Source of the DNA: Komarekiella atlantica HA4396-MV6
GTDB taxonomy: Bacteria > Cyanobacteriota > Cyanobacteriia > Cyanobacteriales > Nostocaceae
Length of the DNA: 64,000 nucleotides
Direction: 5' to 3'
NCBI GenBank assembly: GCA_019359395.1
Contig: JAHHHK010000001.1
Coordinates: 248,001-312,000, forward strand
Both the position numbers and the translations under genes were made by a program. Positions 1 to 64,000 of this stretch are shown one piece after another. The notes beneath the pieces are model-generated. The model was not told the origin of the DNA, ran no database searches, and saw nothing but the letters and a program-made list of their open reading frames with translations. Each line of letters opens with the position of its first letter. The first letter of the stretch is position 1.

Positions 1-1098
1 CAAACTACCAATAAAGATTGTCTTAAGATCTATTCCGTGGCGTTCCTGGTTACGTGTTTGACGTAGCAAATGCCACCATTGCCATAGAGCTAAAACTGTG
101 AAAATTGCCACATCAATAAAGGGTAGCCAGGTTGCTAGAAAGGTGTTCTTAAATTGAGCTTGATAACCAACAGTTCGAGCTTCCCATAGCCAACGGAAAG
201 ACAAGAAATAAAACATGATGCTGAAAAACGCTAGGGTGAGAGTCCGCGCAAAGGGTTGAAATAGCCTGGAAGAAACTCGCCCAAACAGCAAATCATCATA
301 ACTCCACAATAATGCTGGCGGAACAGTAAAGGCGGCTACAGCAATCCAAGGCGGCGCATCTGTGTATGTTAAAACTTGTAGTGATTTAAGATGGAATTGC
401 CAGGATATAACAAATGCGATCGCGGCAATTCTAAAAATCCAACGAGAACGACACAAGTAAGCTAGAGGTACAAACAATACACCTAAAGCTAGGGGTATAT
501 GTTCTATTACTATTCGCCCCAAGGTAAGCTCATTTTGTGTAAAGTACCAATCGGATAATCCTGTTGAATACCCAATTAGCACTAAAATCAGCGCAAGCAT
601 CCCCAAGGAAGTCAAGTGTAGACTGTAAGCCATTAGCAAAACAGCCAATCCCCAACCTAAAAAAAGTTCGTAACTTGAACCGCTAATGTGGAACATCTGC
701 GCCAACAGCGCCATATTTGCACCTATCGTCAACGCACCTAAAATTAGCAAGCCTTCTCCAAAGACCTGTTGACGACGTTTTCGACCTCTTACGGGTTGTC
801 TCCACAAGCTAAAACCAGCAATATTAGTTGTCAGGAATAAACTTAACAGTAGTATTAACCTGGCTTCTCTACTCAAAGCTTGCCAGTTTGCCGCTACAAA
901 GGTGATTACACCTAAGCCTAGCAAGATCGCACCCACTGCAATCAAGATAAAAACAAAGCGATCGCGAGCAGCCGTTTCTAGATTATTAAACTGATATCTT
1001 TGTGCGAGTACTTGGTAAAAATCTGCATCAATAAGTCCTTCATCCCGCCATAGTTGCGCTTCTTGACGCAACTGGCGGCGAAAATTATCAAATATCAT
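1..1098 (-). CDS. DUF2157 membrane protein, 3' end outside the window
   Basis: This reverse-strand frame starts at ATG 1098-1096 and stays open to the window edge, so the C-terminus is missing. The soluble N-terminus (about 45 residues, opening MIFDNFRRQLRQEAQLWRDE) is followed by a series of hydrophobic segments from about residue 47 on. The layout and the N-terminal 'LWRDEGLID' signature match the DUF2157 family of polytopic inner-membrane proteins, whose role is not established. The frame was read directly from the reverse complement over several blocks without a stop. No neighbour in the window shares its orientation, so context says nothing about its job. Confidence 0.8.
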   Translation of the reverse strand, partial: MIFDNFRRQLRQEAQLWRDEGLIDADFYQVLAQRYQFNNLETAARDRFVFILIAVGAILLGLGVITFVAANWQALSREARLILLLSLFLTTNIAGFSLWRQPVRGRKRRQQVFGEGLLILGALTIGANMALLAQMFHISGSSYELFLGWGLAVLLMAYSLHLTSLGMLALILVLIGYSTGLSDWYFTQNELTLGRIVIEHIPLALGVLFVPLAYLCRSRWIFRIAAIAFVISWQFHLKSLQVLTYTDAPPWIAVAAFTVPPALLWSYDDLLFGRVSSRLFQPFARTLTLAFFSIMFYFLSFRWLWEARTVGYQAQFKNTFLATWLPFIDVAIFTVLALWQWWHLLRQTRNQERHGIDLKTIFIGSL

Positions 1099-1678
1099 GA
1101 CCTTCTCCGATGCTGTAAGCAAATAGGATATGTTACGAGAACTAGGCTCGTGATTAAAACGTGATTGATTATACTTTCAATATCAATACAGTATTTTACG
1201 AAAATTCTATTATTGAAATCCTCGTATTTCCACTGAATCTTAATATGACTCACCAGTTCCCAAAAGCTGATTATTTTCTTTCCAGACTGAGATGATTGAA
1301 GATGGCTGGTTTGACCAGTCGTCTTTAGACGATGTCTGAGAAGTCAAAATTGTCATGCTGAATGAAGCGATAGCGTAATGTACCCCTACGCAAAAGCCAA
1401 GCTACAAAGGAGCGTCTCGTAGAGAAGCATCTCAGAAATTAACGGACAATAGAGATTCTTCCTTCCGCTCTGCAAAGCGTCAGAATGACAAAATATACCA
1501 TTACCTAGCTTTTCACACATCCTCTTAGACGGCTTTAGCTATTAGCCTTGGAATTCATTCCTAGGCGGTTGTCGTAACTGTTGCAAAGTCTCAGTTTTAC
1601 CAACAATACATGAGTGTTGTTCAGTTCGTTAATCTTAATTTGGATTAGCAAAAATTAGTTTAAAAAACAATTTATAGG

Positions 1679-2149
1679 ACTTACGCACTAAAGCCTGAAA
1701 CCTAGATCCCCCCTAGCCCCCCTTAAAAAGGGGTGTACACACAAGTCGGAAAAACCTGATCACCAAAGATTTGCAGTATTGCTATTTCGGTGAACTCATT
1801 TGCTATTTCGACGAACTCATTTGCTATTTCGACGAACTCATTTGCTATTTCGACGAACTCATTTGCTATTTCGACGAACTCATTTGCTATTTCGACGAAC
1901 TCATTTGCTATTTCGACGAACTCATTTGCTATTTCGACGAACGCATTTGCTATTTCGACGAACTCATTTGCTATTTCGACGAACGCATTTGTGTGTACAC
2001 CGTAGTTACTTAAGGAGAGGGAAAGATTTTAGCTACGCTAAAAGCAAGGGTGAGGTTTTGGACGAGATGTGTGTATACGGTAGCCTTAAAAAGGGGGGAA
2101 CTTCTAAAGCCCCCTTTTTAAGGGGGTTGGGGGATCTGAGTGCGTAAGT
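1679..2149. mobile_element. Putative non-coding inverted-repeat (MITE-like) element
   Basis: The ends are inverted copies: ACTTACGCACT at 1679-1689 and AGTGCGTAAGT at 2139-2149. Each is followed inward by AGATCCCCC-type and CCCCCTTAAAAAGGGG-type sequence in opposite orientation. Inside lies a second inverted pair (1732-1744 and 1989-2001) flanking a 21-bp tandem array. There is no transposase. The ACTTACGCACT/GATCCCCC ends resemble a dispersed intergenic repeat I recall from Nostoc genomes. Mobility is an inference. Confidence 0.55.
1780..1989. repeat. Ten-copy 21-bp tandem array
   Basis: Ten uninterrupted 21-bp units based on TGCTATTTCGACGAACTCAT plus T. Copy 1 carries GGTGAAC instead of GACGAAC, and copies 8 and 10 carry AACGC instead of AACTC. 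The unit is a multiple of three and lacks stops in all three forward frames, so it creates apparent heptapeptide-repeat ORFs (for example CYFDELI repeated). No start with a ribosome-binding site precedes it, so I regard it as a DNA repeat and not a gene. Confidence 0.9.
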
Positions 2150-2349
2150 TTTGTTTATCCTTTGTATCCTTAAAAGTGCAAGAAATATATCAAGTAATCG
2201 CAGATGCAGAAATCGGAACTACGGGAAAATACCACTTTTACAAGACGTAAACACCGATCTAGGCGATCGCCTTCCTCTTCTTACAATATCCATTGAGAAC
2301 AAAAATTTGATTTCCTTGATCTCTTGGTGGTTCCTTATTCCAAAAGCTT

Positions 2350-4968
2350 ATGCAACCTACTAATCCTAACCAATTTACAGAGAAAGCCTGGGAAGCGATC
2401 GCCCATACTCAGGATATTGTCAAACAATACCAACAACAGCAAATAGAAAGTGAACACCTTCTGAAAGCGCTGCTGGAGCAAGATGGACTTGCTAACGTTA
2501 TTTTGACGAAAGCAGGTGTTAACCTGCAAAAACTGCGTGACCGTACTGAACAATTTCTTCAACGTCAGCCGAAAGTATCTGGTAGCAGCAGTTCTGTATA
2601 CTTAGGACGAAGTTTAGATAAACTTCTCGACCGAGCGGATGCCCATCGTCAAGAATTTAAAGACGAATATATCTCAATTGAACATTTATTGCTAGCTTTT
2701 CCCAAAGACGATCGCTTTGGCAAAGCTTTATTCCAAGAATTCGGTTTAGACGAAGGCAAGCTTAAAAATATTATTAAACAAGTTCGTGGGAGCCAGAAAG
2801 TGACCGACCAAAATCCAGAAGGCAAATACGAAGCACTGGAAAAATATGGGCGTGACCTCACAGAAGCAGCTCGTAATGGTCAACTTGATCCAGTGATTGG
2901 ACGTGATGATGAGATTCGCCGCACTGTGCAAATTTTGTCACGTCGTACCAAGAATAACCCTGTGCTAATTGGTGAACCAGGTGTTGGTAAAACTGCGATC
3001 GCCGAAGGGTTAGCACAGCGTATCGTTGCTGGCGATGTACCCCAGTCGCTTAAAGACCGTAAGCTGATCGCTTTAGATATGGGTGCTTTGATTGCGGGGG
3101 CAAAATTCCGGGGTGAATTTGAAGAACGCCTGAAAGCAGTATTAAAAGAAGTAACTGAATCCGGCGGTAATATTGTTTTATTTATCGATGAAATTCACAC
3201 CGTTGTTGGCGCTGGTGCAACTCAAGGCGCGATGGATGCAGGTAACTTATTAAAACCAATGTTGGCGCGGGGCGAATTGCGCTGCATCGGGGCGACAACT
3301 TTGGATGAATACCGCAAATACATCGAAAAAGATGCCGCACTGGAAAGACGCTTCCAGCAGGTTTTTGTGGATCAGCCTAGTGTAGAAGACACTATTTCAA
3401 TTTTGCGTGGGTTGAGAGAACGTTATGAAAACCACCACGGGGTGAAGATTTCTGATAGTGCTTTAGTTGCAGCAGCCATATTGTCGAGTCGATATATTAG
3501 CGATCGCTTCTTACCAGATAAAGCCATTGATTTGGTAGACGAAGCCGCTGCAAGACTGAAAATGGAAATTACTTCCAAACCAGAAGAACTCGACGAAATT
3601 GATCGTAAGATTCTGCAATTGGAAATGGAGAAGCTATCATTGCAAAAAGAAAGTGATGCAGCTTCTCGTGAACGCTTAGAAAGACTGGAAAAAGAAATTG
3701 CTGATTTCAAAGAAGAACAAAGAACACTAAATGCTCAATGGCAATCAGAAAAAGATATTATTGACAAAATTCAATCTGTGAAAAAAGAGATTGAACGAGT
3801 CAACCTAGAGATTCAGCAATCAGAACGTGACTACGATCTCAACCGCGCTGCGGAGTTAAAATTTGGCAAGTTAACGAGTTTACATCGCCAATTAGAAGCA
3901 GCAGAAAATGAACTAGCGAACGCCCAAAGAACTGGCAAATCACTGTTACGAGAGGAAGTAACAGAAGCAGATATTGCCGAAATTATTTCTAAGTGGACAG
4001 GGATTCCTATTAGCAAGTTGGTGGAATCAGAAAAAGAGAAACTGCTGCACTTAGAAGACGAATTACATCACCGAGTAATTGGCCAAGATGAAGCAGTCAC
4101 AGCTGTAGCGGATGCAATTCAGCGATCGCGCGCGGGATTGGCTGACCCGAATCGTCCCATCGCTAGCTTTATTTTCCTTGGGCCGACGGGTGTAGGTAAA
4201 ACCGAGTTGGCGAAAGCGTTAGCGGCGTATATGTTCGACACCGAAGACGCGCTAGTGCGGATTGATATGTCAGAGTATATGGAGAAACACGCTGTTTCTC
4301 GGCTGATTGGTGCGCCTCCAGGATACGTCGGTTACGAAGAAGGTGGACAATTAACGGAAGCAATTCGGCGTCGCCCCTACTCAGTGATTCTCTTCGACGA
4401 AATCGAGAAAGCACACCCCGATGTATTCAATATCTTCCTGCAAATTCTTGATGATGGTCGCGTCACTGATGCCCAAGGTCATAAGGTGGACTTCAAGAAC
4501 GCTATTATTATCATGACTAGCAACATCGGTTCGCAATACATTCTTGATGTCGCCGGGGATAACGCACACTACGACGAAATGCGCCGCCGGGTGATGGAGG
4601 CGATGCGAAATAGCTTCCGTCCAGAGTTCCTCAACCGAATTGACGAAATCATCATCTTCCACGGTTTGGATAAGAAGGAATTGCGGCAAATTGTACTGTT
4701 ACAAGTGGAGAGATTACGACAAAGACTGAGCGATCGCAAAATATCTCTGAGACTTTCTGATGCGGCTCTTGACTTTTTAGCCGAAGTAGGATACGACCCT
4801 GTATTTGGAGCGCGTCCACTAAAGCGAGCAATTCAGCGGGAGTTAGAAACTCAAATTGCCAAGGCAATTTTGCGCGGCGAATTTAACGACGGCGACACCA
4901 TCTTTGTGGATGTGGAGAATGAACGCTTGTCTTTTAGTCGCTTACCTGTTGAGTTGTTTACCAGCTAA
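2350..4968 (+). CDS. clpB: ATP-dependent disaggregase ClpB (Hsp104 family)
   Basis: 872 residues, the normal length for ClpB. The protein threads aggregated polypeptides through a hexameric ring together with the DnaK system in the cytoplasm. Seen in order: Clp N-domain repeats (about 1-145); first AAA+ module with Walker A GEPGVGKT at 208-215 and Walker B 'LFIDEIH'; a long coiled-coil middle domain (about 400-530) that separates ClpB from ClpA/ClpC; second AAA+ module with Walker A GPTGVGKT at 611-618 and 'LFDEIEK'; and a C-terminal D2-small domain. ATG 2350 gives the canonical N-terminus, although no strong ribosome-binding site is visible. A rho-independent terminator follows. Cyanobacteria often carry two ClpB paralogs; which one this is cannot be told from sequence alone. 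Confidence 0.97.
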
Positions 4969-4984
4969 CTCCAGATCATCTCAC

Positions 4985-5025
4985 AAAAAAACGCAGAGGC
5001 GCGGAGAACGTCTTTGCGTTTTTTT
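4985..5025 (+). terminator. Intrinsic terminator after clpB
   Basis: An 11-base A-rich arm ending ACGCA (4985-4995) pairs with TGCG followed by a T tract (5015-5025), 17 bases after the clpB stop. The stem ends in a T run, as expected for a rho-independent terminator. Confidence 0.75.
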
Positions 5026-5126
5026 GAAACTCTTGGTTTGCAAGCACTTAGGATATCAAGCCTATCAAGCTCAATGCAAAAGCTATAATTTGCTCATAAT
5101 TCAACACCTGAGCGTTAAAGGTCAGT

Positions 5127-5366
5127 ATGGTCACGATTGTGAACAAGCCCTCCTCTCTAATTCACGAGATTTGTATTGAGAAAGTGGACAAGTGGAGTTT
5201 ATTTAAGTTTAGTGAGTCGCTCCAACTCCGTATGGAGGAGTTATTAGAGAAGAAAAAGGCGGATCAGTTAACGTCTGAAGAGGTTGGAGAACTTGATGCA
5301 ATTGGGGAGTTGGATCGAATTTTTACGCACATTAATGCGATGATTGCCGCTCAACATGGCAATTAG
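5127..5366 (+). CDS. Small conserved-looking protein upstream of HNH gene
   Basis: 79 residues opening MVTIVNKPSSLIHEICIEKV, with a charged helical middle (EELLEKKKADQLTSEEVGEL). I do not recognise a catalytic motif. Its stop overlaps the start of the HNH reading frame by 11 bases, so the two are probably translated together as a two-gene cassette. As I recall, similar small proteins sit in front of HNH genes in other cyanobacteria, but that is memory and not a search result. Function unknown; it might be a partner or regulator of the nuclease. Confidence 0.6.
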   Translation: MVTIVNKPSSLIHEICIEKVDKWSLFKFSESLQLRMEELLEKKKADQLTSEEVGELDAIGELDRIFTHINAMIAAQHGN

Positions 5367-5808
5367 TGATGTAACGCGCCAGCTTGTTCGAGAACGAGCA
5401 AACTATTTATGTGAATATTGCCATTCCTCAGAACGTCTAAGCGCCAATCGCTTCACTATTGATCATGTAATTCCCAGATCCTTAGATGGCTCGGATGACC
5501 TGAGTAATCTCGCCCTGGCTTGTCGCCGTTGTAATGAGCGACGCTACAACTTTGTGGCGGGTGTTGATCCCGAAACTCAAGAAATTGCCCCAATTTTCAA
5601 TCCTCGTCTTCAGAAATAGAAAGAACATTTTGTCTGGACAAATGATGGAGCAGTGATTCAAGGTATGACACCCACAGGTCGAGCAACTTGCATTCGCCTG
5701 GATTTGAACGATATGCGCTATCCAGAAGAGGATTCCATTCGAGCTACAAGACGCTTCTGGATTCAAACCGAATTGCATCCTCCGTTAGGCGATCCATGTC
5801 AAGATTGA
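5356..5808 (+). pseudogene. HNH endonuclease interrupted by an amber codon
   Basis: Starting at ATG 5356, the first 87 codons give an HNH nuclease domain: Cys pair CEYC, then IDHVIPRSLDG (the catalytic DH and HNH core), then LACRRCNERR (second Cys pair and final N). At 5617-5619 TAG ends the frame. The frame then continues without another stop to TGA 5806-5808, reading KEHFVWTNDGAVIQGMTPTG, the usual C-terminal tail of these cyanobacterial HNH proteins, in which a Trp normally follows QK. A single TGG-to-TAG change therefore explains the stop. The HNH core is intact, so the 87-residue product could still fold. An upstream in-frame start at 5344 is possible. Confidence 0.75.
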
Positions 5809-5954
5809 TTATGTGAATTGCAGCAGCACAATGCGAGGTGTTTAGTAGTTTAAATAGTTTATCTGGCGCAGAGGCGCAAAAAAGAGCGCTAATAAATATG
5901 AGTTGAAAAGACGCCTTCCTCAATAGTAAAAGCATCTTTTCGCCATAAATTCCC

Positions 5955-6530
5955 CTAAAATATCGAACCTGGCTGCTGCAAAAACTCCTCTTCCTCTGGA
6001 GTTGAGAGGCGTCCCAAAATACTATTACGATGAGGAAAGCGCCCAAAACGCTCAATTATTTCTCTGTGACGAAATGCGTACTCAATTGCGCTAGCACTAT
6101 TAGGATCATCACTGAGTTTTTGAAACAGTTTCACACACTGACGCTGATGATCAGGATTTTCGCTGTGTTCAAAGGGCAAATAGATAAACCAACGTTGCAC
6201 AGGCAATAATTCGTGCTCGTAGCCTTGTTTAACAGCGTGTTGCGCGGCTGAGAGTGCTTCCCAGTCGGTTGCAAAGGCTTCGGGGGTGTCGCGAAACATA
6301 TTTCGGGGGAATTGATCTAATAGCAGAATCAGTGCTAAACAAGTTTCAGGTAAATCTATCCACTCATCTAAATATCCTGCTGCTGCCTTTTGGTAATCTT
6401 TGAGAAACCGGGTTCGCAGTTCTTCATCACAATCTGGTTTTTTGCTAAACCAAAATTGCCGAGGTTTGCCGTAACCCAGTTCATCAGGCTGACCAAACCA
6501 AAATTCCAAAATAGTTTTTGCCTGTGACAT
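5955..6530 (-). CDS. DUF924 family protein
   Basis: 191 residues. The opening 'ILEFWFGQPDELGYGKPRQFWF' and the central 'LILLLDQFPRNMFRDTPEAFATD' with later 'YLPFEHSEN' are the hallmark segments of the DUF924 family, an all-helical, TPR-like fold of unknown biochemical role found across bacteria and fungi. Length is typical. The gene sits 5 bases downstream of the SRPBCC gene on the same strand, so they are probably co-transcribed. No membrane segment or signal peptide is seen. Confidence 0.85.
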   Translation of the reverse strand: MSQAKTILEFWFGQPDELGYGKPRQFWFSKKPDCDEELRTRFLKDYQKAAAGYLDEWIDLPETCLALILLLDQFPRNMFRDTPEAFATDWEALSAAQHAVKQGYEHELLPVQRWFIYLPFEHSENPDHQRQCVKLFQKLSDDPNSASAIEYAFRHREIIERFGRFPHRNSILGRLSTPEEEEFLQQPGSIF

Positions 6531-6535
6531 TGCTG

Positions 6536-7093
6536 TTATTGACCCTTACAAAGCACTTGGCGCATTTTACGCATATTCGTAGGTAACTCGAAGTTCATTG
6601 CTTGTTGAATGAAAACTGAGGGTATTGGAATCAGAGGCGTAGCTTGCACAGTATAAGCAAGTAATGTGCCGTTACCGCAATCTTTTAGCTCTAAATTAGC
6701 GGCAAAATCCTCAAAAGTCCCTTTTTCCATTTGAAATTGAATTTGCTGGCCAAGCACTTCTACCACGTGAAGGTAAATTTCGACTTGAGCTGTAAAGAAG
6801 AAAAAAGCTTTTTGTGCTGCTTGGTACAGATACTTGACTTCCCCTCTGGACATTACTTCACTTTTGGTGATATCGGGAAAATATTGTACCCAACGGGGGT
6901 AATCAGTTAATTGCTGCCATACTTGCGATCGCACCATCGGTAAGTACATCCAGGCTGTCACCGCACCACCCCAAGCCTTGTGCGATCGCGTCTGTACCAA
7001 AATTTCACCCTGCACTAGCAAATTTTGCTTGTCTTGATTCCAAGCCATATCCGAACCTGTAATAATTGATTCTGAGATATAAGACGCAGACAT
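6536..7093 (-). CDS. SRPBCC/START-like lipid-binding protein
   Basis: 185 residues. The central part (WMYLPMVRSQVWQQLTDYPR, then QYFPDITKSEV) is the classic beginning of a polyketide-cyclase/SRPBCC helix-grip domain, which binds a hydrophobic ligand. The ligand cannot be told. I keep ATG 7093 because GAGGAG lies upstream, though 14 bases away. An internal ATG at 7048 (MAWNQDK) is the alternative start. It probably forms an operon with the downstream DUF924 gene. Confidence 0.7.
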   Translation of the reverse strand: MSASYISESIITGSDMAWNQDKQNLLVQGEILVQTRSHKAWGGAVTAWMYLPMVRSQVWQQLTDYPRWVQYFPDITKSEVMSRGEVKYLYQAAQKAFFFFTAQVEIYLHVVEVLGQQIQFQMEKGTFEDFAANLELKDCGNGTLLAYTVQATPLIPIPSVFIQQAMNFELPTNMRKMRQVLCKGQ

Positions 7094-8184
7094 ATTGATT
7101 TTAGTTACTCCTCAACCATCCACCTAAAAAGGTTAAAACTTCAAGCTATTTAAGCTTGATCTACTCTAACCCCTTAAATTTTAATTCCAGTCCAGACATT
7201 ATATTTTTCGGAAACTGTAATTTTTTGGTAATTATTCCGATAATTTACTTAAAAAACTGTATTTGTTATCACAATTTACACTATAAATCCTTAAGTGAAT
7301 TTAATAGTAAGTAAATAGACGTAATTAAATCTTAGATAAAATTTTTGTTCGTAGTGAGCGATTGATCGCTTTGTGTAAAGTTTGAAATGAGGCGTTGTCG
7401 CATGAATAGGGAGAAATATTAAATTTACTTACTTCCCATTTCACGCCCAGTTTGACCATGAAGACCAAAGCAAGGTACAAACTTCGCAATTGCCATGCTT
7501 ATGATGCGGCGCTTACGCGTTGAGGCAGTATCAATTTCTCGGTAAGCAAGGAAGTCATAGAGCAATGGCGCAACAAGACAAGACGAAAGAGAGCCTCTAA
7601 CTATTACAGCGACGTAGCGATGCCTTCGGCAAATAATAGTTAATATAACCTTTCCTTATCTTATTAATGATTGCAATCAAAGTTGCTAACAAGTATAGCA
7701 TTTTATCTATGGAAGCAATTTAATATTTATTTAATATTGAGGCTGATGAATGAACAACATGGACGTATAAGGCTGTAAGCTATTGTTAACCGCATTGAAG
7801 TTGGCAATAAATAAAACTTGCAATTTCTGTAAGTTTTTTTAGTCAAATTTTTGAACCGTCTTAGACCTAAGCCTTATCTATAGGGGATTCGTATTCAGCG
7901 AGTCCCTATCTAGAAAGGTACTATAGTCTGCTGGTTTGCAAAGAATTTAAGTTTTCTTGGTCTAATTTCTCATGCTCATAAAACATAAAATTTACTCAAA
8001 GTCGCTGGCAATTTTTACAAATCAAAATTTATTTCGCTGTTTTTTTTAATTACAACCCCAGTATGCCATTGACTAATACTATCTCTTTTAGTAACTTACG
8101 AGACGATTTATTCGGTAGTGTAACTACTGCGATCGCTTCTTTGCCTATATGCCTTAAGAATTAATCACCAACACAAATAAAAAC
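7094..8184. other. 1.1-kb AT-rich divergent intergenic region
   Basis: This gap separates the minus-strand SRPBCC gene from the plus-strand antiporter gene, so it must hold both promoters. It is AT-rich and I find no credible protein frame. An imperfect inverted repeat built on AACTATTA (about 7600) and TAATAGTT (about 7635) surrounds GATGCCTTCGGC, a motif typical of interspersed cyanobacterial repeats. No other structure is clear. Confidence 0.5.
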
Positions 8185-9600
8185 ATGATTTTTTTAGAAC
8201 CAATAGTTAATTCGTTTACTTGGTTAAATTTTCTTCCGGTAGGTTTACAGCCTCTTTTACTAGCAACAACCCACGAGGCTGAATATGCTCCTATTGTCCT
8301 CACTGGAGTGTTACTAAGTTTAGTAGTCATTTATCTGGCTAGTAAAATTGGTGGCGAATTATCTAGAATGATGGACTTACCTCCTGTATTAGGAGAATTA
8401 GTAGGTGGCGTGATTGTAGGTGCTTCTGCCCTGCATTTGGTAGTATTTCCCGACAGCGGAGCAGCTGCTACCGACTCCATCATCATGACTATCCTGCAAT
8501 TTATTAACAACCTCACTCCTGATGCAGTCACATCAATCTTTCAAACTCAGAGTGAAGTTGTTTCCGTTCTCGCCGAACTCGGTGTAATCATTCTGTTATT
8601 TGAAATTGGTCTAGAATCAGACTTAAAAGAATTACAGAAAGTCGGTTATCAAGCGACAATTGTTGCTTGTGTTGGGGTAGCTGTTCCTTTTGCGGCTGGC
8701 ACGGCTGGACTGATTTTATTGTTTCATGCCCCAGTCATTCCGGCAATTTTTGCAGGTGCAGCACTGACAGCTACTAGTATTGGAATTACCTCTAAAGTTT
8801 TGTCAGAAATTGGTCAGTTAAAATCTCGTGAAGGCCAAATTATTGTAGGTGCAGCCGTCATTGATGACATTTTAGGTATCATCGTTTTGGCAGTAGTTGC
8901 AAGTCTTGCCAAAACTGGCGAAGTTGATATTTTCAACGTGATTTATCTAATTGTCAGCGCTACTGTATTTCTGATTGGCTCGATTCTCCTCGGCAAATAT
9001 TTCAATCAGAGTTTTGTAGCCATTGCTGATAAATTGCAAACGCGAGGAAACTTAATTATCCCAGCATTTATCTTTGCCTTTTTTATGGCTTTTTTGGGTA
9101 ATGCGATTCATTTAGAAGCTATCTTAGGCGCATTTGCAGCTGGCTTAGTTTTGGATGAAACCGATAAACGCAAAGAATTAGATGAGCAGGTTAAACCTGT
9201 TGCTGATATTTTAGTACCAGTTTTCTTTGTAACAGTTGGCGCGAAAGTTGATTTAGGCGTTCTTAATCCTTTAGTCCCCGGAAATAGAGAAGGATTAATT
9301 ATTGCTGCCTTCTTAATTGTGGTAGCGATGATCGGTAAAGTTGTCACAGGTTGGTCGATTTTCGGCCAAGCTGGAATTAACCGATTAGCGGTTGGTGTGG
9401 GGATGATTCCTCGTGGCGAAGTTGGGTTAGTGTTCGCGGCGATTGGTGCAGCTAGTGGTACCCTTGATAAACCATTACAAGCTGCGATCGTGATCATGGT
9501 GATTTTGACAACCTTCGTAGCTCCGCCTTTATTGCGGTTTGCATTTAAACAATCACCAGAAGAAAAAGAATCTTTAGAGAAAGCCAATTTAATCGGCTAG
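8185..9600 (+). CDS. CPA2-family cation:proton antiporter
   Basis: 471 residues with about a dozen hydrophobic segments. It belongs to the monovalent cation:proton antiporter-2 family (NapA/KefB-like), which exchanges Na+ or K+ for protons across the membrane. The membrane-embedded double-aspartate motif VIDDILG is present, with Asp227 and Asp228. A DD pair is usual in electrogenic members such as NapA. 'GLELDL'-like (IGLESDLKEL) and 'IPRGEVGLV' segments are also typical. There is no C-terminal TrkA-N/RCK domain. It lies just upstream of, but is separated by 294 bases from, the Mrp operon, so the region is concentrated on pH and sodium homeostasis. Confidence 0.9.
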   Translation: MIFLEPIVNSFTWLNFLPVGLQPLLLATTHEAEYAPIVLTGVLLSLVVIYLASKIGGELSRMMDLPPVLGELVGGVIVGASALHLVVFPDSGAAATDSIIMTILQFINNLTPDAVTSIFQTQSEVVSVLAELGVIILLFEIGLESDLKELQKVGYQATIVACVGVAVPFAAGTAGLILLFHAPVIPAIFAGAALTATSIGITSKVLSEIGQLKSREGQIIVGAAVIDDILGIIVLAVVASLAKTGEVDIFNVIYLIVSATVFLIGSILLGKYFNQSFVAIADKLQTRGNLIIPAFIFAFFMAFLGNAIHLEAILGAFAAGLVLDETDKRKELDEQVKPVADILVPVFFVTVGAKVDLGVLNPLVPGNREGLIIAAFLIVVAMIGKVVTGWSIFGQAGINRLAVGVGMIPRGEVGLVFAAIGAASGTLDKPLQAAIVIMVILTTFVAPPLLRFAFKQSPEEKESLEKANLIG

Positions 9601-9716
9601 TGCCACAGGGCGGAAGTCAAAAGTTTTGTATATTAAGGCTTTTGCAATTTTTAAAATTGTAGCTTGATTTACGCTGTGCTGTACTAGTAGTCTGTCAAAC
9701 TAGTAATGAAAAGTTT

Positions 9717-9767
9717 GTAGTAAGCACTAAAGTGCTTAGAAAAAAAGAACTAAAGTCCTTACTACCA
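9717..9767. repeat. Imperfect inverted repeat between antiporter genes
   Basis: GTAGTAAGCACTAAAGTGCT is mirrored by ACTAAAGTCCTTACTAC about 30 bases later, giving a hairpin with an A-rich loop. This resembles a dispersed Nostoc intergenic repeat. It could act as a terminator for the upstream antiporter gene, but it lacks a T tract. Confidence 0.5.
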
Positions 9768-9894
9768 ACTTGTTTATTTCTCAATTCAAAGCTGACCGCT
9801 CACTAGTTACTTTTACCTTTTAATACAAGATAGGTAAAAAAGACGAATTGTATCTTCTCTTTTACCTTCAACTTTTATCCAACAGGCAATTCCA

Positions 9895-10230
9895 GTGTTA
9901 GAAGCGTGCATATTCGCAACAATATTATGCGGATTTTTCGGCATCATCCTTAAAAAAAACCTTGTTATGAAAATCATCTCCATGGATGTCATGAGCACAG
10001 GGGTTATCGCCTATTACGTGCTAGTTGCATCACGAGATGGCTTGTTCACACCAATTGTTGGAAACGTCAAAAATGGTGCTTATGCTGATCCGGTTCCCCA
10101 GGCGGTTATATTAACGGCGATTGTGATCGGCTTTTCGATTCAGGCTTTAATGCTGGTCGGTGTTATGAAATTGGCACGGGATAATCCGACTTTGGAAAGC
10201 AATGAAATCGAGAAGAACAATATGCCATGA
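9895..10230 (+). CDS. mrpC: Mrp antiporter subunit C (NuoK-like)
   Basis: 111 residues with three hydrophobic segments, related to NuoK and MnhC/MrpC. 'GFFGIILKKNLVMKIISMDVM' and 'DPVPQAVILTAIVIGFSIQAL' are typical of the family; the second contains the conserved 'DPxPQALxLTAIVI' stretch. MrpC is a membrane subunit of the multisubunit Na+/H+ antiporter. I use GTG 9895 because it gives a normal length. Its stop overlaps the mrpD start in an ATGA arrangement. First gene of a seven-gene overlapping operon. Confidence 0.85.
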   Translation: MLEACIFATILCGFFGIILKKNLVMKIISMDVMSTGVIAYYVLVASRDGLFTPIVGNVKNGAYADPVPQAVILTAIVIGFSIQALMLVGVMKLARDNPTLESNEIEKNNMP

Positions 10231-11663
10231 ATACGATTACGATCGCCTGGATTGCATTACCGTTTTTTTTGGGGTTCAGCATTTATCTGCTTCCCAAACT
10301 TGACAGATATCTTGCACTGTGCATGGCATTCGTTTCGGCTGGATATGCATTACAGCTATTTGTCGAGCCGTCGCTGACACTGAAATTACTGGATAATTTC
10401 GGCGTTATCTTAACAGTTGACCAATTAAGCGGCTACTTTATCTTGACAAATGCCCTGGTAACGGCGGCGGTCATTCTCTATTGTTGGCACAGCGGTAAAA
10501 CAGCTTTTTTTTACGCACAAACCATTATTTTGCATGGCAGCGTCAATGCCGCGTTCGTCTGTGCGGATTTAATCAGTTTATATGTGGCGTTAGAGGTCAG
10601 CGGTATTGCCGCCTTTCTCTTGATTGCCTATCCCCGGACTGACCGCTCTATTTGGGTTGGCTTGCGCTATCTGTTTGTTAGCAACGTGGCAATGCTTTTT
10701 TATCTGGTTGGCGCGGTGCTAGTCTATCAGGCGCATCATTCCTTTAGTTTTGCAGGTCTGCGTGTAGCACCTCCAGAAGCACTTGCCCTGATATTTATGG
10801 GACTCTTGACAAAAGGGGGAATTTTTGTATCAGGATTATGGTTGCCGTTGACCCACTCCGAATCGGAAACGCCAGTGTCGGCCATGCTGTCGGGAGTTGT
10901 GGTCAAAGCTGGTGTTTATCCATTAGTGCGGTGTGCGCTGATGGTGGAAGAGGTTGACCCGATCGTAAGAATCTTTGGAGTTGGGACGGCGCTTTTAGGA
11001 GTTTTCTATGCAGTCTTTGAAAAGGATACTAAGCGGATGCTGGCGTTTCACACGGTTTCGCAGTTAGGCTTTATCCTCGCCGCCCCGTCCGTGGGTGGTT
11101 TTTATGCGCTGACGCATGGACTGGTCAAATCGGCGCTCTTTTTAATAGCGGGTGTTTTACCAAGTCGTAACCTCAAGGAGCTGCAACACCAAGCGATCGC
11201 TACCCCAATCTGGATTGCTTTGGTTATAGCCAGTTTCTCTATCTCTGGCTTTCCCTTGTTATCCGGTTTTGGGGCAAAGGTGTTAACAACAAAGAATCTA
11301 CTGCCTTGGCAAGCGATCGCCATGAATATTGCAGCCCTGGGAACGGCAATATCGTTTGCCAAATTCATATTTCTGCCACGTGGCGGAAAAGCAGATGTAA
11401 AACTCGGTTTCTGGGCAGCAATCATCCTGTTAATTGGTGGGCTGATTTTAGCCAATGTTGCTTATTACGAGGCGTATACCGTTACAAATATCATCAAACC
11501 CCTGGCAACCATCGGCATTGGCTGGTTGGCTTACTTTCTGGTTTTCAAACACTCAGTACTCAAGCTGCCGCGTGTCCTTGAGCAATTTGAGCATCTAATC
11601 GGTGTAATGAGTCTGATTTTACTCCTGCTGTTCTGGAAGGGATTTGCATGGTTGGGCATCTAA
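10227..11663 (+). CDS. mrpD: Mrp antiporter subunit D (NuoN/ND2-like)
   Basis: 478 residues and about 14 hydrophobic segments, of the proton-conducting membrane transporter family shared by complex I NuoL/M/N and MrpA/MrpD. 'LYVALEVSGIAAFLLIAYPR' with its membrane Glu, 'GLLTKGGIFVSGLWLPLTHSE' with the conserved Lys, and 'KRMLAFHTVSQLGFIL' are the expected signatures. It is the only large antiporter-like subunit in this operon. ATG 10227 overlaps the mrpC stop, and its own end overlaps mrpE by 16 bases. Confidence 0.88.
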   Translation: MNTITIAWIALPFFLGFSIYLLPKLDRYLALCMAFVSAGYALQLFVEPSLTLKLLDNFGVILTVDQLSGYFILTNALVTAAVILYCWHSGKTAFFYAQTIILHGSVNAAFVCADLISLYVALEVSGIAAFLLIAYPRTDRSIWVGLRYLFVSNVAMLFYLVGAVLVYQAHHSFSFAGLRVAPPEALALIFMGLLTKGGIFVSGLWLPLTHSESETPVSAMLSGVVVKAGVYPLVRCALMVEEVDPIVRIFGVGTALLGVFYAVFEKDTKRMLAFHTVSQLGFILAAPSVGGFYALTHGLVKSALFLIAGVLPSRNLKELQHQAIATPIWIALVIASFSISGFPLLSGFGAKVLTTKNLLPWQAIAMNIAALGTAISFAKFIFLPRGGKADVKLGFWAAIILLIGGLILANVAYYEAYTVTNIIKPLATIGIGWLAYFLVFKHSVLKLPRVLEQFEHLIGVMSLILLLLFWKGFAWLGI

Positions 11664-12037
11664 ATCTGATATTGCGATTAGTCATCTGGTTTCTGCTCAC
11701 TGCCAATTTCAGTGTGGCAAATATCATCATTGGTGTCAGCATCGCATTTTTATTACCGGGTCGTCCTAAAACCCCGGAAGCATTAAAAGATTGGCTGCGC
11801 GTGCTGGGTGAGGTCATAGTAGCAATTCCGCAGGCGTATATTGAGGCATTTGAAATCATGCTTCGTCCGCATAACCACGAAGAAGTAACAATGGAACGAG
11901 TCAAAGCCCGACGGACACCAGGGCTGATATTCCTAGATATATTCGTGATTACCTTTACGCCAAAGACCATTGTTTTGAAATATCACGAACAAGGTTGGTA
12001 CGAAGTCCACCGGGTGCGACGGAGGAAAAAGACATGA
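11648..12037 (+). CDS. mrpE: Mrp antiporter subunit E
   Basis: 129 residues. The order of two hydrophobic N-terminal segments followed by a cytoplasmic domain ('RRTPGLIFLDIFVITFTPKT', 'WYEVHRVRRRKK') matches MrpE/MnhE, a small subunit needed for assembly and activity of the Mrp Na+/H+ antiporter. It overlaps mrpD by 16 bases and mrpF by 4 bases, so translation is probably coupled. ATG 11648 gives a normal-length protein. Confidence 0.8.
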   Translation: MVGHLNLILRLVIWFLLTANFSVANIIIGVSIAFLLPGRPKTPEALKDWLRVLGEVIVAIPQAYIEAFEIMLRPHNHEEVTMERVKARRTPGLIFLDIFVITFTPKTIVLKYHEQGWYEVHRVRRRKKT

Positions 12038-12291
12038 TTCTGAACTTGGTATTGATTGCCATGATTCTGGCACTGCTCATCCCCATGTATGAAGCATGGC
12101 AGGATGATGATATTTGGCAAAAAATGCTGGCATTTGCCAGTATTGCGACTAAAACTTCACTCATGATCCTGGTCGTATCCGTCTTGCGTGATGATTGGAT
12201 GATTGGTGTTGTCGGGGTAATCATCCTGAGTGTAGGGAATGCTGGATTAATGCTGCTGGCTCATGTACTCAAACGAATGAATCAAGTATGA
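12034..12291 (+). CDS. mrpF: Mrp antiporter subunit F
   Basis: 85 residues with three hydrophobic segments, opening MILNLVLIAMILALLIPMYE. A longer frame starts at 11995, but ATG 12034 overlaps the mrpE stop as ATGA and gives the length expected of MrpF/MnhF, so I choose it. MrpF is a small integral subunit of the Na+/H+ antiporter. The assignment rests mainly on size, hydrophobicity and position between E and G, so a little doubt remains. Confidence 0.75.
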   Translation: MILNLVLIAMILALLIPMYEAWQDDDIWQKMLAFASIATKTSLMILVVSVLRDDWMIGVVGVIILSVGNAGLMLLAHVLKRMNQV

Positions 12292-12566
12292 TTGACTTTT
12301 TCAGTTATGCCTGCATAGGTGTAGGACTCGTCTTCTGGTTTTGGGGAACCTCTCATCTGCTGAGCAAGCGATCGCTATTATTCAAGCTTCATAGTCTTTC
12401 GGTTGCAGATACCCTCGGCTCGATGAGTATTATCATTGGGCTGCTATTAAAGATACCCAGTGAATGGCCGTTGCTCATCCTCGCCATTATCTCCTTGGCA
12501 ATCTGGAATACCATGCTGGGGTATGTGTTGGCTTTCTGTTCCAGTAGCGGGGGTGGCGATGAATGA
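12288..12566 (+). CDS. mrpG: Mrp antiporter subunit G
   Basis: 92 residues with three hydrophobic segments. 'KLHSLSVADTLGSMSIIIGLLL' matches the MrpG/PhaG core, where an RxHxxxxxDTLG-like pattern is usual. It starts at ATG 12288 inside the mrpF stop (ATGA) and overlaps the next gene by 8 bases. Part of the same membrane complex. Confidence 0.82.
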   Translation: MIDFFSYACIGVGLVFWFWGTSHLLSKRSLLFKLHSLSVADTLGSMSIIIGLLLKIPSEWPLLILAIISLAIWNTMLGYVLAFCSSSGGGDE

Positions 12567-13137
12567 TAGTTATGTCTATGTGATCATCGCCCTGCTGCCG
12601 TTGGCTGCGTGTATGGTGGTCTTTCAGGTCAATCCATACCATGCCTTGGTAATTCGCGGCATATTGGGAGCAGTGGCGGCATTAGTATATACAGTTTTGG
12701 GAGCGCCGGATGTTGCTTTGACCGAAGCATTGGTAGGTACTATGCTAGCAATTACTCTATATGCGATCGCAGTGCGCTCATCGCTGGTTATGCGTCTTGG
12801 CTTGCTCAAAGATGAAGATTCTCTACAAGATGACAGCGATCGCCATTTTGAGCAACTGATGGATGACTTACGCACAATTTTTGGCAAACGCCATGTACGT
12901 CTAGAGTTGGTTCCTTACCCGAATACTCAAGCCTTGCAACGGGCGCTGATGGATAAAGAAGTCCATGCAACCTGTGTCAGAACCGAACACGCCGATTCAA
13001 GCCAGGACAAAAACCAGTCCTATCATACCGCCATCAGAGTCAAACGCATTTATGACATTATGCAAACCGAACTTGCATCACCAGCAACAATCCTAACCTA
13101 CGTAAATACACCAGATTTAGGGGAGGAGCATAAATGA
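12559..13137 (+). CDS. DUF4040 subunit (MrpA C-terminal/MbhD-like)
   Basis: 192 residues from ATG 12559. Residues about 1-80 hold three hydrophobic segments with 'RGILGAVAALVYTVLGAPDVALTEA', the DUF4040 signature. In Bacillus-type operons this domain is the C-terminal part of the giant MrpA subunit; in Mbh complexes it is the separate MbhD. Residues 90-192 form a soluble tail that I do not recognise. A longer frame begins at 12460, but 12559 overlaps mrpG by just 8 bases. The NuoL-like N-terminal two thirds of MrpA is absent here, so this is a stand-alone MrpA remnant or MbhD-like subunit. Confidence 0.78.
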   Translation: MNDSYVYVIIALLPLAACMVVFQVNPYHALVIRGILGAVAALVYTVLGAPDVALTEALVGTMLAITLYAIAVRSSLVMRLGLLKDEDSLQDDSDRHFEQLMDDLRTIFGKRHVRLELVPYPNTQALQRALMDKEVHATCVRTEHADSSQDKNQSYHTAIRVKRIYDIMQTELASPATILTYVNTPDLGEEHK

Positions 13138-13796
13138 AATGGGTCTACATTGCAGCAGGGATAGCATTATATATTAAAATGCTCATCTTGCCGAATCCAC
13201 AACTACACTTACCAGATTTCTCTATCGTTGAATCGATTGTCAAAGATGGTGGTATACCCAATGCGGTTACAGTAATCATTCTCAGAAATCGGTTGTATGA
13301 CACTATTTTCGAGGTAGTGGTATTTACAATTGCGATTATGGGTGCTTATTTTCTTTTAGCTAATGAAAGGCCTTCCTGCGCGATCTATAATTTCACAGAT
13401 AAACCATCCATTGTGCTGGCACGCTTGGGAGCGACTATTGCCGCGTTGGTAAGTATCGAACTAGCGATTCGGGGGCATCTGAGTCCAGGCGGTGGTTTTG
13501 CTGCTGGAGTAGCAGGCGGAACTGCGATCGGTCTGATTGCGATTACCTCATCACCGGAGTGGATGCAAGCAGTCTATCAGCGCTGGCACGCCGCTACATG
13601 GGAGAAAGTTTCAGTTCTTGTTTTCATTGTCTTGGCGGTTATAACTCTAGCGGGAGTAGAACTACCACACGGAGAAATGGGCGCACTTGTCAGTGGTGGA
13701 GTTATTCCCTTGCTCAATATCTTGGTTGCAGTCAAAGTCGCATTGGGGTCGTGGGCGGTGATTTTGGTTTTTATTCGTTATCGGGGGTTGTTGTAA
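13134..13796 (+). CDS. mrpB: Mrp antiporter subunit B (MnhB-like)
   Basis: 220 residues. The first 85 residues hold a hydrophobic MrpA/MbhE-like segment; from about residue 100 'RGHLSPGGGFAAGVAGGTAIGLI' gives the MnhB signature (GxLxPGGGFQxG). ATG 13134 overlaps the previous stop as ATGA and follows a strong GGGGAGGAG at about 13121. It closes the operon. The hybrid content (MbhE-like plus MnhB-like) may explain how functions of the missing MrpA are distributed, but that is inference. Confidence 0.82.
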   Translation: MKWVYIAAGIALYIKMLILPNPQLHLPDFSIVESIVKDGGIPNAVTVIILRNRLYDTIFEVVVFTIAIMGAYFLLANERPSCAIYNFTDKPSIVLARLGATIAALVSIELAIRGHLSPGGGFAAGVAGGTAIGLIAITSSPEWMQAVYQRWHAATWEKVSVLVFIVLAVITLAGVELPHGEMGALVSGGVIPLLNILVAVKVALGSWAVILVFIRYRGLL

Positions 13797-13979
13797 GAGA
13801 AAAAATTCTGCGTATCCATCGAGCAACTATTAATTACATAACTGATTGCGAAGTTCTACTTAACTTTTTAGAGCAGATTGCTATAACTCTTATTTAATGA
13901 TCAAAAGCCAAGTTTCACAAAGCTAGAATGACACAAACACTATCTAATTGTTGTACTTATGAGTAGAGAGGTAAATTAG

Positions 13980-14174
13980 GTGAGTCAATCTTCTTTAAAT
14001 CGCAGATTAACCCAGATTTTTGGGATGCTGCTTGGTATTGGGATAGCTGTTTGGGTATTGAGAGGCTTTGGGATTCTCAGTTTTATGCCAGGTGGGATTA
14101 TTTGGCTATTAATATTAGCAGCGATCGCTGTAGGAATTATTAGTTATGCCCAAAGAACATGGTGGCGGTTTTAA
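13980..14174 (+). CDS. Small two-helix membrane protein
   Basis: 64 residues from GTG 13980. Two hydrophobic segments (about 17-30 and 38-55) are separated by a PGG turn, and the C-terminus is basic-aromatic (QRTWWRF). I recognise no family. The stop codon lies inside a TTAACAG repeat array. GAGAGG 10 bases upstream supports the start. Orientation agrees with the genes on both sides, but 183 bases separate it from mrpB. Confidence 0.5.
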   Translation: MSQSSLNRRLTQIFGMLLGIGIAVWVLRGFGILSFMPGGIIWLLILAAIAVGIISYAQRTWWRF

Positions 14175-14205
14175 CAGTTAACAGTTAACAGTTAACAGTT
14201 AACAG
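14171..14205. repeat. TTAACAG heptamer array (5 units)
   Basis: Five perfect TTAACAG heptamers start at the stop codon of the preceding small gene. This is the short tandemly repeated repetitive (STRR) type known from heterocyst-forming cyanobacteria. Confidence 0.9.
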
Positions 14206-14227
14206 TAAATGCAATTCACCAGAGGAA

Positions 14228-14395
14228 ATGAAGATGATACCCTATCTATGTACTGTTTGCGGCTATGTGTATGACCCTGAAGAGGGCGATCCAGATAGCG
14301 ATATAGCACCAGGAACAGCCTTTGAAAGCATACCAGATGATTGGGTATGTCCAGTTTGTGGCGCAGATAAAGAGGAATTTGAACCTAATGAGTGA
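14228..14395 (+). CDS. Rubredoxin
   Basis: A 55-residue frame. It carries two knuckles, [16 protein letters not shown] and [16 protein letters not shown], giving the four Cys that bind one iron. Spacing, acidic character and the aromatic core are standard rubredoxin. AGAGGA sits directly upstream. Unlike the longer cyanobacterial RubA, needed for photosystem I assembly, there is no C-terminal transmembrane anchor, so this is a soluble electron-transfer protein. An NAD(P)/FAD oxidoreductase gene follows 45 bases later; a redox partnership is possible but unproven. Confidence 0.92.
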
Positions 14396-14440
14396 AGATA
14401 ACAGCTAGCCTAGAAGGTAGGTGCTATAGAAGAGATATTT

Positions 14441-15682
14441 TTGAAATTGTTGCCGTTACAAATTGTAGTTATTGGTGGTGGGGCAGCGGGATTTTTTAGT
14501 GCGATCGCTTGTGCTAAAGTCAATCCTCAAGCCCAAGTTACTTTACTCGAAGCCAGTCGCCAACCACTGGCGAAAGTTCGGATTTCTGGAGGGGGACGCT
14601 GCAATGTCACTCACGCTTGCTTTGAACCAGAAGGGTTGGTGCAAAATTACCCTAGAGGTGGAAAAGCTTTGCGCGGTGCTTTCACTCGCTTTCAAGCTAA
14701 AGATACAATAACTTGGTTTGCTGTCCACGGAGTCCCGCTGAAAACTGAAGCTGATGGTCGGATGTTTCCGATTACAGATAATTCCGAAACGGTTGTCAAC
14801 TGTTTGATGAAAGCTACTATTGCATCTGGGGTTGAACTTCGTAGTGGTACACCCGTGATCTCAGTGAAACGACTCTTGTCTGGGGGGTTTGAAGTTTTCC
14901 TGAAATCAGGACAGACAATCAAATGCGATCGCCTACTTCTTGCCACTGGTAGCAGCCCTATAGGTTATAAAATAGCTAGAGATTTAGGTCATCAAATTGA
15001 GCCGCCAGTCCCTTCTTTATTTACCTTCAACATTGGCGATCAAAAGTTGCGGACGTTGGCTGGAGTTAGTGTTAACTCTGTGCAGTTGCGATTATCTGAT
15101 GGCGGAAATTCCAAATTAGAACAAACAGGGCCATTGCTGATTACCCACTGGGGTTTGAGTGGCCCAGCCGTCCTGAAGCTTTCGGCTTGGGGTGCAAGAA
15201 TTTTACATGACAGTCACTACCAAGCAACATTATTAATCAATTGGCTGCCCTCTTTGTCGCAAGAACAAGCGCGACAACAAATTTTAGCAGTTAAAACTGA
15301 ATGGGCAAAAAAGGCGATCGCATTACATCGCGGTGTTGACCTACCTCACCGTCTCTGGCAATATATCATTGCTCGTGCAGGTATTACTACAGAAGACCGC
15401 TGGGCCGGATTATCTCATAAAACATTAAATCAACTGGTGCTAGAACTCACTCAAGGGCAATACTTAATCAGCGGTAAAGGGGCTTTCAAAGAAGAATTTG
15501 TGACTTGTGGTGGCGTCAATCTTAAAGAAGTTAACTTCAAAACAATGGAAAGTAAGTTAGTTCCTGGTCTTTACTTTGCCGGGGAAATATTAGATATTGA
15601 TGGCGTCACAGGCGGCTTTAACTTCCAAAGTGCTTGGACAACAGCTTATTTAGCTGGTAACGCAATGGGAACTGGGGGATGA
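14441..15682 (+). CDS. NAD(P)/FAD-dependent oxidoreductase, BaiN/HI0933 family
   Basis: 413 residues from TTG 14441. The N-terminal dinucleotide fold VVIGGGAAGFFSAIA binds FAD. 'KVRISGGGRCNVTHA' and the C-terminal 'GLYFAGEILDIDGVTGGFNFQSAW' are diagnostic of the HI0933/YhiN (BaiN-like) flavoprotein family. The substrate of most members is unknown. TTG 14447 or 14450 are alternative starts. The rubredoxin gene lies immediately upstream on the same strand. Length is typical. Confidence 0.9.
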   Translation: MKLLPLQIVVIGGGAAGFFSAIACAKVNPQAQVTLLEASRQPLAKVRISGGGRCNVTHACFEPEGLVQNYPRGGKALRGAFTRFQAKDTITWFAVHGVPLKTEADGRMFPITDNSETVVNCLMKATIASGVELRSGTPVISVKRLLSGGFEVFLKSGQTIKCDRLLLATGSSPIGYKIARDLGHQIEPPVPSLFTFNIGDQKLRTLAGVSVNSVQLRLSDGGNSKLEQTGPLLITHWGLSGPAVLKLSAWGARILHDSHYQATLLINWLPSLSQEQARQQILAVKTEWAKKAIALHRGVDLPHRLWQYIIARAGITTEDRWAGLSHKTLNQLVLELTQGQYLISGKGAFKEEFVTCGGVNLKEVNFKTMESKLVPGLYFAGEILDIDGVTGGFNFQSAWTTAYLAGNAMGTGG

Positions 15683-15737
15683 GGGAGCAGGGCGAGATGA
15701 GAAAGATATAGCGTTTCCTAGTCGGCTGAAGTACAAA

Positions 15738-15777
15738 TTTATCGGTATTTATCGGTATTTATCGGTATTTATCGGTG
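15738..15777. repeat. Four-copy 10-bp tandem repeat
   Basis: Four perfect or near-perfect units of TTTATCGGTA in the gap between the flavoprotein and lpxD. No function can be assigned. Confidence 0.85.
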
Positions 15778-15899
15778 GTTAATTACTTCTTGTTGTACCT
15801 CACTCAAGTGAAAACCGCTATAATTCTTGACTTTTGACTTCTGCTTCCTTATTTTTGCGTCCTTTGCGGTTCGATTATTTAAAATACCACTACCTAATA

Positions 15900-16946
15900 A
15901 TGAAATTTAGCGAAATCCTAAATCAATTCGGCAACGCTGCCACCATTCATAGCCTCACCGCCAACCCAGATCACGACCCAGAAATTACGGGGGTAGCAGC
16001 TCTTGATGAGGCTACTAGCGGTACTCTCAGCTATGTTGAGGGATCTAAATTTGCTTCTTTTGTCGGCAAAACAAACGCTAGTGCTCTAATTTTGCCTCAA
16101 GACGAAAAATTACAGATGCAAGCTCAGGAACGCGGTATCGTCTGGATAGCAACCCCAGATCCGCGACTGTTGTTTGCCAAAGCGATCGCTCTTTTTTACC
16201 AACCATATCGCCCAAAACCAGAAATTCATCCCACTGCTGTGATTGACTCGACAGCAAAAATTGGTAGCGATGTTTACATTGGCCCTCATGTTGTGATTCA
16301 GCCAGGGGTAGAAATTGGTAATGGTGTAATCATTCATCCCAATGTAGTGATTTATCTAGACGCCAAAATAGGCGATCGCACCACCTTACACGCCAACTGT
16401 ACCATCCACGAACGTACCCGCATTGGTGCAGACTGCGTAATTCACAGTGGTGCTGTGATTGGTGCAGAAGGCTTTGGCTTTGTTCCTACTCGCACAGGTT
16501 GGTTCAAGATGGAACAATCTGGCTTTACTGTCCTAGAAGATAACGTAGAAGTGGGAAGCAACAGCGCCATCGACCGCCCAGCCGTTGGCGAAACACGGAT
16601 TGGTCGCAGTACAGTAATTGACAACTTAGTACAAATAGGACACGGTTGCCAAATAGGTTTTGGCTGTGCGATCGCAGGTCAAGCGGCGATGGCGGGAGGC
16701 GCAAAACTAGGAAATCGGGTGATTTTGGCTGGACAAGTCGGAATTTCCAATCAAGTGAAAATGGGCGATGGGGCGATCGCATCCGCCAAAGCTGGAATTC
16801 ATAGTGATGTCGCACCAGGAGAAGTTGTCTCTGGTATGCCAGCAATTTCCCATAAACTTTATCTTAAGGTATGTGCTATTTCTAACCGTCTACCAGATAT
16901 GTATGAATCGCTCAAACAATTGCAACGCCAATTAGGGCAAAAGTGA
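15900..16946 (+). CDS. lpxD: UDP-3-O-acylglucosamine N-acyltransferase LpxD
   Basis: 348 residues from ATG 15900; the open frame extends upstream to 15834 but ATG 15900 gives the family N-terminus (MKFSEILNQFG). LpxD adds the second acyl chain, from acyl-ACP, in lipid A synthesis. An N-terminal uridine-binding domain (1-100) is followed by many left-handed beta-helix hexapeptide repeats ([IV]GxxxxI) and a C-terminal helix. 'IHSGAVIGAEGFGFVPT' contains the catalytic-His region. acpP and fabF, which supply and make the acyl donor, lie 1.4-3.4 kb downstream. Many cyanobacteria keep lpxA/B/C/D; the other lpx genes are not in this window. Confidence 0.9.
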   Translation: MKFSEILNQFGNAATIHSLTANPDHDPEITGVAALDEATSGTLSYVEGSKFASFVGKTNASALILPQDEKLQMQAQERGIVWIATPDPRLLFAKAIALFYQPYRPKPEIHPTAVIDSTAKIGSDVYIGPHVVIQPGVEIGNGVIIHPNVVIYLDAKIGDRTTLHANCTIHERTRIGADCVIHSGAVIGAEGFGFVPTRTGWFKMEQSGFTVLEDNVEVGSNSAIDRPAVGETRIGRSTVIDNLVQIGHGCQIGFGCAIAGQAAMAGGAKLGNRVILAGQVGISNQVKMGDGAIASAKAGIHSDVAPGEVVSGMPAISHKLYLKVCAISNRLPDMYESLKQLQRQLGQK

Positions 16947-16954
16947 GGAGTTAG

Positions 16955-17010
16955 TTAACAGTTAACAGTTAACAGTCAACAGTTAACAGTCAACAGTCAA
17001 CAGTTAAAAG
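16955..17010. repeat. TTAACAG/TCAACAG heptamer array
   Basis: Eight heptamers, alternating TTAACAG and TCAACAG with a final TTAAAAG, between the convergent lpxD and HdrB-like genes. STRR type. Confidence 0.88.
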
Positions 17011-17040
17011 TCTTTTGACCGCGTTGCCCTTGACCCCTAA

Positions 17041-17949
17041 TTAATAAAAGCCTAATTTCTCCAACACTGACCGAGTAGACACAATGTGGCGTGCTAAACC
17101 CAGTTCTTCTGGGCTAACTCCAACTGCTAAAGCAATCAACTGGGGCAAATGTAATACTGGCAAACCTAACTTTTGCCCAATCACCTTTTCCACTTCTGGC
17201 TGACGTGAATCTAAATTCAAGTGACATAGAGGACAGGGAGTGACTATACAGTCAGCACCGGATGCTAGAGCATCTTGAATATGCATCCCCGCCATCTGGA
17301 AAGATTGGGTAGTGGCATAGCTAGAAAGGGGCCAACCACAACATTGTGTACGACCTCGATAATAAATTGGTGTTGCACCTGTTGCCCGAAACACATTTTC
17401 CATAGCTTCGGGTTGGAAAGGATCATCGTAAGGCATGGACTTTTGAGCGCGGAGGAGATAGCAACCATAAAAAGCCGCACATTTTAATCCAGTTAACTTA
17501 CGGGTGACGCGTTTGGTAATTTCCTCCAAACCGTAATCTGTCACCAAGGCATAGAGAAGATGTTTGACTTCTGTACTGCCACGATAAGGTGAACAGCCTT
17601 CTTTATTCAATAAACCATTAACTTGTTGAATGTAGGCAAAGTTGCTTGTTTGGCATTCTTTTAGGCGTTCATTGACATGACCAATTACACCCTGACAAGT
17701 ACTGCAATGGGTAAGTAAAGGTAAATTTAATTCTTCTGCTAAGGCAATATTTCTCGCGTTAACAGTATCTTCTAGCAGTTGAGAATCTTCTTTAAACGTT
17801 CCTGAACCACAACAAGCAGCTTTTTTCAATTCAACCAGTTCGATACCCAGTGCTTGGGTTAAAGCTTGAGTTGACTGGTAAAGCTCTCGACAGGCCCCTT
17901 GGGCAACACACCCTGGGAAGTAAGCGTATTTAAGTGTCTGAGATAGCAT
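17041..17949 (-). CDS. HdrB/CCG-domain iron-sulfur protein
   Basis: 302 residues with two CCG domains: 'ACCGSG' preceded by 'YFPGCVAQG' near the N-terminus, and 'CCGWPL' preceded by 'AAFYGCYLLR' in the second half, plus 'PCPLCHLNLDSR'. These Cys clusters match heterodisulfide reductase subunit B and related succinate dehydrogenase SdhE/glycolate oxidase GlcF subunits, which bind an unusual iron-sulfur centre. In cyanobacteria the orphan gene is usually annotated as a CoB-CoM heterodisulfide reductase subunit B family protein; these organisms lack methanogen cofactors, so the real substrate is different. A role with succinate or fumarate reduction has been suggested for such proteins, but no partner subunit is nearby. 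Confidence 0.82.
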   Translation of the reverse strand: MLSQTLKYAYFPGCVAQGACRELYQSTQALTQALGIELVELKKAACCGSGTFKEDSQLLEDTVNARNIALAEELNLPLLTHCSTCQGVIGHVNERLKECQTSNFAYIQQVNGLLNKEGCSPYRGSTEVKHLLYALVTDYGLEEITKRVTRKLTGLKCAAFYGCYLLRAQKSMPYDDPFQPEAMENVFRATGATPIYYRGRTQCCGWPLSSYATTQSFQMAGMHIQDALASGADCIVTPCPLCHLNLDSRQPEVEKVIGQKLGLPVLHLPQLIALAVGVSPEELGLARHIVSTRSVLEKLGFY

Positions 17950-18338
17950 AAAAGTATATTTGAGTTAGGGCAACTGCCCTACACAATAACTGTTTTAGCA
18001 TCTTTTTTTAGTACTGAAGTTCTAATAACTGCGGGAAACCGCAATTCAGACTGCTCATTACTGTCAAAGCGATGGATTTTAAATAGGACATCGGAAAAAA
18101 ATTAGCAAAAATCGGAAAATAGAATTATTTAGGCAGTGTAGGGAAACGCACAGCATTCCTGACTAATATTATAGAGACATAAACACTCTCCGTTCTTCAA
18201 AGAAACGGGCTGGGTTTTCTGTAGGAAAACTCCTCGGTAGTATGCGGGCGATCGCGCTTTCCGATAAGATGTATATGCTCAAAACAATATCGCCCATAAA
18301 GAGCGTAATTATAGCAACCAGGTAAGGACTTTATATCT
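17950..18338. other. Divergent intergenic region upstream of acpP
   Basis: 389 bases between divergent genes, so promoters of both are expected here. A small hairpin AGGGCA/TGCCCT lies near 17967 and another (CCGTT..AACGG) near 18190. No protein frame is credible. I cannot place -10/-35 boxes with confidence. Confidence 0.5.
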
Positions 18339-18590
18339 ATGAGCCAAGCAGAAATTCTGGAAAGAGTTAAGGAAGTAATCGTCGAGCAACTGGAAGTCAA
18401 GCCTGAGGCTGTTGTTCCAGAAGCTAAATTTACCGATGATTTACACGCAGACTCTCTGGATCTTGTTGAATTAGTAATGGCTTTGGAAGAAGAATTTGAA
18501 CTTGAAATTCCCGATGAAGCTGCCGAAAAGATTTTATCGGTTCAAGACGCAGTGGACTACATCAACAACAAAGTTACCGCATCAGCTTAA
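18339..18590 (+). CDS. acpP: Acyl carrier protein
   Basis: 83 residues. The phosphopantetheine site DSLDLVEL has Ser39 inside the strict '[21 protein letters not shown]' context. It carries growing acyl chains for fatty acid and lipid A synthesis in the cytoplasm. Highly acidic and helical, normal length. fabF follows after a long 457-base gap, keeping the usual acpP-fabF order. Confidence 0.97.
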
Positions 18591-19047
18591 ACAAGTTTTG
18601 AGTCCCGAATACTGAGAAGCCAACCGCCTAGTTCGGCAAAACGCTACTTAGCTACCCTGCAAAACAGCCGCCCTCTGGGTATTTACAAGTAGGGGCCAAT
18701 GGCAGTTACTACACCTCTCAAAGGCGAGAGCAAAGTACTGCCTCTCCATTAAACTCGGTCTTCAAGTAAAGAAACTCTTTCGGACGCTTATAGAAAGCCA
18801 CTACGTGGATAGGTTCTTAAGGCAGTTCGTTGAAGAACGAATCCTGTAGGCAAAGAGAAGTTTGTAGCAAGATTCCGCAGAGTGCGGCGGCTTCCGAAAA
18901 TCAGAATTTCGGGATCTCCCAACTTCTATTTGCAGCACTGGCTTTTCATACTCGCAAGACCAGCCGACAAAACGCCTCTTTAGGAATCAAAGACTTAGCA
19001 CTATTTGTTTTTCTGACTGCTGCTTTTTCGCCACCTTTAACTGAATC
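18591..19047. other. Unusually long acpP-fabF spacer
   Basis: 457 bases with no credible gene. It contains at least two short perfect hairpins: TTCGTT GAAG AACGAA (18826-18841) and CCGAAA/TTTCGG (about 18895-18915). A frame at 18830-19051 runs over the fabF start and lacks any recognisable protein character. The spacer may hold a fabF promoter or be inserted sequence. Confidence 0.5.
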
Positions 19048-20298
19048 ATGACAGACTATAAACGTAAACGCGTTGTTGTAACTGGTGTTGGCGCGATTAC
19101 ACCTATTGGTAACACACCAACAGAATATTGGGAAGGATTGTTGAGTGGACGTAATGGTATAGACTACATCACTGCTTTTGATGCGTCTCACCATGATTGC
19201 CGCATTGCTGGTGAGGTGAAAAACTTTGATCCACATGATTACTTGGAGCGTAAAGAAGCCAAGCGCATGGATCGATTTGCCCAATTTGGGGTTGCGGCGG
19301 CAAAACAGGCTATCTCCAACGCGCATTTAGTGATTGATGACCTGAATGCAGAACAGATAGGTGTCATGATTGGTTCTGGCATTGGCGGTCTTAAGGTATT
19401 GGAAGACCAACAAACTATCTACCTCAATCGTGGGCCTGACCGCTGTAGCCCATTCATGATCCCGATGATGATTGCCAATATGGCAGCAGGATTAACAGCA
19501 ATTCATACAGGTGCTAAAGGGCCAAATTCTTGCCCTGTAACTGCTTGCGCTGCTGGCTCCAATGCCATAGGGGATGCTTTTCGCCTGATTCAAGGAGGAT
19601 ATGCCCAGGCAATGATTTGCGGAGGGACAGAGGCGGCTGTCACACCATTATCGATAGCTGGGTTTGCAGCAGCACGAGCACTTTCAACTCGTAATGATGA
19701 CCCCGCTCACGCTTGTCGTCCTTTTGACCGCGATCGCGATGGATTTATTCTGGGTGAAGGTGCAGGAATTTTAATTCTAGAAGAACTACAATACGCCCTC
19801 AGTCGCGGCGCTCGAATTTATGCAGAAATAGTCGGTTATGCTATGACTTGTGATGCTTACCATATAACCTCTCCAATACCGGGGGGATTAGGAGCCGCCA
19901 GAGCCATACAATTGGCACTCAAGGACGCAGAATTAACTCCAGAAATGGTAAGCTACATCAATGCTCACGGTACTAGCACTGCGGCTAATGATACAAATGA
20001 AACCGCTGCAATTAAAAAAGCCTTGGGAGAACATGCCTATAAAGTGGCAATTAGCTCCACAAAATCGATGACAGGTCATCTGTTAGGTGGTTCTGGAGGT
20101 ATTGAAGCAGTGGCAACGGTATTAGCGATCGCTAATGACAAAATTCCACCAACAATTAATTTAGAAAATCCCGATATAGAGTGTGATTTAGATTACGTGC
20201 AAAACTATAGCCGCTCTCAAAAAGTCGAGGTGGCATTATCCAACTCTTTTGGGTTTGGTGGCCATAATGTCACACTAGCCTTTAAGAAATACCTCTAA
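19048..20298 (+). CDS. fabF: 3-oxoacyl-ACP synthase II FabF
   Basis: 416 residues, the usual length. This condensing enzyme elongates acyl-ACP with malonyl-ACP. The catalytic Cys lies in 'CPVTACAAGSNAIGDAFR', the two catalytic His in 'INAHGTSTAANDTNE' and 'STKSMTGHLLGGSGGIE', and the C-terminal 'NSFGFGGHNVTLAFKK' is diagnostic. Downstream of acpP on the same strand. Confidence 0.97.
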   Translation: MTDYKRKRVVVTGVGAITPIGNTPTEYWEGLLSGRNGIDYITAFDASHHDCRIAGEVKNFDPHDYLERKEAKRMDRFAQFGVAAAKQAISNAHLVIDDLNAEQIGVMIGSGIGGLKVLEDQQTIYLNRGPDRCSPFMIPMMIANMAAGLTAIHTGAKGPNSCPVTACAAGSNAIGDAFRLIQGGYAQAMICGGTEAAVTPLSIAGFAAARALSTRNDDPAHACRPFDRDRDGFILGEGAGILILEELQYALSRGARIYAEIVGYAMTCDAYHITSPIPGGLGAARAIQLALKDAELTPEMVSYINAHGTSTAANDTNETAAIKKALGEHAYKVAISSTKSMTGHLLGGSGGIEAVATVLAIANDKIPPTINLENPDIECDLDYVQNYSRSQKVEVALSNSFGFGGHNVTLAFKKYL

Positions 20299-20692
20299 AA
20301 TTCTCAATTTTGCCGCTGGTCGGCTCTACTGAAGTGTCAGTGTGAAAAGTATCATAGATATCATTCTGCTCGGAGCTAAGCGTTCAGCATGACCCAATTA
20401 TCAGCTTGATTTATCACCAGAAACTCAGAAGATCCCGCTTGTCCATCAACAATCGGGAATGGGATGATGAGAATACTGTAGGGGAATTTCAATCAGTGTT
20501 CAGTTATCAGTGATTCAGTAACCAGGTTTGTGGAGGTAGAACGAACCTGCCACAAAAGAAAATCACCATTTGCTAAGGGACTCAAACCCAATTCATAAAA
20601 CTGTTAACTGTTAACTGTTAACTGTTAACTGTTAAAGCCCCAGCAAGAGAGAGCTACGAAGAGTGCTAACCCGTCGTTAAAAACAAGAGATT
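20299..20692. other. fabF-tkt spacer
   Basis: 394 bases with no gene. It holds a CTGTTAA heptamer array at 20601-20635. The rest, which must contain the tkt promoter, shows no motif I can defend. Confidence 0.5.
20601..20635. repeat. CTGTTAA heptamer array (5 units)
   Basis: Five perfect CTGTTAA units; this is the TTAACAG array in reverse orientation. It lies about 60 bases upstream of the transketolase start. Confidence 0.9.
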
Positions 20693-22705
20693 ATGGCTGT
20701 TGCAACCCAATCCCTCGAAGAACTTTGTATTAACTCGATTCGCTTTTTGGCTATTGATGCCGTAGAAAAAGCAAAATCGGGACACCCAGGACTGCCGATG
20801 GGCGCGGCTCCGATGGCTTTTGTACTTTGGGATCGCTTCATGCGATTTAACCCCAAAAATCCCAAGTGGTTTAACCGCGATCGCTTTGTCTTGTCTGCCG
20901 GTCATGGCTCCATGTTGCAGTATGCCTTGCTCTACCTAACAGGCTTCGACAGCGTATCGATTGAAGATATCAAGCAATTCCGTCAGTGGGAATCCAAAAC
21001 CCCCGGACACCCCGAAAACTTCATGACCCCAGGCGTAGAAGTAACTACTGGCCCCCTAGGTCAAGGAATTGCGAATGGAGTCGGTTTGGCAATGGCAGAA
21101 GCACACCTTGCCGCAAAATTCAACAAACCTGATGCTAAAATTGTTGACCACTACACCTACGTAATTTTGGGTGACGGTTGCAACATGGAAGGAGTTTCGG
21201 GTGAAGCTGCTTCTTTTGCGGGACACTTGGGATTAGGCAAACTCATCGCTCTGTACGACGACAACCACATCTCCATTGATGGTTCCACAGATGTGGCATT
21301 CACCGAAGATGTTTCCAAGCGGTTTGAAGCTTATGGTTGGCACGTTCTGCATGTCAAAGATGGTAATACAGACTTAGCGGCAATTGAAAAGGCGATCGCC
21401 GAAGCAAAAGCCGTCACCGATAAACCGACCATGATTAAGGTAACAACTACCATTGGTTACGGTTCACCCAACAAGCAAAACACCGCTGGTGTACACGGCG
21501 CAGCTCTGGGTGCGGACGAAGTTGCTTTGACTCGCAAAGAATTGAAGTGGGAACATGAGCCTTTCGTAGTTCCACAAGACGCACTCAACCACATGCATAA
21601 AGCAGTAGAGCGCGGCGCGAACTACGAAACTGAATGGAACAAGACATTTAACGACTACAAAGCGAAATATCCCCAAGAAGCGGCTGAATTTGAACGTTAC
21701 ATTAGCGGCAAACTCCCCGACGCTTGGGATAAAGTACTACCCACCTACACCCCAGAAGACAAAGGACTACCCACCCGTAAGCACTCAGAAACCTGCCTTA
21801 ACAAACTAGCAACGGTTTTACCTGAGCTAATTGGTGGTTCGGCTGATTTAACCCACTCCAATCTTACCGAAGTCAAAGGTAAAGGTGACTTCCAAAAAGG
21901 GCAATACCAAAACCCCAACATCCACTTTGGTGTACGGGAACACGGAATGGGCGCAATCTGTAATGGTATAGCGCTCCATGGTTCGGGATTAATTCCCTAC
22001 GGTGCTACCTTTTTAATCTTCACAGACTACATGCGTGCTGCCATCCGCTTATCCGCCCTGTCTCAAGCTGGCGTGATTTGGGTAATGACCCACGACTCCA
22101 TTGGACAAGGTGAAGATGGCCCAACACACCAACCTATTGAAACGCTAGCTTCCCTGCGAGCCATTCCCAATTTAACGGTAATTCGCCCCGCAGATGGCAA
22201 CGAATCTTCTGGCGCTTACAAAGTGGCAATTGAGAAGGCGAAGCAAAACGCTCCTAGCCTGTTAGCATTCACTCGTCAAAATGTCCCCAACTTGGCAGGT
22301 ACGTCGATTGAGGGCGTGACGAAGGGTGGCTACACCGTGGTAGATAGCCAAGGTACGCCTGATATCATCCTGATTGGCACTGGCTCCGAATTGAACCTTT
22401 GTGTCACCGCAGCCGAGAAACTCACGGCTGAGGGCAAGAAAGTTCGTGTTGTCTCCATGCCCTCAACTGATTTGTTTGACGCACAGGATGCGGCTTATAA
22501 AGAGTCTATTCTGCCTAAAGCTGTCACCAAGCGTTTGGCTGTAGAAGCTGCTGCTAGTTTTGGTTGGCACAAATATATAGGCATTGAAGGCGATACTGTT
22601 AGTATTGATCGCTTTGGTGCTTCGGCTCCAGGCGGTGTTTGTCTAGAGAAGTTTGGTTTTAGCGTTGATAATGTGTTAGCTAAAGCTAAGCAATTGTTGG
22701 GTTAA
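20693..22705 (+). CDS. tktA: Transketolase
   Basis: 670 residues, normal length. Transfers two-carbon units using thiamine diphosphate in the Calvin cycle and the pentose phosphate pathway. The first-domain motif '[19 protein letters not shown]', the ThDP/Mg2+ motif '[22 protein letters not shown]' and the pyrimidine-domain '[27 protein letters not shown]' are all present. A strong terminator follows, so this is probably a single-gene transcript. Start ATG 20693. Confidence 0.97.
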
Positions 22706-22734
22706 TAGCAACGGAATATTCTCTTATTTTGTGG

Positions 22735-22762
22735 GGTGGGCTGAAAAGTCCGCCTTTTTTTT
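22735..22762 (+). terminator. Intrinsic terminator after tkt
   Basis: An 8-bp stem, GGTGGGCT pairing with AGTCCGCC through G-C, A-T and G-T pairs, closed by a GAAA tetraloop and followed by eight T. It begins 30 bases after the tkt stop. Confidence 0.88.
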
Positions 22763-22827
22763 CGCAGTGGTTCACTCAGGAGAATTGTTTATAATTAGGG
22801 TATTTAGTTAATTAATCAAAGTAAATC

Positions 22828-23121
22828 ATGCCAGAAGTTGCTAATTATCATCAAGAACTCTTGAACCGGATCTCGCCAATTGTTGAAAAGCTGATTCAAT
22901 GTAATAGTTTATATCAAGTCAAGTTAAACCAACGAGAAATGATCGAAATGTTGGTAGAACTATTTGGGCAGTTCTCTCCTGAAGAAATGAGAGCTATTAC
23001 CGAGCATGAGCTAACACGTAGAATTGATAAGATTCTTGTCTTAGAGGCTGTTTCTGGTACGTTAAATGATTTGATGCCAGAGCAAATCAAAATGTACGAT
23101 GAAGCAGTAAAACGAAAATAG
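22828..23121 (+). CDS. Putative antitoxin partner of PIN protein
   Basis: 97 residues, helical and charged, ending 'DEAVKRK'. It does not show an AbrB, Phd/YefM or RHH N-terminal DNA-binding signature that I recognise. It ends 5 bases before the start of a PIN-domain toxin, the standard antitoxin-toxin order. Function as antitoxin is inferred from position and size only. Confidence 0.6.
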   Translation: MPEVANYHQELLNRISPIVEKLIQCNSLYQVKLNQREMIEMLVELFGQFSPEEMRAITEHELTRRIDKILVLEAVSGTLNDLMPEQIKMYDEAVKRK

Positions 23122-23126
23122 ATTAA

Positions 23127-23537
23127 GTGACTTATTTATTAGATACAAATGTTGTTAGTTACATTTTGAGGATAAATACAACTGTTGGTAAGAAACTACG
23201 GGATGCTAATCGTTCGGGACAAGAAGTGTTTATTAGTTGCATAACTTATTATGAAGTTAAAAGAGGGCTTTTGTATGCAAATGCTACGAGGCAGCTAGCA
23301 GAATTTAATCAGTTTTATAGAAAGTATGAAGTTTTATTCTTGAATGATATAGAAATTCTTGAGAGAGCCTGCGAAATTCATGCGAATTTACAACGCAGAG
23401 GTTTGATGATACAAGAACAAGATATATTAATTGCGGCTACAGCGATCGCACGCAGATTAATTTTAGTTTCTAATGATTCTGATTTGCTCAGAGTTCAGGA
23501 TATTAGTTTAGAAAATTGGGCAAGAATAGAATATTGA
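23127..23537 (+). CDS. VapC-like PIN-domain ribonuclease toxin
   Basis: 136 residues from GTG 23127. 'YLLDTNVVSYIL' supplies the first catalytic Asp, a Glu follows in 'CITYYEVKRGL', and 'QEQDILIAATAIARRLILVSNDSDLLRV' supplies the last acidic cluster of a type II PIN ribonuclease. VapC proteins cleave tRNA or rRNA when freed from their antitoxin. The upstream 97-residue gene is the likely antitoxin; the spacing of 5 bases argues for co-translation. Confidence 0.85.
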   Translation: MTYLLDTNVVSYILRINTTVGKKLRDANRSGQEVFISCITYYEVKRGLLYANATRQLAEFNQFYRKYEVLFLNDIEILERACEIHANLQRRGLMIQEQDILIAATAIARRLILVSNDSDLLRVQDISLENWARIEY

Positions 23538-23597
23538 GTTTGAACTGGTAAGTAAATTCCTATTGGAGCAATATTTAATTTAGTTCCATTGATTTAA

Positions 23598-24509
23598 TTA
23601 TTTAAAATTATAGGCAGGCAATCCAGTAACATCAGTTTGGAGAGCAAACACATCGCCAGAGTAGAAACTTTTTTCGATTTCCGTTTGGCTGAGTCCAACT
23701 GAGGCTGTGGTAATGTAAAGAGTCTGCAAATCCTCGCCCCCAAAGGTGCAGCTTGTTGGCAACTGTACAGGTAACTTGATCCGCAATATCTCTTCACCTT
23801 GGGGATTGAAACGAATTACACACCAGCCGTTCCACATCGCTGACCAGATATGTCCTTGACTGTCTATCGTTAACCCATCAGGATAAAAGGACTCATCAGT
23901 TAAATCAACAAAAATGTGGCGATCGCTTATGCTGCCCGTTGCTGAATTAAAATCATAAGCGTATATCTTTTGCTGGGGAGAATCGGTTAAGTAAAATGTC
24001 TTTTGATCAGGACTCCATCCCAACCCATTAGAGATAGTTAATCCTGTTTCCATGACATGTAAAGAGCCATCAGGGTCATAGCGATAAAGGCTAGCCTGCG
24101 GTTGTTCTAAAGAATGCATTGAGCCGAACCAAAAACGACCTTGAGAGTCGCATTTCCCATCATTGAAACGGTTATCCGGCAAATCTGCTTCAATTTCAAG
24201 GATAGGAGTTACTACACCTGTCTGAGTGTTAAGGAAAGCCAGGTGATGACGCAGCGCCATAATCAATCGATTTGTACCTGCTATGGCGATCGCTCCCACC
24301 ACATCCCCCACATCAAAAAAGGTATTATTTCCTGTAGCAGGATGGAACTGATGCACTCGATGATTGTAAATATCGATCCAGTAAAGTAGCTTTTGTGTTG
24401 AGTCCCAAATCGGGACTTCACCCAAGCGAGCACGCGCTTCTAAAACATTGTGGAGTGGATATTGTAAAATCTCGGTCATATTATTAATAGATACTAATTT
24501 TAGTGACAT
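23598..24509 (-). CDS. SMP-30/gluconolactonase family protein
   Basis: 303 residues; a start at 24479 (MTEILQYPL) is an equally plausible N-terminus. A six-bladed beta-propeller with the SMP-30/LRE signature: metal-ligand Glu in 'ARLGEVPIWD', 'NRFNDGKCDSQGRFWFGSM', Asn in 'TISNGLGWSPDQKTFYLTD' and Asp in 'SFYPDGLTIDSQGHIW'. Members hydrolyse sugar lactones such as gluconolactone with a divalent metal. The exact substrate cannot be told. No clear operon partner. Confidence 0.88.
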   Translation of the reverse strand: MSLKLVSINNMTEILQYPLHNVLEARARLGEVPIWDSTQKLLYWIDIYNHRVHQFHPATGNNTFFDVGDVVGAIAIAGTNRLIMALRHHLAFLNTQTGVVTPILEIEADLPDNRFNDGKCDSQGRFWFGSMHSLEQPQASLYRYDPDGSLHVMETGLTISNGLGWSPDQKTFYLTDSPQQKIYAYDFNSATGSISDRHIFVDLTDESFYPDGLTIDSQGHIWSAMWNGWCVIRFNPQGEEILRIKLPVQLPTSCTFGGEDLQTLYITTASVGLSQTEIEKSFYSGDVFALQTDVTGLPAYNFK

Positions 24510-24701
24510 TTACACAATTCATTAACAACAGGTGTTCTTCAGCAATCAACTGGGATTGCTATATTCAATAGTTAGAAAAACCTTGTGATTTGAGTAATGC
24601 GACGAAAATAACACGATCAATCTACAGTAAAAAATAAAGACGCCATTGATCGCGTCTCTCGCAGGTATAAGAAAAAATCTTTCTTTGAACTTTTGACTTT
24701 T

Positions 24702-25436
24702 ATGTATCAAACAGATCCTCCTCGTCCTGCCAAAGAAGTCTTACCTACCATGTATGATCTCCCCAGTGAAGATCCCAAGGAGCCTGGCTTGCCTGACGAA
24801 TTTCACATTTTTCAACCCCAGCTTTTGCGCGAAACGTTTTCTCCACCCAACTATCCACCAGACCAGGTATTTGTTGCTAGTGACCTAAACCTTTATTATG
24901 ACCCTCAGCATACACTGTGGTACAAACGCCCAGACTGGTTTGCGGCTGTAGGAGTTTCGCGTCTTTATGAACAGCAGAACTTGCGTCTAAGTTATGTCAT
25001 CTGGCAAGAAGGAGTTGCTCCCTTTATAGCGGTAGAATTGCTCTCTCCTGGAACTGAAAAAGAAGATTTAGGACAAACCCTACGGGAAATTAACCAACCG
25101 CCCACGAAATGGGAAGTTTATGAGCGGATTTTGCGGATTCCTTACTACATTGTGTTTGACCGCTACACTGACAAACTACAAGTTTTCCAACTAGTTGCAG
25201 ACCGTTACAGCGAGTTGAACTTAAGTACACCACGGGTGTGGATGCCTGGTTTGCAACTAGGCTTAGGACTGTGGCAAGGTTCTTACCAAGGAATTGAGCG
25301 ATTGTGGTTACGTTGGTACGACGTGACTGGGAATTGGGTTCCTACTCCAGTAGAACAGATAGAACAAAAAAACCAAAGAATTGAGCAATTAGCGACACAA
25401 CTGCGAGAGTTGGGCATTAATCCTAATGAGTTATGA
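24702..25436 (+). CDS. Uma2 (DUF820) family protein
   Basis: 244 residues from ATG 24702; TTG 24693 is an in-frame upstream alternative. 'WYKRPDWFAAVGV', 'PFIAVELLSPGTEKEDLG' and 'IPYYIVFDR' match the Uma2/DUF820 restriction-endonuclease-like fold, which is greatly expanded in cyanobacteria. The PD-ExK-like acidic residues appear as VELLSPGTE. Its C-terminal 'IEQKNQRIEQLATQLRELGINPNEL' is the usual short coiled coil of this paralog group. Whether these proteins cut DNA in the cell is unknown. Confidence 0.85.
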   Translation: MYQTDPPRPAKEVLPTMYDLPSEDPKEPGLPDEFHIFQPQLLRETFSPPNYPPDQVFVASDLNLYYDPQHTLWYKRPDWFAAVGVSRLYEQQNLRLSYVIWQEGVAPFIAVELLSPGTEKEDLGQTLREINQPPTKWEVYERILRIPYYIVFDRYTDKLQVFQLVADRYSELNLSTPRVWMPGLQLGLGLWQGSYQGIERLWLRWYDVTGNWVPTPVEQIEQKNQRIEQLATQLRELGINPNEL

Positions 25437-25440
25437 GGTG

Positions 25441-25507
25441 CGATGCTCCTTATGGGAGCCGCTACGCGATACTCCCGCAGGGAGTGGCTGCCGCCATCGC
25501 GTCAGTA
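25441..25507. repeat. Interspersed GC-rich palindromic repeat
   Basis: Directly after the Uma2 stop lies a palindrome-rich stretch beginning GCGATGCTCCTTATGGGAG, with CTCCCGCAGGGAG in the middle and ending CCATCGCG. It resembles the interspersed palindromic repeats of Nostoc chromosomes. Confidence 0.6.
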
Positions 25508-25581
25508 GGGGCAAACAGTAAAGCTATTTTTAGCTGAAGTTGACACCAATGAACGATGTTGTGCCCTGATCGTGTCGTTTA

Positions 25582-26517
25582 TCAAGCTTGCAAAATTTCC
25601 TCATCCACAGAGAAATCGACATCGGTCTTATCTCGCCCAGAAGCCAAATAATCATTCTCCAATGAGTCTTGTAGTCCAGAAATCAAATCATACTCCGGTT
25701 GCCAACTCAATTCTGTAATGGCTTTATTTACTGAAGCAAAGAAATGCTGCACCCGCATTGGAAAAGCTTTGCGCTTGCCGAAATCAAACTTTTTCGGGTC
25801 GTAGTGGACAATTTTCACAGCATCGGGTGACTTGCCAGCAGCAACAGCACTAGCACGGGCTAAACCATCAAAAGTAACAAAGCGATCGCCAGAGACATTG
25901 TAAATCTGCCCAACTGCCTGCTCATTATCCAAAACCTGAGTCATTGCTTTTGCCAGGTCTTTCACGTGACCTAGCTGAGTAATATGTAATCCATTCCCAG
26001 GAATAGGAATCGGGCGATCGCGCACAATTCTGTCAAAAAACCAGCTTTCTAACTCGTTATAATTACGGGGCCCGTAAATATAGGTGGGACGAATGGAGGT
26101 AAAGGGTAATCCCAATTGCGTTAGATAAGCTTCTGTTTCATGTTTACCCCGGTGACGGCTTTTCGGATCGACGGTATCGCCTTCTACATGGGGTAATTGA
26201 TCAGATTTTAGATATACTCCCGCAGAACTCATATACACAAAATGTTGTACGCGCTCTTGAAAAATTTCTGCTAGCGGTTGGGTATCAGTAAGTTCCCGTC
26301 CGTTATTGTCAAAAATGACATCAAACTTTTCTTGTGATAACTTTTCCTTTAGTTGAGTTGCGTCAGTGCGATCGCCTGTAATTTGTCCTACTCCTGGCAA
26401 GGAAGGTACTGGACGATTGCCACGATTGAACAGTACCACCTCGTGTCCTTGTTCCACCAGTAGTTGAGTCAGGTAGACACCAATGAACCGAGTCCCACCC
26501 ATAATTAGAATTCGCAT
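25582..26517 (-). CDS. CSP41-like NAD-dependent epimerase/dehydratase
   Basis: 311 residues. The N-terminal Rossmann motif MGGTRFIGVYLTQLL is followed by 'FVYMSSAGVYLKSDQLPH' and 'TSIRPTYIYGPRNYNELESWFFDRI'. This arrangement matches the atypical short-chain dehydrogenase group that includes chloroplast CSP41, an RNA-binding protein linked to rRNA and transcription. The catalytic YxxxK is modified, as in that group. It sits at the edge of the polysaccharide cluster but faces away from it, so a sugar-epimerase role is less likely. Confidence 0.8.
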   Translation of the reverse strand: MRILIMGGTRFIGVYLTQLLVEQGHEVVLFNRGNRPVPSLPGVGQITGDRTDATQLKEKLSQEKFDVIFDNNGRELTDTQPLAEIFQERVQHFVYMSSAGVYLKSDQLPHVEGDTVDPKSRHRGKHETEAYLTQLGLPFTSIRPTYIYGPRNYNELESWFFDRIVRDRPIPIPGNGLHITQLGHVKDLAKAMTQVLDNEQAVGQIYNVSGDRFVTFDGLARASAVAAGKSPDAVKIVHYDPKKFDFGKRKAFPMRVQHFFASVNKAITELSWQPEYDLISGLQDSLENDYLASGRDKTDVDFSVDEEILQA

Positions 26518-26573
26518 AAATTCCCAGTTCCTATTACTCAGTTGTCAAGGGATTAGGGATTGGGGACACTTAA

Positions 26574-26640
26574 GCGGGGGAAAAGGTTAAAGGGGAAGGG
26601 GATATTTTTCCCTTTCCCCCTTACCCCTTTCCCCAAGACC
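26574..26640. repeat. G-rich/C-rich imperfect hairpin element
   Basis: A purine arm (GGGGGAAAAGGTTAAAGGGG, 26574 on) is mirrored by a pyrimidine arm (CCCTTTCCCCCTTACCCC) around an ATATTTTT centre. Frames on both strands stay open through it but look like low-complexity translation. Comparable G-rich inserts occur at 41519-41601, inside cobT. Confidence 0.65.
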
Positions 26641-26815
26641 GCTTCCCCTATGCCCCAATTTGAGGTTATCAGGTTACAGATCCCTCTGGAACCTCTAAAG
26701 GAAGGATTACGTCTTAGAGTTAATCTGGGGCGCTTCCCATTCACTAATCACAACGGGAAACTTTTCAGTTAACCTCATAAATTACCCAAGTGCTTTCCAT
26801 CTATTCAAGTTAGCT

Positions 26816-27958
26816 GTGCCCTTGAAATATGCTTTGGTTCATGAGTGGCTAACGCCTAAAGCCACCGGCGGTTCAGAACTCGTTGTACGGGAAATTTTGA
26901 ATCACATTGATGCTGATTTGTATGCCCTCATCGACTTTGAATCCAGCAATTCTGAAAGTTATTTATATAAGCGTCAGATTGGTAAGACGTTTCTCCAACA
27001 CTTTCCCTACGCCCGCAATGGTGTACAAAAATATTTGCCTTTGTGGCCGTTGGCGATTGAACAACTGGATTTGCGGCAGTATGACGTAATTCTGTCTTCA
27101 TCCCATGCTGTTGCTAAAGGAATGCTCACCACTTCTGAGCAGTTGCATATTTGCTACTGTCACAGTCCTATGCGCTACGCCTGGGACTTGACTTTTGATT
27201 ATCTGCGCTACAGCAAACTGGGTAGTGGTTTACCTGGGTGGGTTACACGATACTTATTGCATCGTTTGCGCCAATGGGATGTATTAAGCGCGAATCGGGT
27301 TGATTACTTTATTGCCAACTCCCAGTATACATCTCGTCGGATTTGGCGTTGCTATCGGCGAGAAGCAACAGTCATCTACCCACCAGTGAATATTGAGAAA
27401 TTTCCATTTTCACCGCAGAAAGAGGATTTTTACCTCATAGTTTCCCGGCTAGTGAGTTACAAACAAGTATCTTTGATTGTCAAAGCTTTTAATCAACTAA
27501 AACGACCATTGGTCGTAATTGGTACAGGAGATGAAATGAACCAAATTCGCAAGATAGCAAATCCTAATATTCAAATACTAGGATGGCAACCCGATAATGT
27601 GGTAAAAAAATATATGGCTAATGCCAAAGCGTTTGTATATGCAGCTTGTGAAGATTTTGGCATTGCCCTAGTAGAAGCGCAAGCTTGTGGAACTCCAGTG
27701 ATTGCTTATGGTGCAGGAGGTGCTCTAGAAACTGTGCGAGATATTTGTTCCTATGGAGATACGGGAACTGGTATATTCTTCAAAAAGCAAACAGAGGAAG
27801 CTTTAGTTGCAGCAGTGGAAAAGTTTGAAATGCATAAGGGTTTGTTCAATCCTGAGTATATGCGATCGCACGCCGCGCAGTTTTCGCCACAAATCTTTGC
27901 AGAACGCTACCTAGATTTTTTAGAAAAGTGCAACGCAAAAAGACCTTCCTGGGAGTGA
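26816..27958 (+). CDS. GT4-family glycosyltransferase
   Basis: 380 residues from GTG 26816. Two Rossmann-like halves: 'HEWLTPKATGGSELVVREIL' near the N-terminus and, in the C-terminal half, 'YLIVSRLVSYKQVSLIVKAF' and 'CEDFGIALVEAQACGTPVIAYGAGGA', the E-x7-E motif of retaining GT4 enzymes. It transfers a sugar from a nucleotide donor to a lipid-linked or glycan acceptor. It starts a plus-strand run with a sugar transferase, gmd and fcl, so it probably builds an exopolysaccharide or O-antigen repeat unit. Confidence 0.88.
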   Translation: MPLKYALVHEWLTPKATGGSELVVREILNHIDADLYALIDFESSNSESYLYKRQIGKTFLQHFPYARNGVQKYLPLWPLAIEQLDLRQYDVILSSSHAVAKGMLTTSEQLHICYCHSPMRYAWDLTFDYLRYSKLGSGLPGWVTRYLLHRLRQWDVLSANRVDYFIANSQYTSRRIWRCYRREATVIYPPVNIEKFPFSPQKEDFYLIVSRLVSYKQVSLIVKAFNQLKRPLVVIGTGDEMNQIRKIANPNIQILGWQPDNVVKKYMANAKAFVYAACEDFGIALVEAQACGTPVIAYGAGGALETVRDICSYGDTGTGIFFKKQTEEALVAAVEKFEMHKGLFNPEYMRSHAAQFSPQIFAERYLDFLEKCNAKRPSWE

Positions 27959-28067
27959 TGGTCTAGATTTGTTTATTTGTTTTGTAGGCTTTTGGCAATT
28001 TACCTCCAGAAGCACCTCCTTTTGGCTTTAAGATTGGGACTATGTGTGGTGTGGATTGTTAAGGAGT

Positions 28068-28802
28068 ATGATGACTGCCCAGAGCTCACTCCTCTCCGGC
28101 AAGCGATCGCGTACTTTCTTAAAACGTGGTCAAAAAACTAAGACGCCTAGGGTTAAACCCAAAGGTTTGTCTTTTCAGGGTTTAAACGGAGAGTTTGCCA
28201 AGCGACTGTTCGATATAGTGTTTTCGTTGTTAGTGTTGATTTTGTTCCTCCCCGTTTACTTAATCTTGGCCTTGCTAATTGCTTTAAGCTCAGAAGGCCC
28301 GATTTTTTACGTCCAGGAACGGGTCGGCAAAAATTACAAACGCTTTAATTGTATTAAATTCCGCACAATGGTGAGCAATGCTGATGAAGTTCTCATACAA
28401 ATGATGGAAACATCCCCTCAGCTGCGGCAAGAATTTGAAACTAGTTTTAAGCTCAAGCAAGATCCCAGAATTACAAAAATTGGTCGATTTTTGCGAATTA
28501 CTAGCTTAGACGAATTTCCCCAGTTCTGGAACGTTTTAAAAGGGGATATGAGTGTTGTCGGCCCGCGACCCTTAGTAGCGGAAGAACTACCAAAATACGG
28601 TTGTCACATCGAAGAGATTTTGACAATTCGTCCAGGAATCACTGGCTTGTGGCAAGTGTCTGGGCGTAATGATATTCCATATCCTCGAAGAGTCCAAATA
28701 GACCTGCATTATGTCAAATTTAGGAATCTTTGGCTCGATTTATGGATCATCTTGAAAACTATCGATGTGGTCATTATGCCCAAAAATAACGGAGCATACT
28801 GA
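28068..28802 (+). CDS. Polyprenyl-phosphate sugar-1-phosphate transferase
   Basis: 244 residues from ATG 28068; ATG 28071 is equivalent, and AAGGAG at 28061-28066 fits the second better. A basic N-terminus is followed by one membrane segment (about residues 48-73), then the bacterial sugar transferase domain: 'VQERVGKNYKRFNCIKFRTM', 'ITKIGRFLRITSLDEFPQFWNVLKGDMSVVGPRP' and 'IRPGITGLWQVSGRND'. This short WcaJ/WbaP-type enzyme starts glycan assembly by loading a sugar phosphate on undecaprenyl phosphate. Second gene of the cluster. Confidence 0.92.
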   Translation: MMTAQSSLLSGKRSRTFLKRGQKTKTPRVKPKGLSFQGLNGEFAKRLFDIVFSLLVLILFLPVYLILALLIALSSEGPIFYVQERVGKNYKRFNCIKFRTMVSNADEVLIQMMETSPQLRQEFETSFKLKQDPRITKIGRFLRITSLDEFPQFWNVLKGDMSVVGPRPLVAEELPKYGCHIEEILTIRPGITGLWQVSGRNDIPYPRRVQIDLHYVKFRNLWLDLWIILKTIDVVIMPKNNGAY

Positions 28803-29226
28803 GAAACTACTTCGGGTGATTTTGTGGGGCAGTTAATGCCCCAAAGGACAATGATTCTTTAGCAACTGAACTGAGACATAAAACTATTTACGTACGTGTT
28901 TTCCTTTTAAATACACATAACGTCTTTCTAGTAACAAAATAACCTCGGCTAATCTAAATACCAATTTATTTAGCCTTCACAAAAACCCAAGGTGTATAAA
29001 GTTTCGGCAAAGATTAAAAAATTATACACAATCTCTAAGGAATCTTTATTTAACTTAGGTAAGGCTTACTTGTTAAAGTACTTTTGATTAAGTATATTTA
29101 TTTACGTAAAGTTCTGATATCAACTAGAACTCGTATGTTTCCCATTAGGCAATTTAGCAATTAACTGCTAGGTTGTATCAGATTGACTGTAACTTTTTCA
29201 TCGAAGACAACAAGGGATAATTGAGC
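28803..29226. other. AT-rich spacer upstream of gmd
   Basis: 424 bases, strongly AT-rich, with no credible gene. It probably carries a promoter for gmd-fcl. I see no repeat array or convincing operator. Confidence 0.5.
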
Positions 29227-30306
29227 ATGACGCAACAGAAGCGAGCGTTGATTACTGGTATCACCGGTCAAGATGGTTCATATCTGAGTGAGTTTTTGCT
29301 AGAGCAAGGTTATGAAGTTCATGGCATAATTCGCCGAACTTCTACCTTCAATACAGACCGCATCGATCACATCTACGAAGATCCTCACAAAGAAGGTGTG
29401 CGGTTGTTTCTTCACTACGGTGACTTGACGGATGGTACAACGCTACGCCGTATTTTAGAAGAAGTTCAGCCAACAGAAATTTACAACCTGGGCGCTCAAT
29501 CCCATGTCAGAGTTAGCTTTGATTCACCGGAATACACGGTGGATGCAGTAGGAATGGGAACACTGCGTTTGTTAGAAGCAATTCGTGACTACCAAGGACG
29601 TACTGGAATTCAAGTGCGGTTTTATCAAGCGGGTTCTTCGGAAATGTATGGTTTGGTACAAGCAGTACCTCAAAGCGAGACAACGCCATTTTATCCTCGT
29701 AGTCCTTACGCTTGTGCTAAAGTTTACGCCCACTGGCAAACAATAAACTATCGCGAATCTTATGGTTTATTTGCTTGCAATGGTATACTTTTTAACCACG
29801 AATCACCACGACGAGGTGAAACTTTTGTAACTCGCAAAATTACTAGAGCAGTAGCCAGAATTGTTGCAGGGAAGCAGAAAAAAATCTTCATGGGTAATCT
29901 TGACGCTAAGCGGGATTGGGGCTATGCGAAGGATTATGTTAAAGCAATGTGGCTGATGTTGCAGCAAGAACAGCCAGACGATTACGTAATTGCTACCGGT
30001 GAAACTCATTCAGTCAAGGAGTTTCTGGAACTGGCATTTAGTTATGTAAATTTTAACTGGCAAGATTATGTAGAGTTTGATGAGCGGTATCTTCGTCCAT
30101 CAGAAGTGGACTTGCTAATTGGCGATCCTACCAAGGCACAGCAGAAGTTAGGCTGGAAACCGTCAGTAACTTTTAAAGAACTAGTTGCTCTGATGGTGGA
30201 AGCAGATTTACAGGCTTTGGGTCACACCTTACCCAATGGGAATGGTTCGCAATTTCCACATGATATTGCTACTACTCGTCAAGAACTGGGCGCTCTCCAC
30301 TTTTGA
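29227..30306 (+). CDS. gmd: GDP-mannose 4,6-dehydratase
   Basis: 359 residues from ATG 29227; TTG 29221 lies in frame just before it. Converts GDP-mannose to GDP-4-keto-6-deoxymannose. Rossmann motif '[25 protein letters not shown]', catalytic '[10 protein letters not shown]' and '[15 protein letters not shown]' (YxxxK), and '[19 protein letters not shown]' are all standard. Next to fcl with 23 bases between, forming the two-step GDP-L-fucose pathway. Confidence 0.96.
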
Positions 30307-30329
30307 TTCACATTGCTGAGGATAACAAT

Positions 30330-31274
30330 ATGACTGCCTTAGAACTACAAAATAAACGGATTCTCGTGACAGGTGGAGCGGGGTTTTTAGGTCGTCAAGT
30401 GATAGATCAGCTGTGTAAGGCAGGGGCCGACCATGACAAGATTACAATACCGCGATCGCGTCAGTGTGATATACGTGTGTGGGAAAATTGCCAACGTGCA
30501 GTTGACCAACAAGACATAATTATTCACCTAGCTGCTCACGTCGGCGGTATTGGTCTTAACCGGGAAAAACCCGCAGAGTTATTCTACGATAACTTGATTA
30601 TGGGAACCCAGCTAATTCATGCTGCCTATCAAGCTAGAGTAGAAAAATTTGTCTGTGTTGGCACAATCTGCGCTTATCCCAAATTCACCCCAGTGCCATT
30701 TAAAGAAGATGACCTGTGGAATGGCTACCCAGAGGAAACCAACGCTCCTTACGGAATTGCCAAAAAAGCGCTTTTAGTGCAATTACAATCTTACCGCCAG
30801 CAGTACGGTTTCAATGGCATTTATCTGTTGCCAGTAAATTTATACGGTCCAGAAGATAACTTTGACACCGGAAGTTCCCACGTCATTCCAGCGTTGATTC
30901 GTAAAGTTCACGAAGCCCAAATTAAAGGAGAAAAGCAGCTCCCAGTTTGGGGAGACGGCAGTCCTACTCGTGAGTTTTTATACTCAGAGGACGCAGCACG
31001 AGGAATTGTCATGGGTACTCAATTTTACAACGACTTGGAACCAGTTAACCTGGGCACGGGTTATGAAATCTCCATCCGCGATTTAATTACACTCATTTGC
31101 GAACTGATGGAGTTCGATGGCGAAATTGTTTGGGAAACCGACAAGCCTAATGGTCAACCCCGTCGTTGTTTAGATACAGAACGGGCAAAGCAAGCCTTCA
31201 ATTTCACCGCACAGGTGAGTTTTCAAGAAGGGCTAAAGAATACGATTGAGTGGTATCGTCAACACGCTGCATAA
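30330..31274 (+). CDS. fcl: GDP-L-fucose synthase
   Basis: 314 residues from ATG 30330, preceded by GAGGA. '[15 protein letters not shown]' binds NADP; '[21 protein letters not shown]' and '[19 protein letters not shown]' hold the Ser/Cys and YxxxK catalytic residues; '[19 protein letters not shown]' is diagnostic. It epimerises and reduces the Gmd product to GDP-L-fucose. An upstream in-frame start at 30303 would overlap gmd. Confidence 0.95.
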
Positions 31275-31299
31275 TAGCAAGTACTAGTGTAGGGTGGTG

Positions 31300-31322
31300 T
31301 AAGGTGGGCGATGCCCACCTTA
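31300..31322. terminator. Hairpin after fcl
   Basis: A perfect 10-bp stem, TAAGGTGGGC with GCCCACCTTA, around a GAT loop, 25 bases after the fcl stop. The 3' side is only mildly T-rich, so it is either a weak terminator or an interspersed repeat. Confidence 0.6.
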
Positions 31323-31346
31323 TTTGCTTTGACAACGTAAATTTTT

Positions 31347-31919
31347 ATGGACAACATTGATCGTCAATTAAGTAAAGCAGAACTACGCCGTAATCTGCTC
31401 CAAACACGTCAATCAATGCCTGTCCGAGAGTGGAGAGAAAAAAGCGATCGCATCTGCTCTCATTTAGAAACTTCTGTTTTGTTCACCCAAGCAAAAACAA
31501 TACTTGCTTACTTCAGCTTTCGTCAAGAACCTGACCTTAGCCCATTATTTACAGACACCAAATATCATTGGGGTTTTCCTCGCTGCATTGGGAAATCATT
31601 GTATTGGCACACTTGGAAACCTAACAATACAATCCAAATTGGCGCTTATGGCATTAGCGAACCTTATCCCGATGCTCCCAAAATCGAGTCTGTTGACGTG
31701 GATTTGATTCTTGTCCCCTGTCTTGCTTGCGATCATCAAGGATATCGCCTGGGCTATGGCGGAGGATATTACGATCGCTTGCTCAGTTCTACTGAGTGGG
31801 TTAGAAAGCCAACTATAGGAATTATATTTGATTTTGCCTATTTACCCCAACTACCTATCGAACCTTGGGATAAACCGTTAAAAAATGTTTTTACTGAAAC
31901 TGGCTGGGTTAACTCTTAA
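31347..31919 (+). CDS. 5-formyltetrahydrofolate cyclo-ligase
   Basis: 190 residues, usual length. Closes 5-formyl-THF to 5,10-methenyl-THF with ATP, returning the storage folate to the one-carbon pool. The family signature 'DLILVPCLACDHQGYRLGYGGGYYDRLL' is intact, as is the basic N-terminal 'LSKAELRRNLLQTRQSM'. Not functionally linked to its polysaccharide neighbours. Confidence 0.95.
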   Translation: MDNIDRQLSKAELRRNLLQTRQSMPVREWREKSDRICSHLETSVLFTQAKTILAYFSFRQEPDLSPLFTDTKYHWGFPRCIGKSLYWHTWKPNNTIQIGAYGISEPYPDAPKIESVDVDLILVPCLACDHQGYRLGYGGGYYDRLLSSTEWVRKPTIGIIFDFAYLPQLPIEPWDKPLKNVFTETGWVNS

Positions 31920-32039
31920 CAGCTATTGATTTTGCATAACAGTTGTCTTTCAATCTCATTGCACACCAAACATATCCCATCTTTTGATTGCACAATACAT
32001 CCAATAAACATAAGAAGTAAAATCCGCAAATTTAGTCAG

Positions 32040-32882
32040 ATGGTTAATTCTAAAATCCAAAATTCCCGACTGCAAACTCTTGGAATGTATGGACTACTGG
32101 GAGCGATCGCACTAGTAACGCTCTTTCCATTACTATGGCTAATCAGCACAGCCTTAAAATCGCCAACGGAAAATATATTGCAGTCACCACCGCAGTTACT
32201 ACCAAGTCAACCCACGCTTGATAACTTCTCTGGTGTGTGGAACTCTCTACCTTTTGGACAATACTTGTATAACAGTACCATAGTATCTGTACTGACTGTT
32301 GGTTTAAATTTACTGTTTTGCGCTTTAGCTGCGTACCCGTTGGCAAGACTGTCGTTTGTAGGGCGAGACTGGATTTTTATTGCGATCGTTTCTACGATTA
32401 TGATTCCTTTCCAGATTGTGATGATTCCCCTCTACATTTTGACGGTGCAGTTGGGTTTGAGAAATACTTATTTGGGGATGATTTTTCCTAGCTTAGCTTC
32501 TGCCTTTGGCATTTTTCTATTGCGGCAAGCTTTTATGAGTGTCCCTAAAGAAATAGAAGAAGCTGCCCGTATGGATGGCAGTTCTGAGTTAGGCTTGTGG
32601 TGGCATGTGATGTTACCAGCTATTCGTCCAGCACTGGTTACCCTAGCTATTTTTGTATTTATTGGTGCTTGGAGTGACTTTTTGTGGCCTTTAATCGTCA
32701 TCCAAGACGAAAATTTATACACTCTACCTTTGGGAGTAGCAAAGCTGGCAGGTACGTTTTCTCTTGACTGGCGATTGGTAGCCGCTGGTTCAATAATTTC
32801 CATCGCTCCAGTACTATTACTATTTTTGTTTTTACAACGTTACATTGTACCAACTGAAACTGGTAGCGGGGTTAAGGGTTAA
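32040..32882 (+). CDS. Carbohydrate ABC transporter permease (MalG type)
   Basis: 280 residues from ATG 32040; the frame is open from 31926 but the longer form would add an atypical tail. Six hydrophobic segments and the EAA loop 'EIEEAARMDGSSELGLWWHVMLPAIRPAL' identify a binding-protein-dependent sugar permease of the MalG/CUT1 kind. The partner permease, solute-binding protein and ATPase are not in this window. Orphan placement is common in cyanobacteria, where the ATPase can be shared. Confidence 0.9.
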   Translation: MVNSKIQNSRLQTLGMYGLLGAIALVTLFPLLWLISTALKSPTENILQSPPQLLPSQPTLDNFSGVWNSLPFGQYLYNSTIVSVLTVGLNLLFCALAAYPLARLSFVGRDWIFIAIVSTIMIPFQIVMIPLYILTVQLGLRNTYLGMIFPSLASAFGIFLLRQAFMSVPKEIEEAARMDGSSELGLWWHVMLPAIRPALVTLAIFVFIGAWSDFLWPLIVIQDENLYTLPLGVAKLAGTFSLDWRLVAAGSIISIAPVLLLFLFLQRYIVPTETGSGVKG

Positions 32883-32895
32883 GAACCGTTAAATA

Positions 32896-32934
32896 GTTAA
32901 AATTCAAGAATTCCAAAAGTTCTTGAATTTTAAC
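32896..32934. terminator. Bidirectional 15-bp hairpin terminator
   Basis: A perfect 15-bp inverted repeat (GTTAAAATTCAAGAA and its complement) around a 9-base loop lies between the convergent permease and sugar transferase genes. A-rich and T-rich ends on both sides fit termination in both directions. Confidence 0.8.
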
Positions 32935-32970
32935 TGTTGAATCTTGAATCAGCGTAAGAATTGGAACGAC

Positions 32971-33678
32971 TTAATAAGCACCATTCTTTTTTAATACCAC
33001 CCAGATAGTCTTAAGAATCAGACTCAGATCGTAAGCTACAGACCATTTGCGCTGATAGGCTATATCCATGCTGACAATGGTTTCAAAGTCTTTAATGCTA
33101 GAACGACCATGAGCTTGCCATTCTCCGGTTATACCTGGCTTGACTCGCAATCTTTCCCAGTGGTGCGGTTCGTAATGCATAACTTCATCAGGAGTGGGTG
33201 GACGAGTACCAACTAAACTCATGTCTCCCACCAAAACATTCCAAAATTGGGGTAATTCGTCCAAGCTAGTGCGGCGTAAAAATTTGCCCACAGGAGTAAT
33301 ACGAGGATCGTCAACAGATTTAAATATGTGACCTTTGGCTTGGTTTTTGACTAAATGCTTGAGTTTATCAGCACCGACGATCATGGAACGGAATTTCCAC
33401 ATGCGGAAGGATCTTCCATTCAGTCCGCAACGAATTTGAGAATAAAATATTGGGCCTGGATCTTTAAAAAGTGTAGCGATCGCTACAGGAATTGCTACTA
33501 TAACTGTGATAATCAGCCCGACAATGGCTCCCAGAATATCAATTAATCGTTTTGTAGTGCTGATCGTTGAGGGGTGTAAAGGCTGTTGTAAGAGATTAAC
33601 TGAATGAAGATGATTCACAAGTGCTAACTGATCCACAACAGGGCTTTTTGTGTCAGTAGTAAAAGTAGACATAGACAT
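32971..33678 (-). CDS. Polyprenyl-phosphate sugar transferase, second copy
   Basis: 235 residues. N-terminal cytoplasmic stretch, one membrane segment around 48-70, then 'YSQIRCGLNGRSFRMWKFRSM', 'LRRTSLDELPQFWNVLVGDMSLVGTRPPTPDEV' and 'VKPGITGEWQAHGRSSI'. It belongs to the same family as the gene at 28068-28802 but is clearly a different subgroup (TRPPTPDE and QAHGRSSI against PRPLVAEE and QVSGRNDI). It probably initiates a different glycan. Confidence 0.92.
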   Translation of the reverse strand: MSMSTFTTDTKSPVVDQLALVNHLHSVNLLQQPLHPSTISTTKRLIDILGAIVGLIITVIVAIPVAIATLFKDPGPIFYSQIRCGLNGRSFRMWKFRSMIVGADKLKHLVKNQAKGHIFKSVDDPRITPVGKFLRRTSLDELPQFWNVLVGDMSLVGTRPPTPDEVMHYEPHHWERLRVKPGITGEWQAHGRSSIKDFETIVSMDIAYQRKWSVAYDLSLILKTIWVVLKKNGAY

Positions 33679-33956
33679 AATCTTTATTCGGTTTTTACTT
33701 GTTTTGTCGTTTCTACTGAGTTTCTACTGAGTGTTAATATAGACAATATTTAAACCAGCTAAAAATTGAAACCCTAAAGTTTACAGAATCTTACAATTAA
33801 AGTGGGGATTTTAAATTTCTGGTTTTATTTCTTAAAATAAAAACAACAAATGTTAATATAACGCGCAAACTTAAAGTAAACATTAGTTTTACTGGCAAGA
33901 CTGCGCGTTGTGGTATGCATATTTCTTGAAGATTAAGCTGTCCTGAGACATTATTC

Positions 33957-36900
33957 TTAATGATCAACCTCTAAAACGAAATTCACCGTATAAGGTTCCT
34001 CCAATGACTGTTGATTACTAGCTTTGATCATATCTAGATAGTGACGCAAACAAAGTAGTTGTTGCGAATTCGGACGATAGGTGAGACTTCCTTGTTTATC
34101 AAAAAGTGGTGCATTGGCGATCGCCTTGTAGTCAGAATTTCCCTGAGAACTGTGGGTAAGCCAGGTTGAGTCGATCACCGAAGGTATCAAACCTGGAGGT
34201 AGTTCACCCTCCAAGAAAGCCAATAGACGTTGTTGACAAGTACGGGTATTAATGCCACGGCTCTCGAATAACTGGATAATTTCACCGAAAGATAGAGGTC
34301 TATCTGGTAGAAGCCGCAGCAATTCTGTAAACAGGAAATAATCAGTATACTGTTGCCTGGGTATTTCTAAAACCTGGGGATGCAGAGGTAGCATCGCCAA
34401 ACCATAAGCAACCTGGCTACAACTGGGAGCGCCATTTTCGCCAAGATATAAATCTTGAATAATCTTAGCGTTGGGGAGTTTTTGCCGTAGCCAACGGTTC
34501 ACTGTGACTACAGAAGTCACGCCACCAGTCAGGATAGCTTGATTAATTGCTTCTGTAGGTATACCACGAGCTACCAATAATTTATTAAATTCTCGGTTCA
34601 AGCGGCGGACAAACGGGATAAACACCTGGCTTTCTAAGTCTCGTCGCTGCAAAATCCACCGCTGGTCGGCTAATTCCAGGGTAAAAGAGTCTTGGTGCTG
34701 CAAAATTAGCTTTAGAGCAAGCGCTGCATCCAATACCGCCTGTCCTAAAAGTGAACTCTCTAGACGCTGCTGGAGACGAATGCGAGCGGTGATATCTGGT
34801 TCCCCAACTCTAGGTAATTCTAATTGTTCCAACCCCAAACTATGCCAGCGCATCTGGTCTAAACCAGGAATAGCTGGTTGCCACTGCCAAGGGTTACTGC
34901 TAATAGTTTTGCTATCACCTTGTGTTTCTATGCGTGATTGCCGAGATTTTGGTGGTAATAACAGTTGGCAGATAATGTCTTGTTCAATTCCTTTACCAGC
35001 ATAGGCAAAACTGTGGAGCATGAAATCATTATGTGTCAATTGTCCCAGGCTTTCTGGTAAATCTACCAGTAACATTTCTGTTGCAGTTGCCCCAATATTA
35101 ATCACGAGGGTGTTACCGACAAGAGGCTGTTCACTGGTTCTTGCCAGACGTAAACCCTGACGCTCACTTAATTGTACTTGTTCACCCTTAGCACTATCTA
35201 GTTGCGGTAGTAGACTAGCGATCGCTTCCTCAACAAAAAAGACTTGTTGGGGATGTTGGATAAGTTTGCTAGTTAATACAGCTTCTCGCACATTGAAGCG
35301 ATATTGTTCCGACCAATTAGATGGGCAAGTGCAGATCACACCAGCAATGTTATTAATAATCTTTGGGAAAGTTTGTTCGTTGATACCAACAGCAGCCGCA
35401 ACTAAACCAGGGGTGGTACTAGTGCGATCAGATCTGAGAGTTAATAGTAGCTTCGAGAGCGATCTAACAACCCAAATTAAAGGGCCAGCAGAAAATTCAT
35501 TTAGTTGCAACACAGGTTCCCATTTTTGTTGTTCACTTTTGTAGGGAATAGCTACTTGCAAATAGGGTTTCAACTGTGCTGAGTAAAGATTATTCGTTGG
35601 ATCTGGTGCTGAAATAGTAGCTGAGTCTGGGACTTTCTCCTGAGCAACAGCCGCGGGTGCGGTTTTTTCCTGTGCTTCAATGCTTTCATTCTCTCCATGA
35701 GGTACAGAAGCCGCAGGCAGATAAACCTCTGCTGGTAAGCGAAATGATTGCTGGAAGGAAGTTGTTCCTGGTTGTTTTTCTGCTGACCAGTAGATGGGAT
35801 ATACAACAAAAGTGGAACTATTCAACAATGCTGCCGAAATTCCAGTTGTACCCAAATCAATTCCTAAATACCAAACTGATTCTAGAACATTGAGTGGAAT
35901 TTCTTTATTATTTATTGAGTTGGAGGTTGAACTTGAAGAACTTTCCTGAACAGGATTTGTGACTTGCTTTTTTTTTTCAGTTTTTGATCTAATGTCTAAG
36001 TTAGATTCTGTCTGAGGCTCTGCCAAGTAAGACACAGCAGGAGTTGCAGAATTTTCTGGTGTCTGTATTTCTGGTAATAATTGCCTGGATTGAAATTCAG
36101 CTTGAGGAGAAGTTGAGCGGTGCGTATCTTGCTTACTAACTACTTCCTGGGAACTATCTAAGTTAGTGACAGGCTGCAACTCAGAATTTAGCTGCTGATC
36201 AAAGTTAGCCAAATCTTGATCTAATTGCTGCAACTGCTGCTCATTCAAGGAAATATTGGGTAAAGAAGGAGTCTGATCCTTAGAGGAAAGCAAATTTTCG
36301 TGTGGCGAAGCGGGAATGTAATAATCTAAAAAGTGTTCTTGAGTGTCATCGTGTACGACTTCCGATGTGGTGATTGGCAACGCAATTCCTGTTGATTCTG
36401 TAGTTACTGGATTACTCACAGAAGATGATACTTCCGACTGTTGCTGCTCATTGCTTACATCCGCCAATAAATCAGTCAGAGTTGTAATTGTATCAGCAAT
36501 GGCAGGCTGAACACGGAGTTGCACAGGTAAACTGTCTATTGCCAAAACCTCTTCTTGTGGCAAGGTAAAGAAACCAACAGGTGCAGTTAGGACAGTATCC
36601 TCTTTAAACAATGGCTGTTGTGACTGTGATGATGTTGTAGCTTGTACCGGTTCTTGGGTTTCTTCTGCATTAGGGTTGTCTAGCTCTAAAAAATCCGCCT
36701 CTGGCACATCAGACCAAGGATCTGGCATTACAACCGCAGAATCCGCTTGTTGCAGTTGATTAGTGGGAGGCTGAGGTGAGCTTTCAGCGATATTCAACGC
36801 CGATGGCGAGCTTGCAACATCGCCAGTACCAAATAAACTGGCATAAAGTTGGTCTACTTCATCACCTAACTCAAAATTATCTTGCTGTAATTCAGGTGAG

Positions 36901-37991
36901 TTTGCATCAGATTCAGGCGAGTCTACACCAAGTTGTAGTAGTACAGCATCTAGATCCTCTATATTGGCAGTATCTTGTTGATCGGAATTAATTACGAGAG
37001 AGGATATTTCTGGTTGGATAAACTCTGAAGCTTGAGGTACAACCTCAGTACTGCTAGCAGTTGGTACTACTACTGAATCAGCTAATGATGTTGATGGAAC
37101 TGGTGTTTCAGCTTCTAAACTGGGGAAAGATGGCTGGGTAGAGGATTGTTGCTGTAAATACTGAGTCAAATTGTTGAGAAAGTTCGCCATCAATTGTTCG
37201 CCTTGCACTCCTTTGCTATGCATTCTTGCTAGTGCTTGCGATAAAGACTCATGATATGTATTAATGTTGCGCTGTAGTGCCTCAAAAACAACATTTACAG
37301 TCCCATCTAGTGATAGTAAGCGTTGATCTAGCTCTCTTGACAACTGTGTTAACCGTTCGATGCGATCTGGTGATTCTAACAAAGGTTGTGTCTCAGAGGT
37401 TGCTAGTTCTATGTTCGCGCTATTACTTGCTTTTGATAAACTGGGAGAATTTGTTAAATTCTGTGCTAAATGTGGCGTTATTGGCGCAAGACGACTCATG
37501 AGCACCTGTAAAAACTCGGAAATCATCTGCTCCTGTTTTGCCAACTGCTGTGCTAAAGAGTAGTTTTGCGATCGCCTCTGCTCTAGCTGTCTAATTTCTT
37601 GGACAAGAGTTGCTCGCTCTTGCAATAACTCTTCTAATTCTCTTCGCAAGGGCTGTATTAATCCTGAAAATTCACTTTTTAATTGTTCTGCTCCAAGACT
37701 GCTCTGCTGTTGATCAGGTTCACCTTCTAACAGTGAAGACTGGTTGTTACCTTGGTCAATAAATCTCGCTAATAAAGGCGATACTAGCTGTCCAGAGGAC
37801 TGATTTGGAGTGGCGCTTTCTAATGCCTCAGTTTCTTGTAGCTTAACTAGGAATTCGCGAATTCGTTGTAAAACTTCTTTAGGCTCTTGCGCCTGACCAG
37901 ACAGCAACCTAGATAGACGCTTACCACCGCTGGCAAGTAAGTTGTCAATGTCTGCGATCAGTTGTTGAGTTTCATCTGCGCGGAAAGTCAC
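33957..37991 (-). CDS. Giant Hsp70/actin-fold protein with long disordered front half
   Basis: 1344 residues from GTG 37991. Residues 1-280 are helical and coiled-coil-prone, with many Gln and Leu; 280-700 are acidic, Ser/Gln/Pro-rich and probably disordered. From about 705 an Hsp70/actin-type ATPase begins: phosphate-1 GIDLGTT at 710-716, phosphate-2 INIGATATE at 964-972, and adenosine motif ILTGGV with Gly1156-Gly1157. About 245 residues between the first two phosphate motifs exceed the DnaK spacing, so the domain has inserts. No SBD-like beta domain is evident. The C-terminus holds a helical region (QYTDYFLFTELLRLLPDRPL). It is alone on its strand with large gaps on both sides. I do not recognise a named family; no function is assigned. 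Confidence 0.7.
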   Translation of the reverse strand: MTFRADETQQLIADIDNLLASGGKRLSRLLSGQAQEPKEVLQRIREFLVKLQETEALESATPNQSSGQLVSPLLARFIDQGNNQSSLLEGEPDQQQSSLGAEQLKSEFSGLIQPLRRELEELLQERATLVQEIRQLEQRRSQNYSLAQQLAKQEQMISEFLQVLMSRLAPITPHLAQNLTNSPSLSKASNSANIELATSETQPLLESPDRIERLTQLSRELDQRLLSLDGTVNVVFEALQRNINTYHESLSQALARMHSKGVQGEQLMANFLNNLTQYLQQQSSTQPSFPSLEAETPVPSTSLADSVVVPTASSTEVVPQASEFIQPEISSLVINSDQQDTANIEDLDAVLLQLGVDSPESDANSPELQQDNFELGDEVDQLYASLFGTGDVASSPSALNIAESSPQPPTNQLQQADSAVVMPDPWSDVPEADFLELDNPNAEETQEPVQATTSSQSQQPLFKEDTVLTAPVGFFTLPQEEVLAIDSLPVQLRVQPAIADTITTLTDLLADVSNEQQQSEVSSSVSNPVTTESTGIALPITTSEVVHDDTQEHFLDYYIPASPHENLLSSKDQTPSLPNISLNEQQLQQLDQDLANFDQQLNSELQPVTNLDSSQEVVSKQDTHRSTSPQAEFQSRQLLPEIQTPENSATPAVSYLAEPQTESNLDIRSKTEKKKQVTNPVQESSSSSTSNSINNKEIPLNVLESVWYLGIDLGTTGISAALLNSSTFVVYPIYWSAEKQPGTTSFQQSFRLPAEVYLPAASVPHGENESIEAQEKTAPAAVAQEKVPDSATISAPDPTNNLYSAQLKPYLQVAIPYKSEQQKWEPVLQLNEFSAGPLIWVVRSLSKLLLTLRSDRTSTTPGLVAAAVGINEQTFPKIINNIAGVICTCPSNWSEQYRFNVREAVLTSKLIQHPQQVFFVEEAIASLLPQLDSAKGEQVQLSERQGLRLARTSEQPLVGNTLVINIGATATEMLLVDLPESLGQLTHNDFMLHSFAYAGKGIEQDIICQLLLPPKSRQSRIETQGDSKTISSNPWQWQPAIPGLDQMRWHSLGLEQLELPRVGEPDITARIRLQQRLESSLLGQAVLDAALALKLILQHQDSFTLELADQRWILQRRDLESQVFIPFVRRLNREFNKLLVARGIPTEAINQAILTGGVTSVVTVNRWLRQKLPNAKIIQDLYLGENGAPSCSQVAYGLAMLPLHPQVLEIPRQQYTDYFLFTELLRLLPDRPLSFGEIIQLFESRGINTRTCQQRLLAFLEGELPPGLIPSVIDSTWLTHSSQGNSDYKAIANAPLFDKQGSLTYRPNSQQLLCLRHYLDMIKASNQQSLEEPYTVNFVLEVDH

Positions 37992-38542
37992 TTTAAATTA
38001 CCTTAGCTAGAACTGTACGTCAACCAGTGTGGGAATATACTTTACAATTACCGTTCGCGTAGTATCTCCGATAGCAGAAGTTTTGAGTGGTAAAAGCCTT
38101 TCTCCTGTGGTCAAAGCTCCGCTTAGCTTGCTTTGACTTAAGGGTACAGAGCTGTTTCACCGCTGCTTAGACTTATAACTGCCATTATGTTATCGATTGA
38201 TGGGAGTCGTAGTAATCGTTAATCAACATCTGGTTTAGAAGATTAGCTTGACAGCTAATTGTATGGGGATACACACAATATTCCGCGGTTCCGCTAGCGC
38301 GGCAGTTTACACGGCACTGTGTTCTTTTACTAAATAGCCAATGTTACAACCACACGGACTTAATAGCATAAAACATAGAAAAAAATGCAACAATCAAGCA
38401 AACTGTCTTTGTTAATGAACACTGGAATACCAATACAAAATCGACAACTTTAGTAAATAATACTTTGACGGTTACTAAGCTAAATAGTATACCTGTAAAT
38501 TAAGTAGTATCGAGTACCTGATCATTGTTGAGGAGCCAACCC

Positions 38543-38602
38543 ATGGACAAAGAAAATTCTGATGGTCTGTGTCACTACTACCGAGAGGTACATTCTGCTT
38601 AG
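38543..38602 (+). CDS. Possible 19-residue leader/small ORF
   Basis: ATG 38543 is preceded by AGGAG at 38531-38535 with 7 bases spacing. The frame reads MDKENSDGLCHYYREVHSA and ends at TAG 38600-38602. No family is recognised. It could equally be chance or the 5' remnant of a lost gene. Confidence 0.2.
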   Translation: MDKENSDGLCHYYREVHSA

Positions 38603-38816
38603 AACTTCGGTGGATTCGCTTCCGACTAAATACTGTTGGGCTAAGTAGATCGCAAAATAGTTTATTTTACAGCACTCAGTGCTAAATCCTGAGTCATGAG
38701 TAAAGAAAACTACTCAATACTGATGTACTTGGTAAAAGCCCCGACGCCAGTTCTCTCAAGTCGGCAGAGCCGCCCACGAGACTGACTTTCCCTTGTGGGC
38801 AGTCATTTAACTTAGC

Positions 38817-38852
38817 ACGGGCTAAACCATAGCTATCCGCGCTTCAGCACTC
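38817..38852 (-). repeat. Dispersed 36-bp repeat, copy 1
   Basis: Matches the reverse complement of 52529-52564 at about 34 of 36 positions by eye; core GCTATCCGCGCTTCAGCAC. Both copies lie outside genes. Confidence 0.7.
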
Positions 38853-39198
38853 TTAACTCAACACTCTTTATTTAGTTCTCTATTACTGATAACCGCTAAA
38901 ATACGTGAGCAAAAATTTACTAGCTTGAGTATCATTGATTTTGTCTATCTATATTTTAAATAACCAAATTTGCAGTGCAGCTAGCCCCTCAGAAATACTT
39001 CAGCGGATCATAAACTACTTTTTGCAAAACTTTGACTTCATTTAAACCTACAAAAAGTTGTTTAGAAAAATGTTCTTGTCGCTTTCTTGTGTAGCATAGT
39101 TTAGTTTTATCTTTGAAAGGAGCTGTGCTTTGATAGCTTAGGCTGAAGATGGTGCTCTTGTTTTTTATGTATATAGCCGCTTAAATAAAGATGTTGTA

Positions 39199-39900
39199 AT
39201 GGAAGACCGATATAGCTTGCAGGCACCCGCTAATCCTTGGATGATCACGTCGGCTCCCTTTTTCCAAGGGTTGCCCGAAGCTGTTGTGGAACCAGCCCTG
39301 ACCCATCTTGTTACCCGTACTCACCCAGCTAATCAAGTAATTTTGCTGGAAAATGACTGGGGTGGTTCTGTGTATTTTATTGGGGATGGATGGGTCAAAA
39401 TTCGCACCTACAACATGGAAGGCAAAGAGGTAACGCTGAATATTCTCGGTAAGGGGGAATTATTTGGTGAAATGGCGGCGTTAGATGAAGTACCTCGATC
39501 TACCGATGTAATTACTCTTACCCCTACGGTGATTGGTAGTATGCCTGCTCAGGATTTTGTCAAGTTACTTCAAATAGAACCCTTGGCGGGAGTCCGATTA
39601 TCGCAACTGATGGCACGACGTTTGCGGCAAGTAAATCGCCGCTTGCGGTTGCGGGAATCTGATAGCCAGTCGCGCGTGGCAGATACATTACTGTTTTTGG
39701 CAGAAGGTCAAGGAAAAAAAGGGCATACAGGCACCGAAATTCCCAATTTACCTCACCGGGAATTGAGTAGTTTGAGTGGATTGGCGCGGGAAACAGTGAC
39801 ACGAGTATTGACAAGACTAGAAAAAAAAGGGTTGATTAAACGGGATCAGGACACTATTTGTATTCCCGATTTATCAGCCTTGGAAAGAATGATAGTTTAA
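39199..39900 (+). CDS. Crp/Fnr-family transcription regulator
   Basis: 233 residues. A cyclic-nucleotide-binding-like beta roll (about 20-135; 'GKGELFGEMAALDEVPRSTDVITLT') is followed by a dimerisation helix and a winged HTH (about 170-225; 'HRELSSLSGLARETVTRVLTRLEKKGLI'). The cNMP pocket lacks the full Arg-Ser/Thr pattern of cAMP-binding Crp: 'GEMAALDEVPRSTDV' has the RST but the ligand is unknown. The recognition helix 'ARETVTRVLTRL' is close to that of NtcA/Fnr regulators. Located 14 bases upstream of the DUF2232 gene. Confidence 0.88.
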   Translation: MEDRYSLQAPANPWMITSAPFFQGLPEAVVEPALTHLVTRTHPANQVILLENDWGGSVYFIGDGWVKIRTYNMEGKEVTLNILGKGELFGEMAALDEVPRSTDVITLTPTVIGSMPAQDFVKLLQIEPLAGVRLSQLMARRLRQVNRRLRLRESDSQSRVADTLLFLAEGQGKKGHTGTEIPNLPHRELSSLSGLARETVTRVLTRLEKKGLIKRDQDTICIPDLSALERMIV

Positions 39901-39914
39901 CAAATTGTCAGAAT

Positions 39915-40655
39915 ATGAGCATTTTAGATTCTCTGCCAGATGAGCCGGAGAAAGATCCATCGGCTGAATCCCAAGCTTCCCCGAATCAATGGTCAAATAC
40001 ACAAGCGCAGTTGACGCATCCCCAATTAAAATCTGATGCGCCCTTGAGGATGGTAGAAACAGCATTTTTAGCTAGTACCGCTAGCTTGATTTGGTTTATT
40101 AATTTCTATTTTCCGTTGGGCCCTTTGTTGCGGATCTTTTTTCCAGTACCGATCGCTCTAGTTTATCTGCGTTGGGGTAGACGAGCAGCATGGATGGCAG
40201 CCCTCACCTCTGGACTGCTGCTAGCAGTACTTATGGGGCCATTTCGGAGTTTGTTATTTATCATGCCTTATGGGTTTATGGGCGTGCTTTTGGGAGCGAC
40301 TTGGTATCGTCGTCGTGTTCCCTGGATTGTTTCCATCATTTTGGGTACGCTGCTAGGTACTTTGGGAGTCTTTTTTCGGCTGTGGTTACTTTCTGTATTA
40401 TCGGGTGAAGACTTGTGGATTTACTTGATTACCCAGGTGACGGAATTCATCGAGTGGATATTTTTAAAGCTGGGTTTACTAGCAAGTCCCAGTGTATTTT
40501 TAATTCAAGTAGGAGCGATCGCTTTAATCATACTCAATAACTTTGTCTACCTGTTTGTGGTACATCTGGCAGCATGGCTACTTTTTGATCGCCTGGGAAA
40601 TCCCATTCCTCGCCCGCCAAACTGGGTACAAGTCCTCATGGATTATGAAGGTTAG
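39915..40655 (+). CDS. DUF2232 membrane protein
   Basis: 246 residues from ATG 39915, 14 bases after the Crp/Fnr stop. A polar N-terminus (about 50 residues) precedes a series of membrane segments, with 'FFPVPIALVYLRWGRRAAWMAA' and 'FIMPYGFMGVLLGATWYRRR' matching DUF2232, a predicted membrane protein family with an S-component-like fold. Co-transcription with the regulator is likely. Substrate unknown. The adjacent cobT gene raises the possibility of a vitamin link, but nothing in the sequence proves it. Confidence 0.8.
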   Translation: MSILDSLPDEPEKDPSAESQASPNQWSNTQAQLTHPQLKSDAPLRMVETAFLASTASLIWFINFYFPLGPLLRIFFPVPIALVYLRWGRRAAWMAALTSGLLLAVLMGPFRSLLFIMPYGFMGVLLGATWYRRRVPWIVSIILGTLLGTLGVFFRLWLLSVLSGEDLWIYLITQVTEFIEWIFLKLGLLASPSVFLIQVGAIALIILNNFVYLFVVHLAAWLLFDRLGNPIPRPPNWVQVLMDYEG

Positions 40656-40700
40656 TCCAAAGTCCAGAGTCAAAAGTCCGGAGTAGTTAACTTTGACCCT

Positions 40701-40858
40701 TGTACAGACGCGATTACTCTTGTACAGATGCGATTACTCTTGTACAGACGCGATTACTCTTGTACAGACGCGATTACTCTTGTACAGACGCGATTACTCT
40801 TGTACAGACGCGATTACTCTTGTACAGACGCGATTACTCTTGTACAGACGCGATTAAT
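40701..40858. repeat. Eight-copy 20-bp tandem array ending in a palindrome
   Basis: Eight units of TGTACAGACGCGATTACTCT; unit 2 has GATGCG instead of GACGCG. The last unit changes to GACGCGATTAATCGCGTC (40847-40864), a perfect 18-bp palindrome. It lies between the DUF2232 gene and cobT. The unit length is not a multiple of three, so any ORF across it is accidental. Confidence 0.92.
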
Positions 40859-40899
40859 CGCGTCTCTACTCTTGACCCTTAACCCTTGACCCTTAACTT

Positions 40900-42096
40900 A
40901 TGATTCGTATTTATACCCAAACAGAACAGGGTGAAGAATGGCTGCAACGGCATCGCGGTTGTGTACCTGTATTTACCTGCGTTTTAGGATTTACTGAAAC
41001 TGGTTTGATTCCAGGAATTTCGGCAGCTGGTCGAACTCCCGAAGATCGCAAATATACTGCTTGTGCTGATGCCGAGTTTTTGTATTACGGTTCGGAACCA
41101 AAGCCTCAATATCCCCTTCCACCTCTAGCGGCGGGAGCTTCACCTGTGCTGATTTCTCGCGCTGTCGTTGAGGCATTCAAGATACCAGTTTATTTATTTA
41201 ATGCTGGTTTACCTCACCCTCCTGCTGTGCCAGCAATTGATTTGGGTGGCACTCCTGCTAGGTGTTTAAGTAAAGGCGCTGCTATGGAATTAACAACGGT
41301 ACGCCATTTGCTAGAGCAAGGGTTATTGTGGGGAGAACGCCTTGCTGCCAATGTTCAACAGGGATATTTGATTTTAGGTGAGTGCGTTGTTGGAGGCACT
41401 ACAACCGCTCTAGCAATTTTAACTAGCTTAGGTATAGAAGCAGCGGGAAAAGTCAATAGTAGCCACCCTGTTTGTAATCACGCGCAAAAGTGGGCGCTAG
41501 TACAAGCGGGGTTGGAGAAGATGAGGGGGAGAGAAGAAGCAGAGGGAGCAGGGGAAGCAAAAGTAATATCTTTTTTATCTCCCTTATCTCCTTCGTTTTT
41601 CCCAATTGATCCTCTACAACTGGTAGCCGCAGTGGGTGATCCGATGCAAGTGGTGGTAGCTGGGATGGCGATCGCTGCTAGTCGCAGTTGTGGCGTTTTG
41701 CTGGCTGGCGGGACGCAAATGCTGGCGGTTTATGCTTTGATGAGTGCGATCGCTCAAGCTTACTCTTTATCATGGCAACCAACAGAAGTAGTTGTAGGTA
41801 CAACCCGCTGGGTAGCAGAAGACCCTACTGGTGGTACGGTTGATTTAGCTCTCAGCTTAGCTAAAAGTAGCCTCACTCAAAGTGGAGGAACTCCTCCCTT
41901 ATTAGCAACCCAGCTGAGTTTTGCTGATTCTCGTTATCCTCAATTCCAGGCTTATGAGCAGGGTTTTGTGAAAGAAGGTATGGGTGCTGGAGCCGCTTGC
42001 ATAGCTGCCCATCTCAGCTACGATTGGCAGCAAAATCAACTTTTGACAGCCATTGAAAACCAATTTGAGCGTTTATGCCTAGCCAATAGCCAATAA
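40900..42096 (+). CDS. cobT: CobT-family nicotinate-nucleotide-dimethylbenzimidazole phosphoribosyltransferase
   Basis: 398 residues. Cyanobacterial CobT-type protein (TIGR00303 group). The family acts in lower-ligand activation of cobamides; cyanobacteria make pseudocobalamin, so the physiological base may be adenine. 'ISAAGRTPEDRKYTACADAEFL', 'ERLAANVQQGYLILGECVVGGTTTALA', 'DPLQLVAAVGDPMQVVVAGMA' and 'LAGGTQMLAVYAL' are the conserved parts. Residues about 206-233 (MRGREEAEGAGEAKVISFLS and following) are a low-complexity insert encoded by G-rich then pyrimidine-rich DNA like intergenic repeats elsewhere in the window. The reading frame is kept. Confidence 0.88.
   Translation: MIRIYTQTEQGEEWLQRHRGCVPVFTCVLGFTETGLIPGISAAGRTPEDRKYTACADAEFLYYGSEPKPQYPLPPLAAGASPVLISRAVVEAFKIPVYLFNAGLPHPPAVPAIDLGGTPARCLSKGAAMELTTVRHLLEQGLLWGERLAANVQQGYLILGECVVGGTTTALAILTSLGIEAAGKVNSSHPVCNHAQKWALVQAGLEKMRGREEAEGAGEAKVISFLSPLSPSFFPIDPLQLVAAVGDPMQVVVAGMAIAASRSCGVLLAGGTQMLAVYALMSAIAQAYSLSWQPTEVVVGTTRWVAEDPTGGTVDLALSLAKSSLTQSGGTPPLLATQLSFADSRYPQFQAYEQGFVKEGMGAGAACIAAHLSYDWQQNQLLTAIENQFERLCLANSQ
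41519..41601. repeat. Repeat-like G-rich/C-rich insert inside cobT
   Basis: A purine-rich arm (GATGAGGGGGAGAGAAGAAG onward, GAGGGAGCAGGGGAAGC) is followed by a pyrimidine-rich arm (TTATCTCCCTTATCTCCTTC). Similar runs occur between genes at 15680-15710 (GATGAGGGAGCAGGGCGAGA) and 26574-26640. Its placement inside a conserved gene without breaking the frame is notable. Confidence 0.6.
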
Positions 42097-42138
42097 CAAA
42101 ACTACCGGGCTACAAGAGCTTCCGGTAAATCTTTGAAA

Positions 42139-42159
42139 TATTGACTATTGACTATTGAC
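42139..42159. repeat. TATTGAC heptamer array (3 units)
   Basis: Three perfect TATTGAC units just after cobT; another STRR-type heptamer. Confidence 0.8.
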
Positions 42160-42162
42160 TAA

Positions 42163-42537
42163 TTAGTGAATTCTTTCTCTAAGTAATTGTTCTTCTAGGG
42201 CTGCAATGCGATTGTATGCTGCTGTTAATTGTGCTGTCAGTCTTTGTATTTGAATTTCTGGTGTTAAGCTTTTATCTCCAGCTTGACGATTCAAGTCTAG
42301 ATAAATACCATCTGTCAATACATCTTTGTGTTCTAAGTCAGACTTAGAACTGATATTTTCCTTTAAAGAGTAACGTCCAGCCTCACTATTTTCCTGATAA
42401 TTATCCCTTTGCTGTGTTTTTGCTAAGGAACACTCTGATAAAGCTTGAGAAACTTTTGTTTCGAGTTGCTCAATCACTTGGTAGAGGGCATCCAGTTTAT
42501 GGCTCAACGTCATAATCTGCTTCTGTAATGGCTCCAT
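42163..42537 (-). CDS. Coiled-coil hypothetical protein
   Basis: 124 residues. Heptad-like hydrophobic spacing in residues 1-38 (LQKQIMTLSHKLDALYQVIE) and again at 95-122 (IQRLTAQLTAAYNRIAALEE) suggests two coiled coils with a polar middle. No catalytic motif and no family recognised. It converges on cobT, whose stop lies 67 bases away. Confidence 0.6.
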   Translation of the reverse strand: MEPLQKQIMTLSHKLDALYQVIEQLETKVSQALSECSLAKTQQRDNYQENSEAGRYSLKENISSKSDLEHKDVLTDGIYLDLNRQAGDKSLTPEIQIQRLTAQLTAAYNRIAALEEQLLRERIH

Positions 42538-42918
42538 TTAATACCTTCAACCGTATATTTTCTCTATGTTATTCAATTTACTGTTAATCTTAAACTTACT
42601 TATGAATTATTTAAGTATTCAAATTTTTTGGGGAAATGTGACAATTTAATCCTTAATTTTAGATATAACTCAATATTTACCGCAATTAATACTGATTTAT
42701 TGAGTCAAGTGAATTATTAAGCATTTATGCTCCGAAAAGCTTGCTAACTTTAGTCTATTTTTTAGATTTGCCACCTTTATTAAGAAAATAATTCCAATTC
42801 AATTAATGATTGCAACAAACCCTTTAGTAGAGACGTTGTAAAGCTGTAGAAACGTTGCAATGCAACGTCTATAGGGTGGTTTATCTGTCAGATTTTTTCA
42901 ATATGGTATAATTAACGC
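42538..42918. other. AT-rich spacer with small inverted repeat
   Basis: 381 bases, very AT-rich, without a gene. At 42828-42872 an element opens TAGAGACGTTG and closes CAACGTCTATA, and contains ACGTTGCAATGCAACGT, a near-perfect palindrome. Elements with TAGAGACGT ends recur near 53560-53605. Confidence 0.55.
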
Positions 42919-43551
42919 CTAAATTTGGTAGGTTTGCAAATATGCTGTAATCAATGTTTTCGTTTCTGCTAGGAGTTGTTCGCGGAAGATTTGATCACGG
43001 GTAAAAGAGAGCCACAGCAACTCATTGACAGCTTTTACAATGGTTGTGGCAATTAATTCACATTTTGCGCTATCTAAAGATGGGTTTCGCTGTTCTAGAA
43101 AATAGGCAAGTTCTTTAATAATCTGTGGGTCGTAAGTATCTAGGGTATTGATATCTGCTAGTACCATTAGATCGATCAATTGTTCTAGTACGGCACGATA
43201 ACCGGGATGATCGGTTGCAAACTGGTCAAAAGCATTAACCATGCGATCAACATAGACCGCGATTGGAGCTTCTGCTAGTTCGGTGTGAAGTTTCACAAAC
43301 AGATGATATTCCTGCTCAAAGTAATGATTTGCCAAAGCTTTAAGAATCGCTTCTTTGTCAGGAAAAAACTGGTAGAGCGAGCCAATGGGTACTTTTGCAC
43401 GAGTTGCGATCGCTCGTGTTGTGGTCTGATCGTAGCCACTTTCGATAAATAGCTGCTCGGCAACACCAAGGATGGATTGGACGCGCTCCTGGCTGCGTAC
43501 CTGCTTTGGTTGCCGCCGCATTTTTGCTGGCTTTTGAAGATCATTTGCCAT
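42919..43551 (-). CDS. TetR/AcrR-family repressor
   Basis: 210 residues from ATG 43551; TTG 43557 would add two residues. The N-terminal HTH 'RVQSILGVAEQLFIESGYDQ' and 'TTRAIATRAKVPIGSLYQFFPDKEAIL' is classic TetR. The C-terminal helical domain (50-210) binds an unknown ligand. Divergent from a coq4-like gene with about 100 bases between, which contain two copies of a GAACAATGTTC palindrome, so it probably represses both itself and that gene. Confidence 0.92.
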   Translation of the reverse strand: MANDLQKPAKMRRQPKQVRSQERVQSILGVAEQLFIESGYDQTTTRAIATRAKVPIGSLYQFFPDKEAILKALANHYFEQEYHLFVKLHTELAEAPIAVYVDRMVNAFDQFATDHPGYRAVLEQLIDLMVLADINTLDTYDPQIIKELAYFLEQRNPSLDSAKCELIATTIVKAVNELLWLSFTRDQIFREQLLAETKTLITAYLQTYQI

Positions 43552-43576
43552 CGCCAAAAATCATCCTTGCAGAAAG

Positions 43577-43616
43577 TGAACAATGTTCATATTATAGAGA
43601 TATGAACAATGTTCAT
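43577..43616. promoter_or_regulatory. Probable TetR operator (two palindromes)
   Basis: TGAACAATGTTCA at 43577-43589 and ATGAACAATGTTCAT at 43602-43616 are near-perfect palindromes, identical in core and 25 bases apart. GTTCATAT/ATATGAAC (43585-43607) forms a further inverted repeat between them. The pair lies directly upstream of both divergent starts. Confidence 0.75.
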
Positions 43617-43651
43617 ATCTTACTTCAATTTCACCTGGCGAAGGTAATTGT

Positions 43652-44365
43652 ATGCAGTCTATGAATTCCGAGTATTTGCAACCAGTCAAAGGTAACAAGA
43701 GCGGACAGATGTGGACGAGCGCCAAAAACTTCTTTCGGATGTTAAAAGCGACAAAAGCATTTTTGACACTGCTCATCGACGACAGCGGAAATCTAGGTGC
43801 AGTTGAAAAGTTGAGCACTGGTTTGGTTGACACTCATGCTTTTGAGGTTGCTGTTGAGGCAATGAAGCTAAAGCCAGAAGTCGCTGAAATAATTGCAGAA
43901 CGCTATATGGCTCCCCCGCATGATTTGGAAGCCTTGTTACAGTATCCCAAAGACTCGTTGGGCTACACCTATGCCAGCAGCATGAAACAGTCAGGTTTTC
44001 AGACATTGGCGGCTGAAGTCGAAATTGACTCGGATACCAGCTATGTTGAAAATCGCTGGCAACAAACCCACGATATTTGGCACATTATTACCGGATTCGA
44101 CACCAGTGAAATTGGTGAAATTGGTTTACAAGCCTTCTACCTGGCACAATTTCAGCTACCGCTTGCAAGTATGCTGATCGCCAATGCTTTGATTAGCATT
44201 ACGCTATTCCAGCCTGAAGTCCTATCTCCCCTTCTGGGCGCGATCGCCAAGGGATGGCAAATGGGTCAAACAGCCAAACCACTAATTGCCCAAAAATGGG
44301 AAGAAGCTTGGGAAAAACCAGTTAAGGTGTGGCAATTAGAACTGAATGTGCAACCCATTTCATAA
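43652..44365 (+). CDS. Coq4-family protein
   Basis: 237 residues. It contains HDIWHIITGFD with His140, Asp141, His144 and then Glu156, exactly the HDxxHx11E zinc-binding motif of COQ4. Length and helical content fit. COQ4 is needed for ubiquinone synthesis in eukaryotes and acts at the quinone head-group. Cyanobacteria make plastoquinone, not ubiquinone, so the role here is open. Control by the divergent TetR gene suggests an inducible use. Confidence 0.85.
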   Translation: MQSMNSEYLQPVKGNKSGQMWTSAKNFFRMLKATKAFLTLLIDDSGNLGAVEKLSTGLVDTHAFEVAVEAMKLKPEVAEIIAERYMAPPHDLEALLQYPKDSLGYTYASSMKQSGFQTLAAEVEIDSDTSYVENRWQQTHDIWHIITGFDTSEIGEIGLQAFYLAQFQLPLASMLIANALISITLFQPEVLSPLLGAIAKGWQMGQTAKPLIAQKWEEAWEKPVKVWQLELNVQPIS

Positions 44366-44457
44366 CTGGAATATCGAGGTCATGCGATCGCACAACCTAC
44401 AAAATACAGATCACGTTAAAACTGTAGAAATCTGGAATTGAATTTAAATCAGTGAAT

Positions 44458-44480
44458 AGTAAACAGTAAACAGTAAACAG
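44458..44480. repeat. TAAACAG heptamer array
   Basis: Three consecutive AGTAAAC/TAAACAG units, a variant of the STRR heptamer. Confidence 0.8.
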
Positions 44481-44487
44481 TTGGTGG

Positions 44488-44759
44488 ATTTAAACTCGCC
44501 AGATCGCGCCTGCCACTAATCGGCTTTGGGTTATTAGTTTTCAGTTGGAGGTGCTCGCCTCCTTAGTGGTTCTCCTTAAACCCAATTATCTTGACTGTTT
44601 ACTGTTTACCGTTTACTGGTAACATTTAAACTCGCCAGATCGCGCCTGCCACTAATCGGCTTTGGGTTATTAGTTTTCAGTTGGAGGTGCTCGCCTGCTT
44701 AGTGGTTCTCCTTAAACCCAATTATCTTGACTGTTTACTGTTTACCGTTTACTGATAAC
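44488..44759. repeat. 136-bp tandem direct duplication
   Basis: Copy 1 is 44488-44623 and copy 2 is 44624-44759. I count two differences: CTCCTTAG against CTGCTTAG, and TGGTAAC against TGATAAC. Each copy begins ATTTAAACTCGCCAGATCGC and ends with heptamer-like TTTACTG units. The near-identity points to a recent duplication. Confidence 0.88.
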
Positions 44760-44772
44760 TGTTAAAACTAAA

Positions 44773-45741
44773 TTATGCACCAATTTGTTCACGATTATAT
44801 GGTGCGTCAAAATCAATCAGCGGCCCTTTTGGTACAATCCGAGTTGGATTAACCTGGGGATGGCTTCTGTAATAATGCCGTTTGATATGGTCAAGGTTGC
44901 AAGTTTCCTTAACTCCCGGCAGTTGGTAGAGTTCTTTGAGATAATTCCACAGATTAGGATAATCTAGAATCCGGCGTAAATTGCATTTGAAATGCACATA
45001 ATAAACTACATCGAAGCGGAACAAGGTAGTAAACATACACCAGTCCGCTTCAGTAATTTGATTTCCGCAAAGATAGCGTTGATTTCCTAATACTTTTTCC
45101 CAATGGTCGAGAGCTGCGAATAATTCTGTTACTGCTTCATCATAAGCTGACTGAGTAGTAGCAAAGCCTGCACGATATACACCATTATTTATTGGTTGAT
45201 AAATTGCATCAATCGTTTCATCAATTATTTTTTGTAAATGTTCTGGATAAAAGCTAATATTTTGTTTAGCTAAGGCATTGAATTCTGTATCGAGCATCCG
45301 AATAATTTCGCGGGATTCGTTATTAACTATTGTTCGTTTTTGGATATCCCACAAAACTGGAACTGTCACTCGTCCACTATAGTTAGAATCAGCTTTTAAA
45401 TAAAGTTGCCATAGATACTGAGTACCATTAACCGTATCAGGAATGCTCCCTGGTTCATCGGTAAATTCCCAGCTATTTTGATCAATTTCCGCAGCAACCA
45501 CCGACAAACCAATAACATCTTCCAGCCCTTTCAACTGGCGCATAATTGCAGTGCGACATGCCCAAGGACATGCCCAAGAAATATACAAATGATAGCGCCC
45601 TGGTTCAGCTTTAAAACCACTAGAACCATCGGCTGTAATTTGATGGCGGAAAGTTGTTGATGGTCGAACAAATCTACCTTTTGAGTCTTCTTGCTCCCGT
45701 TTAGATATCCACTGACCATCTTTAAGGATTCCCAAACCCAT
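44773..45741 (-). CDS. Glutathionyl-hydroquinone reductase
   Basis: 322 residues from ATG 45741. AAGGAG stands 6 bases upstream, which decides against the TTG at 45759. 'RYHLYISWACPWACRTAIMRQL' contains the CPWA catalytic motif of the YqjG/PcpF group, followed by 'WELYL'-like substrate regions and a C-terminal GST helical domain ('RYLCGNQITEADWCMFTTLFRFD'). It reduces glutathionyl-hydroquinones with glutathione. A coq4-like gene lies 407 bases away, making quinone chemistry a possible local theme, but the genes are convergent. Confidence 0.92.
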   Translation of the reverse strand: MGLGILKDGQWISKREQEDSKGRFVRPSTTFRHQITADGSSGFKAEPGRYHLYISWACPWACRTAIMRQLKGLEDVIGLSVVAAEIDQNSWEFTDEPGSIPDTVNGTQYLWQLYLKADSNYSGRVTVPVLWDIQKRTIVNNESREIIRMLDTEFNALAKQNISFYPEHLQKIIDETIDAIYQPINNGVYRAGFATTQSAYDEAVTELFAALDHWEKVLGNQRYLCGNQITEADWCMFTTLFRFDVVYYVHFKCNLRRILDYPNLWNYLKELYQLPGVKETCNLDHIKRHYYRSHPQVNPTRIVPKGPLIDFDAPYNREQIGA

Positions 45742-45817
45742 AATTATCTCCTTTGTCAAGAGTCAAGTGTCAAGAGTCGATATTTAAACTTTGGACTATT
45801 GACTTTGAACTATGTAA

Positions 45818-46108
45818 CTACTCAGCGTTGAGAATTTTTGGTACTTTGAAAAATTCGCCTTCCTGTTCAGGCGCACTGTTAAGAATAGCTTCTCTATCGG
45901 GATATGGTTGTAATTCATCGTCTCTAGTAACGTTACTGACATCAATAGCTCTTGTTGTCGGAGTAACATTGCTGACATCCAGTTCATTCATCTGTTGGAC
46001 ATAATCTAGAATATTTCCTAACTGAGAAGTGAATTGCTCCTCTTGTTCTGGGGTCAATTCTAAACGAGCGAGATTAGCAACTTTGCGAACTTGTTCACGG
46101 TCAATCAT
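45818..46108 (-). CDS. gatC: Aspartyl/glutamyl-tRNA amidotransferase subunit C
   Basis: 96 residues, the usual length. 'IDREQVRKVANLARLELTPEQ' followed by 'LGNILDYVQQMNELDVSNVTPT' and 'LRDDE'-like 'TRDDELQPYPDREAILNSAP' are the conserved parts. GatC clamps GatA and GatB in the complex that converts misacylated Glu-tRNA(Gln) to Gln-tRNA(Gln). Confidence 0.95.
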   Translation of the reverse strand: MIDREQVRKVANLARLELTPEQEEQFTSQLGNILDYVQQMNELDVSNVTPTTRAIDVSNVTRDDELQPYPDREAILNSAPEQEGEFFKVPKILNAE

Positions 46109-46127
46109 AAATTGTCATTTGCCATTG

Positions 46128-46188
46128 GTCATTGATCATTAGTCATTAATCCATTAGCAAATGATAAAGGACTAATGACTAATGACTA
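46128..46188. repeat. Inverted TGACTAA/TTAGTCA heptamers
   Basis: GTCATTAGTCATTA-type sequence near 46128-46150 is mirrored by TAATGACTAATGAC at 46172-46186, overlapping the ycf3 stop. It may form a hairpin ending the ycf3 transcript. Confidence 0.65.
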
Positions 46189-46707
46189 AAAGAATACGTC
46201 AATTTGCGATCGCCCAGTGGTTTTCAACCAGTTTTGAGCTTCAATGTAGTTGTTGGGAGCCATGCGAATAGCTCTAATCCAATAGTCTGCGGCTTGGTCA
46301 AATAAGGCTTCGCCGCCGTCGTTATCCCCAGCTTCTTTAGCTTTTTCGCCTTGATAATGATAAATCACAGCGATGTTATTCAAGGCTTGGGGTAAGCGTG
46401 GGTTTAACTCGATTGCTTGATGATATAACTCTAAAGCCTTGTTGTGGTCGCCGTTACTGGCATAGATCAGCCCCATATTATAGAGAATATAACCGCGATC
46501 GCTGGTATCTTCCTCTAGTGTTAGAGCTTCTTCATAGTATTCCAATGCTTCAGCATATTCCCCTTCTGCTTGGGCTGACATGCCATCTCGGTAATAAACA
46601 AATGCTTCTTTGGCTTTTTTGTTTGCTGGCAGGATCTTCAGGATGATATCCGCCATCACTGTAAAGGATTTGTCAACAAAATTATCGTTTTTTTGCGTTC
46701 TTGGCAT
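46186..46707 (-). CDS. ycf3: Photosystem I assembly protein Ycf3
   Basis: 173 residues. Three TPR units ('[28 protein letters not shown]', '[32 protein letters not shown]', '[28 protein letters not shown]') in the arrangement of Ycf3, which chaperones PsaA/PsaB during photosystem I assembly on the thylakoid. The start '[23 protein letters not shown]' is conserved. It lies upstream of gatC on the same strand. Confidence 0.95.
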
Positions 46708-46822
46708 ATGTGCCTCTGTGTTTGTGTAGCTATTTGAAGATTGGGGATTGGGTATTTAATATTGAAAAAATTCTTCTCTCTCTCTAGTCCATAGTATACA
46801 GTCCCTAGCCCCCAGTCCTCAG

Positions 46823-46871
46823 TCAACAGTCAACAGTTAACAGTCAGCAGTTAACAGTCAACAGTTAACAA
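46823..46871. repeat. TCAACAG/TTAACAG heptamer array (7 units)
   Basis: Seven consecutive heptamers alternating TCAACAG and TTAACAG, with one TCAGCAG, between ycf3 and the SRAP gene. STRR type. Confidence 0.88.
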
Positions 46872-46881
46872 TCCCCAATCC

Positions 46882-47559
46882 CTAATCCCCACTAATGGGC
46901 ATGATGCATTCTGGACTGTTATGCCGAGCGTTGTTCACTAGGGTGCTAACTGGGTAAGCAGTCATTGCTGGCGCTGGATAGGGACGTAATAGCTGCTGTA
47001 GTGGTTGGGGCGTTTGCATTTGGGGATCTAGCCATAAATCGTAATCTTGTGGTTCTAAAATTACTGGCATGCGATCGTGGATAGGTTGCAGTAGTTCGTT
47101 AGCTGCCGTTGTCAAAATTGTACAAGAGGTTATTTCTTCATTGGAAGGCGAGTGCCAAGTTTCCCACAACCCCGCGAAGGCAAAAGGTTGCCCATCTTGA
47201 AGACGAAAATAAAACGGCTGCTTTTTACCTTGTTGCCTTTGCCATTCATAAAAGCCGTCAGCTAGCACTAAACAGCGTCGGTGCTTAAAAGCTGACCGAA
47301 AAGACGGTTTTTCGGCAACAGTTTCAGCCCTAGCATTGATCAGTTTCGCTCCTATTCCTGAATCTTTCGCCCACGAGGGAATTAATCCCCAACGTAATTG
47401 CTGAAATTCTCGCTTGTCGTTATCAAGTTTATGTAACACTGTTGCCACCATTTGCGTAGGTGCAATGTTATATTCGGCTGCTAAATCCAGAACTTGCTGA
47501 ACATGGAAAATATGGGCTAAAGCCGTTGCTGGCTGGTTTAAAGTAAATCTTCCACACAT
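46882..47559 (-). CDS. SOS-response-associated peptidase (SRAP/YedK/HMCES)
   Basis: 225 residues from ATG 47559, which places the catalytic Cys at residue 2 (MCGRFTLN), as it must be after Met removal; the 47577 start would bury it. 'YNIAPTQ', 'WGLIPSWAKD', 'NARAETVAEKPSFR', 'RRCLVLADGFYEWQ' and the His in 'PIHDRMPVIL' complete the active site. SRAP proteins shield abasic sites in single-stranded DNA by a covalent thiazolidine bond. Confidence 0.95.
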   Translation of the reverse strand: MCGRFTLNQPATALAHIFHVQQVLDLAAEYNIAPTQMVATVLHKLDNDKREFQQLRWGLIPSWAKDSGIGAKLINARAETVAEKPSFRSAFKHRRCLVLADGFYEWQRQQGKKQPFYFRLQDGQPFAFAGLWETWHSPSNEEITSCTILTTAANELLQPIHDRMPVILEPQDYDLWLDPQMQTPQPLQQLLRPYPAPAMTAYPVSTLVNNARHNSPECIMPISGD

Positions 47560-47758
47560 ACTTTTATTCTCAACCACTGACTAAAATTAAACATCTAATT
47601 CCCAGAAAGAAATAATACTTTTTTTTATTTTTGCAGATGATTATGCGTTGCACTCAGAAACTAAAATATAAGAAAATATCCGGTTTTTTGAAAATCATTT
47701 GGTAAGATATTGTATTTTGAACCCTTAATTCTCAACATATTCCTCACATACTTTTGGC

Positions 47759-48370
47759 ATGGAAACGCTGCGTTTGTACGATTTTTTACCTTCTGGGAAT
47801 GGTTATAAGATACGTCTTTTATTGACACAAATGGGTATGCCCTTTGAGCGGGTAGAAGTTAACATCTTGAAAGGCGAGACTAGAACCCCAGAATTTTTAA
47901 GTAAAAATCCTAACGGTAAGATACCAACTTTGGAAATTGAGCCAGGTAAATACTTGGCTGAATCAAATGCCATATTGGTGTATCTAAGTGAATGCACAGA
48001 GTTTTTACCCTATGACCGCTTTTTGCGATCGCAAGTGCTGCAATGGTTGTTTTTTGAACAATATAGCCATGAACCATTTATTGCTACCTCAAGATTTTGG
48101 ATTTCAATTTTGGGTAAAGCTGAAGAATATCGTGAAGCCATAGAGCAAAAACGTAAACCGGGTTATGCAGCACTTAGCTTGATGGAAAACCATTTAACCT
48201 CTCACATTTTTTTTGTAGGAGAGCGTTACACTATTGCTGATATTGCCTTGTTTGCTTACACTCATGTAGCTGATGAAGGTGGGTTTGATTTGACACAATT
48301 TCCTGCTATCCAAGCTTGGATAGAACGAGTCAAAGCTCAGCCGAGATATATCAGTATTACACAAGAGTAA
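47759..48370 (+). CDS. Glutathione S-transferase family protein
   Basis: 203 residues. Thioredoxin-like N-terminal domain ('LRLYDFLPSGNGYKIRLLL', 'NPNGKIPTLEI', 'LAESNAILVYL') and helical C-terminal domain with the folding-motif Asp in 'RYTIADIALFAYTHVADEGGFD'. The active-site residue is probably Ser in SGNGYK. Substrate unknown. Confidence 0.9.
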   Translation: METLRLYDFLPSGNGYKIRLLLTQMGMPFERVEVNILKGETRTPEFLSKNPNGKIPTLEIEPGKYLAESNAILVYLSECTEFLPYDRFLRSQVLQWLFFEQYSHEPFIATSRFWISILGKAEEYREAIEQKRKPGYAALSLMENHLTSHIFFVGERYTIADIALFAYTHVADEGGFDLTQFPAIQAWIERVKAQPRYISITQE

Positions 48371-48400
48371 AAATTCTGGTTTGTGAGTTTTTGGCTTTTG

Positions 48401-48422
48401 TTCCCTGGCTCTACCAGGGAAA
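48401..48422 (+). terminator. Hairpin after GST gene
   Basis: TTCCCTGG pairs with CCAGGGAA around a 6-base loop, 31 bases after the GST stop. T-rich sequence lies upstream and A-rich downstream, so it could act for transcripts from either side. Confidence 0.55.
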
Positions 48423-48478
48423 ACATTGAGTACAGCTATTCACAACTAAACAGCAAAGTAACATAAAAGTAATTAATA

Positions 48479-48706
48479 CTAAATTTCAGTGTTAATTTCA
48501 ATTAGTTTTTGCCGATAAGATAAACCAGTCTTAATTTGGATATAAGATTTGGACACATCAAATTTTTCGGCAAGTAGTTTAATTAACTCTTTATTAGCCT
48601 TACCATCTACTGGAAGCGATTTTAAATACACAATCAGACTACCATCAGGTTGTTCTTCAATTTTCTGTTGCTTTGAATTAGGTTTAACCTTGACTTTTTT
48701 TTGCAT
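48479..48706 (-). CDS. DUF167 (YggU) family protein
   Basis: 75 residues, a small alpha/beta protein. '[50 protein letters not shown]' is the DUF167 signature (VxPxSxxxxI..., VDGKANxxLIxxLA). The family's role is unknown. The gene overlaps the upstream DUF2809 gene by 23 bases, so translation is probably coupled. Confidence 0.9.
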
Positions 48707-49100
48707 AACCGATTCCTTGTAATTGCCGCAGCCACAACCAACCTAAAAGACAACCCAATGCATAATGAGGAAAATCCCACCAAACAAAGGTAGTACCAAG
48801 CAACCATTTACCTATTAAGGTAGCGCGAATCTCCTCTAAGAGTGGTGGATGCCAAAGTTGCAAGAATTCTAATATACAGGTGATGATAAAAACCCATAAA
48901 GGGATTTGGATTACAGCTATCCGACTTCTAGCAAACAAAAATGCGAACAAGCACCAAAATATTTCGTAAAATATTGCTGCACCGTAGTCATTAAACCAGT
49001 GATGGGCAGGGCCAGTGTAGTACTTAAAGAAAAAGCCCATCACAACAACGATGAGCAGAGAAAAAATGATAAATAATGTTTGATTACGGTTACGGTGCAT
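48684..49100 (-). CDS. DUF2809 membrane protein
   Basis: 138 residues from ATG 49100; ATG 49121 is an alternative that would add 7 residues. Four hydrophobic segments with '[24 protein letters not shown]', '[25 protein letters not shown]' and '[17 protein letters not shown]' match DUF2809, a family related to VanZ-like membrane proteins. Role unknown. Overlaps the DUF167 gene. Confidence 0.82.
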
Positions 49101-49213
49101 TTTTTCAAAGCTATAGGCCAAGCAAAATTTTAGCCTTCACACCGCCGATTTCTCAATCCAATATCCCCGACTTTTCAAAAAAGTTGGGGATCTGAACACC
49201 GCGACTTCTCACG

Positions 49214-49756
49214 TTATGGATATCTTCTGCTACCAGCACCAACCACACCAATTTTGTGTCGATAGGAGAGTTCAGCACCGAACCAGCCGGAAAGGCTAGT
49301 TAGCGTACCGACAACGAGCGAGATCAGCAATCCCCAAGGTAAGATTCGTGACTCAGGATCACCCAAACGCAGAAGGAAGTTGACAAGTGTCAAGACTAAA
49401 ACAGAAACGTTAAGAATCAAATGCGCCCAGCCGGCGCTACGCTTGCGAACTCGTTCAATTTGCAAAAAGTCACTCAAACCGATCGCAGCTGCTAAGACGC
49501 CTCCTGCTAAACCGAGTCCGATTAACCATAATGAAGCCCTAGCCCAGAAGAAATCACGAGTTAACCAATAGCCAAAGTCGCTTCCCAAGGCGGCGGCCAG
49601 AAAAGCTATAGGAAAGATTACACTCAAGGGGTGTAAAGGATGTCCCGCGATCGCAACTGTGCTGGGTACACCGCTATCACGATACTCGCTGTCGTTACTT
49701 TCAATAACTGGTGGAATATTTGGAAAAGGTGTAGAACTTGTTTCTGTAGTTTCCAT
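49214..49756 (-). CDS. DUF2231 membrane protein
   Basis: 180 residues. A disordered 35-residue start is followed by 'GHPLHPLSVIFPIAFLAAALGSD', the DUF2231 signature, and four hydrophobic segments. Members are predicted inner-membrane proteins of unknown function, sometimes linked to heme or iron. The upstream neighbour on this strand is the DUF2993 protein, 18 bases away, suggesting an operon. Confidence 0.85.
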   Translation of the reverse strand: METTETSSTPFPNIPPVIESNDSEYRDSGVPSTVAIAGHPLHPLSVIFPIAFLAAALGSDFGYWLTRDFFWARASLWLIGLGLAGGVLAAAIGLSDFLQIERVRKRSAGWAHLILNVSVLVLTLVNFLLRLGDPESRILPWGLLISLVVGTLTSLSGWFGAELSYRHKIGVVGAGSRRYP

Positions 49757-49774
49757 TAGCTTAGTATCCTAATT

Positions 49775-50515
49775 TTAAGCGGTAGGTATTTGTTCAACGT
49801 GAGCTTCAGCTTGCAGCGTTAGTTTGCCTGTTTCTACTTCTAGTTGCTTAACTCGCAGGCTCATTCCTTCTAAATCGAAGTTACTTAAATTCAAAATTTC
49901 GCTGGTTTGATCTATCAAAGCTTTTGTCAGATCTGGAGATATTTCCTCACCTTCGCCATACTCGACATTTTCCAAAGAAACTGTTTGTCCGTTAGGGCTA
50001 ACACGAGGTATTGCTGAAAAGTCAACTTGCTGGGTTTCACCAGTTTCTTGGATTAAGATACTGGCATTAAGTGCTACTTTGCCCTCACCGGGCAAGCGAA
50101 AGTCTACGTGTTGAATTTCAACAGCTACTGGTTGCCCGTTGACGTTTATTTTCTGACTTTGTAGTTGTGAACGTACGTAGTCAGAGTTGAAGGCGCGATT
50201 GATATCAGCTTCGATTAGCACAACCCGTGTGCTGGCTTCAGTAGGTTTAGTCAGTTCAATTTTGCCAAAAGCAACGCTCAGAGGATTAATGGCAACGCTA
50301 TCCATTTGCATTTCCATTTCTTCGACGCGGAGGTCTTTTTGCATTACTAAACCTTCGCCTTCAATGGTGACTGCATTTACCTGCCCCTGAACTACTTTCA
50401 GCGGATCGGTTTTGACATTTACATCTAAACTTTCTACTTCATCTAACTGGCTAGATAAACCGATTTCTGCTGCTTTATTCAGGGCTTGTTCTCCTAATCC
50501 AGAACTTTCTGGCAT
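49775..50515 (-). CDS. DUF2993 (LmeA-like) lipid-binding protein
   Basis: 246 residues. 'GLGEQALNKAAEIGLSSQLDEVESLDVNVKTDPLKVVQGQVNAVTIEGEGLVMQKDLRVEEM' is the DUF2993 pattern found in mycobacterial LmeA, a phospholipid-binding TULIP-like fold, and in many cyanobacterial proteins. No signal peptide is seen, so it is cytoplasmic or membrane-associated. Upstream in a probable operon with DUF2231. Confidence 0.82.
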   Translation of the reverse strand: MPESSGLGEQALNKAAEIGLSSQLDEVESLDVNVKTDPLKVVQGQVNAVTIEGEGLVMQKDLRVEEMEMQMDSVAINPLSVAFGKIELTKPTEASTRVVLIEADINRAFNSDYVRSQLQSQKINVNGQPVAVEIQHVDFRLPGEGKVALNASILIQETGETQQVDFSAIPRVSPNGQTVSLENVEYGEGEEISPDLTKALIDQTSEILNLSNFDLEGMSLRVKQLEVETGKLTLQAEAHVEQIPTA

Positions 50516-50773
50516 TATTAATTAATCTCCTATTTAAACATCCATGAGTCAATCTATAAAACTAATATTAAAAATTTATCTATCTGAGGATGGAGTACAG
50601 ATTAGATAGTTGTATATCTAAAAGTAGAAGTGGATAAAATATGAGAATAATGTTTGTTTTTCTATCTAGAGTTGCGAAACTTAATCGCTCAAAAGAAAGA
50701 TGGAATATAGCTAATCTATGTGCCAACCTTATATTAGTAATAAATACGAACACTTGGCCGAGGAGAACAACAG

Positions 50774-51826
50774 ATGGTAGCTACTTTAGATGATACCAAA
50801 CGTAATGCTATTGCCATTAAATTGGCAAGTATGAAAGCAATCCAACAGTTAATCATCGAAAATGAGAAGCTGGTTTTGGGAGCAGGTCTTGATACAGAAA
50901 TTGCTGATCGGTTTCGGGATTTTATCAAAGACGACGAAAAAAATCTTGGTGTTCTAGAAACTATAATCGGTCAATATGGCATTCAAGCTGAACCAAAGCA
51001 AACTGTTCAAAAATTGATTGAAACTGTTCAACAATTAATGAAAGGTTCAGAGCTAAGCTTATACGAGAAAGTAGCTCAGCATGAATTGCTGAAGCATCAA
51101 CAAGTAATGACCGGATTGATAGTTCACAAGGCAGCACAAAAAGTTGGTGCTGACGTAATGCTAGCGATTGGGCCTTTGAACACCATTAACTTTGAGAACC
51201 GCGCTCACCAAGAACAACTTAAAGGTGTTTTAGAAATTTTGGGTGTCCGCGAACTAACTGGACAAGATGCAGATCAAGGAATTTGGGCACGCGTTCAAGA
51301 TGCAATGGCAGCATTCAGCGGTGTGGTAGGTAGTGCTGTTACCCAAAGTAGTGACAAAAAAGATATGAATATCCAGGACGTTATCCGCCTGGATCATGGG
51401 AAGGTAAATACCCTGTTCACCGAACTGCTGCAAAGCAATGATCCACAAAAGATCCAAGAGTATTTCGGTCAAATTTTCAAGGATTTAACTGCTCACGCTG
51501 AAGCTGAAGAGGAAGTTGTCTATCCAAGAGTACGTCCTTTCTATGGCCAAGATAACACCCAAGAGTTGTTTGATGAACAAGCCGAAATGAAACGGGTGTT
51601 AGAAGAAATTAAGGCTCTCAGCCCTTCTTCATCTCAATTCAAAGACAAAGTTAGACAATTGATGGAAGCTGTTGGCGACCACATGCGTCAAGAAGAAAGC
51701 ACAATGTTTGCTGCTATTCGCAACAACTTAAGCTCAGACCAAAGTGAGCAATTAGCTACTGAATTCAAAGCTGCTAAAACCCGAATTCAACAAAAGTTGG
51801 GCGTTGTCAGCGAATCGAAAATGTAA
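50774..51826 (+). CDS. Ferritin-like plus hemerythrin two-domain protein
   Basis: 350 residues. Residues 1-170 form a helical bundle resembling ferritin-like DUF892-type domains ('HELLKHQQVMTGLIVHKAAQKV'). Residues about 200-325 are a hemerythrin HHE domain: 'DVIRLDHGKVNTLFTELLQ', 'HAEAEEEVVYPRV', and 'DHMRQEESTMF', giving the His and Glu ligands of a di-iron centre. It may sense or store oxygen, NO or iron. ATG 50774 follows GAGGAGAA. A good terminator follows. Confidence 0.85.
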   Translation: MVATLDDTKRNAIAIKLASMKAIQQLIIENEKLVLGAGLDTEIADRFRDFIKDDEKNLGVLETIIGQYGIQAEPKQTVQKLIETVQQLMKGSELSLYEKVAQHELLKHQQVMTGLIVHKAAQKVGADVMLAIGPLNTINFENRAHQEQLKGVLEILGVRELTGQDADQGIWARVQDAMAAFSGVVGSAVTQSSDKKDMNIQDVIRLDHGKVNTLFTELLQSNDPQKIQEYFGQIFKDLTAHAEAEEEVVYPRVRPFYGQDNTQELFDEQAEMKRVLEEIKALSPSSSQFKDKVRQLMEAVGDHMRQEESTMFAAIRNNLSSDQSEQLATEFKAAKTRIQQKLGVVSESKM

Positions 51827-51876
51827 TTAATAGATAGAGCAATGCAAAACTTTGCCCTAGGTTAACTTAAGAAAGT

Positions 51877-51908
51877 AACTCCCAACACTATGTGCTGGGA
51901 GTTTTTTT
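51877..51908 (+). terminator. Intrinsic terminator after hemerythrin gene
   Basis: AACTCCCA(A)CAC and TG(C)TGGGAGTT form a stem around a short loop, followed by a T tract at 51902-51908. Confidence 0.88.
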
Positions 51909-51959
51909 AGATTCCCGACTTTTTAAATAAATCGGGAATTTTGTAACTGAAAACGATAT

Positions 51960-52265
51960 TTAACTACAAACTTGTTGCAGTGTCGTGGTGGAGTTAGGGT
52001 AAGAAATGGCAGTTGCTTCTGCACGGTGAATAGTAGTATTCCAGTGGCGACTAAAGCAGCGAGCGATCGCTAAACTCATAGCAATGCGATGATCTGTATG
52101 GCTATCTACGTCAGTACCAAATAAGGGTGTACCGCCAGTAATTTCCATACCATCGGGTAATTCGCTCACTTTTGCTCCCATTTTATTGAGTTGTTGAGTC
52201 ATTACAGTAATGCGATCGCTTTCTTTAACTCGTAACTCAGCTGTATCTCGAATAATTTTTGTTCC
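51960..52265 (-). pseudogene. aroA (EPSP synthase) C-terminal fragment
   Basis: The reverse-strand frame from 52265 to the TAA at 51960-51962 reads [20 protein letters not shown] and continues '[28 protein letters not shown]' and '[21 protein letters not shown]'. These are the last ~100 residues of 5-enolpyruvylshikimate-3-phosphate synthase, including the RVKESDRI and DxHxDHRIAMS active-site motifs. An in-frame TAA at 52266-52268 stands just before and no further aroA sequence is found upstream. The remaining 320 residues are missing. A functional aroA elsewhere is expected. No intact start codon with a ribosome-binding site is obvious. Confidence 0.85.
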
Positions 52266-52966
52266 TTAGCGCCCAGTGGGAGATAGATTTATCCCCTGGT
52301 ATTCGGATAGAATCCAGTAAGGATAGTCCATAAGAGGGACGCTGAATTATTAACTTATAAGAAAGGTCTTCTTGAGTTTCTACGGTTATAACAAAAGCCA
52401 ACATTTAGGATACACTGGCTTTTGAATATACCGGAAGTTCATAAGTGACTTAAATTTGCCACTGCTGATGACTTCCTGCCTGGTATCCTATCGCTTTTTG
52501 CTGTATGAAATTTACCAAACTCAGTGCTGAGTGCTGAAGCGCGGATAGCTCTTGTTTAGCCCGTAATGAGTACTGAGTATTATTGATACTCAGTTCTTTT
52601 GCACTCGGTAAATGCCCCGCAAGAAAGTGGGTGGAATCTTCTGAATCGAGAGAAGGTTGATACCCCGCAAGAAAGTGGGCGGTTTTTGAACTCAGCACTC
52701 TTCATTCAGATCTTTGGGATTTTTGCCTTAAAGTAATAACAAGAAGATTTACAAGCTTTATCTGCTCAGCTTTCTCTACAAAAAGCGCCATTTTTGCAGT
52801 TTAGACCCACGTCCTATCTGTTTGTACTCTGATTCGTCTAGCTTAACAATTCAGCAGATTCAGTTAATATTAAGCATGTTTTACTATTTAGTTGTTTACC
52901 TTGACCTGCTAGACCTCCTAGTGTTTATTTCATTTTGTTCAATAGCTTTTAGCCCTTATCGCTCCC
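52266..52966. other. 700-bp spacer with dispersed repeats
   Basis: No convincing gene. It holds the second copy of the 36-bp dispersed repeat (52529-52564) and two copies of CCCCGCAAGAAAGTGGG (52616-52632 and 52662-52678). A minus-strand 82-codon frame at 52450-52698 is made mostly of these repeats. Confidence 0.65.
52529..52564 (+). repeat. Dispersed 36-bp repeat, copy 2
   Basis: Core GTGCTGAAGCGCGGATAGCT; about 34 of 36 bases match the reverse complement of 38817-38852. Confidence 0.7.
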
Positions 52967-53479
52967 ATGCTGACCCATCACCGCAAGCCCGTGTGCTTAT
53001 CACTTATTTCCACTGACTTACCAGTCTGGTCTGTTGTCGAAACTGCCGGAACATTGTATCAGAAAGATACTGATCGGTTCCATTTACTACTGACTGCACC
53101 ACCTCTAATTAGTTGCGAAGTCGCGAGTTTCCAAAGTCCACAAGACACACTTCCCCAAACAAAAAGCGGCGCTTATGCTCCCACCAGTCCCAGAATTTTG
53201 TGGTTGGAGATTTCCCCTTATCGGGTAATCATGACTATGCAAGGTAACGCTCAAGTGAGTTATCGTCATTTCTGGGAACAGGGCGTTTATGGCATTAGCC
53301 GTTTTTGGTTGCCAGCTGAGTCATTGCAACCTAACTATCCCATTCGCTTACGTAATTTTACTAGTAGCCTATCTCTTATAGGACACCCCTTGCCAGAGCA
53401 TTTGCGGGTGGAATACGAGTTGTGGGCAGAAAAAGTCCAATTGGGACACTACGTCCTTAATTTGGAAATTAAACACTGA
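52967..53479 (+). CDS. Hypothetical protein, probably conserved in cyanobacteria
   Basis: 170 residues, beta-rich, with no signal peptide or membrane segment. 'VIMTMQGNAQVSYRHFWEQGVYGISRFWLPAESL' and 'YELWAEKVQLGHYVLNLEIKH' look like a compact soluble domain. I do not recognise a family. An alternative frame at 52822-53016 overlaps the start but has only hydrophobic low-complexity content. Confidence 0.65.
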   Translation: MLTHHRKPVCLSLISTDLPVWSVVETAGTLYQKDTDRFHLLLTAPPLISCEVASFQSPQDTLPQTKSGAYAPTSPRILWLEISPYRVIMTMQGNAQVSYRHFWEQGVYGISRFWLPAESLQPNYPIRLRNFTSSLSLIGHPLPEHLRVEYELWAEKVQLGHYVLNLEIKH

Positions 53480-53672
53480 TAACTTTAGAGATTAGGGACT
53501 GGTTAGACAAAAGGACAAGGTTAATAAATAATAGACATCTCCAAAAATAGAACGTAGAGACGTAGCAGCAATGATTATAGAGACGTAGCAGTGCTACGCC
53601 TCTACAAGGGTTCTGGATAGCGTATATTTAATTTATTGGAAATGTCTAATCAATAACCAGTCCCAATTCTTT

Positions 53673-54254
53673 TCAACCAAAATAACTGGGTTGGTTTCCA
53701 GGTTTCCATTTAATATTGCAACCAACACTTGGCTTTTGGTCATCTGTAACAGGTTTATCGGCTAGTACCGCTTCTATCGCTGCGCGTAAATCTTCACCTG
53801 TTACAGGTTTACCATTACTGGGACGACTATCATCTAATTGTCCGCGATAAATAAGTTTGCGCTCCCGATCAAATACAAAAAAATCTGGGGTGCAAGCTGC
53901 TGTATAAGCTTTTGCCGTTTCCTGGCTCTCATCGTAGCATAGGGTAAAAGTAAACCCTTGTTCTGTGGCAAATGCTTTTAACGACTCTGGCGCATCATCT
54001 GGATAATTTTTTGCATCATTAGCACTGATGGCAACGATCGCCACATCTTTTGTGAAATAATCTTTTCCTAACTGCGCTAATTCTTGTTGTACGTGCTTTA
54101 CAAATGGGCAATGCCGACAAATGAACATTACCAATAGCACTTTTTTATCTGCAAAGGTAGAAAGTGAAGTTGCCTTTCCAGATATAACTTCCGGTAGATG
54201 AAAATCTGGTGCTTGAGTGCCTATTGGCAGCATAGTTGAAGCAGTTAAAGCCAT
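53673..54254 (-). CDS. Thioredoxin-fold/AhpC-TSA family protein
   Basis: 193 residues. 'IGTQAPDFHLPEVISGKATSL' and 'VLLVMFICRHCPFVKHVQQELAQLGKDY' identify the thioredoxin/peroxiredoxin superfamily with a CxxC motif (CRHC). 'TPDFFVFDRERKLIYRGQLDDSRPSN' and C-terminal 'PSVGCNIKWKPGN' match the cyanobacterial thioredoxin-family proteins related to plant DUF899-like and alkyl-hydroperoxide-type reductases. Likely a disulfide reductase or peroxidase. Confidence 0.85.
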   Translation of the reverse strand: MALTASTMLPIGTQAPDFHLPEVISGKATSLSTFADKKVLLVMFICRHCPFVKHVQQELAQLGKDYFTKDVAIVAISANDAKNYPDDAPESLKAFATEQGFTFTLCYDESQETAKAYTAACTPDFFVFDRERKLIYRGQLDDSRPSNGKPVTGEDLRAAIEAVLADKPVTDDQKPSVGCNIKWKPGNQPSYFG

Positions 54255-54336
54255 AGTTCACCCGATATTTTTAACTTAGAAAACGGCTCTTACTATCAGT
54301 ATATTTTCACTCTATCACTAAATTTTCAATAAATTT

Positions 54337-54360
54337 AGAGACGAGAAATTTCTCGTCTCT
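54337..54360. terminator. Perfect 24-bp palindrome between minus-strand genes
   Basis: AGAGACGAGAAA is followed directly by its reverse complement. It lies 38 bases after the hli stop (minus strand) and may terminate that transcript. TAGAGACG ends recall dispersed repeats at 42828 and 53560. Confidence 0.6.
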
Positions 54361-54398
54361 TACATTAAGAGTTGCTTTATAAAAACTCAAATTCTTTG

Positions 54399-54614
54399 TT
54401 ACAGACTTCCCAAAAGACCAAGGATACCGTGTCCTGTCAGCACTTCTAATGCCATCAGAGAGACAAAACCAATCATTGCTAAACGACCGTTGAGTAGTTC
54501 TGCATAGGTAGTAAACCCTGTGCGATCGCCTTGCTCGTCTACATAAATCTTTGGCTCGATCGCAAAGTTGTTTAGTTTGCCCTGGTCGTCAACGATAGCA
54601 GTGCTTGTACGCAT
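54399..54614 (-). CDS. High-light-inducible protein (Hlip/SCP)
   Basis: 71 residues. The C-terminal single helix carries the chlorophyll-binding signature '[23 protein letters not shown]' (ExxNGRxAMxGF). N-terminal ~40 residues are hydrophilic. Hlips bind chlorophyll and carotenoid in the thylakoid membrane and protect photosystems during light stress. A possible HLR1 site lies upstream. Several paralogs are usual in a genome. Confidence 0.93.
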
Positions 54615-54637
54615 AGAAATTTCCTCGTCTTCTTTGG

Positions 54638-54655
54638 TATGTAAACAACTGTAAC
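54638..54655 (-). promoter_or_regulatory. Possible HLR1 (RpaB) site upstream of hli
   Basis: On the minus strand the sequence is GTTACAGTTGTTTACATA. This matches the RpaB-binding HLR1 consensus, two (G/T)TTACA(T/A)(T/A) halves separated by two bases, with one or two deviations. It ends 24 bases before the ATG. RpaB control of hli genes is established in model cyanobacteria; here it is inferred from motif alone. Confidence 0.45.
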
Positions 54656-54805
54656 AAAGTTGTTAATATTTGTAAAGGAAACTAAGGATAAACTTACATA
54701 CCAAAGGTGTGGTCTAGCTTGTTAAACTTTTCTCAACAATTTGCTCGACTGGCAGCAGATGTAGTGGTATGTTAACCTAGCTAGTTTTTTAAGTTTTAGC
54801 CAACC

Positions 54806-56299
54806 ATGACAGTAGCGGGTAAGGCAACCAAATTTGAGTACAAAGCACTGCACAAGCCTAATCAGCTGAACTATGGCAGTGGGCAAACAGCAGTGATTAC
54901 AGGATGGACGGTCAAGCAGGCGATCGCTAAACACCTGCAACCGCAAGAGTATGCTGTAATTGGGCAGTTGTACTCGCCCACACGGGGGATAAACTTACTG
55001 ATTCGCAATTTACTGTTTAATCCCCACGTCCGCTTTTTGGTTGTTCTCAACGCTTCTAAGGAAGATAAGAACGCAGGTGCATGTGAGTGCTTGCTGGACT
55101 TTTTCCGTAATGGTGTTGAAGAAAGTTTAAGCGATATTGGGCGCAGAGCTTGGGTAATTCGCTCTCCCATCCCTGGTTACATAGATATTGAAATTGATAT
55201 TAATACCTTAGAAAAACTGCGGAATTCTGTAGAGTATAAAGAAGTAAAATCAATTACTGAAGCAGTTAATCTAGTTAAGTCTTATGCTCAACGTGAAATA
55301 CTTGAGCCTTGGGGTTTGCGGCTAGAATTTCCTATGTCTAACGTTGAGCCAACTGTTTTACCAGGAACACGTTACGGACACAGAATAGAAGGTAAGACCA
55401 TAGCTGAAACTTGGGTAAAAATCATTCATCGGATTAAGACAACAGGAACAATTAGACCAACTGGCTATGATGGGCAATGGCAAGAATTAATCGATTTAAT
55501 GGCAATCATTAATGATGAGCCTGCTGATTTCTACTTTCCCGAACCTAATTATTTACCAATTGACCGACCTTTTCTTGAAGAATACGTTTCGCAGATTTTA
55601 GATGATGCGCCCTATCGAGAAGGGTTGAAATATACATACGGTCAGCGTTTACGTTCTTGGTTCGGGCGCGACCAAATTGGGCAGGTAATTCAAAAATTAA
55701 TAGGAGAAATTGATGCTGCTAGTGCAGTGATGAATCTATGGGATGTAAAAGACCACGAGAAAGGTGGTAGCCCTTGTCTTAATCACATTTGGTTGAGAGT
55801 TGTTGATAATGAGTTATCACTAACTGCAACTCTTAGAAGCAATGATATGTTTGCTGCATGGCCCGCAAATGCTATGGGATTGAGGGCTTTGCAACGACAT
55901 ATTAGGGATGAAATTGCTAAGCGTTCTGAATATGAATTAAACATGGGCCCACTGATTACTATCAGTCAGAGCGCTCATATATATGATGATACCTGGGATA
56001 ATGCGGAGAGGTTAATTGCAAATCAATACGCTACAATTTTGAACCAGCGTAGCTATTATGACCCCTCCGGCAATTTCCTAATTGAAGTCGATAGCAAAGA
56101 AATAGTTATTTCTCATACAACCGCTGGTAGTGGTGAGGTGATTAAGTCTTATCGTGGCAAAAACCCACTCAACTTATTAAGAGAGATTTGTGCTACTTCT
56201 CCAGCAATTCAGCCTGAACATACTGGTTATTTAGGTATCGAACTGCAAAAGGCTAGTAACTGTATTAAAAGTTGCCAGCCTTATATTCAGGATCAGTAA
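54806..56299 (+). CDS. Two-domain thymidylate-synthase-like protein (DUF4346-like N-domain)
   Basis: 497 residues. Residues about 25-165 resemble the DUF4346/MtrA-like domain ('YAVIGQLYSPTRGINLLIRN', 'NPHVRFLVVLNASKEDKNAGACECLLDFFRNGVEE'). From about 210 on, a ThyA-type fold appears: catalytic Cys324 in 'GGSPCLNHIWLRV', 'LRSNDMFAAWPANAMGLRAL' with the Asn that selects dUMP over dCMP, and 'GPLITISQSAHIYDDTWDNAE', the SAHIY block. Spacing fits methanogen-type thymidylate synthase more than E. coli ThyA. It could make dTMP with a C1 donor or a modified pyrimidine. It leads a co-directional row of deoxypyrimidine genes. Confidence 0.78.
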   Translation: MTVAGKATKFEYKALHKPNQLNYGSGQTAVITGWTVKQAIAKHLQPQEYAVIGQLYSPTRGINLLIRNLLFNPHVRFLVVLNASKEDKNAGACECLLDFFRNGVEESLSDIGRRAWVIRSPIPGYIDIEIDINTLEKLRNSVEYKEVKSITEAVNLVKSYAQREILEPWGLRLEFPMSNVEPTVLPGTRYGHRIEGKTIAETWVKIIHRIKTTGTIRPTGYDGQWQELIDLMAIINDEPADFYFPEPNYLPIDRPFLEEYVSQILDDAPYREGLKYTYGQRLRSWFGRDQIGQVIQKLIGEIDAASAVMNLWDVKDHEKGGSPCLNHIWLRVVDNELSLTATLRSNDMFAAWPANAMGLRALQRHIRDEIAKRSEYELNMGPLITISQSAHIYDDTWDNAERLIANQYATILNQRSYYDPSGNFLIEVDSKEIVISHTTAGSGEVIKSYRGKNPLNLLREICATSPAIQPEHTGYLGIELQKASNCIKSCQPYIQDQ

Positions 56300-56542
56300 G
56301 CAAAAAAACCGTAATCCATACAAGTATTTAACAGTGCTTACATAAACATTAGCGACATAAAATTAACCTGTATTTTGCAATACACTAGAACATAGCTTAA
56401 AATACGTGTAGCAAAAGTAGCATTTTAATTAAAAAAGTTAGGGCGTCTTATTTAGCTACTGATTAAATGCGCTTGACTTTATAACTACATTTAAATGTGT
56501 TTGTAGAAAGTTCTAGTGGTTTGTGAAATAAAGGAGTATTGG

Positions 56543-57307
56543 ATGTCAGTCTTGAGCGATAGAGATATTATTAGGGAACTTGGTAAAAGTATACTTTTTC
56601 ATCCTCTCAAGCCAGGTAGTATTAATGCTTGTGATTTATGTCTAACCGCTAGCGAATATGCATATGCTATTGGACAGCAAAAACGTTTGGCTATTGAAAC
56701 AGAACCAAAGAAAGACAAGCCTGGTGAAGAACAGCAATTTTTCTACATACCACCAAGGGATACAGCTCTAGTATGGACTGATGAATCAATCTGGCTAAAT
56801 AATTATATGTGCGGTTTGATTAACTCAAGGGTGGGTTTAGTCTCTCAAGGTCTAGGCCATCTTGGAACCAGGGTTAATCCTTCTTGGTCAGGTGTTTTGT
56901 GCATAGCCCTTCATAATGTCTCAAATGAACCACTAAGAATTAATGTTAGAGACATTAATGAACCGATTGCCTATTTAATGGTTCAAAAATTAAGTTCCCA
57001 ATCTTCCAAAAACGGGAATATAGATATTCCGGCAAGGCTTGATATTCTTAATAATCTGCCTAATACTAATGAAATATATGCGTTTTTCTCTAAAAGAAAA
57101 AATAAATGGATGTCAGATGATAAAATTCAACTAAAAACCCTCTTACTTGAATCACATGAGTATAAGAAACTTAAACGAGGATTTAGTGACATATTTCTAC
57201 GAATTTTAGGTTCAGATGAACAGACTAGGTGGACGGCAATAGCTGCAATAGGAACAATATTATCAGCTTTTTTTGCAGTACTTCCTTTACTTATGGAAAA
57301 AAGGTAA
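56543..57307 (+). CDS. Membrane-anchored dCTP deaminase/dUTPase-fold protein, catalytic Glu absent
   Basis: 254 residues from ATG 56543, preceded by AAAGGAG. The opening MSVLSDRDIIRELGKSILFH and 'PLKPGSINACDLCLTASEYA' match the N-terminus of dCTP deaminase (LSDRDI ... PxSxDLxLG). Residues 91-150 ('GLINSRVGLVSQGLGHLGTR', 'VNPSWSGVLCIALHNVSNEP', 'PIAYLMVQKL') align with the dUTPase-fold core. At the catalytic position, where deaminases have Glu in 'VLE' after DPGW(S)G, this protein has Ala122. Residues 160-225 are charged and helical; 229-251 form one hydrophobic segment, WTAIAAIGTILSAFFAVLPL, with the short tail MEKR. So it looks like a nucleotide-binding but perhaps inactive sensor fixed to the membrane. 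The DNA is AT-richer than its neighbours. Confidence 0.7.
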   Translation: MSVLSDRDIIRELGKSILFHPLKPGSINACDLCLTASEYAYAIGQQKRLAIETEPKKDKPGEEQQFFYIPPRDTALVWTDESIWLNNYMCGLINSRVGLVSQGLGHLGTRVNPSWSGVLCIALHNVSNEPLRINVRDINEPIAYLMVQKLSSQSSKNGNIDIPARLDILNNLPNTNEIYAFFSKRKNKWMSDDKIQLKTLLLESHEYKKLKRGFSDIFLRILGSDEQTRWTAIAAIGTILSAFFAVLPLLMEKR

Positions 57308-57363
57308 GGATATTTTGTAAGTTAATCAAAAGGAAAATATTATCTATTTAATATGTAAATACT

Positions 57364-57822
57364 ATGAACAAAGTATATGTATCTGGTGCATTGACTGATG
57401 TAGTAAATCTATCAGAAACCAAAGCACTTTATGAAAAAATAGGCTTGCTTTGTCAGGAAATAGGTCTTCAGGCTTATGTTCCACACAAACAAACTGATCC
57501 AATAAATAATCCCGATATTAGTCCTCGTGAGGTTTTTGACCAAGATAAATATCAGGTTAGTAGATCAGACTTAGTTATTGCTTATCTTGGCTCACTTTCC
57601 TTTGGTGTAGGAATGGAGTTAGCTTATGCAGAAACAAACAAAATTCCTATTATTCTTTTATATGAAACAGGTAAACGGATATCACGATTTCCACGCGGCA
57701 TTCCCTCTGTGATTGCTGAAATACAGTTTCACGATCATGAAGATGCTCTGAACCAACTTAGAAATATTTTAACGAAGTGGAACCCAGAGCATCCACAGTT
57801 TTCGTTGCCAGCAAGGCAGTAA
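57364..57822 (+). CDS. Nucleoside 2-deoxyribosyltransferase/DNPH1-like protein
   Basis: 152 residues. 'NKVYVSGALTDVVNLSETKALYEKIGLLCQEIGLQAYVPH' gives the Rossmann-like start with substrate loop; 'SRSDLVIAYLGSLSFGVGMELAYAETNKIPIILLYE' holds the DSxGxGxE-like block with Glu85 as the probable catalytic nucleophile. The family cleaves or exchanges the glycosidic bond of deoxynucleosides or dNMPs. It lies 56 bases after the dCTP-deaminase-like gene and 24 bases before the dCMP deaminase gene, so the three are probably co-transcribed. Confidence 0.78.
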   Translation: MNKVYVSGALTDVVNLSETKALYEKIGLLCQEIGLQAYVPHKQTDPINNPDISPREVFDQDKYQVSRSDLVIAYLGSLSFGVGMELAYAETNKIPIILLYETGKRISRFPRGIPSVIAEIQFHDHEDALNQLRNILTKWNPEHPQFSLPARQ

Positions 57823-57846
57823 AATAAAGTTTGAAATTGACAGATT

Positions 57847-58419
57847 ATGCAAAATATTTCTCCAGTCGAAGAACGCCACCAAAGACCAACATGGGATGAA
57901 TACTTTTTGATGTTGGCCAAACTTACAGCTACTCGCTCAACGTGTTTAGCTTTTCCAGTAGGTGCTGTAATTGTTAAAAATAAACAGGTAGTAGCTACAG
58001 GTTACAATGGCTCACCATCAGGTTCAGCTCACTGTACTGCTCAGGGCTACTGCTATCCAGGTTTAAGTAGCTGCGATGCTAGTAAAACTCTACCATCAAG
58101 GGCTGTACATGCAGAAGCAAATGCGATCGCCCAAGCAGCAAAGCATGGAACCTCCACAGATGGTGCAAGTATTTACGTCACTCTAGAACCTTGCCTCTCT
58201 TGTTTGAAGTTAATTATCTCCGCAGGAATTCAGGAGGTGTTCTATGAAACTTCTTTCAACGGCGGAGAGAACGCCTTGGTGAGAGATACCTTTATTAATG
58301 AAGGTTTAGTTACTTTTAAACAGATTGAGCTACCTGAAGCAACGGCACAACAAGCTGCTCAATTTCTCCTAAACCCGACATCTGTTGCTAGAGCAGTGAG
58401 GTGTGTTTACGAAGTTTAA
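57847..58419 (+). CDS. Deoxycytidylate deaminase
   Basis: 190 residues. Zinc site: His88-Ala-Glu90 in 'RAVHAEANAIAQAA' and Cys116/Cys119 in 'VTLEPCLSCLKLI'. 'STCLAFPVGAVIVKNKQVVATGYNGSPSGSAHC' is typical of dCMP deaminase (ComEB-type), which turns dCMP to dUMP, the substrate of thymidylate synthase. Extra Cys in 'AHCTAQGYCYPGLSSCD' suit a second zinc site seen in dCMP deaminases. The last gene of the row; the next gene is convergent. Confidence 0.88.
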   Translation: MQNISPVEERHQRPTWDEYFLMLAKLTATRSTCLAFPVGAVIVKNKQVVATGYNGSPSGSAHCTAQGYCYPGLSSCDASKTLPSRAVHAEANAIAQAAKHGTSTDGASIYVTLEPCLSCLKLIISAGIQEVFYETSFNGGENALVRDTFINEGLVTFKQIELPEATAQQAAQFLLNPTSVARAVRCVYEV

Positions 58420-58472
58420 TACAGCCTCTTATTTAAGAGTATTAAATTTAAAAACTCAAATCCTTGGATCGT

Positions 58473-59009
58473 TTAGGGGCGATGACTGCGGCGGATTTCT
58501 GTAATTTGATCTGCTACATCTAGGAGAGATTTCGGCATTTCGGGCCCTGTGAGAATGATATCGACATGGGGAGGGCGTTTTGCTAGAAATGCTAAAACTT
58601 CTGTTTCGGGAATTAAACCAAAGTTAATCGCTAAACTTAGTTCATCTAAAACTACGAGAGAATATTTACTTTCGCATACTACTTGTTGTGTATATTGCCA
58701 CAATTTTTGTAAGGCTTGGTTCTCCGGTTCGTCTAAGTGTGGTGTATCAATACAACGAGGCAAATCGCAGCGAATCCAGTCTAAATTTTGTCCTAGTTGT
58801 ATAGGTCGCTCCTGCCCTTGGCGAATGCCTCCCTTGAGGAATTGTACTATTAACACTGGTGTGCCTTGACCGGCAATCCTCAATGATTGAGCCATAACGC
58901 TCGTAAAAAAGTTACGATGTGAACTGGTGAAAACTTGCACTAAACCTTCAACTGGGTATGGTGAGGTAAGAGTAGAATTTATACTTTTGGTTTCTAATTG
59001 AGCAACCAT
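58473..59009 (-). CDS. CobO-like corrinoid adenosyltransferase homolog without P-loop
   Basis: 178 residues. The overall pattern 'EGLVQVFTSSHRNFFTSVMA', 'AGQGTPVLIVQFLKGG', 'DLPRC' and 'SLVVLDELSLAINFGLI' with 'DIILTGPEMPKSLLDVADQITEI' is that of cob(I)yrinic acid a,c-diamide adenosyltransferase (CobA/CobO). The Walker A normally found in 'VFTGDGKGKTTAA' is replaced by SSHRNFFT, so ATP binding in the usual way is doubtful. It is annotated in cyanobacteria as a P-loop NTPase family protein. Role uncertain. Confidence 0.8.
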   Translation of the reverse strand: MVAQLETKSINSTLTSPYPVEGLVQVFTSSHRNFFTSVMAQSLRIAGQGTPVLIVQFLKGGIRQGQERPIQLGQNLDWIRCDLPRCIDTPHLDEPENQALQKLWQYTQQVVCESKYSLVVLDELSLAINFGLIPETEVLAFLAKRPPHVDIILTGPEMPKSLLDVADQITEIRRSHRP

Positions 59010-59352
59010 AGATTAAGTTTAAAAAGTTACAACAAATTAAAAAGCTTTTGCTGAGAGTAGTTGTTACAAATCTGCCTGTCTAATCAGTCTGTTTTTTATA
59101 AACATAGTCTCTTGAGCAAATTGCCTTCTTAGTCAAACACTACATTTGTACTAAAGTCAAGAGCTATTTCGATTTACTTTATCGTAGTTTTCCTAGAATT
59201 AGTCGTAAAAATTAAAACATTCAATCGGTAGTTCTAGTTAAATGAAAAGCCGAAATTAGGGGCTAATTATCATCAAATGTTAGATTTATCAACTGTTTGG
59301 GCAAAACAGAGTTAGAAAGTAATAAATTTGACACGATGAGGAGTGAATTGTT
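59010..59352. other. Divergent spacer
   Basis: 343 AT-rich bases between the minus-strand CobO-like gene and the plus-strand adenylate-kinase-like gene. No gene, array or clear operator is seen. Confidence 0.5.
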
Positions 59353-59907
59353 GTGAGATTGGTGATTCTGGGAGGTTCAGGATCGGGAAAAAGCACTCAA
59401 GCACAGAGGCTTTGCAGATACTTTGATATTCCTCAGATTTCCACAGGTGATATTTTACGGGAGGCGATCGCTAATCTGAGCCAATTGGGTCATCATGCAC
59501 GGGTATACGTAGAAAAAGGAGAGCTAGCCCCGGATGAAATGATGATTGAATTGATCCGAAGTCGCTTTAAACAACCAGATATTAATTGTGGTTGGGTATT
59601 AGAAGGTTATCCCCGTACTGCCTTCCAAGCTGAGGAATTAGATTTTTGGTTAGATAATTTAGGACAAAAGCTAGACTGGGCAATTTATCTACAAGTACCA
59701 GAGGCAGTTATGGTTAGTCGCTCTTTGGGGCGTTCTTTGCCAGATGATCAACCTGAAATCGTGCAGCGCCGTGTAGAAATATTCTACGATCGCACCATTC
59801 CGATTTTGGAATATTACGACCGCCGTCGCCGTCTATTGACTATTAATGGCGACCAGTCACCAGATATGGTACAGCAAAATATTCTAACTCTGCTCTCAAC
59901 TCCTTAG
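59353..59907 (+). CDS. Adenylate kinase family protein
   Basis: 184 residues from GTG 59353, with GAGGAGTG upstream. P-loop 'ILGGSGSGKSTQAQ', NMP-binding 'IPQISTGDILREAI' and 'GWVLEGYPRTAFQAEEL' are as in adenylate kinase. The LID region ('SRSLGRSLPDDQPEIVQRRVEIFYDRTIPILEYYDRR') is short and lacks a zinc site. It transfers phosphate between ATP and AMP or another NMP. The cell probably has a second adk near the ribosomal protein genes, so this paralog may have different specificity. Confidence 0.9.
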   Translation: MRLVILGGSGSGKSTQAQRLCRYFDIPQISTGDILREAIANLSQLGHHARVYVEKGELAPDEMMIELIRSRFKQPDINCGWVLEGYPRTAFQAEELDFWLDNLGQKLDWAIYLQVPEAVMVSRSLGRSLPDDQPEIVQRRVEIFYDRTIPILEYYDRRRRLLTINGDQSPDMVQQNILTLLSTP

Positions 59908-60098
59908 AAAAAGATGTTTGTTGAGATCAATTTTTGGTATTCCTGCTTACTTAAAATTTCATCTTGGATCTTGAAAGTATATTTTTTATCTCATACTTTA
60001 TACTTAACCTTTTAACTGGATGCTGACCCTACGATACAGCACTCAGATGATTTACAACACTAAGGTAATCTTAAGGTATTCTATTTGAGGCAACTCCA

Positions 60099-60845
60099 AT
60101 GGCTTGGCAGCGTCCAGACGGTCGTCTTCCCTACGAACTCCGTCCAATTAGCTTTTACCCTAGTTTCACTCGCTTTGCTCCCGGTTCTGTTCTGATAAAA
60201 TGCGGGGATACTCAGGTACTTTGTACCGTTAGCGTTACTCAAGGAGTTCCCAAATTTCTTGAAGGAACTGGTAAAGGCTGGCTAACTGCTGAGTATCGGA
60301 TGCTGCCATCAGCCACCCAAAAACGCCAAGAAAGGGAGTTATTGAAATTATCTGGACGGACGCAAGAAATTCAACGCTTAATTGGACGCAGTTTAAGAGC
60401 AGCAGTGGATTTTGAGGCACTTGGAGAACGCACGCTGACTGTGGATGCTGATGTATTGCAAGCAGATGCCGGAACTAGAACAACAGCAATTACAGGCTCT
60501 TTTGTGGCGTTAGCTCATGCGGTTTCTCAATTGTTGCAGCAGGGGGTGTTGGAGCGATCGCCCTTATCCGGGCAGGTGGCAGCGGTATCTGTAGGATTAT
60601 TACAGGGAGAGCCATTTTTAGATCTGAATTATACCGAAGACGTAGCTGCAACAGTAGATTTTAATGTAGTGATGAATCAACACCTGGAAATCATTGAAGT
60701 CCAAGGAACGGCTGAGGAAGGTAGCTTTAGCCGCACTCAGTTGAATCAACTGCTAGATTCTGCCCAAAAAGGAATTCAGCAATTGTTAACCGCTCAACGC
60801 CAAGCGATCGCCGATTGGGAAACGCTATTTCTAGGAGATTGGTAA
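60099..60845 (+). CDS. rph: Ribonuclease PH
   Basis: 248 residues. '[42 protein letters not shown]' , '[46 protein letters not shown]' and '[17 protein letters not shown]' are the conserved RNase PH segments. It trims the 3' end of pre-tRNA phosphorolytically as a hexamer. Full length. Confidence 0.96.
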
Positions 60846-60879
60846 TTGGCTATTGATTATTTATTCAACTTAATATATA

Positions 60880-60970
60880 CCCCAATCCTCAATCCCCAGT
60901 CCCCAATCCCCATTGCCCCTTATCCCCAAAGGGGGCCCCGAGTTCCCCAATCCCCAGTCCCCAATCCCCG
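60880..60970. repeat. CCCCAATCC-type low-complexity repeat
   Basis: CCCCAATCCCCAGTCCCCAATCC units before and after a GGGGCCCC core lie between rph and pgl. Related CCCAATCCC runs also flank the SRAP gene at about 46870-46890. Confidence 0.75.
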
Positions 60971-61056
60971 ATGTTAAAAGTTTCAAAAGTTAAAAAGGGG
61001 AATTGTAATAAGTTAGGTATTGTATTGCTGGAAGTCGGCAACATGATCATCAAGCC

Positions 61057-61797
61057 ATGAAGAAAACAGTTGAAGTTTTACCCAATCAGTCAGCACTAGT
61101 TGCACGAGCGCTAGAATTGATTCTCTCAGAGTTAGAAACTGCCATTGAGCAGCGGGGGCGATTTACAATAGCCTTATCTGGCGGCAGTACACCTAAGCCT
61201 TTGTATGAGGCGATTGCCAGTCAAAAACTGCCTTGGGATAAAATTCATGTGTTTTGGGGGGATGAACGTTTTGTTCCACCAGATCATCTTGATAGCAATG
61301 AACTAATGTCGCGTCGTGCATGGCTAGATCGCGTTAATATCCCAGCAGCCAACATTCACGCCGTACCGACTTTGGAAGCCGAACCAGGGCTAGCAGCGGC
61401 TAAGTATGAACAACATCTCCAAGAATTTTTTAAGTCTTCACCCGGAGAGTTTCCTTCATTAGATGTAATATTACTAGGAATGGGTGATGATGCACATACC
61501 GCATCTCTGTTTCCTCACACAGAGGCTCTCAAAGTACGCGATCGCCTCATTACTGTAGGTAACAAAGACGCAAACCCCCGCATAACCTTCACTTACCCCT
61601 TCATCAACTCTGCTCGCAGTGTGATTTTTCTGGTTGCTGGTGCTAATAAACGACCAGCTTTGGCTCAAGTCTTTGCGCCTGTAGCTGACGATTTCACTTA
61701 CCCATCCCGCTTGATTCAGCCTCAAGGAAAACTTTGCTGGTTGCTGGATGCAGCAGCCGCTTCGGAACTCCAACCTGAAATTTTCGATCAAGAGTAA
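61057..61797 (+). CDS. pgl: 6-phosphogluconolactonase
   Basis: 246 residues. 'RFTIALSGGSTPKPLYEAIA', 'VFWGDERFVPPDHLDSN' and 'LLGMGDDAHTASLFPHTEAL' are the family signatures of the DevB/Pgl type. It hydrolyses 6-phosphogluconolactone in the oxidative pentose phosphate pathway, which supplies NADPH in the dark and in heterocysts. Start ATG 61057. Confidence 0.95.
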   Translation: MKKTVEVLPNQSALVARALELILSELETAIEQRGRFTIALSGGSTPKPLYEAIASQKLPWDKIHVFWGDERFVPPDHLDSNELMSRRAWLDRVNIPAANIHAVPTLEAEPGLAAAKYEQHLQEFFKSSPGEFPSLDVILLGMGDDAHTASLFPHTEALKVRDRLITVGNKDANPRITFTYPFINSARSVIFLVAGANKRPALAQVFAPVADDFTYPSRLIQPQGKLCWLLDAAAASELQPEIFDQE

Positions 61798-62036
61798 TTG
61801 TTAGAATCTAAAGCTAGGATTGCTCCTCTGCCGAACTTCCAATGCTGTTAAAGTTCCGTAGCATCTACAGATAGCGCCGATTCGCCGTGTCCGCGTACAA
61901 GCCAGCGTCTCGTAGAGAGCGGCGGTTTCCGCCGTCACAACTCTCTGGCACACTGTCTTAAAGTAGAAGTGTCTACGGAGTTATCTCTAATTGCCAGTGA
62001 TAATTTTACGATGATCTTGAACAAAGGTTAATATCG

Positions 62037-62918
62037 ATGATCGTCTGCCCTAATTGCAATCATCCCAACCCTGATGGTGCTGTCCAGTGTGAAGCTTGCT
62101 ATACGCCATTACCAGCGAATACTAACTGTCCCAGTTGTGGGGCAACTGTGCAGGCAGATGCCGCTTTCTGCGGTCAGTGTGGTTATAACTTGCACTCAGC
62201 ACCCGCTGCACACGTTGCAACAGCAGTAACACCAACAGTGGCTCCCGACATTCCTGTGGAAGTACCGCCATTAGTTACCCCTGATCCACTTTTAGAACTT
62301 TCACAACCAGATTCGTTAGAAATCGGCAGTACCAACTCTCGTCTCCCTGTTGCTTCATCTTTACCACCAACAGCAGTGGCAGTTCAACCACAGGAAACTG
62401 CTATGGAAAACAGCCCCCCAACGCCACCGCCAAGCGTCCCTAATCAACCCGTATTTGAGCAAGAAATCCCGACTCCACCACCTCTAGAACCAGTAGCTAC
62501 TCAACCAACACCACCCCCTGAACCAGTCTCAGCCCCACAATCTCCTCTGCCAGCAGCAAATGTAACTGCTGCCAGAACTCAATTGCAGCAGGTGACAGCG
62601 CGGTTGTTCCACGTACAAAGTGACCGAGAAATTGAATTGCCGCAAAATCTGAGTGTCATTCATATCGGTAAGCCTAATGACCGTATTCCTCCAGATATAG
62701 ATGTGTCAGGATTTCCCAATTCGGAAATTGTTTCACGGATTCATGCAGATATTCGCCTTGAAGCAGGCGCTCACTACATAGAAGATGTAGGCAGTTCTAA
62801 TGGTACTTACATTAATAATTTGCCGCTATCATCGGGGAATCGACATCGCTTGCGAGCAGGCGATCGCATCAGCCTAGGTAAGGGAGACATGGTAACATTC
62901 ATTTTTCAACTGTCTTAG
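62037..62918 (+). CDS. Double zinc-ribbon and FHA-domain protein
   Basis: 293 residues. Two zinc ribbons in the first 52 residues (CPNC..CEAC, CPSCG..CGQCG), a Pro/Thr/Gln-rich linker (about 53-185), and a C-terminal FHA domain: 'VIHIGKPND', 'SEIVSRIHADIRLEAGAHYIEDVGSSNGTYINN' with the phosphothreonine-binding Arg-Ser and SSNG loops. The protein should bind phosphothreonine partners of Ser/Thr kinases, abundant in Nostoc. No kinase gene is adjacent. Confidence 0.92.
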   Translation: MIVCPNCNHPNPDGAVQCEACYTPLPANTNCPSCGATVQADAAFCGQCGYNLHSAPAAHVATAVTPTVAPDIPVEVPPLVTPDPLLELSQPDSLEIGSTNSRLPVASSLPPTAVAVQPQETAMENSPPTPPPSVPNQPVFEQEIPTPPPLEPVATQPTPPPEPVSAPQSPLPAANVTAARTQLQQVTARLFHVQSDREIELPQNLSVIHIGKPNDRIPPDIDVSGFPNSEIVSRIHADIRLEAGAHYIEDVGSSNGTYINNLPLSSGNRHRLRAGDRISLGKGDMVTFIFQLS

Positions 62919-62998
62919 CTGATTGTTAATCAGAGCATCACAAAGGCGGCGGATAACTATGGTCGTTATAGCGGTTCTCGCTTACGTGAGGTATACCC

Positions 62999-63025
62999 GT
63001 AGGGGCATGGCAGCCATGCCCCTAC
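62999..63025. repeat. 13-bp-arm palindrome after FHA gene
   Basis: GTAGGGGCATGGC, one A, then the exact reverse complement. Located 81 bases after the FHA stop. It fits an interspersed palindromic repeat of Nostoc and may serve as a transcription end. Confidence 0.7.
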
Positions 63026-63211
63026 ACCTGGTGATGTAATGTTGTACTGTATCTAAATGGGAACCGTTATATATGTAGCGTCTTAGTTTAACACCGTCGC
63101 TTTGATGTGAAAATTGCTGCATTCTCCAGCAAATCCAGGACTTGATTAATTACACTAGGATGGATGAAAGTACACTCCGGTAATTGAGATAATTACGTTC
63201 AGGAATGATCC

Positions 63212-63952
63212 ATGAGGAAATCAAGCAAAGATTTTGAACCCTTAATCAACAGAGAAGCCCCGCCAGTTGTTGAACGCATGGGGCTAACTTGGCTGATTGG
63301 AGCGGCGATCGCCACTACTTTGCTATGGCAAGTTCCAGGAGGCGATTATATTTTATACCCATTTACGATCCTGGCAACTTGGTTTCACGAAATGGGTCAC
63401 GGCTTGATGGCTTTGCTACTAGGAGGACAGTTTCAGAGATTAGAGATTTTTAGTAATGGTTCCGGTGTCGCAACTTATGGCCTCCGGTCGTCATGGGGGC
63501 CAATTGGCCCGGCTTTAGTTGCAGCAGCAGGGCCAATGGGCCCGCCTCTTGCGGGTGCGGTCTTGATTTTGGCTTCTCGCAGTTTTAGAGCAGCCTCCTT
63601 GAGTTTGAAAATTTTAGGAAGCTTTTTGCTGTTTTCAGCATTAATTTGGGTGCGTTCTTTGTTTGGATTAGTAGCAATTCCCCTGCTAGGTTTGATTATC
63701 CTAGGTATTGCCTTGAAAGCTCCTCGTTGGGCGCAGGGTTTTGCCATTCAATTTTTAGGCGTACAAGCTTGTATAAGCACGTATCATCAACTTGATTATC
63801 TATTTAGCTATAGTGCTGGTTCCCTAGGACTTTCGGATACAGCACAAATGCAGCGGTATTTAATTTTACCTTACTGGTTTTGGGGCGGGTTGATGGCGAT
63901 CGCGTCTTTGGTGATTCTAGTCCAAAGTCTCCGCGTTGCCTATCGTTCGTAG
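63212..63952 (+). CDS. M50-family membrane metallopeptidase-like protein
   Basis: 246 residues with several hydrophobic segments. His59-Glu60-Met-Gly-His63 in 'TWFHEMGHGLMALLLGG' is the HExGH zinc motif of site-2-protease-like enzymes. This compact form lacks a PDZ domain. It matches the M50B-like group of bacterial and plant plastid proteins. Whether it cleaves substrates is unknown. Confidence 0.85.
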   Translation: MRKSSKDFEPLINREAPPVVERMGLTWLIGAAIATTLLWQVPGGDYILYPFTILATWFHEMGHGLMALLLGGQFQRLEIFSNGSGVATYGLRSSWGPIGPALVAAAGPMGPPLAGAVLILASRSFRAASLSLKILGSFLLFSALIWVRSLFGLVAIPLLGLIILGIALKAPRWAQGFAIQFLGVQACISTYHQLDYLFSYSAGSLGLSDTAQMQRYLILPYWFWGGLMAIASLVILVQSLRVAYRS

Positions 63953-64000
63953 TGTTAGTTAATCAGCCAACTAGTGCCTTAGCTTCAACTTCTGGTTGAG

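Follow-up and report, generated by a model that had tools for sequence, protein, structure and literature searches.

A thymidylate synthase and a dCMP deaminase at the ThyX locus of cyanobacteria, with a labile pair of dUTPase-fold and deoxyribosyltransferase-like genes

The described systems closest to the locus analysed here come from nucleotide metabolism and from phage defence. In families f1 and f6 of cyanobacteria, the same chromosomal locus and the same pathway are represented by ThyX, accompanied either by Dcd or by a dUTPase and a dCMP deaminase. The individual proteins of the locus have counterparts in methanogen-type thymidylate synthase (TIGR03283) and classical ThyA (PF00303), in the fold family of dCTP deaminases (TIGR02274) and trimeric dUTPases, and in the superfamily of nucleoside 2-deoxyribosyltransferases and DNPH1/Rcl (PF05014). 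In humans, 5hmdCMP is reported to be a substrate of dCMP deaminase, and 5hmdUMP to be removed by DNPH1 (PMC10305735). On the defence side, the DefensePredictor study reports the validation of Escherichia coli systems in which 5-hmdU kinase and thymidylate synthase domains occur, and predicts further ones with MazG, MazG-C, dUTPase and uracil-DNA glycosylase (UDG; PMC13092281). Our literature searches for combined MazG/dUTPase/UDG/transmembrane systems, for DUF4346, and for thymidylate synthase together with tetrahydromethanopterin in cyanobacteria returned no reports.

The window, a 64,000-nucleotide stretch of the Komarekiella atlantica HA4396-MV6 genome, contains four co-directed genes that encode, in this order, a thymidylate synthase (TS), a dUTPase/dCTP-deaminase-fold protein with a C-terminal hydrophobic segment (DCD-TM), a nucleoside deoxyribosyltransferase-like protein (NDT) and a dCMP deaminase (CMPD) (Table 1). 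This row of genes on one strand, with only 56 and 24 bases between the last three, was the core of the original prediction and is upheld by the ORF coordinates and by Pfam matches that all exceed the cut-off; the arrangement is found again in other genomes and is thus more than chance. The DCD-TM gene starts, as in its homologues, with the ATG at 56543, the longer alternative being a GTG at 56516. As also predicted, the two middle genes are AT-richer (GC 0.354 and 0.373, the second- and third-lowest values among the 53 ORFs in the window that reach 120 aa) than the outer TS and CMPD genes (0.412 and 0.433), and they form an accessory pair that was repeatedly gained or lost. No Rfam RNA, riboswitches included, matched at the gathering score between positions 53500 and 60000.

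Table 1. Coordinates of the four genes and of the flanking features in the window
Feature	Position	Strand	Evidence or remark
AhpC/TSA-family gene, upstream flank of the ThyX/TS locus, conserved in the window's family	53673..54254	-	Pfam, locus comparison
Thymidylate synthase (TS), 497 aa, 3 domains	54806..56299	+	Pfam and profile matches, alignment
Gap TS/DCD-TM, 243 bases	56300..56542	+	Holds one end of the pair deletion in L131
DCD-TM, dUTPase/dCTP-deaminase fold and C-terminal hydrophobic segment, 254 aa	56543..57307	+	Pfam, alignment, hydropathy
NDT-like/DNPH1-like deoxynucleotide N-glycosidase family protein, 152 aa	57364..57822	+	Pfam, alignment
dCMP deaminase (CMPD, ComEB-like), 190 aa	57847..58419	+	Pfam, profiles
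Corrinoid adenosyltransferase (CobO-like), downstream flank, conserved	58473..59009	-	Pfam, locus comparison

The TS belongs to the ThyA class, with a PF00303 score of 52.6 bits (cut-off 24.3) and with the active-site Cys and substrate-binding residues in place; the methanogen-type profile TIGR03283 aligns to it below the cut-off (124.7 bits, E 3e-36, against 174.55). Residues C324, R344, S345, D347, N355, H391 and Y393, which were assigned through alignment to the E. coli enzyme and which we take to be catalytic, are invariant in all 37 aligned TS sequences (37 of the 39 TS genomes, leaving out G103, with a miscalled start, and G002). Among 292 cyanobacterial genomes searched, 39 encode TS and 249 encode ThyX, with both present in a single genome, so that ThyX is absent from 38 of the 39 TS genomes (Fisher p 5e-41, kinship ignored). 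In each of the 39, the window genome included, this TS is the only PF00303 match, and the window genome lacks ThyX. The CMPD protein has a 97-bit match to dCMP_cyt_deam_1, above the cut-off; only 2 of 80 genomes have CMPD alongside canonical Dcd. Within family f1, the ThyX form of the locus reads AhpC-ThyX in eight genomes and AhpC-ThyX-DCD-TM-Dcd-CobO in G024, whereas the window form reads AhpC-TS-DCD-TM-NDT-CMPD-CobO, with TS for ThyX, dCMP deaminase for Dcd, and NDT added. A second in-place ThyX/TS replacement is apparent in family f6, where the downstream genes are homologous, and ThyX and TS lie side by side in three loci (L132, full-length; L134, with an intein-like insert; L138, cut to 155 aa). 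Comparison of the loci shows that TS, the only recognisable thymidylate synthase of the window genome, stands in, together with the dCMP deaminase, for ThyX and Dcd, and, as judged from sequence, this two-gene core is a predicted housekeeping unit of dTMP synthesis. The locus is an apparent worked case of an essential ThyX displaced in place by an unrelated enzyme, with intermediates preserved. The usual partner of a ThyA-class enzyme is DHFR_1, for which 30 of the 39 TS genomes show no match; genomes in which a ThyA-class enzyme is the sole thymidylate synthase found and DHFR_1 is not found pose a puzzle of dihydrofolate recycling.

The original prediction turned on whether the DCD-like/NDT-like/dCMP deaminase trio recurs beyond close relatives or consists of independent housekeeping genes. 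The trio adjoins TS in all 10 NDT-encoding genomes among the 292, across several families of the order, which agrees with the former; TS and CMPD do look like housekeeping genes, and to that extent the prediction fails. The comparison loci were read with a simple ORF caller, so absences weigh little where contig ends cut the loci; NDT is accompanied by CMPD in 24 of 24 loci (the window and two NDT-CMPD fusions included) and by Dcd in none. On the tree, we counted 14 changes of NDT, 19 of DCD-TM and 7 of CMPD, and in about 7 of 8 independent pairs a change of NDT came with one of DCD-TM (median p 0.016); in the locus and tree counts, L134 was scored as DCD-TM without NDT, although it encodes a DCD-NDT chimera. 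In two close relatives, L131 and L133, the pair is deleted, with TS and CMPD retained, which indicates that the pair is not needed for dTMP synthesis. The L131 deletion extends from inside the TS/DCD-TM gap to just ahead of the CMPD gene; L133 retains 61 bp of DCD-TM and the 3' end of NDT. The possibility that the pair was never there is rejected for L133, given these remnants of both genes, and is unlikely for L131. All four genes are under purifying selection: over three comparisons, dN/dS is 0.11-0.13 for NDT, 0.25-0.32 for DCD-TM, 0.09-0.12 for CMPD and 0.11-0.16 for TS. The rate of evolution of DCD-TM is two to three times that of the neighbour genes.

The DCD-TM protein shares the fold of the dCTP deaminases and dUTPases (PF22769, 33.0 bits, above the cut-off) and differs from both in its sequence motifs and in an added hydrophobic segment. 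The C-terminal membrane helix of the original prediction is borne out as a putative segment by a hydropathy scan, which is not a topology predictor (Kyte-Doolittle mean 2.32 over 19 residues from residue 233). The catalytic Glu of dCTP deaminase, E138 in E. coli, is Ala122 in the window protein and is missing from all 28 DCD-TM sequences, as well as from all 29 of an overlapping set, whereas among the canonical Dcd neighbours a pattern search finds the motif with this Glu in 26 of 28, the remaining two having LTLE by eye. The TIGR02274 score (46.9 bits versus 92.8) likewise places DCD-TM outside the deaminases proper. The catalytic Asp of dUTPase is kept in a sister branch (20 of 28 sequences) and is replaced by Asn or Ser in the branch of the window (8 of 28; Asn in 13 of 29 of the overlapping set); with Asn112 at this position and a PF00692 score of 17.1 bits versus 22, the window protein falls outside the dUTPases as well. 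DCD-TM is an apparently non-catalytic, putatively membrane-bound dUTPase-fold family. Its close relatives also adjoin Dcd, dUTPase or MazG without NDT, and the family connects thymidylate operons with mobile nucleotide-modification systems.

The match of NDT to Nuc_deoxyrib_tr (PF05014) is just over the cut-off (29.8 bits against 28.8) and, together with the catalytic Glu85, assigns the protein to the nucleoside 2-deoxyribosyltransferase/DNPH1 superfamily. In 22 aligned sequences, Glu85 and Ser107 are kept in all, Tyr23 and Arg111 in 21 and Asp69 in 19, so that the Glu, the Asp and the S-x-x-x-R-G stretch of the superfamily are recognisable. By PDB score, NDT is closer to a nucleoside 2-deoxyribosyltransferase (7m5h, E 0.0046) than to DNPH1/Rcl, which is among the weak matches (E 0.01-0.9), and this ranking tempers the assignment of a DNPH1-type substrate. 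NDT differs from both described groups in its partner, in its gene neighbourhood and in its fusion to dCMP deaminase, which was detected in two genomes (loci L144 and L154), from Kamptonema and Aphanothece. A DNPH1-like enzyme fused to a dCMP deaminase is a possible bacterial counterpart of the human DCTD-DNPH1 clean-up route.

The explanation we favour, with modest confidence, is that the locus is a dTMP-synthesis operon supplemented with a dispensable accessory pair, DCD-TM and NDT, for deoxyuridylate quality control. Under this scheme, CMPD would make dUMP, which TS would convert to dTMP; a permissive CMPD could also turn modified dCMP into 5-hydroxymethyl-dUMP. NDT, most likely DNPH1-like, would cleave unwanted dNMPs (putatively 5-hydroxymethyl-dUMP, for example) and keep the thymidine pool free of them, a role that the gene fusions of NDT with the deaminase fit. 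DCD-TM, predicted to insert into the membrane, would most likely act there as a non-deaminating binder of a nucleotide of the deoxyuridine or thymidine type and might serve as a tether or sensor for its partner enzyme through a putative contact. Against this scheme stand the dispensability of the pair in L131 and L133, the DCD-TM relatives that adjoin Dcd, dUTPase or MazG but lack NDT, and the fast evolution of DCD-TM. A more speculative proposal, which we consider rather unlikely, is that the DCD-TM family comprises membrane-tethered, non-deaminating dUTPase-fold sensors of such nucleotides that are common to nucleotide-modification defence systems on plasmids and the cyanobacterial thymidylate operon, and that, together with a DNPH1-like glycosidase, form a nucleotide-pool alarm inside the operon that makes that very nucleotide.

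The original prediction allowed the whole cluster to be a defence system; this version is rejected because TS and CMPD take the place of ThyX and Dcd in the dTMP pathway, and the sole PADLOC match of the four proteins, that of CMPD to a dCTPase model, is due only to the common deaminase domain. A narrower version, possible although we lean against it, is that DCD-TM and NDT are an antiphage pair residing in the thymidylate operon, which would sense phage-shifted nucleotide pools and then damage the membrane or free NDT to destroy dNMPs, halting phage DNA synthesis. The relatives of DCD-TM lend it some weight. A Peribacillus plasmid carries SIR2 (PADLOC PDC-S25, E 3e-159)-DCD-TM-dut, and on a Priestia plasmid DCD-TM-dut lies some 2 kb from a BnzB-like gene; in the 9 proteobacterial plasmid loci examined, of 15 records found, there are UDG in 5, HTH and ImmA/IrrE genes in 5, MazG-type genes in 4, HMUDK_hel in 2 and Shedu in 1. 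A second cyanobacterial DCD-TM clade adjoins HMUDK_hel, DUF1643 and MazG_C in three genomes, one represented only by a fragment. HMUDK, MazG or UDG genes thus lie beside DCD-TM in L045, L081, L214-L217 and other loci, the same genes as in the DefensePredictor systems (PMC13092281), and such placing is unexpected under a purely metabolic role; the AT-rich, labile character of the pair and the fast evolution of DCD-TM point the same way. Nearness to known or candidate defence and nucleotide-modification genes, as anticipated, therefore holds for the plasmid relatives, although 2 of the 11 plasmid loci are an exception (L218, with uninformative neighbours, and L219, with mainly housekeeping ones), and fails for the window locus, where DCD-TM has no adjoining HMUDK, MazG or UDG and the neighbours are AhpC, TS, NDT, CMPD and CobO. 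Further against an antiphage pair, PADLOC returned no match for TS, DCD-TM or NDT of the window, the pair has a fixed place in a housekeeping locus and is not in an island, NDT occurs only there (10 of 10 genomes), and NDT is missing wherever a DCD-TM lineage appears defensive. A search of 50,697 phage records matched neither NDT nor the window DCD-TM, and for NDT viral contigs gave no match and plasmids a single, distant one; a phage origin of the pair is accordingly rejected.

That DCD-TM is instead a membrane-anchored cellular dUTPase, with NDT and CMPD completing a dUMP-supply unit, seems improbable to us, despite the absence of a dUTPase (TIGR00576, E 1e-10) from all 10 NDT genomes, the presence of canonical Dcd in only one of these (G262) and the Asp retained in the sister branch. 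The best PDB match of DCD-TM, 9ln0, is a short 'dCTP deaminase' that likewise lacks the deaminase Glu, and an archaeal protein annotated as a dCTP deaminase is reportedly a dUTPase without deaminase activity (PMC5122711). However, the branch of the window has lost the Asp, and in several genomes DCD-TM lies beside a real dUTPase or Dcd. We give still less credence to the pair being decaying passengers with no present function: the repeated deletions, the L133 remnants and L134, in which a 417-base deletion relative to L141 joined DCD and NDT in frame into a chimera that lacks the membrane segment, would suit such decay, but dN/dS is well under 1, the two genes are jointly present across several families, and the NDT-CMPD fusions stay open.

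The TS differs from methanogen-type TS and ThyA in its fusions, with an MtrA-like N-terminal domain (approximately residues 42-152) preceding the methanogen-type TS domain (approximately 194-407) and a C-terminal PterinBD-DUF4346 domain (419-496; DUF4346, 76.4 bits). The MtrA match is weak (E 0.0031). The cobalt-ligand histidine of MtrA is His84 (PMC4915002). It aligns to residue 88 of the TS, and none of the 37 aligned TS sequences has a His in columns 84-94; corrinoid-dependent methyl transfer, at which the CobO neighbour hints, is therefore not supported. The three-domain fusion of the TS and the lack of the catalytic Glu in the DCD-like protein are features that the original prediction had overlooked.

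The four genes of the cluster are neighbours on one strand, as the original prediction had it: all are plus-strand ORFs, between an AhpC-like gene and a gene for a CobO-like corrinoid adenosyltransferase. They encode a three-domain thymidylate synthase (TS), a dUTPase/dCTP-deaminase-fold protein with a C-terminal hydrophobic segment (DCD-TM), a DNPH1-like protein of the nucleoside deoxyribosyltransferase family (NDT) and a ComEB-like dCMP deaminase (CMPD). The genome comprises 7.78 Mb and belongs to a Nostoc-like cyanobacterium, as shown by the identity of its TS to the homologues from Nostoc sp. MG11 (99%) and Komarekiella delphini-convector (98%). The N-terminus of TS resembles MtrA (PF04208, E 0.008, under the cut-off; PDB MtrA, E 0.0031).

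Genes of the cluster (positions in the window) and loci with a conserved cyanobacterial DCD-TM gene group (positions in the locus)
Feature	Position	Strand	Description
TS	54806-56299	+	MtrA-resembling N-terminus, thymidylate synthase domain, C-terminal PterinBD-DUF4346 domain
DCD-TM	56543-57307	+	dCTP-deaminase family match; hydrophobic segment at end
NDT	57364-57822	+	nucleoside deoxyribosyltransferase match barely over cut-off
CMPD	57847-58419	+	clear dCMP deaminase
Conserved cyanobacterial group, L045	9162-12875		HMUDK_hel - DUF1643 - MazG/MazG_C - DCD-TM
Conserved cyanobacterial group, L081	4378-7884		same order
Conserved cyanobacterial group, L086	4754-7845		same order; DCD-TM an 82-aa fragment

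TS serves the window's cell as its thymidylate synthase. Among the 292 cyanobacterial genomes searched, TS is present in 39 and a match to ThyX, the flavin-dependent synthase, in 249; the two occur together only in G127 (exclusion, Fisher p 5e-41, kinship among genomes ignored). When 80 genomes were tested with PF00303, each of the 39 TS genomes yielded exactly one match, TS itself. Five of the 292 genomes have neither TS nor ThyX; a conventional ThyA is present in G035 only, and in the other four, from the cyanobacterial phylum (G016, G069, G173, G245), searches for ThyX, TS and PF00303 found none. The alternation of ThyA and ThyX as such is already known, because Table 2 of PMC5954106 reports ThyA in 8 and ThyX in 23 of 31 cyanobacterial genomes; our literature search found no description of the TS fusion or its locus. 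The sole ThyX in a TS-positive genome (G127:C31:34718-35344, locus L125) has a divergent sequence; the ORFs around it are numerous, short and for the most part on one strand, a setting that may be phage-like. In a ThyX genome, a PF00303-like match is located inside a 383-aa frame (G129:C7:1786450-1786755).

Judging from gene order, TS replaced ThyX in place in each of the families f1 and f6. In f1, ThyX lies near AhpC in G022, G024, G042, G068, G101, G199, G251 and G284; in the window, as in many relatives, it is TS that lies near AhpC, which is seen in 25 of the 80 named loci (the best 80 of 296). The order is AhpC-ThyX-DCD-TM-Dcd-CobO in G024, where Dcd is the canonical dCTP deaminase, and AhpC-TS-DCD-TM-NDT-CMPD-CobO in the window. 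ThyX and TS adjoin in L132 (Nostoc favosum), L134 and L138; in L138, ThyX breaks off at 155 aa, and in L134 it contains an intein-like insert. In f6, the loci read ThyX-dUTPase-CMPD (G203), ThyX-DCD-TM-dUTPase-CMPD (G195) and TS-CMPD (G039 and G099, same genus), with common downstream genes that are 58-96% identical.

Long in-frame, intein-like inserts split ThyX in L134:2959-5040, G019, G087, G091, G191, G199 and G251 (ORFs of 423-745 aa, each with two ThyX pieces), and split Dcd matches resembling these were seen in G116, G127 and G155. Locus L189:1587-12501, from an uncultured cyanobacterium, holds in a row two HMUDK_hel (5-hmdU kinase) proteins, one fused to DUF1643, a synthase of the MtrA-TS-DUF4346 type, another TS-like gene (PF00303, 568 aa), a Dcd with an intein, and CobO, and would represent a thymine-modification-like module at a thymidylate locus.

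The dUMP supply is modular. Among the 80 genomes, CMPD gave strong matches in 32 and canonical Dcd matches above the cut-off in 43, the two together only in G118 and G262; in two more genomes, the CMPD match is only weak. G262, which also encodes CMPD, carries two canonical Dcd genes in tandem and a third DCD-like piece (C262:17540-19149). In the proposed core, CMPD would convert dCMP to dUMP, and TS would then convert dUMP to dTMP. The ThyA-class reaction yields dihydrofolate. In a search with DHFR_1 (PF00186, E 0.001), 30 of the 39 genomes that carry TS, the window's included, gave no match, seven gave strong matches (G030, G048, G051, G072, G103, G127, G233) and two gave weak ones; as a control, the search matched in 9 of 14 genomes. 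The absence of FolA in cyanobacteria is known and, in PMC1971073 and PMC4531292, is attributed to ThyX; this explanation does not fit those 30 genomes, which are without ThyX and present a puzzle.

DCD-TM and NDT form an accessory pair. Of the 292 genomes, 10 yielded NDT, and in each of them DCD-TM, TS and CMPD lie no more than a few kb away, in agreement with the anticipated co-occurrence of the DCD-like, NDT-like and dCMP-deaminase trio. DCD-TM was detected in 17 of the 292 by a single-sequence search, 15 of these with TS; a profile search reached 61 genomes, mostly through weak, ordinary dUTPase/Dcd-like matches. The named loci are the best 80 of 296 confirmed and therefore skewed to near relatives; they contain TS (80), CMPD (46), DCD-TM (31), NDT as its own gene (21), Dcd (19), dUTPase (7) and ThyX (3). 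Within this set, all 21 NDT loci have CMPD, 19 have DCD-TM and none has Dcd or dUTPase in view. DCD-TM lacks a separate NDT in 12 loci; among these, it adjoins Dcd in 8, two (L144, L154) encode an NDT-CMPD fusion, and one (L134) encodes an in-frame DCD-TM/NDT chimera (8330-9127) that arose by a 417-base deletion relative to L141 and has no membrane segment. On the TS tree, NDT changed at least 14 times and DCD-TM at least 19 times, and of 8 independent pairs about 7 show both changing together. In the close relatives L131 and L133, the pair is deleted and CMPD kept; L133 still has remnants of both genes, part of DCD-TM and the 3' end of NDT. The claim that the middle genes are AT-richer was confirmed, the GC of the pair being below that of the neighbours in 19 of 19 loci with all four genes. 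The dN/dS values indicate purifying selection, weakest on DCD-TM.

DCD-TM is predicted to be no deaminase. Where the catalytic Glu would be, all 28 DCD-TM proteins compared (17 cyanobacterial, 11 plasmid) have A, P, S or T, and all 29 of the overlapping named-loci set have A, S, P, V, T or G; canonical Dcd neighbours retain Glu, 26 of them by pattern and the remaining two of the 28 by eye. The best E. coli PDB match, 1xs4, which we take to be the E138A mutant, has Ala there. The Asp is retained in 20 of the 28 and is N or S in all 8 of the window's branch. A hydrophobic stretch in the C-terminal part (mean at least 1.6) is present in 27 of the 28 and in 27 of the 29, the exceptions in the latter being L134, the chimera, and L197, which is short. 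DCD-TM, which has a nucleotide-binding fold and lacks the deaminase residue, may serve as a sensor or tether with a putative ligand and partner, and we infer that NDT would cleave unwanted dNMPs beside, or fused to, a deaminase able to make them. In human cells, 5hmdCMP is a substrate of dCMP deaminase, and 5hmdUMP is cleared by DNPH1 (PMC10305735, PMC12348197).

The reading of the cluster as nucleotide defence or salvage stands in part: TS and CMPD are housekeeping genes, and DCD-TM and NDT are accessory. By analogy with relatives, not from the window locus, the pair could possibly be tied to defence; candidate or known defence genes lie near plasmid relatives of DCD-TM (SIR2, Shedu, BnzB-like). 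In the DefensePredictor study (PMC13092281), domains of 5-hydroxymethyluracil kinase and of thymidylate synthase occur in E. coli systems that were validated, and MazG, MazG-C, dUTPase and UDG in systems that were predicted; that this dUTPase is a DCD-TM is only a guess. The 5-hmdU theme near DCD-TM relatives (HMUDK, MazG) is compatible with clean-up and with defence alike. Genes for HMUDK_hel, DUF1643 and MazG/MazG_C precede DCD-TM in three cyanobacterial genomes: G251, G231, where it is the second copy, and G048, where it is an 82-aa fragment.

Eleven plasmid DCD-TM loci, from 2 + 15 matched records, were examined. A Peribacillus plasmid carries SIR2 (PADLOC model PDC-S25)-DCD-TM-dut, and a Priestia plasmid DCD-TM-dut at a distance of about 2 kb from a BnzB-like gene. 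L218 has no telling neighbour. The proteobacterial plasmid loci feature uracil-DNA glycosylase (L211, L212, L213, L216, L217), MazG-type genes (L211, L215, L216, L217), HTH and ImmA/IrrE (L211, L213, L214, L215, L217), HMUDK_hel (L214, L215), DUF1643 (L219) and Shedu (L216); in L215, two TS genes are annotated, one of them confirmed by Pfam.
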